A DNA stretch of 44,997 nt from Rhodoplanes serenus (GTDB lineage: Bacteria; Pseudomonadota; Alphaproteobacteria; Rhizobiales; Xanthobacteraceae), in assembly GCA_945861855.1 (NCBI GenBank), contig CAMAWG010000015.1, forward strand, positions 1-44,997. Direction: 5' to 3'. Below are positions 1 through 44,997 of this stretch, piece after piece. A program made the translations under genes and the position numbers. Within the stretch, counting starts at the first letter, position 1. Every line of letters begins with the position of its first letter. The notes beneath the pieces were generated by a model that did not search any database, was not told the origin of the DNA, and saw only the letters and a program-made list of their open reading frames with translations.

Positions 1-2
1 AT

Positions 3-95
3 TTCCACACCGATCCGCCGGCGCGGACTTTCGTCAATGTCGGATCCTGGCCGCACCCTTTCGATATCGAAGTAGAATGTATCGCAATCGCGTAG
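3..95 (+). CDS. RidA/YjgF-family protein, C-terminal fragment (5' end outside window)
   Basis: An open frame enters from the left edge and ends at TAG 93-95, giving the last 30 residues of a protein. It reads FHTDPPARTFVNV, then a hydrophobic/acidic strand ending DIEVECIAIA. A Pro-Ala-Arg turn followed by a final beta strand of the form (V/I)E(I/V)(D/E)xIA is typical of the C-terminus of Rid-family imine/enamine deaminases, whose conserved Arg binds the carboxylate of the substrate. Only this tail is visible, so the subfamily and the start cannot be judged. It lies 126 bp upstream of the MBL-fold gene in the same direction. Rid proteins often sit beside hydrolase genes, but no specific link is shown here. 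Confidence 0.7.
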   Translation, partial: FHTDPPARTFVNVGSWPHPFDIEVECIAIA

Positions 96-221
96 ACCGC
101 ATGAACTGTGAGTGTGTTTGATTCGTGGGCCAACTGCGACATTGGGAGCCGCACCTTGCTTCTGCCTGGTATTTTCGGCACCAATGTCCATTAGTGTGAT
201 CACGTATCAAAAGGTAGAGCG

Positions 222-551
222 ATGCGCATCATCCTGCTCGGAACTGGAGCCGCGTTGCCCGATCCGGACCGCTGCCACACCTCCATCCTGGTCACGCTCC
301 ACAACGGTAGGCATTTCCTTCTCGATTGCGGCCACGGCGCAACGCGCCAAATGATGCGGGTCGACGTCAACCCCGCCGATGTCGCGCATCTACTGCTAAC
401 GCATCTGCATCACGATCATGTCTGCGAGCTGCCTTTCTTCGTTATTTCAAGCTGGATTCTGAGCCGCCACGGACCGCTCGACATCCGCGGTCCGCAGGGA
501 ACCAAGAAACTAGTGAGTCATCTGTTCGAAGGTGGCGCCTTCGATGCCGAT
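222..551 (+). pseudogene. MBL-fold metallo-hydrolase (RNase Z-like), truncated 3'
   Basis: The frame starts at ATG 222 behind a purine-rich stretch (AAGGTAGAG). It encodes the N-terminal third of a metallo-beta-lactamase-fold hydrolase: the RNase Z-like opening ILLGTGAALPDPDR, then the zinc-binding motif HLHHDH at residues 61-66. Recognisable family sequence runs to about residue 110 (LFEGGAFDAD, nt ~551). Beyond that the frame stays open to 1031, but it is only the antisense of the oxidoreductase gene and shows no MBL features. Intact relatives are roughly 300 residues with further metal ligands (a second His and an Asp), which are missing here. I read this as a gene fragment left by a deletion. 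The alternative, a real 269-residue protein with a novel tail, is unlikely. Confidence 0.65.
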
Positions 552-1016
552 GAAGTGAAGGATGTTGCGCGTGAGAAGCTTGAGAGCGTGTCCGCGATAC
601 CACCAGCGATAGATCGACACCGGCATGCCCATCGTCATGACGATTCGGGCGGATTTGTTGGCGAAGATGTTCCAGTTCATCTCGCTTTCGGTGCTTTGGC
701 GGGCAATGAGATCGGGCTGGAGAATTCGCTCGATGAATCCCTTGAGGATCGCCGGCATGTCGCCGCACCAGAGCGGAAAGATCAGAACCAGATGGTCGCA
801 TGCCGCCAGGGTCTCGTAGGCCACCCGCAAATCGGACTCCAGCGGCTGCTCCTTGCGGTAGCCGTCGCGCAGGATGGCATCGAAGCTCATCTCGGACAGA
901 AGGAACAGCTTCGCATCGTGGCCCCCGGAAGCAGCCCCTTTCGCGTAGGCGCGGCCCAAGGCTTCGCAAAAGGTCGTGCGTTGCGGATGGCCTACCACGA
1001 TCATGATCTTCGACAT
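510..1016 (-). pseudogene. NAD(P)H dehydrogenase/flavodoxin-fold oxidoreductase, C-terminally truncated
   Basis: The start at ATG 1016 is supported by AAGGAGAG seven bases upstream. An in-frame upstream extension to 1118 lacks this support. The 168-residue product opens with a flavodoxin-like strand and phosphate loop (KIMIVVGHPQRTTF) and has the family's flavin-site motif IFPLWCGDMPAILKGFIE near the middle. It resembles the KefF/MdaB/NQO group of FMN or FAD quinone reductases. Relatives of this type usually continue 25 or so residues past the GIxP-like strand. Here the protein stops just after HFIGIEGATFEQMTH, exactly where it meets the truncated MBL gene on the other strand. It may still fold, but its C-terminal helix is probably missing. 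Confidence 0.65.
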
Positions 1017-1114
1017 CGGCTCTCTCCTTGAACGAAGAGAACCCATAGCGGGGAGGGCGCCCCCGCCAATTGATGCAGCGCAAACCGCGCAGCACATCGC
1101 AGCACCCAAGCTGC

Positions 1115-3832
1115 TCATTTTGGCGCCAGGCGCGGCTGGTTCAGCGCCAGTCTGACCACGCTGATGTGCGGCTCATCGGGATCGGGAGCGACCGTGAAGC
1201 CGAGTTCCCTACACATCTGCAGCATGGTGGTGTTCTCGTCCATGACCTGACCTTCGAGAGTCTGCAGGCCTTCGCTGCGGGCGTAGTCGATCATCGTCTG
1301 CATCAGCAGCCATCCGAGGCCTTTGCCCTTGAGGTCCGACCGGATCAGGACGGCGTATTCGGCCGCGTCGTAGGTCGAGTTCGCGTGCAGGCGCCCGACG
1401 CCGAGCATTTCGCCGGTGGCTTCGTCGATGGCGACAAACGCCATGGCGCGCGCATAATCCAGTTGCGTGAACCGCGCGATGGAGGCGTGATTGAACTCCT
1501 TCACCGGCGCGAAGAACCGCAGGCGCAAGTCCTCCCGTGAAACGCGCGTCAGGAAGGGCGGGTACAATCGTTCGTCTTCCGGGCGAATGGGCCGGATGAG
1601 GATCGGGATGCCGTCCTTGAGCGCCGTGCGTCGCTCCCATTCCTTGGGATAGGGGCGAATGGCAAAGCGCGGATGGCCGGACGGAGCCCGCCGCGTCCGA
1701 TCGACCGGCGCGATCGCCACACGTGCATCGATGGCGATGACGCCGTTCTCGTCAGCGAGCAGCGGATTGAGGTCGATCTCGCGGATTTCCGGCAGGTCGG
1801 CGGCAAGCTGCGCGAGCTTGACCAGGATGGCGGCCACGCTGGGCACATCGGCCGCCGGCACGTTGCGGTAGGGCTTGAGCAGGCGCGAGATGCTCGTGCG
1901 CGCAATCAGGTCGAGCGCCAGCTTCATGTCGAGCGGCGGAAGCCCGATCGCCTTGTCGTCGATCACCTCGACCGCGGTCCCGCCGCTGCCGAACACCACG
2001 ATCGGTCCGAAGGTGGGGTCGTCGGCGATGCCGGCGATCAGTTCGCGGGCCTTTGGCCGCAGGATCATCGGGTGGACCGTGACCCCGGCAATGCGCGCGT
2101 CGGGTCTGGCCGTTTGTGCCCGCGCCAGCACGTCGGCCGTGGCCTCGCGCACCGCCTGTTCGCTGGTCAGATGCAGGCGGACGCCGCCGACGTCGGATTT
2201 GTGCACGATGTCGGGCGACAGGATTTTCACGGCGACGGTGCCGCCGCCAGCCAGGAGCGGGGCAGCGGCCGCCGCGGCCTCGTCGGCGCTGCGCGCCAGG
2301 ATCGCCGGTGTGGCCGGGATCGAATAGGCCGCGAGCAGACGGAACACCTCCACCGGATCGAGCCAGGTCCGGCCTTCGGCGATGGTCTGCGCGATGATGT
2401 TGCGTGCCGCCGTCACATCGGGCGTGAAATCCTGCGGCAGGCTCGGCGGCGTCTCCATCAGGGGGTCGATGGCTTGACGGTATCGCACGAGATGCATGAA
2501 CCCACGCACGGCGTCGGATTCCGACAGATAGTGGGGAATTTCGGCGGCTTCGAGTTCGGTGGCGGCCTCGCCGCTGTCGCCCACCCAAACTGCGAGCACG
2601 GGCTTGGGCGGATAGAGACGGTTGCGGTTTTCTCGCACTGCCGCTGCAACCGCCTTGGCGGCGTCGGGCGCCGATGCCAGCGCGGTCGGCACGTTCATCG
2701 CCAGGATGGCGTCGTTGTCGCGGTCGGCCAGCAGCGATTCCATGGCGACCGTGTAGCGATGCGCATCGGCGTCGCCGGCGATGTCGACCGGATTGGCCTT
2801 GGACCAGATCGGCGGCAGAGCCGCATCGAGTGCATTCATGGTGCCGGGCGAAAGCTTTGCCAAGGTGCCGCCGAGATCCATGAGGCGATCGACGGCGAGC
2901 ACGCCGATGCCGCCGCCGTTGGTGAGGATCGCCAGCCGGTTGCCGGAAAACGGCTTCAGGCGTCCGAGGGTGGCGGTGGCCGCGAACAATTCGTCGAGGT
3001 CGAGCACGCGGAGCATGCCGGCGCGGCGGAACGCGGCATCGTAGACGGCGTCGGAGCCGGCCAGGGCTCCGGTGTGGGTTCGCGCGGCGACGGCGCCCTG
3101 CGCGTGACGCCCGGCCTTGATGACCACGACCGGCTTGACCCGCGCGGCGGCCCGCGCCGCCGACATGAACTTGCGGGCGTCGGCGATCGATTCGATGTAG
3201 AGCAGGATCGCCCGGGTGCCGCGATCCATGGCGAAATAGTCCAGCAGATCGCCGAAGTCGACATCGAGCTGATCGCCGAGCGATACGATGGCGGAGAATC
3301 CGACCGACCGCTTCGCGGCCCATTCGACAAGGCCCGCGGCGATCGCTCCGGACTGCGAGATCAGCGCGAGATCGCCGCTCTGCGGCATACGCGCGGCAAA
3401 GCTGGCGTTGAGCTTCACCGGCGGGACGAGCACGCCGAGACAGTTGGGGCCCACAAGACGCAATCCCGACCCGCGGGCCGCGCGCAAGGCCGCTTCGGAG
3501 AGCGAGCCCGGTCCGTGGCCGAGACCCGCCGTGATGACAATCGCGGCAGGGATACCCTTGGCGCCTGCGGCTGCAACGACGCCCGGCACCTGCGGGGGCG
3601 GCGCGGCAATGATGACCACGTCCGGTATGTCCGGCAGATCGGCGATGCTCTTGACCGCGGCGATGCCTTCGATCTCGCCATAGCGCGGATTGACGAGATG
3701 GATCGGTCCGGCAAAGCCACCCTTGCGCAGATTGCTCAGGATGGTGCGGCCGACCGAGGTTGGACGCGGGCTTGCCCCCACAAGCGCGACCGAGCGCGGA
3801 GCGAACAGATGATCCAGGCGGTAGGTGCTCAT
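1115..3832 (-). CDS. Acyl-CoA synthetase (NDP-forming)-GNAT fusion, Pat/PatZ-like protein acetyltransferase
   Basis: This 905-residue protein has the layout of PatZ/YfiQ-type enzymes. A CoA-binding Rossmann domain comes first (about 8-135, opening SVALVGASPRPTSVGRT). It is followed by a succinyl-CoA-synthetase-like flavodoxin domain (about 145-300, LISQSGAIAAGLVEWA), an ATP-grasp domain (about 490-700, VAVKILSPDIVHKSDVGGV) and a C-terminal GNAT domain (about 735-890, with the acetyl-CoA loop RSDLKGKGLGWLLM). In characterised members the ligase-like part is mostly a regulatory or ligand-sensing module. The GNAT domain acetylates lysines, classically of acetyl-CoA synthetase. Cytoplasmic. The gene is monocistronic by spacing, and the site upstream of ATG 3832 is weak (CAGGCG). 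An ADP-forming acetate-CoA ligase role is possible but less likely given the GNAT domain. Confidence 0.88.
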   Translation of the reverse strand: MSTYRLDHLFAPRSVALVGASPRPTSVGRTILSNLRKGGFAGPIHLVNPRYGEIEGIAAVKSIADLPDIPDVVIIAAPPPQVPGVVAAAGAKGIPAAIVITAGLGHGPGSLSEAALRAARGSGLRLVGPNCLGVLVPPVKLNASFAARMPQSGDLALISQSGAIAAGLVEWAAKRSVGFSAIVSLGDQLDVDFGDLLDYFAMDRGTRAILLYIESIADARKFMSAARAAARVKPVVVIKAGRHAQGAVAARTHTGALAGSDAVYDAAFRRAGMLRVLDLDELFAATATLGRLKPFSGNRLAILTNGGGIGVLAVDRLMDLGGTLAKLSPGTMNALDAALPPIWSKANPVDIAGDADAHRYTVAMESLLADRDNDAILAMNVPTALASAPDAAKAVAAAVRENRNRLYPPKPVLAVWVGDSGEAATELEAAEIPHYLSESDAVRGFMHLVRYRQAIDPLMETPPSLPQDFTPDVTAARNIIAQTIAEGRTWLDPVEVFRLLAAYSIPATPAILARSADEAAAAAAPLLAGGGTVAVKILSPDIVHKSDVGGVRLHLTSEQAVREATADVLARAQTARPDARIAGVTVHPMILRPKARELIAGIADDPTFGPIVVFGSGGTAVEVIDDKAIGLPPLDMKLALDLIARTSISRLLKPYRNVPAADVPSVAAILVKLAQLAADLPEIREIDLNPLLADENGVIAIDARVAIAPVDRTRRAPSGHPRFAIRPYPKEWERRTALKDGIPILIRPIRPEDERLYPPFLTRVSREDLRLRFFAPVKEFNHASIARFTQLDYARAMAFVAIDEATGEMLGVGRLHANSTYDAAEYAVLIRSDLKGKGLGWLLMQTMIDYARSEGLQTLEGQVMDENTTMLQMCRELGFTVAPDPDEPHISVVRLALNQPRLAPK

Positions 3833-3880
3833 TACGCCTGTCGTTTCGTTGGATTTGCGCCGGCCGCGATGCTCCGGCGC

Positions 3881-4273
3881 CTAAGTTGCCGGTTCGACCG
3901 AAACCACCCGGAAGGTGTGCGAATCATCCTGGTCGCGAATTGTTACGTATTCACCCGGCGCAAATGCGTGTGTCCCGAAGCGGTATCCTGCCTCGTCATC
4001 GTCGGCCCTCTTGCGATCGTAGTCGAACACCCAGCGGGCGTGCTCCTGTCCGCCGGGCTTGTGGACGACCTTGCCGATCTGATCGTCCTCACCCGGCCAG
4101 AAGCGCCGCACCCCGCAGTTTTCGCGATGCTCCCGCCACTGCGCCGCGTCGATATGCCCGTTGGCATCGAGCGGGGCCACGAATTCATAGCCGTGCTCCG
4201 ATGACCCGGCCGGGAACTCCTTGGACCGGGCGAGGTTGAGGCGGATACGCTTGAAGTTATGCGGCAAGGCCAT
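3881..4273 (-). CDS. Conserved hypothetical protein, 130 aa
   Basis: The product is a soluble 130-residue protein with no signal peptide or membrane segment. It begins with a basic stretch (ALPHNFKRIRLNLARSKEFP) and is rich in Trp, His and Asp. Motifs include HRENCGVRRFWPGE, HKPGGQEHARWVFDYD and GTHAFAPGEYVTIRD. The pattern matches a hypothetical family common in Hyphomicrobiales that I recognise by appearance but cannot assign a function. I chose ATG 4273 because the sequence is coherent from there, whereas the 27 residues upstream look like non-coding translation. It lies 48 bp downstream (on its left) from the start of the PatZ-like gene and runs in the same direction, so cotranscription is possible. 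The many charged and aromatic residues suggest a small beta-rich fold. Confidence 0.75.
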   Translation of the reverse strand: MALPHNFKRIRLNLARSKEFPAGSSEHGYEFVAPLDANGHIDAAQWREHRENCGVRRFWPGEDDQIGKVVHKPGGQEHARWVFDYDRKRADDDEAGYRFGTHAFAPGEYVTIRDQDDSHTFRVVSVEPAT

Positions 4274-4410
4274 TGGAAATGTCCCATCTGGAATGTGTCG
4301 GCGGCAATATCGCGCAATCCGCATCGAGGCTCTTTGACTTCGATCAAACTCCATTTGGTCATGTTGCTTGACTATTCAATCGCCTGCGCCGGCGAAACGC
4401 TGTGAGCTGA

Positions 4411-5943
4411 ATGGATCAGGTTGAAGACCCGCAGGCTGCGGCGCTCCGGTTTCTCGGCGATCCCGCGACGCACGGGGGACACGCGGTTTCGCGAATCGAC
4501 ACCCACTCCAATGTGGTGTTTCTGTCGGGCGACCGCGCCTTCAAGGTCAAGCGCGCCGTGCGGTTTCCGTTTCTCGATTATTCGACGTTGGCCAAGCGGA
4601 AGGCTGCCTGCGAGTCCGAGTTGAAGATCAATCGCGTCTTCGCGCCGGAACTCTATCGCCGCATCGTGCCGATCGCGCGAACCTCCACCGGACGGCTCGC
4701 GCTCGATGGCGACGGCGAGCCGATCGAATGGGCCGTCGAAATGCTGCGTTTCGACGAAAGCCAGACGCTCGACCGGATTGCGGCCGAAAGCGGAATCGAC
4801 GACGCGCTCGCCCGGAAGCTCGCGGCCACAGTCTCTGCCATGCATGAGCGCGTGCCGGTTGTCGAGCCAGGCTCATGGATCGCCGCGCTGGAAGGCTTCC
4901 TCGACCAGAACGCCGAGGCGTTCCGGGAGGCGCCTGCCCTTTTCCCGGCCGAACACGCCACGAAGCTCGACCGGGCCGAGCGCAACGAATTCGAACGCCT
5001 GCGTCCGCTGCTCGCCAACCGGGGCAAGCGCGGCCTGATCCGGCGCGGACATGGCGATCTCCACCTTGGCAACATCGCGCTTCTGGACGGGCGCCCCGTG
5101 CCGTTCGACGCGATCGAATTCGACCCCGACGTTGCGGCCGGCGATGTCCTGTACGATCTGGCGTTTCTGCTGATGGATTTGCTGGCGCTCGGCCTTGGCC
5201 GCGCCGCCAACATCGTGTTCAGCGGCTACTGCGGGCAGATGAAATCCGCCGAGGATCTGGACGGCCTCGCGGCGTTGCCGTTCTTCATGTCGTTGCGCGC
5301 GGCGATCCGCGCCAAGGTGACCGCGGCCCGCCTGCAATATGCCGGCTCCGGGGAAAAGGCCGCCGAATCGGCCAAAGTCTACTTCCGGCTTGCGGTGGAG
5401 TTATTGTCGCCGCCGCCGCCCCTGCTGGTGGCAATCGGCGGGCTATCGGGGACGGGCAAGTCGGCGCTTGCGCGGGAGATAGCGCCATTTGTCGGGCCGG
5501 CTCCGGGGGCCCTGGTGCTTCGCTCCGACGTCGAGCGCAAGCGGCTCTTCGGAGTCGCGGAAGCCGAACGTCTTTCTGCCGATGCGTATCGCGCCGAGGC
5601 GACCGGCAAGGTCTACGGGATCGTCGCGGACAAGGCGGCCCGCGTCATCGGCGCGCGTCATTCGGCAATCGTCGATGCGGTGTTTGCCAGGCCCGAGGAG
5701 CGGGCCGCCGTTGCGGCGGTTGCCGCGTCGGCAGGCGTCGGATTTCGCGGGCTGTTTCTGGTTGCGGATCTGCAAACACGCCTCAAGCGCGTCGGCGCAA
5801 GGGGGCTCGATGCCTCGGACGCCAACGCGCCTGTCGTGCGCCAGCAGGAGACATACCCGTTGGGCCGGATCGAATGGGTCGAGATCGACGCTTCGGGATC
5901 GCCTTCGGAGACGCTGACGCACGCCCGTTCCGCGATCCGCTAA
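4411..5943 (+). CDS. Bifunctional aminoglycoside phosphotransferase-like kinase / AAA P-loop ATPase
   Basis: The 510-residue protein joins two phosphotransfer folds. The N-terminal ~330 residues resemble the APH/choline-kinase fold (COG2187-type): a lysine-containing strand DRAFKVKRAVRFPF, the catalytic loop HGDLHLGN and a DFG-like FDAIEFD. The C-terminal ~170 residues are a P-loop kinase-like domain (COG0645-type) with Walker A GLSGTGKSALARE. This fusion is frequent in proteobacteria and its substrate is unknown. The start at ATG 4411 has no strong ribosome-binding site. The gene is transcribed convergently with the cyclase gene at 6175-8577, and the two are separated by the large palindromic element. 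A cytoplasmic small-molecule kinase is the natural guess, but no substrate can be read from the sequence. Confidence 0.85.
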   Translation: MDQVEDPQAAALRFLGDPATHGGHAVSRIDTHSNVVFLSGDRAFKVKRAVRFPFLDYSTLAKRKAACESELKINRVFAPELYRRIVPIARTSTGRLALDGDGEPIEWAVEMLRFDESQTLDRIAAESGIDDALARKLAATVSAMHERVPVVEPGSWIAALEGFLDQNAEAFREAPALFPAEHATKLDRAERNEFERLRPLLANRGKRGLIRRGHGDLHLGNIALLDGRPVPFDAIEFDPDVAAGDVLYDLAFLLMDLLALGLGRAANIVFSGYCGQMKSAEDLDGLAALPFFMSLRAAIRAKVTAARLQYAGSGEKAAESAKVYFRLAVELLSPPPPLLVAIGGLSGTGKSALAREIAPFVGPAPGALVLRSDVERKRLFGVAEAERLSADAYRAEATGKVYGIVADKAARVIGARHSAIVDAVFARPEERAAVAAVAASAGVGFRGLFLVADLQTRLKRVGARGLDASDANAPVVRQQETYPLGRIEWVEIDASGSPSETLTHARSAIR

Positions 5944-5944
5944 G

Positions 5945-6158
5945 GCAGGGCTATCGCATATGCTGGCAGCGCGCAGGGCGCGCTCCCTCCCCTTGAAAAG
6001 GGGAGGGTCGGGGTGGGGATCATTCCTTCTCGATTCGATCCCCACCCGATGCGCGGAGCCTGTCACCGGGCCGCGCTTCGCGCGGACCGGTTGGCGCATC
6101 GACCTCCCCTTTTCAAGGGGAGGTACACCCGCGGCACCGCCACATGCGATAGCCCTGC
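5945..6158. terminator. Very large hairpin between convergent genes, possible bidirectional terminator
   Basis: GCAGGGCTATCGCAT (5945-5959) is repeated exactly in inverted orientation at 6144-6158. It encloses the palindromic repeat described separately, so the whole intergenic region can form one long imperfect stem. The hairpin starts right after the stop at 5943 and ends 17 bp before the stop of the convergent cyclase gene (6175). Position and symmetry suit a bidirectional transcription stop. There is no clear T-run, so this is an inference. Confidence 0.45.
5963..6132. repeat. Palindromic intergenic repeat, family A, copy 1
   Basis: The element reads inward from both sides. CCTCCCCTTGAAAAGGGGAGG lies near 5986-6006 and its exact reverse complement at 6103-6123. 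Inside these are GGGTGGGGATC (to 6021) and its complement GATCCCCACCC (6037-6047), then GATGCGC/GCGCATC arms. Each outer arm is itself nearly self-complementary. A second copy lies at 28296-28426 with the same order of blocks, so this is a dispersed family rather than a chance palindrome. Similar elements are common in Bradyrhizobiaceae genomes. Confidence 0.85.
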
Positions 6159-6174
6159 GGCCTAGGCAACGACT

Positions 6175-8577
6175 TCATTTCGACTGCATCACATAGACGC
6201 CGTCCCAATCCTTGGGTGGATTGGCGGCCAGGTCGAGGCAGCGCTCGATATAGATTTTCGAGATCTTGTCCTTGTCGTTCGCCTTGAGCGCCTCATTGAA
6301 ACCGGCGATCGCCCTGTCCCAGTTGCCGAGGCGGTATTGCCGGACGCCCTCCTTGAACTGGTTGATGCAGTCCATCATGTTCGGGAAGCTCTCTTCGGTA
6401 TGGAAGTCGAGCAACTCGTAGACCGTGACCGGCTCGGTCTTGCCGACGACGGTGACGAGGTCGACCAGGCGGGTGCGGTAGACGCCCTTCAGCTTCTTAT
6501 ACGTGCTTCCGCTCAACAGCAGGCGCGCGCCGTACTGCTTGCACGCGCTTTCCAGGCGCGAGGCCAGGTTCACGCCGTCGCCGATCACGGTGTAGTCCAT
6601 GCGCTTGGGCGAACCGATATTGCCGGACACGATGGTGTCGGTGTTCAGCCCGATTCCCATGTCGACCGGCATCAGGCCGCTGGCGACCCGCTGCTTGTTC
6701 CACACGAACAGCTCGCTCAACATCGCGATCGAGGCCTTGACCGCGCGGTCCTCGTCGTCCGCATGCGCGACGGGCAGGCCGAATATGGCCATGATCGCGT
6801 CGCCGATGAACTTGTCGAGCATGCCGCTTTCGCGCGTGATGCACTCGACCATGATCGTGAAATACTCGTTGAGCAGCGCAACGATGCCCTGCGGGCCGAG
6901 CGCCTCCGACAGCGTCGTGAACCCGCGCACGTCCGAGAACAACACGGTCGCTTCGAGGCTGCGGCCGCCGAGCGCTTCGCCGCCGGATGCCAGCAACTGG
7001 TCGGCGAGGCCTGGGTCCATGTAGCGCGCCATGGTCGATCGCATGCGCTTTTCGCTCGAAATATCCTCGACCATGATCATGGTGCCGAGATTCTTGCTCT
7101 CGGAGCTCATCAGCGGCAGGATGCTGGCGTTGACCGAAAGCTTGTTGCCGCCGCATTCGAGCTGGCCATCGACCACGATCTCGGGCTGTTGAGACGCCTC
7201 GACCTGCTTGATCTTGTCGTAGACCCATTTGTTGGGCTCGACGAAATAGTCCTTGGCGGATTTGCCGATGATCTCGTCCGGCAGGCAATGCATGATTTCC
7301 AGGCCGGCGGCGTTGCAGGTGACGATCTTGCTGTCGTCGTCCAGCGTGATCACGCCGTTGGACATGCTCTGCAGCATCGCCTCGTTGTAGTTCTTCATGT
7401 TTTGAACGTCGGCGAAGAGCTTGGCGTTCTCCAGTCCGATCGCAATCTGGTTGGTGAACGCCTTGAGCCGCTGCTCGTCTTCCTCGCTGAACGGCCCGCC
7501 GCGCTTGTTCAGAACCTGGGTGACGCCGATCGACTTGCCCTGCTTGTTGATCACCGGGATGCACAGGATCGAGCGGGTGAAAAACCCGGTCTGCTTGTCG
7601 AAGGTGGGATTGAAACGCAGGTCCGCGTAGGCGTGCGGGATGTTGACGGTCTTTCCCGATGTAAACACCTGGCCGGCGATGCCGATATGGTTCGGGAAAC
7701 GGATTTGGCTGACGCCCAGGCCTTCGCCGACCTGCGACCAGAGCTCATTGGTCTTCTCGTCGTTGAGAAACAGCGTCGAACGCTCGGCCTGGAGCATCCG
7801 GGTGGCCTGGCTCATCACCTTCTGCAGCAGCGACGACAGATTGATGTCGGACGTCACGTCCGCCACGACGTCGAGGAATTCGAGCTCTCGTTCGCGGCTC
7901 TTCTTCATTCGCTCGACGAGCTGGGTGCTCTGCAGCGCCGTCGTGGCCTGCGTGGTCATCGCCACGAGCAGTTCGAGATCGTCCTTTGTGAAGTTCTTCA
8001 GATCTCTCTTGTTCAGGCATTGGGCGACGCCGATGATGTCGCCGTTGACCGTCTTGATCGGACAGCAGAGAATGTTCCGGGTCACGAAGCCGGTCTGCTG
8101 ATCGATCTGGCGGTTGAAGCGCGGATCGTCGGAGGCGTTGTCGATGATCAGGCTTTCGCCGGTCTGGAACACATGGCCGGCGATACCGGTGTCGCTCCTG
8201 AAGCGAATCTCGCGCCGGAACGTTCCTTGCGCGTAGCGGGAGTAGAGTTCGCCCGTGGCGGTGTCGTTCAGAAACAGCGTCGTGCGCTCGGCACCCATCT
8301 CCCACGACGTCATTTCCATCAGGGTTTCGAAAACCGTGTCGTGCGACTCGATGGCCGCCACCTTGCGGGAAAGACTGAGCAGGAGTTCGGCGACCTGAAG
8401 GCGCTTGCCGCTTTCCATGCCGGGCGGCGGTGCCGGTGTGGCCAGGAGCGGCAAATCCATTCCGCCGGCAAATTGGGTGAGGCCGCTTGGCCTCGGCGCG
8501 GGTGCGTCGGCGACAGTGTCGCGCGCGGGGCTGCGCGTCTTTCGGTTTTTTCGCGGGTTAAGCTTGCGGTTGCTCAC
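6175..8577 (-). CDS. Adenylate cyclase with GAF-GAF-PAS sensor domains
   Basis: This 800-residue cytoplasmic protein has no membrane segment. Two GAF domains lie at about 70-215 and 237-385. Each carries the RFN...QTGF...R(N/S)ILC core and a VLNKR/CLNKR strand. A PAS domain follows (about 395-505) and then a class III cyclase domain (about 540-715). Metal-binding Asp residues sit in LFSDVRGFT and DKFIGDAIMAIFG. The Lys of DKFIGD and the Asp of MDYTVIGD fit ATP rather than GTP as substrate, and NLASRLE supplies the transition-state Asn/Arg. The C-terminus is a TPR-like helix pair ending DWDGVYVMQSK. The start codon is GTG at 8577, overlapping the stop of the upstream coiled-coil gene (GTGA), so translation is probably coupled. 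It would make cAMP in response to a GAF ligand. Confidence 0.93.
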   Translation of the reverse strand: MSNRKLNPRKNRKTRSPARDTVADAPAPRPSGLTQFAGGMDLPLLATPAPPPGMESGKRLQVAELLLSLSRKVAAIESHDTVFETLMEMTSWEMGAERTTLFLNDTATGELYSRYAQGTFRREIRFRSDTGIAGHVFQTGESLIIDNASDDPRFNRQIDQQTGFVTRNILCCPIKTVNGDIIGVAQCLNKRDLKNFTKDDLELLVAMTTQATTALQSTQLVERMKKSRERELEFLDVVADVTSDINLSSLLQKVMSQATRMLQAERSTLFLNDEKTNELWSQVGEGLGVSQIRFPNHIGIAGQVFTSGKTVNIPHAYADLRFNPTFDKQTGFFTRSILCIPVINKQGKSIGVTQVLNKRGGPFSEEDEQRLKAFTNQIAIGLENAKLFADVQNMKNYNEAMLQSMSNGVITLDDDSKIVTCNAAGLEIMHCLPDEIIGKSAKDYFVEPNKWVYDKIKQVEASQQPEIVVDGQLECGGNKLSVNASILPLMSSESKNLGTMIMVEDISSEKRMRSTMARYMDPGLADQLLASGGEALGGRSLEATVLFSDVRGFTTLSEALGPQGIVALLNEYFTIMVECITRESGMLDKFIGDAIMAIFGLPVAHADDEDRAVKASIAMLSELFVWNKQRVASGLMPVDMGIGLNTDTIVSGNIGSPKRMDYTVIGDGVNLASRLESACKQYGARLLLSGSTYKKLKGVYRTRLVDLVTVVGKTEPVTVYELLDFHTEESFPNMMDCINQFKEGVRQYRLGNWDRAIAGFNEALKANDKDKISKIYIERCLDLAANPPKDWDGVYVMQSK

Positions 8578-9098
8578 GACTGACCCCCTCGCTTGCTCAC
8601 ACCTTGGATCGTGCGAGGCCCGGGAGAGGAAGGCGAGCGGGCCGGAACAGGCGCGCGCTGGCGTTCGAGCTGCTCGCGCAGCTTGACGATCGTATCCTCG
8701 AGGTGGCGCAGGTCGCTGCGGTGAGCGTTTACCAGGTCGTCGATCCGCTGGCCGTTCTGGGCGGTGACGATATCCAGCCGCTCGCGCAAGGCCGCCGCCG
8801 TTGCCTTGATCTGCGCAACCTCGTCGGAGAAGCTGCGCTCGGCCGCCTGGACTGCAATATCCCTGGTGGTGCGCGAATTCTCCAGCTCTTCGCGCAGCAC
8901 CGCCGCAGCCTTGCGCAACTGCGAGATTTCGCTGTTGGAGTTCGTGGCGGCTTCTTGGATTGCCCGCTCCTTCTCGTAGCGGATCGTTTCCATCTGTTCG
9001 CGCAGCGCCGCAATGGTGTTGCGCAGGTCGCGGATTTCCTGTTGCGCCGTGCGCAATTCTTCAGAGTCGCGGTCAATCGCTGCAACACGTTCGACCAT
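8574..9098 (-). CDS. Coiled-coil protein translationally coupled to the adenylate cyclase
   Basis: The 174-residue soluble protein is almost entirely predicted alpha-helical coiled coil from about residue 10 to 150, with heptad-like Leu/Ile/Ala spacing (for example EIRDLRNTIAALREQ and LEDTIVKLREQLERQ). It ends in a Pro/Ser-rich disordered tail. No enzymatic motif is visible. ATG 9098 follows a GGAG site (GCGGAGCAGCA). Its stop codon overlaps the GTG start of the GAF-PAS cyclase, so the two are one operon and probably work together. The coiled coil might dimerise, anchor or tune the cyclase. I do not recognise a named family. Its coding quality is normal for the window. Confidence 0.8.
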   Translation of the reverse strand: MVERVAAIDRDSEELRTAQQEIRDLRNTIAALREQMETIRYEKERAIQEAATNSNSEISQLRKAAAVLREELENSRTTRDIAVQAAERSFSDEVAQIKATAAALRERLDIVTAQNGQRIDDLVNAHRSDLRHLEDTIVKLREQLERQRAPVPARSPSSPGPRTIQGVSKRGGQS

Positions 9099-9303
9099 TG
9101 CTGCTCCGCTTTCGACGCCGGATCTTTGGGCTTGTTACCGGCGGTCCGATGGTTGTGCCCGAAGTGTTACTTTAACCGGCCTGGAGACGCGTGCCAATCA
9201 TCCGTGGCTCAAACGGCCGCCGTGCTTGGGCGGCCGCCGCGATTATACAGGCATCCTTGTGAAATTAGTCCCGCACCGGGGGGGGGCACGATGCGATCCG
9301 AGA

Positions 9304-10167
9304 TCAGCGGCGTCCGCCTCCAGGCGCCATCGAGAACACGTCGTGCTCCATCGAGAACACGTTCGCATAGAGGGTGGCGATCCACAATTTTCCATCCTGA
9401 GTGACTTGAAGGTATCGCAAAGCATCGTCGATGTAGGGCCGCACCACCTGCCAGAAAAATTGCGGGTAATTCGCCCGCACATCGGCGGCGCTTTTGTATT
9501 TGAGCGCCTCGCTTATTCCTGTCTCACGGAACTCGTTGAACAGCGCGGACGTCTTGCGCAGATAGTTGATGTCCGCAAGCTGGCCGATCAGATCCGCCGC
9601 GCGCAGGAGGCCGGGAAAATCGCCGGTCTGTGCGTGCTGCTCGTCCTTGGGAACCGGGAAGCGCGTGTGTTCGATATTCGCCTCGATGATGAAGGTGTCG
9701 AGCTGGCTGAGCCCCACCTTGCCGAAGCGTTCGCGCACGAACAGCTTGGAGCGGGCGACGTGATACGGCGTCATCGATGCATCGGTCGAGCCGTCCGGCA
9801 CGCTGACCGTATCGCCGGCTTCATTGGTGACGTAGCGGCCGTTGCCGTCGCCGCGGCAAACGCTTCGGACATAGCCGATGTCGTGGCACAAAAGCGAGAC
9901 GGTGAAATGCAGCCATTCGCGCGGGGTCACGCCGCCGATGCTGATATGCCGGCCGCGCAGAATCTCCTGTCCCACCGTCGTGACCATGATCGTATGGTTG
10001 ACGTCGTGGTAGGCGGCATCGCTGTTTGCAATATTCTCGAGTGCGAGCCGCGCGACAAAGCCGATGATGTCCGGATAGCTCGGCTCGAGCATACCGTAGG
10101 TCCGCTCGTACATGAGCCGGAGTTCGTCCACAAAGGACTCGATAACGATCGTCGTGGGATTGAACAT
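9304..10167 (-). CDS. HD-domain phosphohydrolase, possible nucleotide phosphodiesterase
   Basis: The 287-residue protein (from ATG 10167) has YHDVNHT at residues 53-59 and LCHDIGYV around 93-100. These supply His and HD metal ligands about 40 residues apart, as in HD-superfamily phosphohydrolases. The Y-H-D-x-x-H arrangement also resembles the first metal motif of class I cyclic-nucleotide phosphodiesterases (Y-H-N-x-x-H). Further His residues occur downstream (PYHVARSK, IEHTRFP). No signal peptide is present. An in-frame GTG start at 10251 would add 28 residues of poor quality, so I prefer 10167. It sits next to the cAMP-producing operon in the same orientation, so degradation of a cyclic nucleotide is plausible but inferred from motifs and context only. 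Confidence 0.8.
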   Translation of the reverse strand: MFNPTTIVIESFVDELRLMYERTYGMLEPSYPDIIGFVARLALENIANSDAAYHDVNHTIMVTTVGQEILRGRHISIGGVTPREWLHFTVSLLCHDIGYVRSVCRGDGNGRYVTNEAGDTVSVPDGSTDASMTPYHVARSKLFVRERFGKVGLSQLDTFIIEANIEHTRFPVPKDEQHAQTGDFPGLLRAADLIGQLADINYLRKTSALFNEFRETGISEALKYKSAADVRANYPQFFWQVVRPYIDDALRYLQVTQDGKLWIATLYANVFSMEHDVFSMAPGGGRR

Positions 10168-10674
10168 CTGGGTCGCCTGACAGCAACTCGTCGAATGAAA
10201 ATACGCGCTCTGGAGTGCGACCCTTCCACGAAGAGCGCTGGCGATGGCCACATTGGATGCTATCTAGGGTGGCAAGCCTTGGCTAGGCCATTCCAGCCGA
10301 TATGAGCGAGGGGGCGGATCGGTGGCCCGCGTCATCTCAAATTGAATTTGCCCGAATTGAGCGGAGCTTCAAGCCCGCCGGCCTGACGATGGACACAGCC
10401 GTCATGACCCCTCTCGGAGAGAGCATCCGGTCTTACCACCTGCCCCACTCCCCCGTTTCTTCGGCCCTCTGGAGCGGGTGCGGGCGGTCGCCCCAAGGTG
10501 AACAAATCATTGCGCCCCCCGATCGAATTGATTCCTTATAGCTAACAAGTCGTTGATGAATTTTTCTTGGTTCCAATAATAAAATTTTGAAACATCTTCG
10601 GTACGTTGCGGCCTGATCGAAAATTTGTCGGCGCGTTCGCAATCGAATTGCGCCCAGAGCAGGTTGAGGCGGCC
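10168..10674. other. Gene-free interval with an AT-rich patch
   Basis: No credible reading frame was found between the HD-domain gene (leftward) and the FecR-domain gene (rightward). Short frames here have no ribosome-binding site and poor composition. The right-hand part (about 10515-10600) is strikingly AT-rich for this genome and probably holds the promoter of the FecR/CHASE2 pair. The rest shows nothing I can name. Confidence 0.5.
10553..10582 (+). promoter_or_regulatory. Putative promoter upstream of the FecR-domain gene
   Basis: TTGATG (10553-10558) is followed after 18 bp by TAATAA (10577-10582). This is a weak match to sigma-70 boxes, inside the only AT-rich stretch of the interval and about 90 bp ahead of the ATG at 10675. 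It is suggestive only. Confidence 0.3.
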
Positions 10675-11613
10675 ATGTTCGACAGAATCAGAGCTTTTTG
10701 TGCATCGTTGCTGTTGGCGACGCTCGCTGTCTTCTACGCAGGATCGGGAGTGATCGCGCAGGATGGTGTCTGGCGCGTTAGCAAGTCGTCCGGGGACGTG
10801 TCGGTAACGCCTTCCGGCGGCGAGCAGACCGCGCTCATCCAAGGCACCGTCGTAAATCCCGGCGACAGCGTCCGCACCGGCCAGAACGGCCGGGTGCTTC
10901 TGATGCGCGGCCAGGAGACGATATTGATCTCGCCGAACTCGGTCATCGGCATCCCGGCAGAGAAGAAAGAAAGCCTCTCGACGACCATCATTCAGCAGGC
11001 CGGTTCGATCCTGCTCGACGTGGAAAAGCGCAACGTCAAGCACTTCTCCGTCGAGACGCCGTATCTCGCCGCCGTCGTGAAGGGCACGCAGTTCCGCGTC
11101 ACGGTCGGCAACACCGAGTCCCGCGTTGATGTGCTCAAGGGCCAGGTCGAGGTAGCGGATTTCAAGTCCGGCCAATACGCGCTGGTTCGGCCGGACCAGG
11201 CGGCGAAGGTTTCGGTTCAAGGGCCGGGCGGTCTGGCTCTGAGCGGCTCCGGCGCGTTGAGCCTCATCCAGCAGGGCACGCCCCGTAAATCGTCGGTCAC
11301 ACCCGTGGCGCTTTCCAAGGAAGTCGTCCCGGCTTCCGATAGCCGGCCGAAGGCAGAGCCGGTCCGCGTCGCGTCGGCGATGGGTGAAGTCCAAGCGGCC
11401 GCCACGTCGTGGAGCGCGCCGCCGAGCAAGGATAGCGGATGGACCTCCGGCTTCCCCTCATGGAGCAAGGGATTCCTTGGCTCCAGCGGCAAGGGCAATA
11501 GCAACGAGGACTACATGCTTGCCGCTGCCCTTTCCTGTGCAGTGGGTTTTGTCGTCGCGATCGCCGTCGGCACTCAACGGCGAAGGAAAGACAAGAAGCT
11601 CGCGAAGGGCTGA
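10675..11613 (+). CDS. FecR-domain protein with signal peptide and C-terminal membrane anchor
   Basis: From ATG 10675 (GAGG ten bases upstream) the product has 312 residues. It has a hydrophobic signal segment (residues 4-28, ending near GSGVIAQ). A FecR domain follows at about 45-150, containing VNPGDSVRTGQNGRVLLM and ETPYLAAVVKGTQFRV. A Pro/Ser-rich linker leads to a C-terminal transmembrane helix (AAALSCAVGFVVAIAV) and a basic tail RRRKDKK. FecR domains of this kind are periplasmic and often accompany CHASE2 receptors. The next gene, 54 bp downstream, encodes a CHASE2 protein, so the pair probably forms one envelope sensor. Frames starting at 10606 add residues without signal-peptide character and were not used. 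Confidence 0.87.
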   Translation: MFDRIRAFCASLLLATLAVFYAGSGVIAQDGVWRVSKSSGDVSVTPSGGEQTALIQGTVVNPGDSVRTGQNGRVLLMRGQETILISPNSVIGIPAEKKESLSTTIIQQAGSILLDVEKRNVKHFSVETPYLAAVVKGTQFRVTVGNTESRVDVLKGQVEVADFKSGQYALVRPDQAAKVSVQGPGGLALSGSGALSLIQQGTPRKSSVTPVALSKEVVPASDSRPKAEPVRVASAMGEVQAAATSWSAPPSKDSGWTSGFPSWSKGFLGSSGKGNSNEDYMLAAALSCAVGFVVAIAVGTQRRRKDKKLAKG

Positions 11614-11667
11614 CGCGACGGCTGTCTGGCAAGACCGCCTCATCGGGCGCCGCTGTTCTGGAGTCCG

Positions 11668-14466
11668 ATGACGGCGGCTGGGGGTGGGGTGAAACGGTAT
11701 CGACCGCATATTCTCGTGTCGTGCGTCCTGGCGATCGTTCTGCTCACCGGGACGCACAGGGCGTTGCAAAACGCGTTGACCGATATGCGGTTTGGCTGGT
11801 TTCCCCGCCAGGCCAGCGGCGAAATCGTCCTGGTGGCAATCGACTCGCCTTCGATCGACCGGTTCGGAGTCTGGCCCTGGCCCCGGCAGAAGCATGCGGA
11901 GCTGATCGGCAAGCTTGAGCGCGCCGGCGCGAGCGACATCGTGTTCGACGTCGATTTCAGCTCGACGTCGAATCCGGCCTCCGACCAGGCATTTGCCGAA
12001 GCCCTCCAGCGGGCCGGTGGATCGGTCGTCCTGCCGGCCTTCAAGCAATTGGTGGGGCAGGGCGGGAGCAAGACGATCCACGTCAATCGTCCCCTGCCGC
12101 AATTCGACATGCACGCTTGGTCGGCGATCGTGAATGTCGCGGTCGAGCCGGACGGCCTGGTGCGGCGCTATCCGTTCGGTGAACTGCTGGATGGCAAGTT
12201 CCTGCCCTCCGTCGGTGCGCTGCTGGCGGGCCAGCACAAGAGCGAGGAAGCGCCGCTCCGGATCGATTTCAGCATCCAGACCGACTCGCTGCCGACGGTC
12301 TCCTATGTGGATGTCATGCGGGACGACCCCGCGGCTATCCAACGCCTCAAGCACAAGAAGGTCATCGTCGGCGCCACGGCGATCGAACTCGGCGACCGGT
12401 TCAGCGTGCCGAACGGCCGTGTCATTCCCGGTCCCAAGCTGCAGATGCTGGCGGCGGAATCGATCCTGCAAGGCCGTGTGCTGCGCACCGCCTCCGACGT
12501 TACCACCTTGGGCGGCCTCGGCTTCATCGTCGTTCTCATGGTGATGATGTGGCGGCGCCTTGCCGCCAGCTTGCGGGTTCTGGTCCTGGTGAGCATGGCG
12601 GCCGCGGCCGAGGCGAGCGCCATGCTGCTGCAGGCGGAACTCGCCATCATTCTCGATACCTCGCTCTGGCATCTGGCCATCGCCGCCTATCTCGCCGCCA
12701 TGGCGCTCGACGAGATCGATTTCCGCAGCCTGTTGGGCGGCGTCGCGGAAAAGCGCTTTCAGCAGATCGCCATGTCGCTCGGCGATGGCCTGGTGTGCGC
12801 CGACCAGCACAACATGATCACGGTCTGGAATCCGGGAGCCGTGGCGATTTTCGGTCACAGCGCCGAGGAAATGATCGGCCAGCCGTTCGACCGGATTTGC
12901 ACCCTGGGCGATGGGCAATGTGCGCCGCTCCCGGCTTTCGACCTGCCGCTCGGCGCGCTCCAGGCATCCGGCGGGAAGGTCGTGGAGTTCGAAGGCCGCC
13001 GGAAGAACGGTGAGGTCTTCCCGCTGGAAGCCTGCTTCTCCAAGTGGCAGGGGGTCGAAGGCTTCCAGTATGGCGCGGTGATGCGCGACATCTCCGAGCG
13101 GAAACGCGAAGCGGAGAGGATCCAGTATCTGGCGGAGCACGACACACTGACGGACCTCGCCAACCGCAACACGCTGTACGAGCACCTGGGCGCCAAGTTT
13201 GCTGAGGCACAAGCAGAGCAGGCCAAGGTTACGCTGCTGGTGCTCGACCTCGACAAATTCAAGCAGATCAACGACACGATGGGCCACGCTTGCGGCGACC
13301 AACTGCTCTGCGCCGTCGCCCGGCGGCTCACCGCCTTGGTCGAGGGCGCCGGCCTGGTCGCCCGCTTGAGCGGCGACGAATTCGCCATCGTCATGAGCGG
13401 CGATGACGTGGTGGACCGCGCGGCAAAGCTCTCCGAGCGGATGTCGCTTGCGTTCGGAAAGCTTCCTTTCTCCATCGGCGACCGGCAAATTCGGATCAAC
13501 GTCAGCATCGGCGTGGCGGTCTATCCGGACCATTGCGCGACGGCGGACGAGCTCTTCGGCAATGCCGACCTCGCGCTCTACCGGGCCAAGGCCGCCGGCC
13601 GCGGCCGGTGCGTGTTTTTCGAGCGCGGGATCAGGGACGAACTGGAAGCGCGGCTGTCGCTGGAAGCCGAACTGGGGCGGGCCGTCGAACGCAAGGAGCT
13701 GGAGCTCTTCTATCAGCCGCAGCTCAGCCTCAAGGATGGCAAGCTGGCGGGCGCGGAAGCTCTTATTCGCTGGCGGCATCCTGACCGCGGCGTCGTTTCG
13801 CCCGCCGATTTCATGCCGCTCGTGAATGCGTCCTCGATTTCGGACCGGATCGCGCGTTGGGTGATGGAAACCGCCTGCAGGCAAGGCCGTCTCTGGCAGC
13901 AGAAGGGCCATGACGTCCGCCTCGGCGTCAATCTCTCGCCGTCGCAGCTCCAGTCAGGCGATCTTGCGGCGGCTGTCGGGGCGATGCTGCAGGATACGGG
14001 CTTCTCACCCTCGCTGCTCGAACTGGAGGTAACGGAAGATATCCTGCTGGAGGACGACGAGGCGGCGCTCGAGACCTTCCGGCGGATCCAGAGTCTCGGG
14101 GTCCATATCGCGTTCGACGACTTCGGCACCGGCTATGCCAGCCTCACCTATCTGAAGAAATTTCCCCTCGACCGGCTCAAGATCGACAAGTCCTTTGTCC
14201 GTGAATTGCGGGCGGATTCCGACGACGCCGCGATCGTCGGCTGTACGATCAATCTGGGCAAGCTTCTGGGCCTTTCGGTCATAGCCGAAGGCATCGAGGA
14301 TCTTGCCACGGCCGATCTGCTCCGGAGCATGGGGTGCGAGGAGGGACAGGGGTACTATTTCGGCCCTGCCATGCCCGCCGCGGAATTCGAACGGAGATTC
14401 CTGTCGCAGGACGCCCCGCATTCTGCGAGCATGATTGGCACGCAACCGGCCGCCACCGCAGCCTAG
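11668..14466 (+). CDS. CHASE2-PAS-GGDEF-EAL protein, c-di-GMP turnover
   Basis: The 932-residue inner-membrane protein starts at ATG 11668 behind GGAG. It has an N-terminal TM helix (13-30), a periplasmic CHASE2 domain (about 40-270, with VAIDSPSIDRFGVWPWPR), two or three TM helices (280-350), a PAS domain (about 360-475), a GGDEF domain (about 485-645) and an EAL domain (about 655-910). The diguanylate cyclase signature is SGDEF (568-572), an active-type variant. The phosphodiesterase signature EALIRW is present, as are DDFGTGYASL, KIDKSFV and IAEGIED, so both activities could be functional. Together with the preceding FecR protein it likely converts an envelope signal into a change of c-di-GMP. 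No I-site (RxxD) was noted before SGDEF. Confidence 0.93.
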   Translation: MTAAGGGVKRYRPHILVSCVLAIVLLTGTHRALQNALTDMRFGWFPRQASGEIVLVAIDSPSIDRFGVWPWPRQKHAELIGKLERAGASDIVFDVDFSSTSNPASDQAFAEALQRAGGSVVLPAFKQLVGQGGSKTIHVNRPLPQFDMHAWSAIVNVAVEPDGLVRRYPFGELLDGKFLPSVGALLAGQHKSEEAPLRIDFSIQTDSLPTVSYVDVMRDDPAAIQRLKHKKVIVGATAIELGDRFSVPNGRVIPGPKLQMLAAESILQGRVLRTASDVTTLGGLGFIVVLMVMMWRRLAASLRVLVLVSMAAAAEASAMLLQAELAIILDTSLWHLAIAAYLAAMALDEIDFRSLLGGVAEKRFQQIAMSLGDGLVCADQHNMITVWNPGAVAIFGHSAEEMIGQPFDRICTLGDGQCAPLPAFDLPLGALQASGGKVVEFEGRRKNGEVFPLEACFSKWQGVEGFQYGAVMRDISERKREAERIQYLAEHDTLTDLANRNTLYEHLGAKFAEAQAEQAKVTLLVLDLDKFKQINDTMGHACGDQLLCAVARRLTALVEGAGLVARLSGDEFAIVMSGDDVVDRAAKLSERMSLAFGKLPFSIGDRQIRINVSIGVAVYPDHCATADELFGNADLALYRAKAAGRGRCVFFERGIRDELEARLSLEAELGRAVERKELELFYQPQLSLKDGKLAGAEALIRWRHPDRGVVSPADFMPLVNASSISDRIARWVMETACRQGRLWQQKGHDVRLGVNLSPSQLQSGDLAAAVGAMLQDTGFSPSLLELEVTEDILLEDDEAALETFRRIQSLGVHIAFDDFGTGYASLTYLKKFPLDRLKIDKSFVRELRADSDDAAIVGCTINLGKLLGLSVIAEGIEDLATADLLRSMGCEEGQGYYFGPAMPAAEFERRFLSQDAPHSASMIGTQPAATAA

Positions 14467-14639
14467 ACACGCTGCTCCGGTTGGCGTCGGCTGGCTGGGA
14501 AAATCGGTCCTGCGGGGAACGGAACGCCGTGCGGGCGCGTTGAAGGGGCCGCTGTAAGGAAAACTCTCTCTTTGGATTGCGGGTCTGGTGCCCGCGCGTT
14601 CCAGCAATTAATTGCGATGCTTGATGTGCCGGGTCTTCG

Positions 14640-15788
14640 ATGAAACTTTTTGAATGTCAGCATTGCGGGCAACCGCTTTATTTCGAGAACACCCGCTGTG
14701 AGAGCTGCGGCCGCAATCTCGGCTATTTGCCCGGCAACGCGACGATCAGCGCCCTGGAGGAGGGCAAACGCGGGTTTCGCGCCTTGGCGGAGCGCAAGGG
14801 CCGCTACCGCTATTGCGCCAACGCGCAGCTCAGCGCCTGCAACTGGCTGGTTTCGGTGGACAGCGACGAGCAATTCTGCGCCGCCTGCCGCCACAACCGG
14901 ATGATCCCCGATCTGTCCCAATCCGAGAACCAAGCCAACTGGCGCCGGATCGAGCTCGCCAAGCATCGGCTGTTCTACACGCTGCTCAAGCTCCGGCTGC
15001 CGTTGAAGACCAAGCTGGAGGAGCCGGAGCACGGGCTGGCGTTCGACTTCCTGGCCTCGGCGCCGCCCCACAGCGAGCCGGCCGAGCCGGTGATGACCGG
15101 TCACGAACAGGGGCTCATCACCATCAATCTCGCCGAGGCCGACGATTCCGAGCGCGAGCGCATGCGGCGGCAGATGGGCGAGCCCTACCGGACGCTGCTC
15201 GGCCACTTCCGCCACGAGATCGCGCATTACTACTGGGACCGTCTGGTGCGGGATGCGCCCGGCATCGAAGCCTTCCGGCAGTTGTTCGGTGACGAGCGCG
15301 AGGACTACGGCGCGGCGCTGCAGCGGCACTACGCCAACGGGCCGCCGCCGGATTGGCAGGAGCGCTTCGTCTCCACCTACGCCAGCACCCATCCTTGGGA
15401 GGATTGGGCCGAGACCTGGGCGCATTACTTCCACATGGTCGATACGCTCGAAACCGCATCCGCGTTCGGCATGCGGGTGCGTCCGCGCGTGACCAAGGGC
15501 GCCGATCTTTCGACCGCGATCGACTTCGATCCGCACAGCGCGAGCCTGGATCGGATCGTCGACTCCTGGTTGCCGCTGACCTTCGCGGTCAACTCGATCA
15601 ACCGAAGCATGGGCATGGCGGATCTCTATCCGTTCGTGCTGGCGCCGCCGGTCATCGTCAAGCTGTCGTTCATCCATGACCGGATTCATGCGGCGGCCGG
15701 CCCGCGCCGCGCCGATATGGGCCGCGGGGCCCTCCGCGCCGTGATCGCCGGCCTCAAACGCGGCGTGGTCTCTCCGGACCGAGCCTAG
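14640..15788 (+). CDS. Zinc-ribbon zincin-like metallopeptidase (COG4307 type)
   Basis: The 382-residue cytoplasmic protein begins with a zinc ribbon (CQHCG at 6-10, CESCG about 16 residues later), with further Cys residues in CNW and CAACR. A zincin active site HEIAHYYW lies near residue 193. The HExxH core predicts a zinc protease. The family is usually annotated as putative zinc-binding metallopeptidase and its substrate is unknown. Length is normal. It is followed 125 bp later by the transglutaminase/ATP-grasp genes in the same direction. These families frequently occur together, so I treat it as part of that module. The start ATG 14640 has no clear Shine-Dalgarno, but an N-terminal zinc ribbon beginning at residue 6 supports it. 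Confidence 0.87.
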   Translation: MKLFECQHCGQPLYFENTRCESCGRNLGYLPGNATISALEEGKRGFRALAERKGRYRYCANAQLSACNWLVSVDSDEQFCAACRHNRMIPDLSQSENQANWRRIELAKHRLFYTLLKLRLPLKTKLEEPEHGLAFDFLASAPPHSEPAEPVMTGHEQGLITINLAEADDSERERMRRQMGEPYRTLLGHFRHEIAHYYWDRLVRDAPGIEAFRQLFGDEREDYGAALQRHYANGPPPDWQERFVSTYASTHPWEDWAETWAHYFHMVDTLETASAFGMRVRPRVTKGADLSTAIDFDPHSASLDRIVDSWLPLTFAVNSINRSMGMADLYPFVLAPPVIVKLSFIHDRIHAAAGPRRADMGRGALRAVIAGLKRGVVSPDRA

Positions 15789-15794
15789 CCGCTT

Positions 15795-15813
15795 GGAATT
15801 CCTATTGAATTCC
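15795..15813. promoter_or_regulatory. Perfect GGAATTC/GAATTCC inverted repeat, possible operator
   Basis: GGAATTC (15795-15801), five bases, then GAATTCC (15807-15813) lies directly after the stop of the zinc peptidase gene and about 100 bp before the transglutaminase start. The local AT content is higher than its surroundings. It could be a dimeric regulator site or a small terminator stem, and no family can be named. Confidence 0.3.
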
Positions 15814-15913
15814 TGAGACTTCGGATAAGCTTGGGCCGCCGCCGGGCCCCAGGCGCGGCCTGAAACTTGCATCGCCTTGGGCGCTCATTCGGGCAGCGGA
15901 GAAGCCCCTTCCC

Positions 15914-18900
15914 ATGTCGGTCCTCGTCGGTCTCCAGCACATCACGAAGTATCGGTACGACCGCCCCGTCGTGCTCGGACCGCAAGTCATCCGGCTGCGG
16001 CCCGCGCCGCACTGCCGGACGGCCATCCGCAGCTATTCGCTGAAGGTCACGCCGGCCCAGCACTTCGTGAACTGGCAGCAGGACCCGAACGGAAATTGGC
16101 TTGCCCGGTTCGTGTTTCCGGAGCGCACCACCGAGTTCAGCATCAGCGTCGATTTGCTGGCCGACATGTCGGTGATCAATCCGTTCGATTTCTTCGTCGA
16201 TCCGGTGGCCACCAACTATCCGTTCGTCTATCCGGGCGAGTTCGACGAGGAGCTTGCGCCCTATCTCACCAGGGAGCCGGTAGGCCCCAAGCTGACCGAA
16301 TATCTGAAGTCGCTGCCGCGCAAGCAGCAGAGCATCATCGACTTCATCGTCGCCCTCAATCAGCGGCTGCAGAGCGACATCCGCTATCTGGTCCGGATGG
16401 ACCCGGGCGTGCAGACGACCGAGGACACGCTGACGCTCAAGTCCGGCTCATGCCGCGACTCGGCCTGGCTGCTGGTGCAGGTTCTGCGGCATCTCGGCCT
16501 CGCGTCGCGTTTCGTGTCGGGCTATCTGATTCAGTTGACCTCCGACCTGAAGGCGCTCGACGGGCCGGCCGGCACGGCCAAGGATTTCACCGATCTGCAC
16601 GCCTGGACCGAGGTGTATCTGCCCGGCGCCGGCTGGGTCGGCATGGACCCCACATCCGGGCTGCTGACCGGCGAGGGACACATCCCTCTCGCCGCGACGC
16701 CGCACTACCAGGCGGCCGCGCCGATCAGCGGCGGCGTCGAGGCGGCCAAGGTCGAGTTCTCCTTCGAGATGAAGATCGAGCGCGTCGATGAGAAGCCGCG
16801 CGTCACCTATCCGTTTTCCGAGGAGGCATGGATCGCCCTCGACGCGCTGGGCGAGCGGGTCGATGCCGATCTGACAAAGAACGATGTCCGGCTCACCATG
16901 GGCGGCGAGCCCACCTTCGTCTCGGTCGACGACTACGAGACGGCGGAATGGAACACCGCTGCGCTCGGGCCCGCGAAGCGCATCCTGGCCGACAAGCTGA
17001 TCCGCCGCCTGAGCGACAAGTTCGCGCCGGGCGGGCTTATCCATCACGGGCAGGGCAAGTGGTATCCCGGTGAGCCACTGCCGCGCTGGGCGTTCGCGCT
17101 GTTCTGGCGCGGCGACGGCAAGCCGATCTGGCAGAACCCCGCGCTGATCGCGGCGGAAAAGCCGGAACAGGAAAAATCCGGGCGCAAGGTGTCGGCCGAC
17201 GAGGCGCACCGCTTCACCGAGGGGCTTGCCGGCCGTCTCGGCATCACCACCGATCACGTCCTGCCGGCCTTCGAGGACCCGGCCGAGCGGATGCTGAAGG
17301 AGGGTGCGCTTCCGCACAACATCGATCCGGGCGATCCGAAGATCGACGATCCCGTCGAGCGCGCCCGCATCATGCGCGAATTCGAGAAGCATCTGTCGGC
17401 GCCCACCGGCTACGTGCTGCCGGTGCAGCGCTGGGGCGCGCAGGCAGGCGGCGGCTGGATCAGCGAGATCTGGCAGACGCGCCGCCGCAGGCTTTTCCTC
17501 GTGCCCGGAGATTCGCCGATCGGCTTCCGGCTGCCGCTCAATTCGTTGCCGCATATCAAGCCGATCGACGAGCCGCATCTCGTCCCGGCCGATACGTTCG
17601 CGGAGCGCGGCGCGCTGCCCGATCCGGCCGCAATGGCGCGCGCGTTCGCCGGCATCGACCGGACCAAGCCGCCCGCCACGGCTGCACGCGGACCGAAGTG
17701 GCCCACCTGGAAACCCGCGCCCGCTCAGCCTGCGCCGGTTCAGCGCAAGCCCATTCCGGTGCGCACCGCGCTTGCGGTCGAGCCGCGCGAAGGCCGCCTC
17801 TGCGTGTTCATGCCGCCGATCGAGAAGCTCGAGGATTATCTCGAACTGCTCGCCGCGGTCGAGGCGACGGCCGCGGAGCTCAACCTGCCGCTTCATATCG
17901 AAGGCTATCTGCCGCCGTTCGACCCGCGGCTCAATGTGATCAGGGTCACCCCCGATCCCGGCGTCATCGAGGTCAACATCCATCCGGCGGCATCCTGGCG
18001 CGACGCGGTCGATGTGACGCGCACGGTGTACGAGGAGGCGCGGCTGTGCCGGCTTGGCGCCGACAAGTTCATGATCGACGGCCGCCACACCGGCACCGGC
18101 GGCGGCAACCATGTCGTGCTTGGCGGGCAGTCCGCAGCGGACAGTCCGTTCCTGCGCCGCCCCGATCTCCTGAAGAGCCTGATCCTCTATTTCCAGCGGC
18201 ATCCCTCGCTGACCTATCTGTTCTCGGGCCTGTTCATCGGCCCGACCAGTCAGGCGCCGCGCGTCGACGAGGCGCGCCACGATCTGCTCTACGAACTGGA
18301 CATCGCGCTGTCGCTGATCCCGGCGCCGGGGCAGGGCGAAGCGCCGCGGCCGTGGCTGGTCGACCGCCTGCTCCGCAACCTCCTGATCGACGTCACCGGC
18401 AACACCCATCGCGCCGAGATCTGCATCGACAAGCTGTTCTCGCCGGACGGTCCGACCGGAAGGCTCGGTCTGGTCGAGTTTCGCTCGTTCGAGATGCCGC
18501 CGGACGCGCGGATGAGCCTGGCGCAACAGCTTCTCCTTCGGGCGCTGGTGGCGTGGTTCTGGCGCGAGCCGCAGCACGGTCCGCTGGTCCGCTGGGGCAC
18601 CGCGCTGCACGACCGTTTCATGCTGGGGCATTTCGTCTGGGAGGATTTCCTGGGCGTGCTCCGCGATCTGCGCCAGGCCGGCTATGCCTTCGATCCGGTC
18701 TGGTTCGATGCGCAGCGTGAATTCCGTTTTCCCTTCTACGGCTCGGTCAGCCACGGCGGCGTGCAGCTCGAATTCCGGCATGCGCTCGAGCCCTGGCACG
18801 TTCTGGGCGAGGAGGGCGGCGCCGGGGGTACCGCGCGTTTCGTCGATTCCTCGGTCGAGCGTTTGCAGGTCCGGGTCGAAGGTCTCAATCCGGCGCGTCA

Positions 18901-19276
18901 TTCGGTCCTTTGCAATGGGCGGCGCATGCCGCTCTCGCCGACCGGCCGGTCGGGCGAATACGTCGCCGGCGTCCGTTTCAAGGCCTGGAAGCTTGCGTCG
19001 GCACTGCAGCCCACCATCGACGTGCAGGCGCCGCTGACCTTCGACATCTACGACGGTTGGAACGGGCGCTCGCTCGGCGGCTGCGTCTATCACGTCGTCC
19101 ATCCCGGCGGCCGCAACTACGAGACCTTCCCGGTCAATTCCTACGAGGCCCAGGCCCGGCGTCTCGCACGCTTCGAAAGCGGTGGGCACACGCCGGGGCG
19201 CTTCAGCGTTCCAGCGGAAGAACGGTCGCTTGAGTGCCCGATGACGCTCGACCTGCGGCGTCCGACTCAGATTTGA
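15914..19276 (+). CDS. Large transglutaminase-DUF2126 protein
   Basis: The 1120-residue protein starts at ATG 15914, with GGAGAAG nine bases upstream. The N-terminal ~290 residues are a transglutaminase-like domain with a bacterial transglutaminase N region and the Cys-His-Asp triad: SGSCRDSAW (Cys ~179), LHAWTEV (His ~229) and GMDPTSG (Asp ~243). The remaining ~800 residues match the DUF2126 (COG4196) region, with motifs such as [14 protein letters not shown] and [16 protein letters not shown]. The C-terminal part resembles glutamine-synthetase/amidoligase-like sequences, consistent with peptide-bond or amide chemistry, but the reaction is unknown. Its stop overlaps the next start (TGATG), so the genes are coupled. 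Length is usual for the family. Cytoplasmic, with no signal peptide. Confidence 0.93.
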
Positions 19277-21783
19277 TGGCGGGCATGGCCCATCTCGACA
19301 GCGCTTCGCAGGAGGACGAAGACCTCGAACCGCTCCTTTCGGGGTACCACTGCATATTCCCGCGCAACTTCGACGAGATGATGGACCACCACGGCCGGGT
19401 CCGCGAGCACTGGCGGCCGTTCCTGGGGATGCTGGCGGCGCTTGGGCCGGAGGAGGTCAACCGGCGCTTTGCGGCGGCCGACCGGCATCTTCACGATTCC
19501 GGCGTGTTCTACCGGGTTTATGAGGACCCTACGGGGGCCGTGCGGCCCTGGCCGCTCAGCCATATCCCGCTGTTGATCGATGCGGCGGAATGGCAGGAGC
19601 TGCAGGCCGGACTGGTGCAGCGGGCCGAGCTGCTCGAAGCGATCCTCAAGGACATCTATGGACCGGCCGACCTCGTGCGCGAAGGGCGCCTGCCGGCCGC
19701 GGTCGTCGCCGGCAATCCGGAGTTTCTCCGCTCGCTGGTCGGCATCGAACCGGCGGGTGGCGCGCATCTGCGGTTCTATGGCGTCGATGTGGGGCGTTCG
19801 CCCGATGGGCGATGGTGGGTGCTCGGCGACCGCACGCAGGCGCCATCGGGCGCGGGCTATGCGCTGGAGAACCGGCTCGCGCTTTCGCGCGCGATGCCCG
19901 ATATCTATCGCGAGCTGCGCGTCGAGCGTGTCGCGCCGTTCTTCCAGGCCTTCCAGGCCGAGCTCGCCGCGCTCAGCCGCCGCGACGATTCCCCGGTTTG
20001 CGTGCTCACGCCCGGGCCGATGAACGAGACCTATTTCGAGCACGCCTATCTCGCGCGCTATCTCGGGTTCCTTCTCGTCGAAGGCGAGGACCTGACGGTC
20101 CGCGACGACGGCGTTTTCATCCGCACCGTATCCGGATTAAAGCGCGCCGAAGTCCTGGTGCGCCGGCTCGATTCCGATTTCGCCGATCCGCTGGAGCTGA
20201 GCGCCCGCTCGCGGCTGGGCGTTCCAGGTCTCGTGCAGGCGATCCGGGACGGCACCGTTGTGATGGCCAATGCGCTGGGCTCCGGCGTGGTCGAAGCGCG
20301 CGCCATGCTCAGCTTCCTGCCGGCGCTCGCGCCCGCCGTGCTCGGCCGCGAGTTGTCGCTGCCGAACGTCGCGACCTGGTGGCTCGGCGATCCCGACGTG
20401 CGCGACGACGTCATGGACCGGCTCGACAACCTGGTGATCGCGCCGGCCTTTTCCGGAGACATCCCGCCGCATATCGATCGCCAGTTCGTGATCGGCAAGG
20501 ATCTCGGCGCCAAGGAACGCGCGCGGGTGGTCGAGGCGATCGGCCGCCGCGGCATCGACTTCGTCGCACAGGAGGCGGTGACGCTGTCGACGACGCCGGT
20601 CTGGGAAAATGGCCAGCTTGTGCCGCGCCCGTTCAGCCTGCGGCTCCTGCTGGCGCGCGATGGCGACGGCTGGCGGGTGATGCCCGGCGGGTTCGTCCGC
20701 ATCGCCGACGATCTCGATGCGCGCGCCATCAACCTGCAGCAGGGCGGGCGGACCGCCGACGCCTGGATACTGTCGGACAAGCCGGTGGTGCAGACGACGC
20801 TGCTGCCGTCGCCGGACCGGATCGTCATCAATCGCACCACCGGCGCGCTGCCGAGCCGCGCCGCCGCCAACCTGTTCTGGCTCGGCCGCTACGTCGAGCG
20901 CACCGAGGCGACGCTCCGCCTGGTGCGGGCCCTGGTCAACCGCTCGACCGAGGACACCCAGGCGGCCAGCGACGTGAACGGCGACATCGTGGCGCTGCTT
21001 CGCTCCTGGGAGGCGGTGCCGGAGGACCTCTTGAATGTCCGGCCGGGCATCGTTGCCGCCGCGGTCCTGCAGCAGCGCGAGTTGAGCGGGGCGCTACCCT
21101 TCCTCGTCGGCTCCGCGCAATCGGCCGCTTCCGTGATCCGGGACCGGTTCTCGCCGGACGCCTGGCGGGCGCTGACCGAGCTTGTCGAGCTGATCCGGGC
21201 GCCGTTCGAGCAGGGGCCGAACGAAAGCGCCATCTTCGAGCGCGTCAACGGGGCGCTGCGCATCCTTGCGTCTTTCTCCGGCCTCGCGCAGGAAAACATG
21301 AGCCAACTCGCGGGCTGGCGCTTCCTGGAAATCGGGCGCCGCATCGAGCGCACGCTTGCGACCTGCGCGTTCGTCCGCCAGTTCGCCTTCGGGGCCGAGC
21401 CCGAGGGCGCGCTGGACGTGCTGCTGGAACTGGCCGACAGCCAGATCACCTACCGGCTGCGCTATGTCATGGTGGCGGCGGCGGCGCCGGTGGTCGATCT
21501 CGTGGCGCTCGACCCGAACAATCCGCGCTCCATCGCCTATCAGCTCGCCCGCATCGAGACGCATCTCGCGGCGATGCCCAAGCGCGACGACAGCCGCCTG
21601 ACGCCGCCCGAGCAGATCGCGGTCACGCTTGCGACGAAAATGCGGACCGCCGACGTTTCCACGATCGACGAGGCCGCGCTGCTCGAAGTGACCGGAGCAT
21701 TGATGATGCTGTCGGAGGTGGTCGCCTCGACCTATTTCACGACACGCGAGCGCTCCGAAGCGCCGTGGGAGTCGCTCGGATGA
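19276..21783 (+). CDS. Circularly permuted ATP-grasp and alpha-E domain fusion protein
   Basis: The 835-residue protein fuses a circularly permuted type 2 ATP-grasp ligase domain (about residues 60-490; COG2308/DUF404-DUF407 style, with CVLTPGPMNETYFEH, GEDLTVRDDGVFIRT and RPFSLRLLLA) to an alpha-helical alpha-E domain (about 520-825; DUF403 style, opening LPSRAAANLFWLGRYVERTE). In many bacteria these are separate adjacent genes. I place the start at ATG 19276 because it overlaps the upstream stop in the common TGATG arrangement. An in-frame ATG at 19234 would add 14 residues. The stop overlaps the following ATG (ATGA). The domain set predicts ATP-dependent amide or peptide ligation, with no known substrate. 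Confidence 0.9.
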   Translation: MAGMAHLDSASQEDEDLEPLLSGYHCIFPRNFDEMMDHHGRVREHWRPFLGMLAALGPEEVNRRFAAADRHLHDSGVFYRVYEDPTGAVRPWPLSHIPLLIDAAEWQELQAGLVQRAELLEAILKDIYGPADLVREGRLPAAVVAGNPEFLRSLVGIEPAGGAHLRFYGVDVGRSPDGRWWVLGDRTQAPSGAGYALENRLALSRAMPDIYRELRVERVAPFFQAFQAELAALSRRDDSPVCVLTPGPMNETYFEHAYLARYLGFLLVEGEDLTVRDDGVFIRTVSGLKRAEVLVRRLDSDFADPLELSARSRLGVPGLVQAIRDGTVVMANALGSGVVEARAMLSFLPALAPAVLGRELSLPNVATWWLGDPDVRDDVMDRLDNLVIAPAFSGDIPPHIDRQFVIGKDLGAKERARVVEAIGRRGIDFVAQEAVTLSTTPVWENGQLVPRPFSLRLLLARDGDGWRVMPGGFVRIADDLDARAINLQQGGRTADAWILSDKPVVQTTLLPSPDRIVINRTTGALPSRAAANLFWLGRYVERTEATLRLVRALVNRSTEDTQAASDVNGDIVALLRSWEAVPEDLLNVRPGIVAAAVLQQRELSGALPFLVGSAQSAASVIRDRFSPDAWRALTELVELIRAPFEQGPNESAIFERVNGALRILASFSGLAQENMSQLAGWRFLEIGRRIERTLATCAFVRQFAFGAEPEGALDVLLELADSQITYRLRYVMVAAAAPVVDLVALDPNNPRSIAYQLARIETHLAAMPKRDDSRLTPPEQIAVTLATKMRTADVSTIDEAALLEVTGALMMLSEVVASTYFTTRERSEAPWESLG

Positions 21784-22658
21784 TCTACGACGTTCGCCAG
21801 GAGACGATCTATCATTACGATTCCCCGGTCGCCTATGGGCACCACGTCCTGCGGCTCACCCCGATCGACCGGCAGCGCCAGCGCGTGCACGCCGCGGCTC
21901 TCGACATCGTGCCGAAGCCGATCGAACGCCGCGAAGGCAAGGACTTCTTCGGCAACCGCGTCACCTGGATCGCGTTCGACCAGCCGCACGACACCTTGAC
22001 GGTGCGGATCGCGGCGCGCATCGCCGTGGAGCAGCCGGTCCCGGTCAAGCCGGAGGCAACTCCCGCCTGGGAGGAGGTGCGGGCGGCGGCCTTCGCCTGC
22101 GCCGACCTGTCGCCGCAGGCGCCGTCGCATTACCTGTTCCCGAGCCGTCAGGTGTCGCTCGATCCGGAGATTTGCGATTATGCGGCGGAGAGCTTTCCGC
22201 CCGGGCGATCCGTGCTCGGCGGAGCGATCGATCTGATGAACCGCATCAAGGCGGAGTTCGTCTACGAGGTCGGCGCGACCACCGCCTCGACCACGCCGCC
22301 GATGTCGTTCGCGCTGCGGCGCGGCGTCTGCCAGGACTTCACCCACATCATGATTTCCGGCATGCGGTCGCTCGGCCTGCCGGTGGCCTATGTCAGCGGC
22401 TACCTGCGGACGGTGCAATCGCCCGACGAGAAGCGGCTCGAAGGCGCCGACGCGATGCACGCCTGGGCGCTGGCCTGGTGCGGCGAGGAGGCGGGCTGGA
22501 TCGGGCTCGACCCGACCAACGATATTCTGGCGAGCCACGACCATGTCGTGCTGGCGATCGGCCGCGACTACGCCGACGTGGCGCCGGTCGACGGCGTCAT
22601 CTTCGCCTCCGGCGCCCAACGGTTGGAAACCTCCGTGCATGTCGTGCCGGTCGGCTAG
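21780..22658 (+). CDS. Small transglutaminase-family protein
   Basis: The 292-residue protein has an N-terminal beta-rich transglutaminase N domain (YDVRQETIYHYDSPV, then LRLTPIDRQRQRV). A catalytic core follows with Cys ~183 in RRGVCQDFTH, His ~226 in DAMHAWALAW and Asp ~243 in IGLDPTND. No signal peptide is present. It begins at ATG 21780, overlapping the TGA of the ATP-grasp gene, so it is the last gene of a tightly coupled operon. Such papain-like enzymes can act as amidases/proteases or as cross-linking enzymes. Together with a ligase (ATP-grasp) it suggests a make-and-cleave peptide or amide system. Its stop TAG shares CTAG with the stop of the convergent gene. Confidence 0.92.
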   Translation: MIYDVRQETIYHYDSPVAYGHHVLRLTPIDRQRQRVHAAALDIVPKPIERREGKDFFGNRVTWIAFDQPHDTLTVRIAARIAVEQPVPVKPEATPAWEEVRAAAFACADLSPQAPSHYLFPSRQVSLDPEICDYAAESFPPGRSVLGGAIDLMNRIKAEFVYEVGATTASTTPPMSFALRRGVCQDFTHIMISGMRSLGLPVAYVSGYLRTVQSPDEKRLEGADAMHAWALAWCGEEAGWIGLDPTNDILASHDHVVLAIGRDYADVAPVDGVIFASGAQRLETSVHVVPVG

Positions 22659-23365
22659 GTTTTTGACGGCGCCCTTCGCTCGCGAAGAAACCGGCGGGTG
22701 GATGGGGCATTCTCGCCCGCAATGGCGGCGAACGGCGGCGGCCGTCCCGCGAACTCGTCCTCCAGCATCCGCAGCGATGTCTCGTCGTCCACGTCATACC
22801 AGCCCGGCACCTCGGCCACCGGCAGACCGATCTCGCGCGCCCGGTCGAGCGTGACGCGATAGACCGCATCGGTGCTCCACGGAATATCCTGAAACAGCCG
22901 CGCGTGCATCTTCGACAGTCCGATCAACGTATAGCCGCCGTCGTGCGCCGGGCTCAGCACCACGTTGTCGCCGCGCCGGACCGCATCCACCGACGCGCGC
23001 AGGATCGCCTGCGGCAGTGTCGGCCCGTCGGCGTTCACCAGCACCGCGCCGTCGTGCCCGGCCGTCAGCAAATCCTCAATGCCTCGAATGAGGCGCGCGC
23101 CGAGATCGCCTTCAACCTGGGGCATCAACGCGAAACCCTCCGGCAGCAGGCGGCGCAACGCCGCCTCGGAGCCCCGCGGCGTGTAGAGCGCGTAGCCGGT
23201 CACGTCGCCGCCGCCGGCCAGCCGTGCGACGGTGCGGGCCACGTCCTCGATGAAGCAGGCCGAGATCGCCGCGCACTCCTCCGGCCGCAACGGCGGCGAA
23301 AGGCGGGTCTTCGATTGCCCGGCTTCCGGCGTCTTGCAGACGATGGCCACGGCGACCGTGCGCAA
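22655..23365 (-). CDS. TIGR04282-family glycosyltransferase (DUF2064)
   Basis: The 236-residue protein has a GT-A-like nucleotide-sugar fold: an N-terminal VAIVCKTPEAGQSKTRL, a central VNADGPTLP in place of the usual metal-binding DxPxLP motif, and PAHDGGYTLIGL. This matches the TIGR04282/DUF2064 family. Some members sit in arsenosugar biosynthesis clusters, but no arsenic gene is present here, so that role is not supported. The start is TTG 23365, chosen because GGAGAA stands seven bases upstream and no ATG is available in the frame. It is convergent with the transglutaminase gene and their stop codons overlap by four bases. A membrane-lipid or glycan sugar transferase role is possible. Confidence 0.85.
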   Translation of the reverse strand: MRTVAVAIVCKTPEAGQSKTRLSPPLRPEECAAISACFIEDVARTVARLAGGGDVTGYALYTPRGSEAALRRLLPEGFALMPQVEGDLGARLIRGIEDLLTAGHDGAVLVNADGPTLPQAILRASVDAVRRGDNVVLSPAHDGGYTLIGLSKMHARLFQDIPWSTDAVYRVTLDRAREIGLPVAEVPGWYDVDDETSLRMLEDEFAGRPPPFAAIAGENAPSTRRFLRERRAPSKT

Positions 23366-23463
23366 CGAAATTCTCCGAGAGTGCAGCGATTGTCAAAAGA
23401 CATAGCAATCTTTCACGCGCCGCGCTTCTTGCATTTCCGCCGGCGGCTCCCATTTCAGCGCGC

Positions 23464-23850
23464 ATGAGCAGCGCGCAATTCGGCAACTACGGGTTCGATT
23501 TTTCGCGGCCGCAGTCGCGGGCCGAGCGCATCGCGCGGCTGGACGCGCTGGCGACATTGTTCGACACCGCCTTCGTCGTGCCGGGAACCAATATCCGCTT
23601 CGGCATCGATGCATTGATAGGCCTCGTTCCCGGCATCGGCGACGCGATCACCACCGTGATGTCGCTGTACATCGTGCGCGAGGCGCGGGAACTCGGCGCG
23701 CCGCGCCACCTGCTGGCCCGGATGCTGGCCAATGTCGCGCTCGACAGCGTGGTCGGAGCGGTGCCGTTTCTCGGCGATGCGTTCGACGTGATGTGGCGCG
23801 CCAACCGCCGCAACATGGCGCTGCTGCGGAAGCACCTCGACCGCCGCTAA
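23464..23850 (+). CDS. DUF4112 membrane protein
   Basis: The 128-residue protein carries two symmetrical hydrophobic segments, each with a Pro-Gly/Asp turn: LIGLVPGIGDAITTVMSLYI and VVGAVPFLGDAFDVMWRAN. These are the hallmark of the DUF4112 family. The N-terminus is basic and helical (RAERIARLDALATLFD) and the C-terminus ends LLRKHLDRR. Length fits the family and the function is unknown. ATG 23464 is 98 bp from the divergent glycosyltransferase start. It probably inserts in the inner membrane as two re-entrant or spanning helices. No operon partner is visible, because the next genes run leftward towards it. Confidence 0.87.
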   Translation: MSSAQFGNYGFDFSRPQSRAERIARLDALATLFDTAFVVPGTNIRFGIDALIGLVPGIGDAITTVMSLYIVREARELGAPRHLLARMLANVALDSVVGAVPFLGDAFDVMWRANRRNMALLRKHLDRR

Positions 23851-23916
23851 TTGGCGGCCAGCGCATGATTGCTTTGCGTGGATCGCTGACCGGATTCAAT
23901 ATTACTCGATCGCGCG

Positions 23917-24696
23917 CTAATCGGTGCGCCAGCGGCCGAAATGGACCTCGGCGCGCCGCACGATCTCGTTCATCACGATGGCCATCGCCGCCAGCACCGA
24001 GACCAGTCCGAGCAGCTTGGTCGGATCGAACGCCTGGGTGAAAAGCTGCGTGAAATAGCCGATGCCGGCGCTGGACACGTAAAGTTCCGCCAAGAGCACG
24101 CCGAGCAGCACCCCGGTCATGCCGAGCCGCATCCCGGCAAAGAACGTCGGGATCATGTGCGGGAAGATTACCCAGCGGAAAATCTGCCAGCGGCTCGCAC
24201 CCATCGAATGCGCCGCGGTCATCAGGATCGGCTTGATGTTCTGCACGCCGGCGACGATGGTGACGATGATCGGGAAGATGCCGTGGCTGACGCCGAAGGC
24301 GATCTTCGACGGCGGGCCTATTCCGAAATACAGGATGAACAGCGGCAGGATGGTGACCTGCGGCGTGCCGTAGAGCAGGAGAATGATCGGCATCAGGCTG
24401 CGGTTGGAAAACCGCGACAGGCCGACCGCGAGCCCGATCGGGAGCCCGGCCGCGACCGAGATCGCAAACGCGACCGCAAGCTCCCAGAAGGTGATCTGCA
24501 GCGCCTTCGGAATGCCCGGAGTCTCGAACAACTCGCCGAACGAGGCCACCACCCGCGACGGCGGGCTGAGAAACGACGGATCGATCCACCAGCGCGCCGA
24601 AATTTCCCAGAGCAGGAACAGGGCCACCACCACCGCGAGCCGCGCCAGCCCCGGATGGCGGTAGAGCACCTTCTGGAGATGCAGGGGCCGGTTCAT
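23917..24696 (-). CDS. NitT/TauT-type ABC transporter permease (second)
   Basis: The 259-residue inner-membrane protein has about six TM helices and the permease EAA loop GASRWQIFRWVIFPHMIPTF, which contacts the ATPase. It belongs to the binding-protein-dependent permease family used for nitrate, taurine, sulfonates, aromatic and pyrimidine precursors. ATG 24696 overlaps the stop of the upstream permease gene (ATGA). It is therefore the third gene of an ATPase-permease-permease operon, and the two permeases probably form a heterodimer. The substrate cannot be told from the permease. Nearby hydantoinase genes and a distant NitT-type binding protein suggest an N-containing organic compound. Confidence 0.92.
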   Translation of the reverse strand: MNRPLHLQKVLYRHPGLARLAVVVALFLLWEISARWWIDPSFLSPPSRVVASFGELFETPGIPKALQITFWELAVAFAISVAAGLPIGLAVGLSRFSNRSLMPIILLLYGTPQVTILPLFILYFGIGPPSKIAFGVSHGIFPIIVTIVAGVQNIKPILMTAAHSMGASRWQIFRWVIFPHMIPTFFAGMRLGMTGVLLGVLLAELYVSSAGIGYFTQLFTQAFDPTKLLGLVSVLAAMAIVMNEIVRRAEVHFGRWRTD

Positions 24697-25460
24697 CGGC
24701 GATTGGCCCGCCGTTCGACCGAGGAGACGACCGAGTTGAGGAAGGCTGCGATCACCACCACGAAGGCGATGTAGGCAAACATCCGCGCCGTCTCCATCGC
24801 CTCGGCCAGATGCACGATCTTGTGGCCAAGGCCGGCGAGCGAGGCGAGGGTTTCGCTGCCGAGGATGGACAGGAGCGTGACGGTGAAGCCGATGCGCAAT
24901 CCCGTCAGAATCACCGGGAAGGCCGCTGGCAGCAGCACATAGCGGAACATCTGCACGTCGGAGGCGCCCATCGAGCGCGCGGCGGTAATGAATATCCTGT
25001 CCACGTAGCCGAATCCCGCGATAGTGTTGAGCACGATCGGGAAGAAGCTGATGGTGGTGCCGAGCGCGATCTTCGATCCCTCGCCCAGCCCGAAGAACAG
25101 CACATAAAGCGGCAGGAACAGGATGATCGGCACGGAATAGAAGCCGGCGAGCAGCGGCTCGAACACCTTGATGAGAAATTGCGAGCGGCTGATGAGATAG
25201 CCGAGGGTGACGCCGGTGCTGCATGAAATCGCGAATGCGACCGCGACCTCGGTCAGCGTCACCTTCAGATCGGGCAGGTACTCGCCCGAGCCGAGCACGT
25301 CCTTCAGCTCCTGCCAGACGTTCAGCGGATTGGGCAGCAGGAGGCGGTTGACGCCCCAGTAGGCGGTCGCGAAATACCAGAACCCCATCAGCGCGACGAG
25401 GAAGCCTACCTGCACCGCACGGCTGGCGATCTTGTCCCGCCGGTCCTGCTTTGCGCTCAT
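24693..25460 (-). CDS. NitT/TauT-type ABC transporter permease (first)
   Basis: The 255-residue inner-membrane protein is similar in layout to its neighbour. It has a leading TM helix (VGFLVALMGFWYFATAYWG), a periplasmic stretch, and a core with the EAA loop GASDVQMFRYVLLPAAFPVI. It starts at ATG 25460, overlapping the stop of the ATPase gene by four bases (ATGA), and its own stop overlaps the start of the second permease. The triple overlap shows one tightly coupled operon. Two non-identical permeases in a TauT-like system are less usual than a single homodimeric one, though not rare in Hyphomicrobiales. A periplasmic binding protein is not encoded in the operon. Confidence 0.92.
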   Translation of the reverse strand: MSAKQDRRDKIASRAVQVGFLVALMGFWYFATAYWGVNRLLLPNPLNVWQELKDVLGSGEYLPDLKVTLTEVAVAFAISCSTGVTLGYLISRSQFLIKVFEPLLAGFYSVPIILFLPLYVLFFGLGEGSKIALGTTISFFPIVLNTIAGFGYVDRIFITAARSMGASDVQMFRYVLLPAAFPVILTGLRIGFTVTLLSILGSETLASLAGLGHKIVHLAEAMETARMFAYIAFVVVIAAFLNSVVSSVERRANRR

Positions 25461-26278
25461 GGCTGCGGCACCGCCGTCGCCGACTGCTCGACCGCCTTGC
25501 GGATCTCGTCGTGCAGCAGGCCGTAGAGGGTGTTGCGCAGCCGGCTGAACTTTTCCGTCGTCACGAAGGAGGGGCTGCGCGGATGCGGCTCGTCGATCTC
25601 GATGATCTCCTTGATGCGGCCCGGCCGCGCCGAGAACACCGCCACGCGGTCGGCAAGGAACACCGCTTCGCCCAGCGAATGGGTGACGAACACGATGGTC
25701 TTCTCGCTGCGGGAGAGCAGCACGGAAAGGTCTTCGCCGAGGATCATCCGGGTCTGCTCGTCGAGCGCGCCGAATGGCTCGTCCATCAGGAGGGTGCCGG
25801 TTTCGAGGCTCAGCGCCCGCGCCAGCGCCGCGCGCTGCCGCATGCCGCCGGAAAGCTGCGCCGGGTAGTGGCCCATGAAGTCCTTGAGCCCGACCGCCTC
25901 CAGGGCCTTGCGCGCGCGGGGCTCCTGCTCGGATTTCGGCACGCCCTGGAACACCATGCCGAGCTTGACGTTCTCGATGATCGTGCACCAGGGAAACAGC
26001 GCGTTCTCCTGGAACACGAAGGCGATGTCGCGCGGCAGCGGCGCGCGCACCGGCTTGCCGTGGACCTCGACGTTTCCGGTGGTGGGCGTGAGCAGGCCGC
26101 CGATCATGTTGAGCAGCGTGCTCTTGCCGCAGCCGCTCGGCCCGATCAGGCAAAGCAGTTCCCCCCGCTCGATGTCGAGCGAGGTATGCGACAGCGCGAG
26201 CACGAACTGCGCGTCGCCCGGCTCGCCGAATTCATGCGAGACGTCCCTGATGCGTATGGCGGCGTCGCCGGCGGTCAT
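25457..26278 (-). CDS. NitT/TauT-type ABC transporter ATP-binding protein
   Basis: The 273-residue cytoplasmic ATPase has Walker A GPSGCGKST (about 43-51), Q-loop VFQENALFPW, signature LSGGMRQR and Walker B LLMDEPFGALDEQT, followed by the H-loop VTHSLGEAVF. This is the standard SsuB/TauB/NrtD subfamily pattern. It is the first gene of the three-gene transporter operon. The region upstream holds a palindromic repeat (family B) and, 198 bp away in the same direction, the hydantoinase B gene. It energises uptake through the two permeases and is functional as far as motifs show. Confidence 0.93.
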   Translation of the reverse strand: MTAGDAAIRIRDVSHEFGEPGDAQFVLALSHTSLDIERGELLCLIGPSGCGKSTLLNMIGGLLTPTTGNVEVHGKPVRAPLPRDIAFVFQENALFPWCTIIENVKLGMVFQGVPKSEQEPRARKALEAVGLKDFMGHYPAQLSGGMRQRAALARALSLETGTLLMDEPFGALDEQTRMILGEDLSVLLSRSEKTIVFVTHSLGEAVFLADRVAVFSARPGRIKEIIEIDEPHPRSPSFVTTEKFSRLRNTLYGLLHDEIRKAVEQSATAVPQP

Positions 26279-26343
26279 GGACTAATCTTCGCGGTCACTA
26301 CAGGGAGCCGCCGGGGCGTGCTCATCTGACAGGAAATCAACCA

Positions 26344-26430
26344 CGTCATGGCCGGGCTTGTCCCGGCCATCCACGCCTTGCTTGGCAAGAAAGAAAGACG
26401 TGGATGCCCGGCACAAGGCCGGGCATGACG
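26344..26430. repeat. Palindromic intergenic repeat, family B, copy 1
   Basis: CGTCATGGCCGGGC...CCGGCCATCCACG is followed by an inverted version, CGTGGATGCCCGG...GGCCGGGCATGACG, making a long imperfect hairpin. Elements of this pattern are abundant in Bradyrhizobiaceae intergenic regions. A single arm recurs at 32513-32545. It lies between the hydantoinase B stop and the transporter ATPase start. Confidence 0.8.
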
Positions 26431-26476
26431 TTGAGATACTGGTGCTGACGGGTCTGTCATTTCGGCAGATACGGCA

Positions 26477-28273
26477 TTACCGTCCTCTCCCCTTGGCCGC
26501 TTTTGATCTTGTCTTGGATCGTGGCTTGGCTCTGGCGGCCGATCCTAACCGCTTTCGCAGCGTCCGGGTCGCGCTTTCGTCGAGCGACATGTTGCCTCGG
26601 ACCACCACGCCGTAGAGCCTGCGCGCCGCGGCGGCGGAGATAAGTCCTTCCGCCACGTCATGCGCCACCTGCGCGGCTTCGCGCTGCAGCGGATTGCCCC
26701 AGCCGCCGCCGCCACCGGTGCGGACGATGGCCTCGGCGCCGATCGGCACCGGGATGTGGCTGCCGCCCCGCATCGTGAAATCGCGCTCGCCCGGCAGCTT
26801 CAGCAGATAGCCGCCCGGCTCGCCGGGCGTGCCCCCCTTGATGCCCCACGGCGGGCATTTGGATCGGCGCGGCATCTCGAAATTCCATTTGCCCTCGACC
26901 AGGTTCTTCACCTGCATGTCGATGCCGAGGCCGCCGCGGTACTTTCCGGCGCCGCAGGAATCGGTCCGCAGCGCGCGGCTTTGCACCACCACCGGGCATT
27001 TCAGCTCGATGCCCTCGATCGAGCCGTTGCGCACGTCGCCCTGGCAGACCGACACCGTGCCGGACTCGCCGTCCTCGAACGGCCGGCCGCCCCAGCCACC
27101 GCCCTCGATGCTCTGCACCACAAAGCGGCGTTTGGTTTTTGGATGGGTGCCGAAGAACACCACCGCGCCGCCAAGCAGCGCATGGTGCCCGGCCGGCACG
27201 CGGTCCGGCATGGCCTTGGCGAGCGCCATGACGATGGCATCGACCACCGTCGGCACGATGCCGCTCCAGCCTGCCATCGGGGCGGGGAAGCGCGCCATCA
27301 TGATGTTGCCCTCGGGGATGATGACCTCGAGCGCGCGGAACGAGCCTTCGTTCACCGGATCGAGCGGGCCGGTCAGCGCCTTGTAGGCCACGCGCGCGCC
27401 GGCATAGGTGCGCGAGTTGATCGCGGCCTTGCGCTCAGCCGAGCAGCCGGACAGGTCGATGACCATGTTGCCCGACTTGACCGTGACCTTGACGTGGATC
27501 GGCACCTCTTCGCCCTTGATGACGCCATCGTCGTCGATCGAGGCCGACGCCTGATAGACGCCATCGGGGAGCTGCGAGACCACGTTGCGGCATTTCCGCT
27601 CGGTCTCGTCGAAAATCCGGTCGATCGCCGCCAAGAGCGTGTCGCGGCCGTATTTTTCGAACAACTCGTCGAGCCGGCGTCCGGCGAGGCGGCAGGCCGC
27701 CATCTGCGATTTCATGTCGCCGAGCGAGGATTCCGGGAAGCGGATGTTATCCTTGATGACGCGGTAGAGCGGCTCGCTGAGCTTGCCCTCCTCGTAGATC
27801 TTGAGCTGGTCGAGCTGCAGCCCTTCGAGCCAGGGATCGGCGACGGTCGCACCCGCGCCGAAGCCGGTCGAGGTGCCGCCGACGTCGATCCAGTGCGCGC
27901 GCACCATGAGGAACATCAGAAGCTCGCCCTTGTAGAAATAGGGCATGTAGATGACGACGTTGTTGAGGTGCTGGCCCGCCACCGCCTGGTGGTTGGTGAT
28001 GATCACGTCGCCGAGCTTGAAGCCGTCCCGGCCGTAGCGCTGCATGCCGTCGGTGACGAGAACGCCAAGGTCGGCGACGAAATGCGAGACGCCGCCGACG
28101 TTCTGCGAAATGAGCTCGCCCTTGGTGTTGAGCAGCGCGGTGCAGTAGTCGCGCACCTCGTAGATCATCATGTTGTAGGAGGTGCGCTGCAGGTCGGCGG
28201 CCATCTCGTTGGCGACGGCCGGCAGCGCGTTGCGGATCACCTCGAGTGTGACGGTGTCGAGCTGGATGCTCAT
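26477..28273 (-). CDS. Hydantoinase B / oxoprolinase family protein
   Basis: The 598-residue protein starts at ATG 28273 (SIQLDTVTLEVIRNALPAVA). This start is preferred over an upstream in-frame extension that reads into the palindromic repeat. It has HyuB features: RTSYNMMIYEVRDYCTALL, the IITNHQAVAGQHLNN segment where many relatives have NDPYxGGTH, GGGWGGRPFEDGES near residue 430, and a very basic disordered tail (KPRSKTRSKAAKG). HyuA and HyuB together form ATP-dependent hydantoinase, 5-oxoprolinase or acetone-carboxylase-like amidohydrolases. Its partner HyuA is the next gene upstream, separated by 178 bp that hold repeat family A. The substrate is unknown. Cytoplasmic. Confidence 0.9.
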   Translation of the reverse strand: MSIQLDTVTLEVIRNALPAVANEMAADLQRTSYNMMIYEVRDYCTALLNTKGELISQNVGGVSHFVADLGVLVTDGMQRYGRDGFKLGDVIITNHQAVAGQHLNNVVIYMPYFYKGELLMFLMVRAHWIDVGGTSTGFGAGATVADPWLEGLQLDQLKIYEEGKLSEPLYRVIKDNIRFPESSLGDMKSQMAACRLAGRRLDELFEKYGRDTLLAAIDRIFDETERKCRNVVSQLPDGVYQASASIDDDGVIKGEEVPIHVKVTVKSGNMVIDLSGCSAERKAAINSRTYAGARVAYKALTGPLDPVNEGSFRALEVIIPEGNIMMARFPAPMAGWSGIVPTVVDAIVMALAKAMPDRVPAGHHALLGGAVVFFGTHPKTKRRFVVQSIEGGGWGGRPFEDGESGTVSVCQGDVRNGSIEGIELKCPVVVQSRALRTDSCGAGKYRGGLGIDMQVKNLVEGKWNFEMPRRSKCPPWGIKGGTPGEPGGYLLKLPGERDFTMRGGSHIPVPIGAEAIVRTGGGGGWGNPLQREAAQVAHDVAEGLISAAAARRLYGVVVRGNMSLDESATRTLRKRLGSAARAKPRSKTRSKAAKGRGR

Positions 28274-28295
28274 GGACGATTCTCGGCATTGCGGT

Positions 28296-28426
28296 CTGGC
28301 AGGGCGCGCTCCCTCCCCTTGAAAAGGGGAGGGTGGGGGTGGGGATCGACCGGATGCGCGAAGTTTGATCCCCACCCGGCTCGCTGCGCTCGCCGACCTC
28401 CCCTTTGCAAGGGGAGGTAAACCCGC
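28296..28426. repeat. Palindromic intergenic repeat, family A, copy 2
   Basis: The blocks are the same as in the copy at 5963-6132: CTGGCAG, CTCCCTCCCCTTGAAAAGGGG, GGGGTGGGGATC, GATCCCCACCCG, GACCTCCCC and AAGGGGAGGTAAACCCGC. The middle portion is shorter and different in sequence. It sits between the hyuA stop and the hyuB start, inside what would otherwise be one operon. It may attenuate transcription or protect mRNA ends between the two genes. Confidence 0.85.
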
Positions 28427-28451
28427 TGGGAGGTCGGTATATCCACGATGG

Positions 28452-30491
28452 TCATCGCGCGGCTCCGATGGTGATGATCAGCTCGCCGGAGTCCGCCACT
28501 TTGCACCGGTCGTTCTCGAACAGCACGGTGGTGGTGCCGTGCTCCTGGATCAGCGCCGGCCCGGCGATCTGCGCGCCCGCGCCCAGTTGATCGCGGGCGT
28601 AGACCTTGGCGGTGAGCGGCTTCTCAGCCGACGTGAAATAGGCCTGCCGCTCGCCGCCGGACGAGCCCGTTCCCGAAGACCCGAGGCTTGGGAACGCGAG
28701 CTTCGGCCGCTTGCCGATGGCGCCGAGTCGGATGTTGACCATCTCCACCGGCTCGTCGGGCGAGTGGTGGGCGTAGCGCAGCTCGTAGAGATCGTCGAAT
28801 GCGGTGCGGATGGCCTTGCGCTCGCCCGCCTTGAGCTGGTCGAGCGTGACCGGCACCTGCAGCGTGAACTCCTGGCCCATGTACCGCAGGTCGAGATGGA
28901 TCTGGTAGGCCGCGTCCTTGATGTGTCGCAGGCTTCCCTTGGCGTCCTTCACCATCTCGTCGTGCACCTTGGCGAGCCGGCCGAAATCGACGCTGGCCAG
29001 ATCGGCATAGACCGTGCGCGTGAAGTCGTGGCGCTCGTCGGCGAGCAGCATGCCGAGCGCCGAGAAATGCGACGGGAACAGCGGCACGATCACCGTCGGG
29101 ATGTAGAGCTCGCGGGCGATGGCGCAGACGTGCAGCGGGCCCGCGCCGCCCGACGCCACCAGCGCGAAGTCGCGCGGGTCGTAGCCCTTGGCGACCGAAA
29201 CCTCGCGCACCGCAAGCGACATCTTGTTGATGGCGATCTCGACGATCGCCTGCGCCGCCGCGATGGTGTCGAGCTTGAGCGGATCGGCGATCTTCGTCTT
29301 GATCCCGCGCTTTGCCCCTTCGGCGTCGAGCTTCATCGTGCCGCCGAGGAAATTGTCCGGGTCGAGCCGGCCGAGCACCACATTGGCGTCGGTGATGGTC
29401 GGCTCGGTGCCGCCGCCGCGATAGCAGATCGGGCCGGGATCGGCGCCGGCGCTCTGGGGCCCCACCTTGAGCGCGCCGATGTCGTCGCGCCAGGCGATGC
29501 TGCCCCCGCCGGCACCGACCTCGACCACGTCGATCATCGGCAGCATCACCGGATGGCCGCTGGCATAGCCGCCGACGTAGTAGCCGGGCGCGAGCGTCGG
29601 CTCCCCGGCGCGGATGAGGCTCGCCTTGGCGGTGGTGCCGCCCATGTCGAACGAGATGACGTTGGGAAATCCCAGCGCCACGCCCACCCGCGCCGAGGCG
29701 ATGATGCCGCCGACGGGCCCCGATTCCATCATCGCCACCGGCTTCTCGGTTGCGACCTCCGGCGTCATCACGCCGCCGTTCGATCGCATGATCGAAAGGT
29801 CGCCCTTGAAGCCGATGGCGCCCAGGCTTGACTTCAGGCTCTTCACATAGCCGCCGACCTTCGGCCCGATATAGGCGTTCACCACCGTGGTCGACATGCG
29901 CTCGAACTCGCGGTACTCGCGCAGGATGTCGTGCGACAGCGACAGGTAGACGTCCGGCATGGCCTTTTTGATCGCCGCCCCGGCGATGCGCTCGTGCTCG
30001 GGATTGGCGTAGGCGTGCAGGAAGCACACCGCGACCGCCTCGACGCCCTCGGCCTTGAGCGCCTTGCAGGCCTCGGCCACGCTCGCCTTCTTCAACGGCT
30101 CGTACACTTCGCCGCTGGCCAAGAGCCGCTCGGACACCTCGCGGGTCATCCCGCGCGACACCAGCGGCTGGTGGCGGTGGAAGAACAGGTTGTAGGACTC
30201 CGGCCGGTTGCCGCGGCCGATGATGTAGACGTCGCGGGTGCCGCGCGTCACCACGAGGCCCGTTTTCGCGCCCTTCCGCTCGATCAGCGTGTTGATGGCG
30301 ATGGTCGAGCCGTGGATCAGCTCGTCGATCCGGCCGACGGCGAGCCCGCTCTCGCGGAGGCAGTTGATCACGCCCTGCGTGAGCTCCGAAGGCGTGGTCA
30401 GGCTCTTGGCCTGGACGAAGGACTGCGCCGCGTCGTCGAAGCCGATCAGGTCGGTGAAGGTGCCGCCGATATCAACCGCCACAAAGATCAC
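28452..30491 (-). CDS. Hydantoinase A / oxoprolinase family protein
   Basis: The 679-residue protein is read from GTG 30491, which has GGAG eight bases upstream; the ORF extended to 30599 lacks coding character there. It has an actin-like ATPase-type N-domain (FVAVDIGGTFTDLIGFD, then HGSTIAINTLIERKGAKTG). The middle Hydantoinase_A core includes DMGGTTAKASLIRAGEP and VGAGGGSIAW, and the C-domain ends near TTTVLFENDRCKV. It would use ATP to open a cyclic amide or activate a substrate, together with HyuB. It is divergent from the isocitrate lyase-family gene, sharing a 123-bp upstream region, so both may answer to one regulator. Confidence 0.92.
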   Translation of the reverse strand: MIFVAVDIGGTFTDLIGFDDAAQSFVQAKSLTTPSELTQGVINCLRESGLAVGRIDELIHGSTIAINTLIERKGAKTGLVVTRGTRDVYIIGRGNRPESYNLFFHRHQPLVSRGMTREVSERLLASGEVYEPLKKASVAEACKALKAEGVEAVAVCFLHAYANPEHERIAGAAIKKAMPDVYLSLSHDILREYREFERMSTTVVNAYIGPKVGGYVKSLKSSLGAIGFKGDLSIMRSNGGVMTPEVATEKPVAMMESGPVGGIIASARVGVALGFPNVISFDMGGTTAKASLIRAGEPTLAPGYYVGGYASGHPVMLPMIDVVEVGAGGGSIAWRDDIGALKVGPQSAGADPGPICYRGGGTEPTITDANVVLGRLDPDNFLGGTMKLDAEGAKRGIKTKIADPLKLDTIAAAQAIVEIAINKMSLAVREVSVAKGYDPRDFALVASGGAGPLHVCAIARELYIPTVIVPLFPSHFSALGMLLADERHDFTRTVYADLASVDFGRLAKVHDEMVKDAKGSLRHIKDAAYQIHLDLRYMGQEFTLQVPVTLDQLKAGERKAIRTAFDDLYELRYAHHSPDEPVEMVNIRLGAIGKRPKLAFPSLGSSGTGSSGGERQAYFTSAEKPLTAKVYARDQLGAGAQIAGPALIQEHGTTTVLFENDRCKVADSGELIITIGAAR

Positions 30492-30614
30492 GCCACCGCT
30501 CCAACTCTTATTGCACTCGTGTTTCGGTGCTGGTCTTAGGCTGCAAACTGCGCTTGAATTCGCGCGCGGTGGGATTTGGCCCGCCGACCATATCCGCAAT
30601 TCCGGAGCCGCTCA

Positions 30615-31484
30615 ATGCCAGCGAGTTTTCGCCAGATCATCGACAAGGCCGTCGCCGAGAAGCGGTTCCTGGTTGTCCCCGGCGCGCATGACGCGCTCTC
30701 CGCGCGGATCATCCAGAAGCTCGGCTTCGAGACCTATTTCATCGGCGGCTTTCCCGCCGTCGGCGCGCGCTACGGCGTGCCGGACGTGGGGCTGAAGGGC
30801 TTCGGCGAGATCGCCGCCTGCGTGCGCGACATCATGGCGGCCTGCGACCTGCCGGTGTTCGTCGATGGGGACGACGGCTACGGCGACGTCAAGAACGTGG
30901 TGCACACCGTGCAGAGCTACGAGCGCATGGGCGTGAGCGCGATCCTGATCGAGGACCAGCAGTGGCCCAAGCGCTGCGGCCACATGGTCGGCAAGAAAGT
31001 CGTGCCGACCGCGATCGCCGAGGCCAAGATTCGCGCCGCCTGCTCGGAGCGGATCAACCCCGAGACCTGGATTCTCGCCCGCACCGACGCGCGCGCGGTC
31101 TATGACATCGACGAGGCGATGCGGCGGGCCGAGCGCTACGTCCGGGCGGGCGCCGACGGCATCTTCATCGAGGCGCCGCAGAGTCTCGACGAGTTGAAGC
31201 GCATCGGCAAAATGTTCGACATCCCGCAAATCTGCAATCCGCTGATGGGCGGCCACACGCCGATCCTGAGCATGGAGGAGCTGGGTGAGCTCGGCTTCAA
31301 CTGCGCGGTGCTGGGCCTCGACACCGTCATGCACGCCGCCAAGGCGATCGAGGCGGTGCTGATCGACATGAAGTCCGGCAAATTCGCGCTGCGCAACAGC
31401 GGAATGAATTTCGAGGAATACAAGAAGGTCGTCGGCTACGACAAATGGGAGAGCGTGGACGCGCGATTTGCGCCGAGGCAATAA
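30615..31484 (+). CDS. Isocitrate lyase / PEP mutase family enzyme
   Basis: The 289-residue TIM-barrel protein starts at ATG 30615 behind GGAG at seven bases. Markers are VVPGAHDALSARI (N-terminus), the Mg-binding FVDGDDGYGD (82-91), and IEDQQWPKRCGHM, which carries the catalytic-loop signature KRCGH (119-123), the equivalent of KKCGH in isocitrate lyases. The length and the GAHDALSARI start fit the small lyases that cleave 2-methylisocitrate, oxaloacetate, dimethylmalate or phosphonate-like compounds rather than glyoxylate-cycle isocitrate lyase. Divergent from hyuA, it may process a C3-C5 product of the hydantoinase route. The exact substrate is not determinable. Confidence 0.9.
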   Translation: MPASFRQIIDKAVAEKRFLVVPGAHDALSARIIQKLGFETYFIGGFPAVGARYGVPDVGLKGFGEIAACVRDIMAACDLPVFVDGDDGYGDVKNVVHTVQSYERMGVSAILIEDQQWPKRCGHMVGKKVVPTAIAEAKIRAACSERINPETWILARTDARAVYDIDEAMRRAERYVRAGADGIFIEAPQSLDELKRIGKMFDIPQICNPLMGGHTPILSMEELGELGFNCAVLGLDTVMHAAKAIEAVLIDMKSGKFALRNSGMNFEEYKKVVGYDKWESVDARFAPRQ

Positions 31485-31507
31485 CTGCTGGCGCTCCAAC
31501 CTCTCCG

Positions 31508-31620
31508 CGTCATTCCGGGGCGCGCCGAAGGCGCGAGCCCGGAATCCATAACCCGCAGCGGTCAAGCCATCGGCACAGGGGTTATGGATTCCGGCACTCG
31601 CTTCGCTCGGCCGGAATGAC
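31508..31620. repeat. Palindromic intergenic repeat, family C, copy 1
   Basis: CGTCATTCCGGGGCGCG...GCCCGGAATCCATAACC is followed by GGGGTTATGGATTCCGGC...CCGGAATGAC, an interrupted inverted repeat of about 113 bp. It lies between the convergent lyase and isochorismatase genes. A second copy is at 32340-32487. Confidence 0.85.
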
Positions 31621-31633
31621 AAACGCAAACGCG

Positions 31634-32212
31634 CTATTTGAACGCGATCAAATCCGTGCGGCTCAGCGTCGAGGCCCTGTTCTTCAAAGGCTCGTTTGCG
31701 GCATTCGAACTGTTCTGGTTCAGGATCTGATGCCGCCCGACGGCGATTTCGAAATCCGAGGCGTCGAGGCTCGCATCGACGGGAACGACGACGGTGTAGC
31801 CGCGCAGCGTCGCTCCGACCGACGTGTAGGTCACCGAGCCGCTCACCTTCCAGCCGACCAGAATGAGCGTCGCGATCCCCTTGGCCTTGAGCGTCTGGTC
31901 GAGATCGGTGTTGTAGAACCGGTCCTGCGCCTGGTTCTCGATCTGGATGTCGCCAGGCTGAGGCGCAACCTCCGGCAGCCAGTGCGACTTGTGGTGCGCC
32001 CGGGTCCCGTAGGCGACGGTGACGCCGGCCTTCCGCGCCCGCGCCAGCAGGGCAGCGGTCACCGGCGCCATCTGCGTCCTGCAGATTGGGAAGCGCTCGC
32101 AGATCGGCTCGACGATGTCGAAGACGAGCAGCGCCGTCGTCGCGGGGGCGAGGGCCACCGGGACCGGGTCCGGCGGTGGAGGCATCTGGAGTGTCAGTGG
32201 AAGCTTGTTCAT
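31634..32212 (-). CDS. Isochorismatase-fold cysteine hydrolase homologue lacking the catalytic Cys
   Basis: The 192-residue protein has the isochorismatase Rossmann-like fold: first strand ALLVFDIVEP with the conserved Asp (32), YGTRAHHKSHW, DRFYNTDLDQTLKAKG and LILVGWKVSGSVTYTS before the helix and GYTVVVPVDA. In active family members the residue at position 126 (GSV) is the nucleophilic Cys. Here it is Ser, encoded TCG, and the catalytic Lys ahead of DRF is not evident either. Either this is a non-hydrolytic paralogue or it uses Ser. ATG 32212 is preceded by an AGGGG-like site. It is flanked on both sides by palindromic repeats. Its role in the hydantoinase region is unknown. Confidence 0.8.
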   Translation of the reverse strand: MNKLPLTLQMPPPPDPVPVALAPATTALLVFDIVEPICERFPICRTQMAPVTAALLARARKAGVTVAYGTRAHHKSHWLPEVAPQPGDIQIENQAQDRFYNTDLDQTLKAKGIATLILVGWKVSGSVTYTSVGATLRGYTVVVPVDASLDASDFEIAVGRHQILNQNSSNAANEPLKNRASTLSRTDLIAFK

Positions 32213-32246
32213 GGGAGACCCCTTTTGATGGCGTCAGCAATGTCGT

Positions 32247-32310
32247 GTGGGCCAAGGCGCGGCTTGTCCGCCGAAGCGTATAAGCGCGGAGGCGGAAGCG
32301 CCGGGCTCAC
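32247..32310. repeat. Imperfect palindromic repeat, family D, copy 1
   Basis: GTGTGGGCCAAGGCGC at the left and GCGCCGGGCTCAC at the right are imperfectly complementary, with a GC-rich middle. A shorter relative occurs at 32568-32602. Confidence 0.55.
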
Positions 32311-32339
32311 TTTACGTGCTGGCGCACAGCGTGTCCCCG

Positions 32340-32487
32340 GTCATTCCGGGGCGTCCGCCGTAGCCCGAAGGGCGAAGGCGTGACGAACCCGGAATCCATA
32401 CGCCGCAGTCTTTCGTTGTCGGCACAGCGGCAGGCATCGGCACAGGGGTTATGGATTCCGGCACTTGCTTCGCTCGGCCGGAATGAC
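32340..32487. repeat. Palindromic intergenic repeat, family C, copy 2
   Basis: It has the same end blocks as 31508-31620 (GTCATTCCGGGGCG...CCCGGAATCCATA and GGCACAGGGGTTATGGATTC...CGGCCGGAATGAC). The central part is longer and includes a repeated GGCACAG.GGCAGGCATCGGCACAG. The interval 32213-32656 holds only this element, families B and D and no gene. Confidence 0.85.
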
Positions 32488-32512
32488 GGAGGGACACGCT
32501 CCGGCCTCTCCA

Positions 32513-32545
32513 CGTCATGGCCGGGCTTGACCCGGCCATCCACGC
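32513..32545. repeat. Half-element of repeat family B
   Basis: CGTCATGGCCGGGCTTGACC and CGGCCATCCACG match the left arm of the element at 26344-26430. The right arm is missing, so this is a solitary or decayed copy. Confidence 0.7.
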
Positions 32546-32567
32546 CTTCTCCGATCGCAGGGCAATG

Positions 32568-32602
32568 TAGGGTGGGCCAATGCGCGAAGCGCCGAGCCCA
32601 AC
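32568..32602. repeat. Short palindromic repeat, family D, copy 2
   Basis: GTAGGGTGGGCCAATGCGCGAAGCGCCGAGCCCAAC can fold as GGGC...GCGC GAA GCGC...GCCC. It resembles short intergenic elements widespread in this group of bacteria and lies just downstream of the hypothetical gene ending at 32657. Confidence 0.5.
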
Positions 32603-32656
32603 AACTCTTGCCGATGGATTGAATCTCGCTGGCCTTCACTTCGTTTGCGCATAGTG

Positions 32657-33001
32657 TCATTGACGCAATTGGTTCCAAGCCGCTTCGATTATTTTCATCG
32701 AAGCGTCGTCAGGATGGCAAGGCTTGCCGCAAGCTGTTTCAATTAGCTTTTCGTTCCCGCGCCAAAGGCCGTAACGATTGCGAATTTCTTGACCAAGACT
32801 GAGGTGCAGCGAAATGAGGTTGTCGCTACTTGTCATCCTGATCTCTGACTTCTGAAGCGCCGATAGCCGGGGCAACAGATCATCAATGGTTTCGTTCACC
32901 GTCGTAGGCCAATTTTCGGGGCCGAGGACATTGTCGGCCCCAAAAACAATTCCAGTCCATAATTGGATTGCGGCGATCAATGCAAAGCTGTTTTGTTTCA
33001 T
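32657..33001 (-). CDS. Small secreted hypothetical protein (DUF6794-like)
   Basis: The 114-residue product (from ATG 33001) has a short basic N-terminus and a hydrophobic segment (MKQNSFALIAAIQLWTGIVF, then GA), consistent with a signal peptide. A small domain follows with WPTTVNETIDDLLPRLS, LISLHLSLGQEIRNRYGLW and CGKPCHPDDASMKIIEAAW. The domain resembles the DUF6794 family, which I recognise only by pattern; its function is unknown. Two Cys in CGKPC could be a disulfide. Base composition is clearly less GC-rich than the neighbouring genes, and codons ending in A/T are common, which suggests acquisition. It is divergent from the next small gene, with 17 bp between the start codons. Confidence 0.7.
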   Translation of the reverse strand: MKQNSFALIAAIQLWTGIVFGADNVLGPENWPTTVNETIDDLLPRLSALQKSEIRMTSSDNLISLHLSLGQEIRNRYGLWRGNEKLIETACGKPCHPDDASMKIIEAAWNQLRQ

Positions 33002-33018
33002 TGGTCCAGGATTCAAAT

Positions 33019-33276
33019 ATGAGCGTTCGCCGCAAGTTGTTTGGAATTTGGTGCGGCTTTACGGCGCTCTGGTGGCTATTTGGAATCTTTGGCGGCGACG
33101 GTAGCCTGATCCTATTGAAGTTTCAGAACGGGGGCTGGCGGGCGGCGTATGTGCATCTCGTGCTGACGGTGCTGATTGCCGCCAGCATCCCGGCAGCGGT
33201 GTTACTGATAGGTCGCGCAATTCTTAGGAGTGCCGATCGATTCTGCAAAAAGCCCCCGCTCGGACCGTCCCCTTGA
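33019..33276 (+). CDS. Small hypothetical membrane protein, 85 aa
   Basis: The protein starts at ATG 33019 (AGGA upstream) and has two hydrophobic segments, FGIWCGFTALWWLFGIFGG and VHLVLTVLIAASIPAAVLLI, separated by a short polar loop. The C-terminus is basic (RSADRFCKKPP). No family is recognised. It forms a divergent pair with the DUF6794-like gene, and both are AT-richer than the rest of the window. Its stop codon lies inside the -35 box (TTGACA) of the promoter that drives the structured leader downstream. It probably spans the inner membrane as a hairpin. Confidence 0.6.
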   Translation: MSVRRKLFGIWCGFTALWWLFGIFGGDGSLILLKFQNGGWRAAYVHLVLTVLIAASIPAAVLLIGRAILRSADRFCKKPPLGPSP

Positions 33277-33300
33277 CAGGACCATATTCCTTGGGATAAT
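33273..33300 (+). promoter_or_regulatory. Near-consensus sigma-70 promoter
   Basis: A perfect TTGACA (33273-33278) is followed after 16 bp by GATAAT (33295-33300, five of six bases of TATAAT). It is the best sigma-70-type match I noticed in the window. It points rightward into a gene-free 450-bp region rich in hairpins. The predicted transcript start would be near 33306-33308. Confidence 0.65.
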
Positions 33301-33306
33301 ATTCCT

Positions 33307-33756
33307 CACCCTGCTTGTTGAGGGGCGTCAACCGGTGGCGCCTGTTGATCGGAGCAGGGGCGGCGTCGGCGGGTCTGGCTGAGCCGGCCAGGCTCCCGGG
33401 AGGCCTCGGGGCCCCGCCCTACGGGCACTATGACCCGTGTGCAGGGAGCCTGCTGGACCACCGGAGCATCTCGCTCCGGGCGGCAAGCGCGGCCCGAGGT
33501 CAGTGAGACGGCCTTCGCGCCGCCTCACGAAAACGCCGCGGTGGAGCGCCGAGAGGCGAGGGTCTCCGCGCAGGAGACCCGAACGCGCCTCGCAAGCGTG
33601 TTCCAGGCCGTGCGTATCGGCCCGGGGGCGAAAGCCCGGGCGCCTGTCGGCGCTCCGCCCCCCTCGCAGTTTGCGAGGGCGATGCAGAACGCCGGGCGCA
33701 AACGCGCCGCGGCGGCGATCGGCCGTGCGCCGCATCCCACACAATCAGGAGATACG
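33307..33756 (+). ncRNA. Candidate structured leader RNA or sRNA, about 450 nt
   Basis: The interval between the promoter and the ribosome-binding site of the next gene contains a run of strong stems. They are CCCTGCT/AGCAGGG (33309-33315 with 33353-33359), CTGGC/GCCAG (33375/33387), ACGGG/CCCGT (33421/33434), CCGGAGC/GCTCCGG (33461-33467 with 33473-33479) and GTGAG/CTCAC (33503/33524). Next come GGGTCTCC/GGAGACCC (33560-33567 with 33573-33580) nested in GAGGCG/CGCCTC, then GCCCGGG/CCCGGGC (33620/33635), and CCCTCGCA/TGCGAGGG (33661-33668 with 33672-33679) with a 3-nt loop. I could not match it to RNase P, SRP, 6S or tmRNA features. Several frames are open through it, so an unrecognised coding sequence cannot be fully excluded. 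Confidence 0.5.
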
Positions 33757-34176
33757 ATGTTCCGAACCAAGGTCACCTTCACCGAACGGCAAACGCCCGA
33801 GCAGCGCAGGGCGCACGCCGCCCATTGGCGCCGGCACGACGACACGCGCCGCGCCCAATGCAACATGCTGGGGTTCTGGCGGGTGTGCGCGAGGCCCGTG
33901 TGCCGGCGCAACCGCACCTGCTCGCACGACATGCACGCCTGCTTCGAGCGCCATTGGGCGCTCATTCCGGAAGACGACAAGGAATGGATCCGCGGCGCGA
34001 TCCTGGCCGCGCGCGACGGCGCGACCGGGGACGCGGCCGCCCGCGCGGCGGATTCACGGCGCGACCGTTATCTCAGGTCTTTGGATGCGAGGAGCACGCC
34101 CGTGATGCTGGCTTCATCATCTGCCGCGACAGACGAGTCGGCCTCCGCCCCGGATGTGCGGATCAGGCGGCTGTAA
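33757..34176 (+). CDS. Small basic Cys-rich hypothetical protein
   Basis: ATG 33757 has a strong site, AGGAGATACG, directly before it, which decides this start over the longer open frame from 33430. The 139-residue protein is basic and contains a Cys/His cluster, QCNMLGFWRVCARPVC followed by RRNRTCSHDMHACFERHW. The spacing C-x10-C-x4-C-x5-C-x6-C suggests a metal-binding or disulfide-rich mini-domain. The N-terminus (FRTKVTFTERQTPEQRRAHA) is highly charged, and the C-terminal ~45 residues look disordered. No transmembrane segment is present. I do not recognise a named family. Its position behind a long structured leader and a near-consensus promoter suggests strong or regulated expression. Confidence 0.72.
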   Translation: MFRTKVTFTERQTPEQRRAHAAHWRRHDDTRRAQCNMLGFWRVCARPVCRRNRTCSHDMHACFERHWALIPEDDKEWIRGAILAARDGATGDAAARAADSRRDRYLRSLDARSTPVMLASSSAATDESASAPDVRIRRL

Positions 34177-34199
34177 TGATGTTCACGCGAGGTCAAGTT

Positions 34200-34490
34200 T
34201 CAGCGTGGGTCAACGCGATTGCGTGCGCCATGAACAATGGCAACGATGACGATCTCTTGGAGATTGTCATCGACCTTGTAGACAATGATATAGGGCCATT
34301 CGAGCAGTTCCCGCGTGCCCTCGACGAGGCCGCGACGCCCCATTTCCGTCAGAGCAGGGGTGGCGAGTTGCATCGCCTTGCTCTCGATCCGATCGATCAT
34401 CGCGAGCGCGGCACGAGGATTGTCCCGGAATATCCACTCAAAGATACGATCGAGATCGTCGCGCGCGGCGGGCTCGAACGTAACCTTCAT
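34200..34490 (-). CDS. RelE/ParE-family toxin
   Basis: The 96-residue protein has the ParE/RelE fold pattern: KVTFEPAARDDLDRIFEWI at the N-terminus, a helix with RAALAMIDRIESKAMQLA, then the C-terminal strands WPYIIVYKVDDN and IVIVAIVHGARNR. It would be either an mRNA-cleaving or a gyrase-targeting toxin; the sequence favours ParE-like. Its ATG at 34490 overlaps the antitoxin stop by four bases, giving antitoxin-toxin order. It ends 24 bp from the convergent stop of the Cys-rich protein gene. The key residues look intact, so it is probably functional. Confidence 0.88.
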   Translation of the reverse strand: MKVTFEPAARDDLDRIFEWIFRDNPRAALAMIDRIESKAMQLATPALTEMGRRGLVEGTRELLEWPYIIVYKVDDNLQEIVIVAIVHGARNRVDPR

Positions 34491-34714
34491 GCAACGCGGG
34501 ATCGCAGGCGCTTGAATACTTCTTCGGCCGGGATGCGATTCGGGCTTGGCTCCGCCAACCGCCGTCGCACCTCGGCCGCCTGTTCATCGGTGAGGCGCAA
34601 TTCGCTCCCGTACTGCTCTTCCAGCATTTCCACGACATGAACCACATCGGCCTGCCGCTCCGGCGGCCACGTCAGCACACGGTCCAGAACCTCTTTCACC
34701 TGGTCCTTGGTCAT
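34487..34714 (-). CDS. Antitoxin of the ParE/RelE module
   Basis: The 75-residue acidic/basic helical protein has an N-terminal part, KDQVKEVLDRVLTWPPERQA, which may bind DNA or dimerise. The C-terminus is typical of addiction-module antitoxins: LTDEQAAEVRRRLAEP followed by IPAEEVFKRLRSRV. It overlaps the toxin start (ATGA) and would be co-translated with it. The start ATG 34714 lies 24 bp after the stop of the amidohydrolase gene, so read-through from that gene is possible in addition to its own autoregulated promoter. Confidence 0.85.
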   Translation of the reverse strand: MTKDQVKEVLDRVLTWPPERQADVVHVVEMLEEQYGSELRLTDEQAAEVRRRLAEPSPNRIPAEEVFKRLRSRVA

Positions 34715-34738
34715 GGCTCCAGCCCAATCGCTCCAGCG

Positions 34739-35773
34739 TCACACCAGCGCCGGCTCGCGCTTGGTCTTTGCCGGCGCCGGGTCCTTCAACCCGAGGATGC
34801 GCCGCGCGTTGGAATAGAACAGCTTCTGCTTGTCGGCCTCCGACAACTCCACGTTCTCCAGAAGCTTGAGGCACGGCGCCGGATCCCAGCACGGATAGTC
34901 GGTGCCGTACATCACGTTGTCGATGCCGTAGTAGTCGATGGCGAACCGCATGCCCTCCGAATGCGGCGACACCGTATCGGAGTACATGCGCTTCAGATAT
35001 TCGCTGACCGGGCGCGGCAGCTTCGCGGCCTTGGAGTTCTTGTCCATGCGGCCGGACTGATAGGGCAGCGAGCCGCCGGTGTGCGACATCACGATCTTGA
35101 GGTCCGGGTGGCGCTCCATGGTGCCGGAGAGGACGAGCCGCATCGCCGCGACCGAGACCTCGATGACGCGGCCGAGGCTCAGATGCAGCGCGCCGTCGTA
35201 GCCATCCGAGAGCATGTCCTGGAAGATCACGTCGGTCGGGTGCAGGAACAGCGGCAGGCCGAGCTTGGCGCAATGCGCGTAGAACGGCTGCAGCCGCTCG
35301 GCGTCGATCCGCGCATCCTCGCCGACGCTGCCGGGCAGGTTGACGCCCATCAGGCCGAGCCGGTTCACCGCGTCGTCCACCACCTCGATGGCGACCTTGG
35401 TGTCCTGCAGCGGCACCGCGGCGCTGGCCCAGAGCCGGCCGGGATACTTCTTCTGCGCGCCGGCCATCTCCTCGTTCCACATCAGCGCGTAGTCGCGGCC
35501 TTCCTCGACCGGCATGTCGGAGAACGACACCGAGAACGGTCCGATCGAGCAGACCACGTCGACCCGGTGGCCGAGGCTGTCCATGTATTCGAACTGCTTG
35601 TCGAGATCGAACCACTCGGCCCAGGAGTTGAGGTGCTGGCCGCTGGTGTTGCGGCGCATGTAGTCGTAGCCGCCGCGCTTGTTGACCCGCGCCTTCGGGA
35701 ACGCCTCGCGCTTGCACAGCTTGTCGAAAATCGAGCGGGGCCACCAATGGAAATGCGAGTCGATGATATGCAT
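34739..35773 (-). CDS. Amidohydrolase-family protein (COG2159, ACMSD-like)
   Basis: The 344-residue TIM-barrel metalloenzyme carries the metal motif DSHFHWW (His 7, His 9), LFLHPTD near 200, MSHTGGSLPYQSG near 250 and YGTDYPCWDP near 300. These are the ordered ligands of the aminocarboxymuconate-semialdehyde decarboxylase/amidohydrolase group. Members decarboxylate or hydrolyse aromatic or heterocyclic acids. ATG 35773 is preceded by AGGAC. It is divergent from the substrate-binding protein gene across 174 bp. It probably belongs to the same catabolic region as HyuA/HyuB, although the substrate is not known. Confidence 0.9.
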   Translation of the reverse strand: MHIIDSHFHWWPRSIFDKLCKREAFPKARVNKRGGYDYMRRNTSGQHLNSWAEWFDLDKQFEYMDSLGHRVDVVCSIGPFSVSFSDMPVEEGRDYALMWNEEMAGAQKKYPGRLWASAAVPLQDTKVAIEVVDDAVNRLGLMGVNLPGSVGEDARIDAERLQPFYAHCAKLGLPLFLHPTDVIFQDMLSDGYDGALHLSLGRVIEVSVAAMRLVLSGTMERHPDLKIVMSHTGGSLPYQSGRMDKNSKAAKLPRPVSEYLKRMYSDTVSPHSEGMRFAIDYYGIDNVMYGTDYPCWDPAPCLKLLENVELSEADKQKLFYSNARRILGLKDPAPAKTKREPALV

Positions 35774-35947
35774 GGAGGATGTCCTGCCGTTAGGCCGCAG
35801 ATTTCAACGGGTTAGCTTATTCAGCAAGTTTACGGGCGGCCCCGTTCCGGGTCAACGCGCCGCGCTCAGGATGCATGGCATATGTTACGATTTTCTGTAA
35901 TGATTTCAGCCAAGGCCGGAGGCTGAACGGCCATGGAGGAGGACAAA

Positions 35948-36904
35948 ATGCGAGGGATGTTCCGTGCCGTTCTGTGCTGCCTGGCGGTGCTGATCGTGGC
36001 GCCCGCGGGTGCCGCGGAGAAGCTCCGCGTCACCAAGGCGGTGGCGTTCGCCTGGACCTTCACGCCGCTCGACGTCGGCATGCAGATGGGAATTTTCGCC
36101 AAGCACGGCCTCGAGATCGAGGCCTCGGCCGCGGCCGGCGACGCCAAGATGCAGCAGGCCCTGACCGCCGACAGCACCGACGTGGGCATCGGCAGCGGGC
36201 CCGGCATGGCCTTCATGGTCAAGGGCGTGCCGGCCAAGGGGGTCGCCGCCATGTATGGCGTGCCGAAGAACATGGCGGTGATGGTCGGCTACAACTCCCC
36301 CGCCAGGACGGTGGACGATCTCAAGGGACTGAAGCTCGGGGTGACGACCGTCGGCTCGCTGACCGACTGGATCGGCAAGCGGATCAACAACCTCAAGGGC
36401 TGGCACGGCTCAACCGGCATCACCACGGTTCCGATCGGCGGCATGCCGCCGGCCCGCGCCGCGATCAAGACCAAGCAGCTCGACGGCTACATCGGCGCGC
36501 TCGAAGCCGGCTACGCGCTCGAGGAGCAGAAGGAATGGCGCGTCATCACCGGCGCCGCGCCGTTCGTCGATCACTTCATCACCCATGTGTTCTTCGTGCG
36601 CGAGGAGACGATCGCGAAACGCCCGGAGGTGGTGCGGGCGTTCCTGCGGGGCTGGATGGAGACCATCGCCTTCATGAAGGCGAACAAGGACAAGACGGTC
36701 GAGATCACCTCCAAGGTGGTCAATATTCCCCCGTCGGTCGCCGCGCGCGCCTATGACGAGCAGATGAGCAACTTCAGCCTGGACGGCACCTTCGATCCGA
36801 AGGCGCTGGCGGTTCTCAAGCAGTCGTTCGTCGATATGGGCCTGCTGAAGGAAATTCCGGAAAACAACGTCATGTTCACGACGCAGTTCGTGCCGGTGAA
36901 GTAG
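35948..36904 (+). CDS. NitT/TauT-type ABC transporter substrate-binding protein
   Basis: The 318-residue protein is read from ATG 35948, because the GGAGGAGG just before it is its ribosome-binding site; an in-frame ATG at 35933 would place that site inside the gene. A signal peptide (RGMFRAVLCCLAVLIVAPAGA) is followed by a mature periplasmic protein of NMT1/THI5-SsuA type (VTKAVAFAWTFTPLDVGMQM, IGSGPGMAFMVKGVPAKG, KLGVTTVGSLTDWIGKRIN). It has no permease or ATPase beside it. The nearest matching transporter genes are at 23917-26278, some 10 kb away and on the other strand. It most likely serves them. Confidence 0.9.
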   Translation: MRGMFRAVLCCLAVLIVAPAGAAEKLRVTKAVAFAWTFTPLDVGMQMGIFAKHGLEIEASAAAGDAKMQQALTADSTDVGIGSGPGMAFMVKGVPAKGVAAMYGVPKNMAVMVGYNSPARTVDDLKGLKLGVTTVGSLTDWIGKRINNLKGWHGSTGITTVPIGGMPPARAAIKTKQLDGYIGALEAGYALEEQKEWRVITGAAPFVDHFITHVFFVREETIAKRPEVVRAFLRGWMETIAFMKANKDKTVEITSKVVNIPPSVAARAYDEQMSNFSLDGTFDPKALAVLKQSFVDMGLLKEIPENNVMFTTQFVPVK

Positions 36905-36935
36905 CCGCAGGCCGGCGAATTGCAGGCGAGGAGGA

Positions 36936-37760
36936 ATGCGCAGCGCCAACATCGATCCGGCTGGAGTGCTCAACCGCTTTCTCGAAAGCGCGGCGCAGAA
37001 CCTGCGGGTCGAGAAGCTGCTGATCCAGCTCGGTCTCGATCCGGCCAATCTCACCTACGGCGCGGTGTTCGGCCGCCTGTGGGACATCGTTCTGGTCAAC
37101 GTCAACTTCGTCAACATGCTGGCGCTGGTCGGCGCGATATTCTATGTCGCCACGCTGATGGTGCGCACGATCGTGCCGCTGCGCATCATCGGCATCATCA
37201 GCATCGTGTTTTTCATCGCCTATGGCTTGCTCGCAGGCGCGATCGCGACGTTCCTGCTGTATCTGCTTTCGCTCCCGATCAACATCATCCGCCTGCGCCA
37301 GATGCTCAGTCTCGTGAAGAAGGCACGGGTCTCGGCGCAAGGCGATTTGTCCATGGACTGGCTGCGCCCGTTCATGACGCCCCGCAAGTGCAAGGCGGGC
37401 GAGGTGTTGTTTCACAAGGGCGATGTCGCCAAGGAGATGTTCTACACCGTCAGCGGAAAATTCCTGGTGAAGGAGATCGGCATCGAGCTTCCGCCGGGAC
37501 GCATCATGGGCGAACTGGGCTTCATCGATCCCAAGAACCGGCGGACCGGGACCGTCGAAAGCCTGGAGAACGGCGAAGTCCTCTGGATCACCTACGACCG
37601 GCTGCTCGAGCTCTACTTCCAGAATCCCGAGTTCGGCTACTACTTTCTCAAGCTCACCACCGAACGGCTGATGCAGAACATCGCTCGCCACGAAGCGACG
37701 CTTGCGGAGAACCGGGCAAAGCTGCTGGCGTTCAAGGCCGCCGCGAGCGGCTCGGCTTAA
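36936..37760 (+). CDS. Membrane protein with cyclic nucleotide-binding domain
   Basis: The 274-residue protein has hydrophobic helices at about 58-78 (FVNMLALVGAIFYVATLMV) and 85-113 (IIGIISIVFFIAYGLLAGAI and onward). A cytoplasmic CNB domain follows at about 145-245 (KCKAGEVLFHKGDVAKEMFY, then PPGRIMGELGFIDPKN). The phosphate-binding cassette is shorter than in CRP, with GELGFIDPKNRRTG in place of GE(L/I)A..xxxPR(A/S)A, so it may bind a cyclic nucleotide or have lost the ability. It is a few hundred bp from the broken MBL gene and the CHASE2 adenylate cyclase, suggesting a cAMP sensor. GAGGAGG precedes the ATG closely. Confidence 0.85.
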   Translation: MRSANIDPAGVLNRFLESAAQNLRVEKLLIQLGLDPANLTYGAVFGRLWDIVLVNVNFVNMLALVGAIFYVATLMVRTIVPLRIIGIISIVFFIAYGLLAGAIATFLLYLLSLPINIIRLRQMLSLVKKARVSAQGDLSMDWLRPFMTPRKCKAGEVLFHKGDVAKEMFYTVSGKFLVKEIGIELPPGRIMGELGFIDPKNRRTGTVESLENGEVLWITYDRLLELYFQNPEFGYYFLKLTTERLMQNIARHEATLAENRAKLLAFKAAASGSA

Positions 37761-37775
37761 AGGCCAAGCCGGCGG

Positions 37776-38630
37776 TCAAAGGTCGATCTTCATTCCCTCG
37801 CTGGCCACGACCGTGCCCGGCCGCGCCGCCTCGGCTTCGGCCGCGACCCGGTCCAGGAAGGCGTCGTCGTGCTCGGGGTCGTGGTGGAACAGGCACAGCC
37901 GGCCCGCGCCGGCGGCCTTGGCAAGCCGGATTCCCTGCTGCCACGTCGAATGGCCCCAGCCGACATGCGACGGCAATTCGTCGTCGGTATTGGTCGTGTC
38001 CAGGACCACCAGGGCCGCATCCTTGGTCAGCGCCAGCAGGGCCGGGTCGATCGGACCGTCGCCCATTTCGACGTCGGTCAGGTAGGCGACGGACCGGCCG
38101 CCGTACTCGACCCGCTAGCCGATCGCGCCGCCGGGATGATTGAGCGTGGCGGTCTGCAGGATGACGCCGGGCCGCGGGTTGATCGCCTCGCCGGCATGAA
38201 AGTCGTGAAACTCGATCTCTGCGTGCAGCGCGTCGACCTGGAGCGGGAAGAAGGGAAAGCTCATCAATTTCCGGACGGCCTCTCGGACGCCGCCGGCCGG
38301 CTGCAGACTGCCGGCCCACACGCGAACCACCTGATCCTTGACGAACAGCGGCGCGAAGAACGGCAGACCGATCATGTGATCGATGTGGCCGTGGCTCAGA
38401 AAGATGTCGAAGTCGGCGGTGTTCGCCGTCTGCACCAGCGCGTTGCCGAGCGATCGGATTCCGGTGCCGGCGTCGAAGATGAGCGTATGCGCCCCGCAGC
38501 GAACCTCCACGCAGGGCGTGTTGCCGCCATAGCGCATAGTTTTGGGTCCGGGACAGGCAATGCTGCCCCGGACGCCCCAAAATCGAACGGATATAGGGGA
38601 CGTCGGCGTCAACGCTTCATTCAATGACAT
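37776..38630 (-). pseudogene. MBL-fold hydrolase (COG1235-like) interrupted by an in-frame TAG
   Basis: The gene reads from ATG 38630 through VRFWGVRGSIACPGP, the metal motif SHGHIDHM and on to LNHPGGAIG, where codon 172 is TAG (38115-38117). The same frame continues immediately with RVEYGGRSVAYLTDVEMGDG and proceeds to a normal end at 37776, with VGWGHSTWQQG and CLFHHDPEHDD motifs. Relatives of this family have a Tyr at the stop position (GxxGYRVEY), so one base change explains the stop. No frameshift or other damage was seen. The full-length product would be 284 residues. It could be a recent inactivation, a sequencing error or, less likely, a separately translated fragment. A cAMP phosphodiesterase-like role is suggested only by the neighbouring cyclase and CNB genes. 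Confidence 0.8.
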
Positions 38631-38687
38631 AACAAGATTCCGTACTCTCCTATTGAAGCGTTGCGTTGCAGTGTGCCGGCAAGCTGG

Positions 38688-38861
38688 TCAGCGACGGTCG
38701 TTCAGACACTCCGTTGAGCCTGGCGAGGGCGCGGCGGGGACGTCGAATGCGTTGTGTCGCCCGGCGCGGCGCTCCGTGCCACCGGCGTCGAGATGGTGCT
38801 CCGGGATGTAGGGCGCGCCCACGACGGCGAAGAACCGGGTGTTGTCGATGGTCAGGCGCAT
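38688..38861 (-). CDS. Small hypothetical protein, 57 aa
   Basis: This short frame runs from ATG 38861 to TGA 38688. It has GGGGGA seven bases upstream of the start and strongly GC-rich third codon positions, like the real genes of this window. It reads MRLTIDNTRFFAVVGAPYIP, then a polar, Arg-rich tail. No domain is recognised and it has no membrane segment. It occupies the gap between the broken MBL gene and the cyclase gene, in the same direction as both. Composition and the ribosome-binding site are the only support, so it is tentative. Confidence 0.4.
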   Translation of the reverse strand: MRLTIDNTRFFAVVGAPYIPEHHLDAGGTERRAGRHNAFDVPAAPSPGSTECLNDRR

Positions 38862-39010
38862 CTGCGTTCCCCCAAGTCAGGCCTTGCGGCTTTGAATCCG
38901 GCGTTCGTGGGAGCAGCTTTGCGTGCAATGCCCGTAGCGTGAAGTGCGAAACGTCACACCCCAAAATTTATTGTTTATTTTCAATATGTTATACGGGTAT
39001 TTCGCTGCGG

Positions 39011-41227
39011 TCACTTGGAATCCAGGGCGTAGGCGCCATCCCAATCGTCGGGCGGCGGCGTGACCTGGAACGTGCGGATACGTTCGGAATAGATGGCGTA
39101 GAGCGTCTGAAACCTGTTCTCTTCGTCGGCGGCGCGGCCCTGTTCGATCGCGGCCAGTGCGCCGGCCCAGTCGCGGCTCCGGTAGCGCGACAGCATGTTG
39201 ATGTTCACCTCGCGCCAGCGTTGGAAGCGTCCTGTCTGGGCCAGGTCGTCGCGGCCGACGATGGAGTAGACCACCTCCGGCTCCTTCTTGCCCTTCACCG
39301 CGATGAAATCGAGTTCGAGCAGCGCGAATTTGTCCTTGGCCGCGTTGGCCGTCTTGGAGCCGATGATGATCGGAAGCCCATACGATTTGCACTGGCCTTC
39401 CAGACGCGAGGCAAGATTGACGCTGTCGCCCAGCACCGAGTAATCGAAGCGAAGATCCGAGCCCATGTTGCCGACGACGCACCGGCCGGTGTTGATGCCG
39501 ACGCCGATGTTGAGCGGAAGGAAAGCCGTGCCGTTGGCCTTCGCCGTTGCTTCGCGCTCGCGGTTGAGCCGGTCGACGCGTTCGAGCATGTCGAGGGCAG
39601 CCTCGCAGGCGTTGAGCTCGTGGGTCGCGTCGTAGATCGGCGCGTTCCAGAACGCCATGATCGCATCGCCCATGTATTTGTCGATCGTGCCGTTGCGATC
39701 GATGATGGCGTTGGTGAGCGGGGTCAGGAAGCTGTTCATCAGGGCGGTCAGGCCCTGCGGATCGTCCTTGTAGATTTCCGAGATCGTGGTGAAGCCGCGC
39801 ACGTCGCTGAACATGATCGTCATGTCGCGCGCCTCGCCGCCGAGCACGAGCTTCTCCGGCGATTGCGCGAGCTGCTCCACCAAGGTCGGCGAGAGGTACT
39901 GGCCGAACGCCGAGCGAATCTGGCGCCGCTGCGCCTGTTCCTTGACGAAGTTGGTGAAGATCAGCGTGAGGAAGATGACCAAGCTGGACAGCAGCGGGAA
40001 CGTGAAATCGAGCAGCATCTTGTACTGCGCGAAGAAGTACCAGGACGTTCCCACCAGCGCCGCGATGAAGGCCGCGCCGAACAGCAGCAGATAGGCGGGG
40101 CCGAGAATGGGCGTCAGCCAGATGATCGCCGCGCCCAGCACGAACGCCGTGGCCAGTTCCGCGGCGATGGCGTAGTTCGGCGACGTCAGCACCCCGCCGG
40201 TCAGGATGCTTTCCAGGACCTGGGCATGCACCTCGACCCCCGGCATGGCGGGATCGTTCGGGGTCGTCTTCAAATCCAGCAGGCCGGCCGCCGAGGTGCC
40301 GACGAGCACGAGCCTGCGGGCCACCCGGTCCGCCGGGACCCGCCCTTCCAGCACATCGACGGCGGACACGTAGCGCGCCTTGTCGCTCGGGGCGAAATGA
40401 ATCCAGACCCTGCCGTTGCGATCGGTCGGCATTTCAAGTCCCGGGACCGCAACGCCCGTGATCCCGGCCTTGTCCATGCGGATCAGGATCGTGCTCGACC
40501 CGGTCACGACCCGCAGCATCTCGAAGGACAGCGAGGGCAAGATCGTCTCTTGCGCCTGCATGACCATCGGCACGCGCCGCACGATGCCGTCGCGCTCGGA
40601 CGGGTTGCTGAAAAGCCCGCGCCCCGCGGCGGCATTGTCGAGAACCGGGACGTTCTTCAGCCGTCCTGCAAAGCTGTACAGGAACGGCTTTGGATCGCCG
40701 CCCAGCGCGGCCACGCCCACCGCCGACGGCTGCGCGTCGGGCTGGGGCACGGCAACCGGCAGGCCGGTCTCGCCGAGCACGACCCGCGACCGCTTGATCG
40801 CATCGGCCAGGATCTGATCGTTACTTGGAAGCGCGCGCAGCTTGTTTTTCGTCTCCTCGTCGAGTTGGCTATATCCCTCCACCGCGAGGGCTGGCGACAG
40901 ACGGTCCGGTTCGGCGAAGATGACGTCGAAGCCGATGACGGCCGCGCCCATCTGGGTCAGGCGCGTGGTCAGGTCGGCCACGCGGGTCCGCGGCCACGGA
41001 AATTGCCCGAGCTTTCGCAGGCTTTCCTCGTCGATATCGACGATGACGACCGGTCGCTGCGTCGCCACGCGCGGCTTGATGACCTGGAAAAGGTCGAAAG
41101 CCCGAAGCCGAAGCTCCTCAAGCGGAGTCGGATCGGAGACGCGCAGGAACAGCAGCGCGAACAGCAGCGCCACGCACAATGCGCGGGCGGATGTGAGCCG
41201 TCGCCCCAGGCGAGAAAGCCATTTCAT
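39011..41227 (-). CDS. CHASE2-domain adenylate cyclase
   Basis: The 738-residue inner-membrane protein has an N-terminal TM helix (ALCVALLFALLFLRV), a CHASE2 periplasmic domain (about 45-330, with VVIVDIDEESLRKLGQFPWP), two or three TM helices (about 345-425) and a class III cyclase domain (about 460-640). Metal-binding Asp residues are in MFSDVRGFT and DKYMGDAIMAFW. The Lys of DKYMGD and the Asp of FDYSVLGD fit ATP, and NLASRLE completes the site. The C-terminus is a TPR-like helix pair ending DWDGAYALDSK. The gene follows the type I secretion adaptor gene by 45 bp and is probably in the same transcript. It likely makes cAMP in response to an envelope signal. Confidence 0.93.
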   Translation of the reverse strand: MKWLSRLGRRLTSARALCVALLFALLFLRVSDPTPLEELRLRAFDLFQVIKPRVATQRPVVIVDIDEESLRKLGQFPWPRTRVADLTTRLTQMGAAVIGFDVIFAEPDRLSPALAVEGYSQLDEETKNKLRALPSNDQILADAIKRSRVVLGETGLPVAVPQPDAQPSAVGVAALGGDPKPFLYSFAGRLKNVPVLDNAAAGRGLFSNPSERDGIVRRVPMVMQAQETILPSLSFEMLRVVTGSSTILIRMDKAGITGVAVPGLEMPTDRNGRVWIHFAPSDKARYVSAVDVLEGRVPADRVARRLVLVGTSAAGLLDLKTTPNDPAMPGVEVHAQVLESILTGGVLTSPNYAIAAELATAFVLGAAIIWLTPILGPAYLLLFGAAFIAALVGTSWYFFAQYKMLLDFTFPLLSSLVIFLTLIFTNFVKEQAQRRQIRSAFGQYLSPTLVEQLAQSPEKLVLGGEARDMTIMFSDVRGFTTISEIYKDDPQGLTALMNSFLTPLTNAIIDRNGTIDKYMGDAIMAFWNAPIYDATHELNACEAALDMLERVDRLNREREATAKANGTAFLPLNIGVGINTGRCVVGNMGSDLRFDYSVLGDSVNLASRLEGQCKSYGLPIIIGSKTANAAKDKFALLELDFIAVKGKKEPEVVYSIVGRDDLAQTGRFQRWREVNINMLSRYRSRDWAGALAAIEQGRAADEENRFQTLYAIYSERIRTFQVTPPPDDWDGAYALDSK

Positions 41228-41272
41228 GCCGAACCAGCCCCAGACCGCATCCCGCGAAGGTGCGGCCCCCCG

Positions 41273-42583
41273 TCATTTCTCCCGGAACATCCGCATCAGT
41301 TGATCATGAAACGGTTTGACGAAATAGGAAATCATAGTCCTGTCCCCGGTCTGCACGAAGGTCTCGACCGGCATGCCCGGCACCATCCTGACGTCGCCGA
41401 GCTTGGCCACCTCTTCGGCCGACATCGCAATCCGGACGGTGTAGTAGGTCTGCCCGGTGCGCTGATCGGTCGAGGCATCCGCCGAGATGCGGGTGACCGT
41501 CCCGTAGATCTCCGGGGTCGTGCGCTGGTTGAAGGCGGAGAAGCGCAGCAGCGCCACCTGGCCGGTTCGCACCTGGTCGATGTCCTGCGGATTGACCTTG
41601 GCTTCGACCGTGAGGTTGTCGGCGTCGGGCACGATCAGCATCATCGCGTCGCCGGCGGTGATGACGCCGCCGACCGTATGCACGTTGGACTGGAACACCA
41701 TGCCGTCCTGGGGGGACCGGATTTCGATGCGCTTGAGCTGATCCTCGGCCGTCACCTTGCGCTCGACGAACTCGCCGATCTTGCCGTCGATCTCCCGGGT
41801 CTCCTTGGCCACCTCGCTGCTCAGGTCGCGGTCGATCTGGATGATCTGGAGCTCGGTCTCCGAGACCTTGCCGGCGACCTGGGCGGTCTGCGCCACGAGT
41901 TGGCCGGCTTCACCCTCGAGCCGTACTGCGGCGCGTTCGAGCTCGGTCAGTTTCGTCAGCGGCACCAGCTTCTGCTTCCAAAGGTCGTAGACGCCGTCCT
42001 TTTCGCGCTCAATCAGCCTGGATTCCTTTTCCTTGGATTCGCGCTGCGCCTTCAGGCCGCGAACCTCCTCGTTGAGTTGTTCGATGCGCTGGCGAAGCTG
42101 GGCCTTGAGGCCGGTGCGCGCGCTGTACCGCAGCTCGAACAGCTTGCGCTCGCCATCGACGATCGCGGCGATCTCGGGATCGTTGGTGCGGGCCAGGAGG
42201 CCCGGGGGGAACTTGACCGTGTCGGCGCCGTCGCGCTCGCTCTCAAGACGCGCCTTGCGCGCGCTGAGCTCGTCCAGGCCCTTGGTGACGATGGCCAGGT
42301 TGGCGCGCGTCACCGTATCGTCGAGCCGCACCACGATGTCGCCCTGTTTGACGCGGTCGCCGTCGCGCACGCGGAGCTCGCCGACGATGCCTCCGGTCGG
42401 ATGCTGGACCTTCTTGACGTTGGTATCGACGACGATGGAGCCCTGGGCGATCAGCGCCCCGGACAGCGTCATGGTGCCCGCCCAGCCGCCGACGCCGCCG
42501 GCCAGCACGATGACGATCACAAGCCCGGCCAGCGTGTGGCGGCCGATCGATCGGCTCGAGTCCCATTTGGGTTGCGGGTTCAT
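41273..42583 (-). CDS. HlyD-family type I secretion membrane fusion protein (PrsE/PrtE-like)
   Basis: The 436-residue periplasmic adaptor has a single N-terminal TM helix (LAGLVIVIVLAGGVGGWAG). A lipoyl-like first half (NVKKVQHPTGGIVGELRVRD) precedes a long coiled-coil hairpin (about 105-290, EELNEEVRGLKAQRES-style heptads). The second lipoyl half (RSPQDGMVFQSNVHTVGGVI) and a beta-barrel end the protein. It links an ABC exporter in the inner membrane to a TolC-type outer-membrane channel. Its ATG at 42583 overlaps the stop of the ABC exporter gene (ATGA). Its substrate, usually an RTX-type protein, is not visible in the window. Confidence 0.93.
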   Translation of the reverse strand: MNPQPKWDSSRSIGRHTLAGLVIVIVLAGGVGGWAGTMTLSGALIAQGSIVVDTNVKKVQHPTGGIVGELRVRDGDRVKQGDIVVRLDDTVTRANLAIVTKGLDELSARKARLESERDGADTVKFPPGLLARTNDPEIAAIVDGERKLFELRYSARTGLKAQLRQRIEQLNEEVRGLKAQRESKEKESRLIEREKDGVYDLWKQKLVPLTKLTELERAAVRLEGEAGQLVAQTAQVAGKVSETELQIIQIDRDLSSEVAKETREIDGKIGEFVERKVTAEDQLKRIEIRSPQDGMVFQSNVHTVGGVITAGDAMMLIVPDADNLTVEAKVNPQDIDQVRTGQVALLRFSAFNQRTTPEIYGTVTRISADASTDQRTGQTYYTVRIAMSAEEVAKLGDVRMVPGMPVETFVQTGDRTMISYFVKPFHDQLMRMFREK

Positions 42584-44334
42584 GACTTGGCAGCTCCGGC
42601 TTCCTGCACGACCTTGAGCGGGCGCGTCGCGCCGTCCCTTTGCAGCACGCGGGACAACACCTCTTCCTTTGGGCCGAAGGCCTGCGAGCGCCCATTTCTC
42701 ATCATCAGCAGCAGATCGACGGCCGCGATCGCGCTCGGGCGATGGGCGACGACAACGACGATGCCGTTGCGGGCACGCACGCTCATGATGGCACGGCCGA
42801 GCGCCTCGTCGCCTTCCGCGTCGAGATTGGAGTTCGGCTCGTCGAGCACGACCAGGAACGGGTCGCCATAGAGCGCCCGCGCCAGCGCGACGCGCTGCGC
42901 CTGTCCGGCCGACAGCGCGGTGCCGCTCTCGCCGACCTGCGTCTCATAGCCTTCCGGCAGGCCGACGATGAGGTCGTGAACGCCCGCGGCGGTGGCCGCG
43001 GCGATCACCGCCTTGGCGTCCAGCGGCTCGGTGAAACGGCCGATGTTCTGCGCCACCGTGCCGGCCAGCAGCTCCACGTCCTGCGGAAGGTAGCCGACGT
43101 GCTTGCCGAGCGCCTCCGGCGACCATTGATCGAGCGCGGCGCCGTCGAGACGGATGCGGCCGCGCGCCGGCTGCCAGACGCCGACCAGCAGCCGCGCCAG
43201 CGAGCTCTTGCCCGAACCGCTCGGCCCGATGATGCCCAGCCCGTTGCCGGCCTTCAGGGAAATGCTGACGTCCTGCACTACGGCCTTGTCGGTGCCGGGG
43301 GGGATGGCGCCGGCGCTCTCGACGACCAGGCTCTGGGTTGGCGGCCGCAGCGCCATCGGCGTACCTTGCGCGGGGAGCAGAGTCAGCAAATCGGTGAGAC
43401 GCTTCCAGCTCTGCCGGGCGCCGACGAATCCGCGCCAGTTCGCGATCGCAAGATCGACCGGCGCGAGAGCGCGCGCGCTGAGAATCGATCCGGCGATGAT
43501 GATTCCCGCGGTGGCCTGCTGATAGATCACGAGATAGGCGCCGACGGCGAGCACGCCCGACTGCAGCATCATGCGCAGCACCTTGGCGGCCGATCCAAAT
43601 CCGCCGGCGACGTCGCTGGCGCGCCGCTGGCTTGCCAGATATTTGGTGTTGGCCTCGCCCCAGAGCACGGCGATCCGGCTCGTCATTCCCATGGCGGTGA
43701 GGACTTCGGCGTTGCGGCGGCTGGTCTCGGCCAGTGACGCGCGGGCCGTTGCGAAGCCGGTTGCGGCCTGGGTCGGCTCGCGGGTCATCGTCTCGGTTAG
43801 CATGGTGATGATGGCGAGAACGATGGCTCCGAACAGCGCGGCAAGCCCGATGTAGGGATGGAACATGAAGCAGATGAAGAGATAGATCGGCAGCCAGGGC
43901 AGGTCGAACAGCGCCGTGGGCCCCAATCCGGACAGGAACGATCGCACGCTGTCGAGGTCGCGGAGCGGCTGCAGGCCGTCGGTGCGGTTCCCGACCTTCA
44001 GCGGCAAGCGCACGATCGTCTCATAGACGCGCCCGCTGAGAGTCTCGTCGAGGCGGCTGCCGATTCGCACCAGGATGCGGCCGCGGATCAGGTCAAGCAT
44101 GCCCAGCGCCGTAAATAGCCCGCCCGCGAGGATCACGAGCCCGATGAGCGTCGGCACGCTGCGGCTCGGCAGCACGCGGTCGTAGACTTCGAGCATGAAG
44201 ATCGCGCCGGTGAGCATGAGGATGTTGCTCATGCCGCTCATCAGGCCGATCGAAATGAATGCGCCGCGGCAAGCCGCGAGCGCGTCCGCCAGTTCGGAAC
44301 GCTGCTGGTTGGGTCGGCGACCGGGCTGCCGCAT
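42580..44334 (-). CDS. Type I secretion ABC exporter (permease-ATPase, PrsD/PrtD-like)
   Basis: The 584-residue protein has an N-terminal membrane domain (about 20-310) and a C-terminal nucleotide-binding domain (about 345-560). The latter has Walker A GPSGSGKSS, Q-loop LPQDVELLAG, signature LSAGQAQR, Walker B LVVLDEPNSNLD and H-loop VVAHRPS. It lacks the N-terminal C39-like domain of HlyB and fits the PrtD/AprD subfamily that exports proteases, lipases or RTX proteins with C-terminal signals. It is the first gene of the exporter-adaptor-cyclase run. ATG 44334 has no strong Shine-Dalgarno. The 237-bp gap to the divergent small gene probably holds its promoter, in an AT-rich stretch near 44390-44460. 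Confidence 0.93.
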   Translation of the reverse strand: MRQPGRRPNQQRSELADALAACRGAFISIGLMSGMSNILMLTGAIFMLEVYDRVLPSRSVPTLIGLVILAGGLFTALGMLDLIRGRILVRIGSRLDETLSGRVYETIVRLPLKVGNRTDGLQPLRDLDSVRSFLSGLGPTALFDLPWLPIYLFICFMFHPYIGLAALFGAIVLAIITMLTETMTREPTQAATGFATARASLAETSRRNAEVLTAMGMTSRIAVLWGEANTKYLASQRRASDVAGGFGSAAKVLRMMLQSGVLAVGAYLVIYQQATAGIIIAGSILSARALAPVDLAIANWRGFVGARQSWKRLTDLLTLLPAQGTPMALRPPTQSLVVESAGAIPPGTDKAVVQDVSISLKAGNGLGIIGPSGSGKSSLARLLVGVWQPARGRIRLDGAALDQWSPEALGKHVGYLPQDVELLAGTVAQNIGRFTEPLDAKAVIAAATAAGVHDLIVGLPEGYETQVGESGTALSAGQAQRVALARALYGDPFLVVLDEPNSNLDAEGDEALGRAIMSVRARNGIVVVVAHRPSAIAAVDLLLMMRNGRSQAFGPKEEVLSRVLQRDGATRPLKVVQEAGAAKS

Positions 44335-44571
44335 CGATTCAGGTCCCTAGCGGCGACAAGCCGATCTGATCGAGCATGCCGCAATCGAAGTCATCTTACC
44401 AGCAGTTGCAACCCCCATTACGAATTAACCATAAGAAATTAAGGCATTCAAATCAAAGAGTTGTGGGAGGCGTGGCGTCAATCCACCGCCACGCGCGCAA
44501 GGCACGAAACCATTCGGGGGCCTTGGGGGTTAACGAAGCGATCGGGGAAGAACTTGGATTGGAATCGAGTG

Positions 44572-44787
44572 ATGGATCCCCGTGAGGAACTGTTGAGCGA
44601 AGAATCCTGGCGGTACGCCGCTGAATGCCGGCGATTGGCGAGGCTCTCGCGTTCGAAAAGCAAACCCGCCCCGGTGGCCGGGGACAAGATTCTGCGCCCG
44701 GTGGAACGGCTCGCGCAATTCTGGACGCAGAACTTCGATCCATATTCTCAGCAACCGCGGTTCGTGTCCCGGTTGTCGCGGCGCTAG
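44572..44787 (+). CDS. Small hypothetical protein, 71 aa
   Basis: The protein from ATG 44572 (GGAATCGAG upstream) reads DPREELLSEESWRYAAECRR, then a basic segment and a Pro-rich tail. The WRYAAECRRLARLSRS helix resembles a motif found in many small hypothetical proteins of Bradyrhizobiaceae (A-A-E-C-x-R-L-A). No membrane segment or known domain is seen. It sits divergently between the exporter gene and the TolC gene. A longer frame starting at 44461 adds residues without clear support. The call rests on composition and family-like pattern only. Confidence 0.5.
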   Translation: MDPREELLSEESWRYAAECRRLARLSRSKSKPAPVAGDKILRPVERLAQFWTQNFDPYSQQPRFVSRLSRR

Positions 44788-44821
44788 GATTTTTTCGAGC
44801 GTTCTCTGCAGACTATCTCGA

Positions 44822-44840
44822 CCCCGGAATCACACCGGGG
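44822..44840. terminator. Short GC hairpin downstream of the TolC-family gene
   Basis: CCCCGG (44822-44827) and CCGGGG (44835-44840) flank a 7-base loop, 10 bp beyond the TolC stop. No T-run follows on the minus strand, so this is at best a weak intrinsic terminator. Confidence 0.35.
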
Positions 44841-44850
44841 GACGAACGCG

Positions 44851-44997
44851 CTACCGTCCGTCCGGGGTTCGCAGTCCGACCCATGAGTCGCGGACCTGGT
44901 GGTAGTGCACCTGGGGGTCGTAGGCGGGGACGGAGAGGCCGAGCACCTGGGGCGTGAGCCGGCCGATCGCGGAGAGCAGGGTGTAGGAGTTCACCAG
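44851..44997 (-). CDS. TolC-family outer-membrane channel, C-terminal fragment
   Basis: The frame enters from the right edge and ends at TAG 44853-44851, giving 48 residues. They read LVNSYTLLSAIGRLTPQVLG, followed by PAYDPQVHYHQVRDSWVGLR and a short tail. This is the characteristic end of alphaproteobacterial TolC-like type I secretion channels (LLSAIGRLTA...YDPxxHYxxVRxxWxGLR). It is near the exporter and adaptor genes and on the same strand, so the three parts of a type I secretion system are clustered. The frame starts outside the window, so its length and signal peptide cannot be checked. Confidence 0.85.
   Translation of the reverse strand: MVNSYTLLSAIGRLTPQVLGLSVPAYDPQVHYHQVRDSWVGLRTPDGR

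Follow-up and report, generated by a model that had tools for sequence, protein, structure and literature searches.

The window, meaning the whole analysed stretch of 44,997 nucleotides from Rhodoplanes serenus, holds at 33273-33735 one copy of a folded RNA element of about 430 nt, the unit of which runs from a -35 box to about 33735 and is followed by the gene for a small four-cysteine (Cys4) protein. The features of the locus are as follows.

33273-33278, + strand: -35 box TTGACA, read from the sequence; copies in two further genomes (G127 and G038) place the 5' border of the unit here too
33295-33300, + strand: -10 box GATAAT, read from the sequence; spacer of 16 bp to TTGACA
33308-33735, + strand: structured RNA, the predicted transcript body (z = -6.78; 29 of 87 pairs covary), with a predicted start at about 33307
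33308-33316 with 33352-33359, + strand: helix P1; covaries, and in a second count both sides change in 8 of 8 pairs
33324-33342, + strand: hairpin P2a, a candidate kissing loop; palindromic loop ACCGGT at 33331-33336
33326-33330 with 33346-33351, + strand: alternative helix P2b, mutually exclusive with P2a; pairs canonical in 82 of 99 to 101 of 106 copies
33360-33365 with 33534-33539, + strand: long-range helix P3, closing the central domain; covariation
33366-33400, + strand: hairpin P4; covariation in both alignments
33402-33417 with 33489-33501, + strand: long-range helix P5; covariation
33421-33438, + strand: hairpin P6; five covarying pairs
33441-33453, + strand: hairpin P7; 33443-33451 is the strongest pair of the genome-wide test, canonical in 105 of 106 copies with four pair types
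33540-33558 with 33641-33659, + strand: long helix P8; highly conserved, with covariation
33560-33580, + strand: hairpin P9; covariation
33695-33708, + strand: 3' hairpin P10; one covarying pair
33747-33752, + strand: Shine-Dalgarno-like AGGAGA, read from the sequence; an ATG follows at 33757
33757-34176, + strand: gene for the 139-residue Cys4 protein (C44, C49, C55, C62), an open reading frame with the motif W-x2-C-x4-C-x5-C-x6-C

Several further features surround these. Upstream and in the opposite direction, a gene at 32657-33016 (- strand) encodes domain DUF6794 (E 6e-14), and just 3' of the Cys4 gene, at 34200-34714 (- strand), lie two small adjacent genes that by eye are RelE/ParE-type toxin-antitoxin-like. 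A separate palindrome at about 32453-32490 (GATTCCGG...CGGCCGGAATGACGG) resembles by eye the Bradyrhizobium repeat Br-REP2 as it appears in the part of PMC5082802 that sets out these repeats, and 32334-32556 has many short, highly similar matches in the same genome and in genomes of the same genus.

The promoter (TTGACA, a 16-bp spacer and GATAAT) and the ribosome site before the ATG at 33757 that an initial annotation had placed here are both present. That annotation had also listed two 8-bp stems: the first, at 33560-33580, is the covarying helix P9, and the second, at 33661-33679, is present in the window in columns too gappy across the copies to be scored. It could not place the RNA in a known class by eye, and an Rfam search of the whole window returned no match at gathering scores; with Rfam 15 on 33000-33900 the sole hit was the entry P13, on the opposite strand and below threshold (E = 0.58). 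The 428 nt at 33308-33735 have a folding energy of -273.7 kcal/mol, and none of 100 dinucleotide shuffles was equally stable. The window copy makes 81 of the 87 consensus pairs and has a gap at three further pairs, and the expected start at about 33307, placed from the -10 box, adjoins the first base of helix P1. A promoter-like box pair scoring at least 9 of 12 is found in 68 of 107 homologues compared with 3.9% of shuffles, the remaining 39 scoring below 9, and the element usually appears to carry its own sigma-70-like promoter at its 5' border. In many copies a dyad like ATTCCTAnnAGGAtTAT, possibly a shared operator, is visible by eye between the two boxes (33279-33300 in the window).

No convincing gene had been seen in the region, and this holds in the homologues, where any given one of the six frames stays open for 390 nt in no more than 8-14 of 107 and no three-base periodicity is clear. 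A cryptic or decayed coding sequence might still be argued for, given that a frame from 33430 (open reading frame 33430-34176) stays open in the window into the Cys4 gene and that 31 of 107 homologues have one or more open sense frames, compared with 19% of simple shuffles. This small excess is not taken for coding, however, and the protein-coding reading, which we regard as very improbable indeed, was rejected for want of a conserved frame or a clear periodicity. A conserved reading frame and stems that are not preserved had both been named beforehand as outcomes that would speak against the annotation; they were looked for and neither was found.

Conserved helices and the palindromic P2 loop

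Covariation was assessed in a MAFFT alignment of 107 non-redundant copies, reached from 253 profile hits by way of 176 near-full-length and 134 unique copies to those below 88% identity, with an aligned copy length of 384-434 nt (5th to 95th percentile) and with a null in which each column's substitutions were replayed along the tree. When all pairs were tested, eight reached E <= 0.05, and every one of these is canonical in over 70% of copies, with one lying off register by a single position. When the test was restricted to the 87 consensus pairs, 29 were significant compared with 0-4 when the partners were slid, and these fall in ten helices: P1, P2a, P3, P4, P5, P6, P7, P8, P9 and P10. A second alignment of 79 copies over the 5' half, fitted to a covariance model, has 34 of 39 pairs altered on both sides, a value that none of 500 shuffles reached. 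Two further alignments, A2 and A3, contain 25 and 33 of 35 copies respectively, truncated or insert-bearing copies having been left out by hand. The element encodes a conserved multi-helix RNA, and a structured RNA behind the promoter is strongly supported.

Strand 33326-33330 has two partners, 33337-33340 in P2a or 33346-33351 in P2b, both canonical in most copies. The covarying pair of P2a is 33328-33338 and those of P2b are 33329-33347 and 33330-33346; the P2b pairs 33327-33350 and 33328-33348 were not outstanding in the covariation test and 33326-33351 was left out of the scoring. A switch between P2a and P2b in folding is possible on these pairing patterns.

The apical-loop hexamer of P2 is palindromic in 78 of 91 copies and imperfect in 13, the other 16 of the 107 copies having been left out for gaps in the loop; the commonest hexamers are ACCGGT (22), TCCGGA (22), TCTAGA (17), TCATGA (13) and TCGCGA (4). 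Its two central bases, 33333-33334, are neighbours unable to pair with each other inside one molecule and yet are complementary in 85 of 91 copies compared with 37% expected, with the centres CG, TA, AT and GC and about 25 changes on the tree. They form the top adjacent pair in the alignment (S 138.9, pooled p 8e-8); the second best, 33320-33321 (S 103), sits among gappy columns and probably reflects a shift in the alignment. Covariation of neighbouring bases within a palindromic loop is the criterion for symmetric kissing loops that Kretsch and colleagues apply to OLE L9.3 and GOLLD L21a in the part of their study concerned with these loops (PMC12286853). Judged by the loop pattern, the element RNA probably pairs with itself through P2.

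Given that the loop is palindromic as DNA too, it could instead be the site of a dimeric DNA-binding protein or modification enzyme and take no part in an RNA-RNA contact. This is improbable for two reasons: first, a sequence-specific protein would preserve the letters themselves, beyond mere complementarity, whereas all four centres are found, with several types per genome. Second, the eight copies read in the window's own genome carry TCATGA (five), ACCGGT (two) and TCCGGA (one), and such coexistence of several palindromes within one genome favours complementarity over a fixed DNA-binding site.

Copies, borders and spread of the unit

The initial annotation understates what is there, which is a multi-copy RNA family. 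In the window's own genome a 484-bp query finds four other places at 74-90% identity, the last match being of 31 nt, and a covariance model gives 12 matches, two of them weak (about 41 bits). Within the family, 56 of 149 genomes match this query, and covariance model R1, covering the 5' 157 nt, has matches in 89 of the 149 and in 34 of 47 genera. Seven genomes scored deeply gave 12 (own), 50 (G080), 18 (G127), 17 (G038), 18 (G071), 14 (G056) and 20 (G108) matches, four rows in G056 and one in G038 being second pieces of a split copy, which leaves 10 and 16 places, and several rows elsewhere being weak; the places per genome thus number about 10-50. A subtype in genomes such as G056 (L018, L078, L084, L096, L021 and L028) shows two R1 matches lying apart, as would follow if an insertion had separated P1/P2 from P4. 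The 50 matches in G080, a single contig of 8.2 Mb, look spread round the whole chromosome, and runs of strand might follow the replichores.

A broader model, R3, finds relatives in 24 of 297 genomes from the order, 22 of these outside the family, where single weak hits need caution and the E-values of the models, R1 included, are rough; a restriction of the element to one family was consequently rejected. Of 385 genomes drawn from the class, two matched, the window's own and one from another family. At eleven R3-found loci, an independent 3' model (E <= 0.05) lies downstream on the same strand in six (L266, L269, L270, L272, L273 and L275), the contig end cuts two (L274 and L277) and the 3' model is absent at three (L267, L271 and L276); at L071, in the same genome as L266, both halves are present and in order. 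Among named records the exact core pattern occurs in 57 stretches, from Rhodoplanes, Pseudolabrys, Pseudorhodoplanes, unnamed Xanthobacteraceae, Hyphomicrobiales and the like, and also in one genome each labelled Rhodopseudomonas, Bradyrhizobiaceae and Acidobacteria. Plasmid and phage records gave no BLAST match to the element, and the exact pattern was found in no stretch of the viral contigs. Many copies of the element are dispersed in the genomes of Rhodoplanes-like bacteria of soil and water.

The copies of G127 and G038 share a sharp border. In G127 the copy starts exactly at TTGACA, with differing sequence 5' of it, in 11 of 12 loci, the twelfth having no match in the motif search, and the consensus in G038 has the same TTGACA border. 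In G080, however, a TTGAC-type block is present in 6 of 20 copies (L115-L134) and the other 14 share a different conserved block before P1, indicating that the promoter is not fixed in all lineages; this replacing block reads approximately TTTGCATTY-CGCAAATCACG-GTAGACGCGA.

Four copies in G038 lie at different loci, and those at three other loci are 95-98% identical to the copy at 1782601. The site of this copy is empty in all four same-genus genomes in which both flanks are visible, out of seven relatives compared, the distance between the flanks being 248-276 nt compared with 778 nt. The locus at which an empty site was first sought had been set aside because the neighbouring stretch is missing in G092 too. 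Given the near-identical copies at separate loci and the empty site, the spread of the unit seems to take place at the level of DNA. Copy numbers within genomes have risen recently, and some of the similarity among copies may be due to gene conversion.

Two 3' endings, a and b, exist, and neighbouring genes were counted for 120 copies with enough flank, 77 of which have no ending type. Copies with ending a have an antisense gene downstream in 21 of 27 cases and a sense gene upstream in 19 of 24, so that these elements would mostly be stand-alone units between convergent genes. For ending b a sense gene follows in 10 of 11 cases, and under a stricter rule for open reading frames a sense gene lies close behind in 7 of 12; such elements, mostly upstream of unrelated genes, may lend those genes a promoter and a leader. 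Ending-b copies L011, L002, L066, L142 and L144 lie upstream of genes that by eye are housekeeping-like, and the downstream genes are ABC-F, adenosine-kinase-like, ribosomal L25-like, release factor 3-like and dihydroxyacid-dehydratase-like.

Sharp borders, a high copy number, copies that are almost identical and one empty site raise the possibility that the unit is a mobile repeat acting at the level of DNA, MITE-like or HUH-type, in which the hairpins serve ssDNA recognition in transposition and the promoter is incidental. The convergent placement of ending-a copies, which is the pattern of neutral repeats too, and the swapped promoter block in 14 of the 20 G080 copies are consistent with such a repeat. 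Nevertheless, we consider it unlikely: covariation in ten helices, some of them long-range, is more than hairpin ends require, promoter-like boxes accompany 68 of 107 copies, and inspection by eye of 18 border pairs revealed no obvious terminal inverted repeat or target duplication, the flanks of the empty sites being too diverged for duplications to be compared. The G080 copies, which mostly lack the TTGACA block, weigh slightly towards a DNA repeat and slightly against the promoter-bearing RNA unit favoured below, its bolder form included.

The Cys4 gene and its linkage to the RNA

The partner proteins are 87-167 residues long, and C44, C49, R51, C55 and C62 are invariant in 30 aligned proteins, as W41 is in an alignment of eight; start codons for the 30 were picked by rule, and the misframed L092, present in alignment A4, was left out of A5. 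The four cysteines may bind metal. An AlphaFold2 model of the Cys4 protein is all helical with a mean pLDDT of 88.3; compared by fold with solved and viral structures it gave nothing at E <= 0.001 and no recognisable RNA-binding fold. By sequence, nothing in the PDB matched at E <= 1, and no significant Pfam, NCBIfam or PHROG family was found, matches being confined to single members at E 0.01-1 and including no nuclease family. A scan of the 30 partner proteins revealed no transposase among Pfam matches up to E 0.1.

A Cys4 profile search was positive in at least 53 of the 149 family genomes, with one to four copies each among the matches listed. All 53 are RNA-positive and none of the 60 RNA-negative genomes is Cys4-positive among the matches listed, a co-occurrence whose p value is inflated and indicative only, given that the genomes are related. 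Conversely, 36 of the 89 RNA-positive genomes have no Cys4 gene among the matches listed, G080 and G101 with 20 or more RNA matches each being among them, and the Cys4 protein therefore seems not to be needed to keep the RNA. When the best-matching locus was taken from each of 30 of the 53 positive genomes, 29 of these loci had the RNA upstream of the Cys4 gene and on its strand, detected by R1 at 27 and by a further model, R2, at two more; the remaining locus has just 189 nt of contig upstream.

The initial annotation had proposed that the transcript is a structured leader, or a separate RNA, controlling the cysteine-rich gene. The structured RNA behind a promoter stands, on covariation, fold and promoter scores; the role as leader of that gene does not, except for a minority of copies. 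From the RNA side, a Cys4 gene lies behind 28 of the 105 non-redundant copies whose downstream sequence is long enough (profile E <= 0.01), 13 of these 28 having been fetched through the protein; a text-pattern count of 24 of 105 missed proteins, and the profile count was used. The linked copies do not form one 'master' clade, since they are scattered on the RNA tree with 24 label changes compared with 24.7 when shuffled.

A region acting solely as a cis-regulatory leader of the Cys4 gene would account for the RNA upstream at 29 of 30 Cys4 loci and for the chosen start codon falling, with starts set by rule, 250-400 nt past the end of the 5' model in 21 of 27 loci. This is too narrow, however, as the element is not consistently upstream of one gene type: a Cys4 protein is missing behind 77 of the 105 copies, seven genomes each hold about 10-50 places, and the gene that an ending-a copy faces is antisense in 21 of 27. 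Given that only 28 of 105 copies precede the Cys4 gene, the function cannot be solely its control in cis, and we hold a leader-only role to be quite improbable.

Related systems and proposed mechanism

HEARO, the omega RNA of IscB/IsrB elements, is structured, present in many copies and often alone, with a protein gene that sometimes follows. The present element is likewise multi-copy, often alone and sometimes has a protein gene behind it; unlike HEARO, it has no Rfam hit, and its partner is a small Cys4 protein that is not IscB-like and has no nuclease family match. REPs are short single palindromes of about 20-40 nt, and the partner in REP/RAYT systems is a Y1 HUH transposase. The element shares with these its dispersal, its many copies per genome and a rare protein partner, and differs in being about 430 nt long with ten helices and usually a promoter, and in a partner without a transposase match. 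Dispersed repeats with many copies per genome also recall the MRSC mobile or repeat motifs, as far as the relevant part of PMC11109978 describes them, and Br-REP1 and Br-REP2 of Bradyrhizobium, in the section of PMC5082802 that presents them, are likewise intergenic repeats in related bacteria but are short palindromes of other sequence.

Among larger RNAs, the element resembles the ornate OLE, ROOL and GOLLD RNAs, as portrayed in the relevant sections of PMC12286853, in being a large covarying multi-helix RNA (29 of 87 pairs here), and OLE and GOLLD in its palindromic loop with adjacent-base covariation (85 of 91 here). It is unlike them in lying in many dispersed copies, mostly with a promoter, and in its Cys4 gene, and a multimer is only predicted here; no Rfam cut-off was reached in the window, and beyond P13 there was no match to E 5. 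Multi-copy Rhizobiales sRNA families such as SmelA075 likewise occur as several structured copies per genome, in bacteria of this order, and have, in the portion of PMC3927594 devoted to them, three or four hairpin loops, the element being set apart by this description. Weinberg's 'Rhizobiales-1' motif has no Rfam number in the table of PMC2864571 that lists it and so lies outside the Rfam-based comparison. A word search for the related genera in the searchable part of PMC8632094 found none, an open-access literature search, not exhaustive, found no description of the present element, and it is apparently undescribed. In summary, it appears to resemble the ornate multimeric RNAs in its loop logic and REP and HEARO in its dispersal, but the comparisons of sequence or partner that were carried out set it apart from each of them.

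The explanation that we favour, with moderate confidence, is that of a dispersed, mostly promoter-bearing unit that spreads as DNA and whose RNA self-pairs and is a target of the Cys4 protein encoded behind linked copies. Computation establishes the structure of the RNA, how it is dispersed and its linkage to the protein gene, and from these the following course is suggested. The unit would spread as DNA; RNA polymerase would start at about 33307 and the RNA would then fold; and two RNA molecules would join by their palindromic P2 loops, perhaps once a switch between P2a and P2b has occurred. The Cys4 protein, which on the linkage of the two genes probably binds the RNA, would be supplied by linked copies, and once bound it would control its own message and act on RNA from other copies.

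More tentatively, and as a reading that we find possible though doubtful, the whole may be a new class of selfish or domesticated 'RNA element', in which a mobile DNA unit gives rise, from its own promoter, to a large, self-dimerising and possibly switching RNA, and a cognate Cys4 zinc or iron-sulphur protein, whose gene follows a few copies in many genomes, binds and controls the RNA from dozens of scattered copies, some of which would now be leaders of housekeeping genes.

Large structured bacterial RNAs are rare, and the one described here recurs in several families of one order with strong covariation, a self-pairing signature and a linked protein of no known family. Both natural RNA dimerisation outside viruses and the spread, by a mobile element, of an RNA gene together with its promoter can be tested on it.
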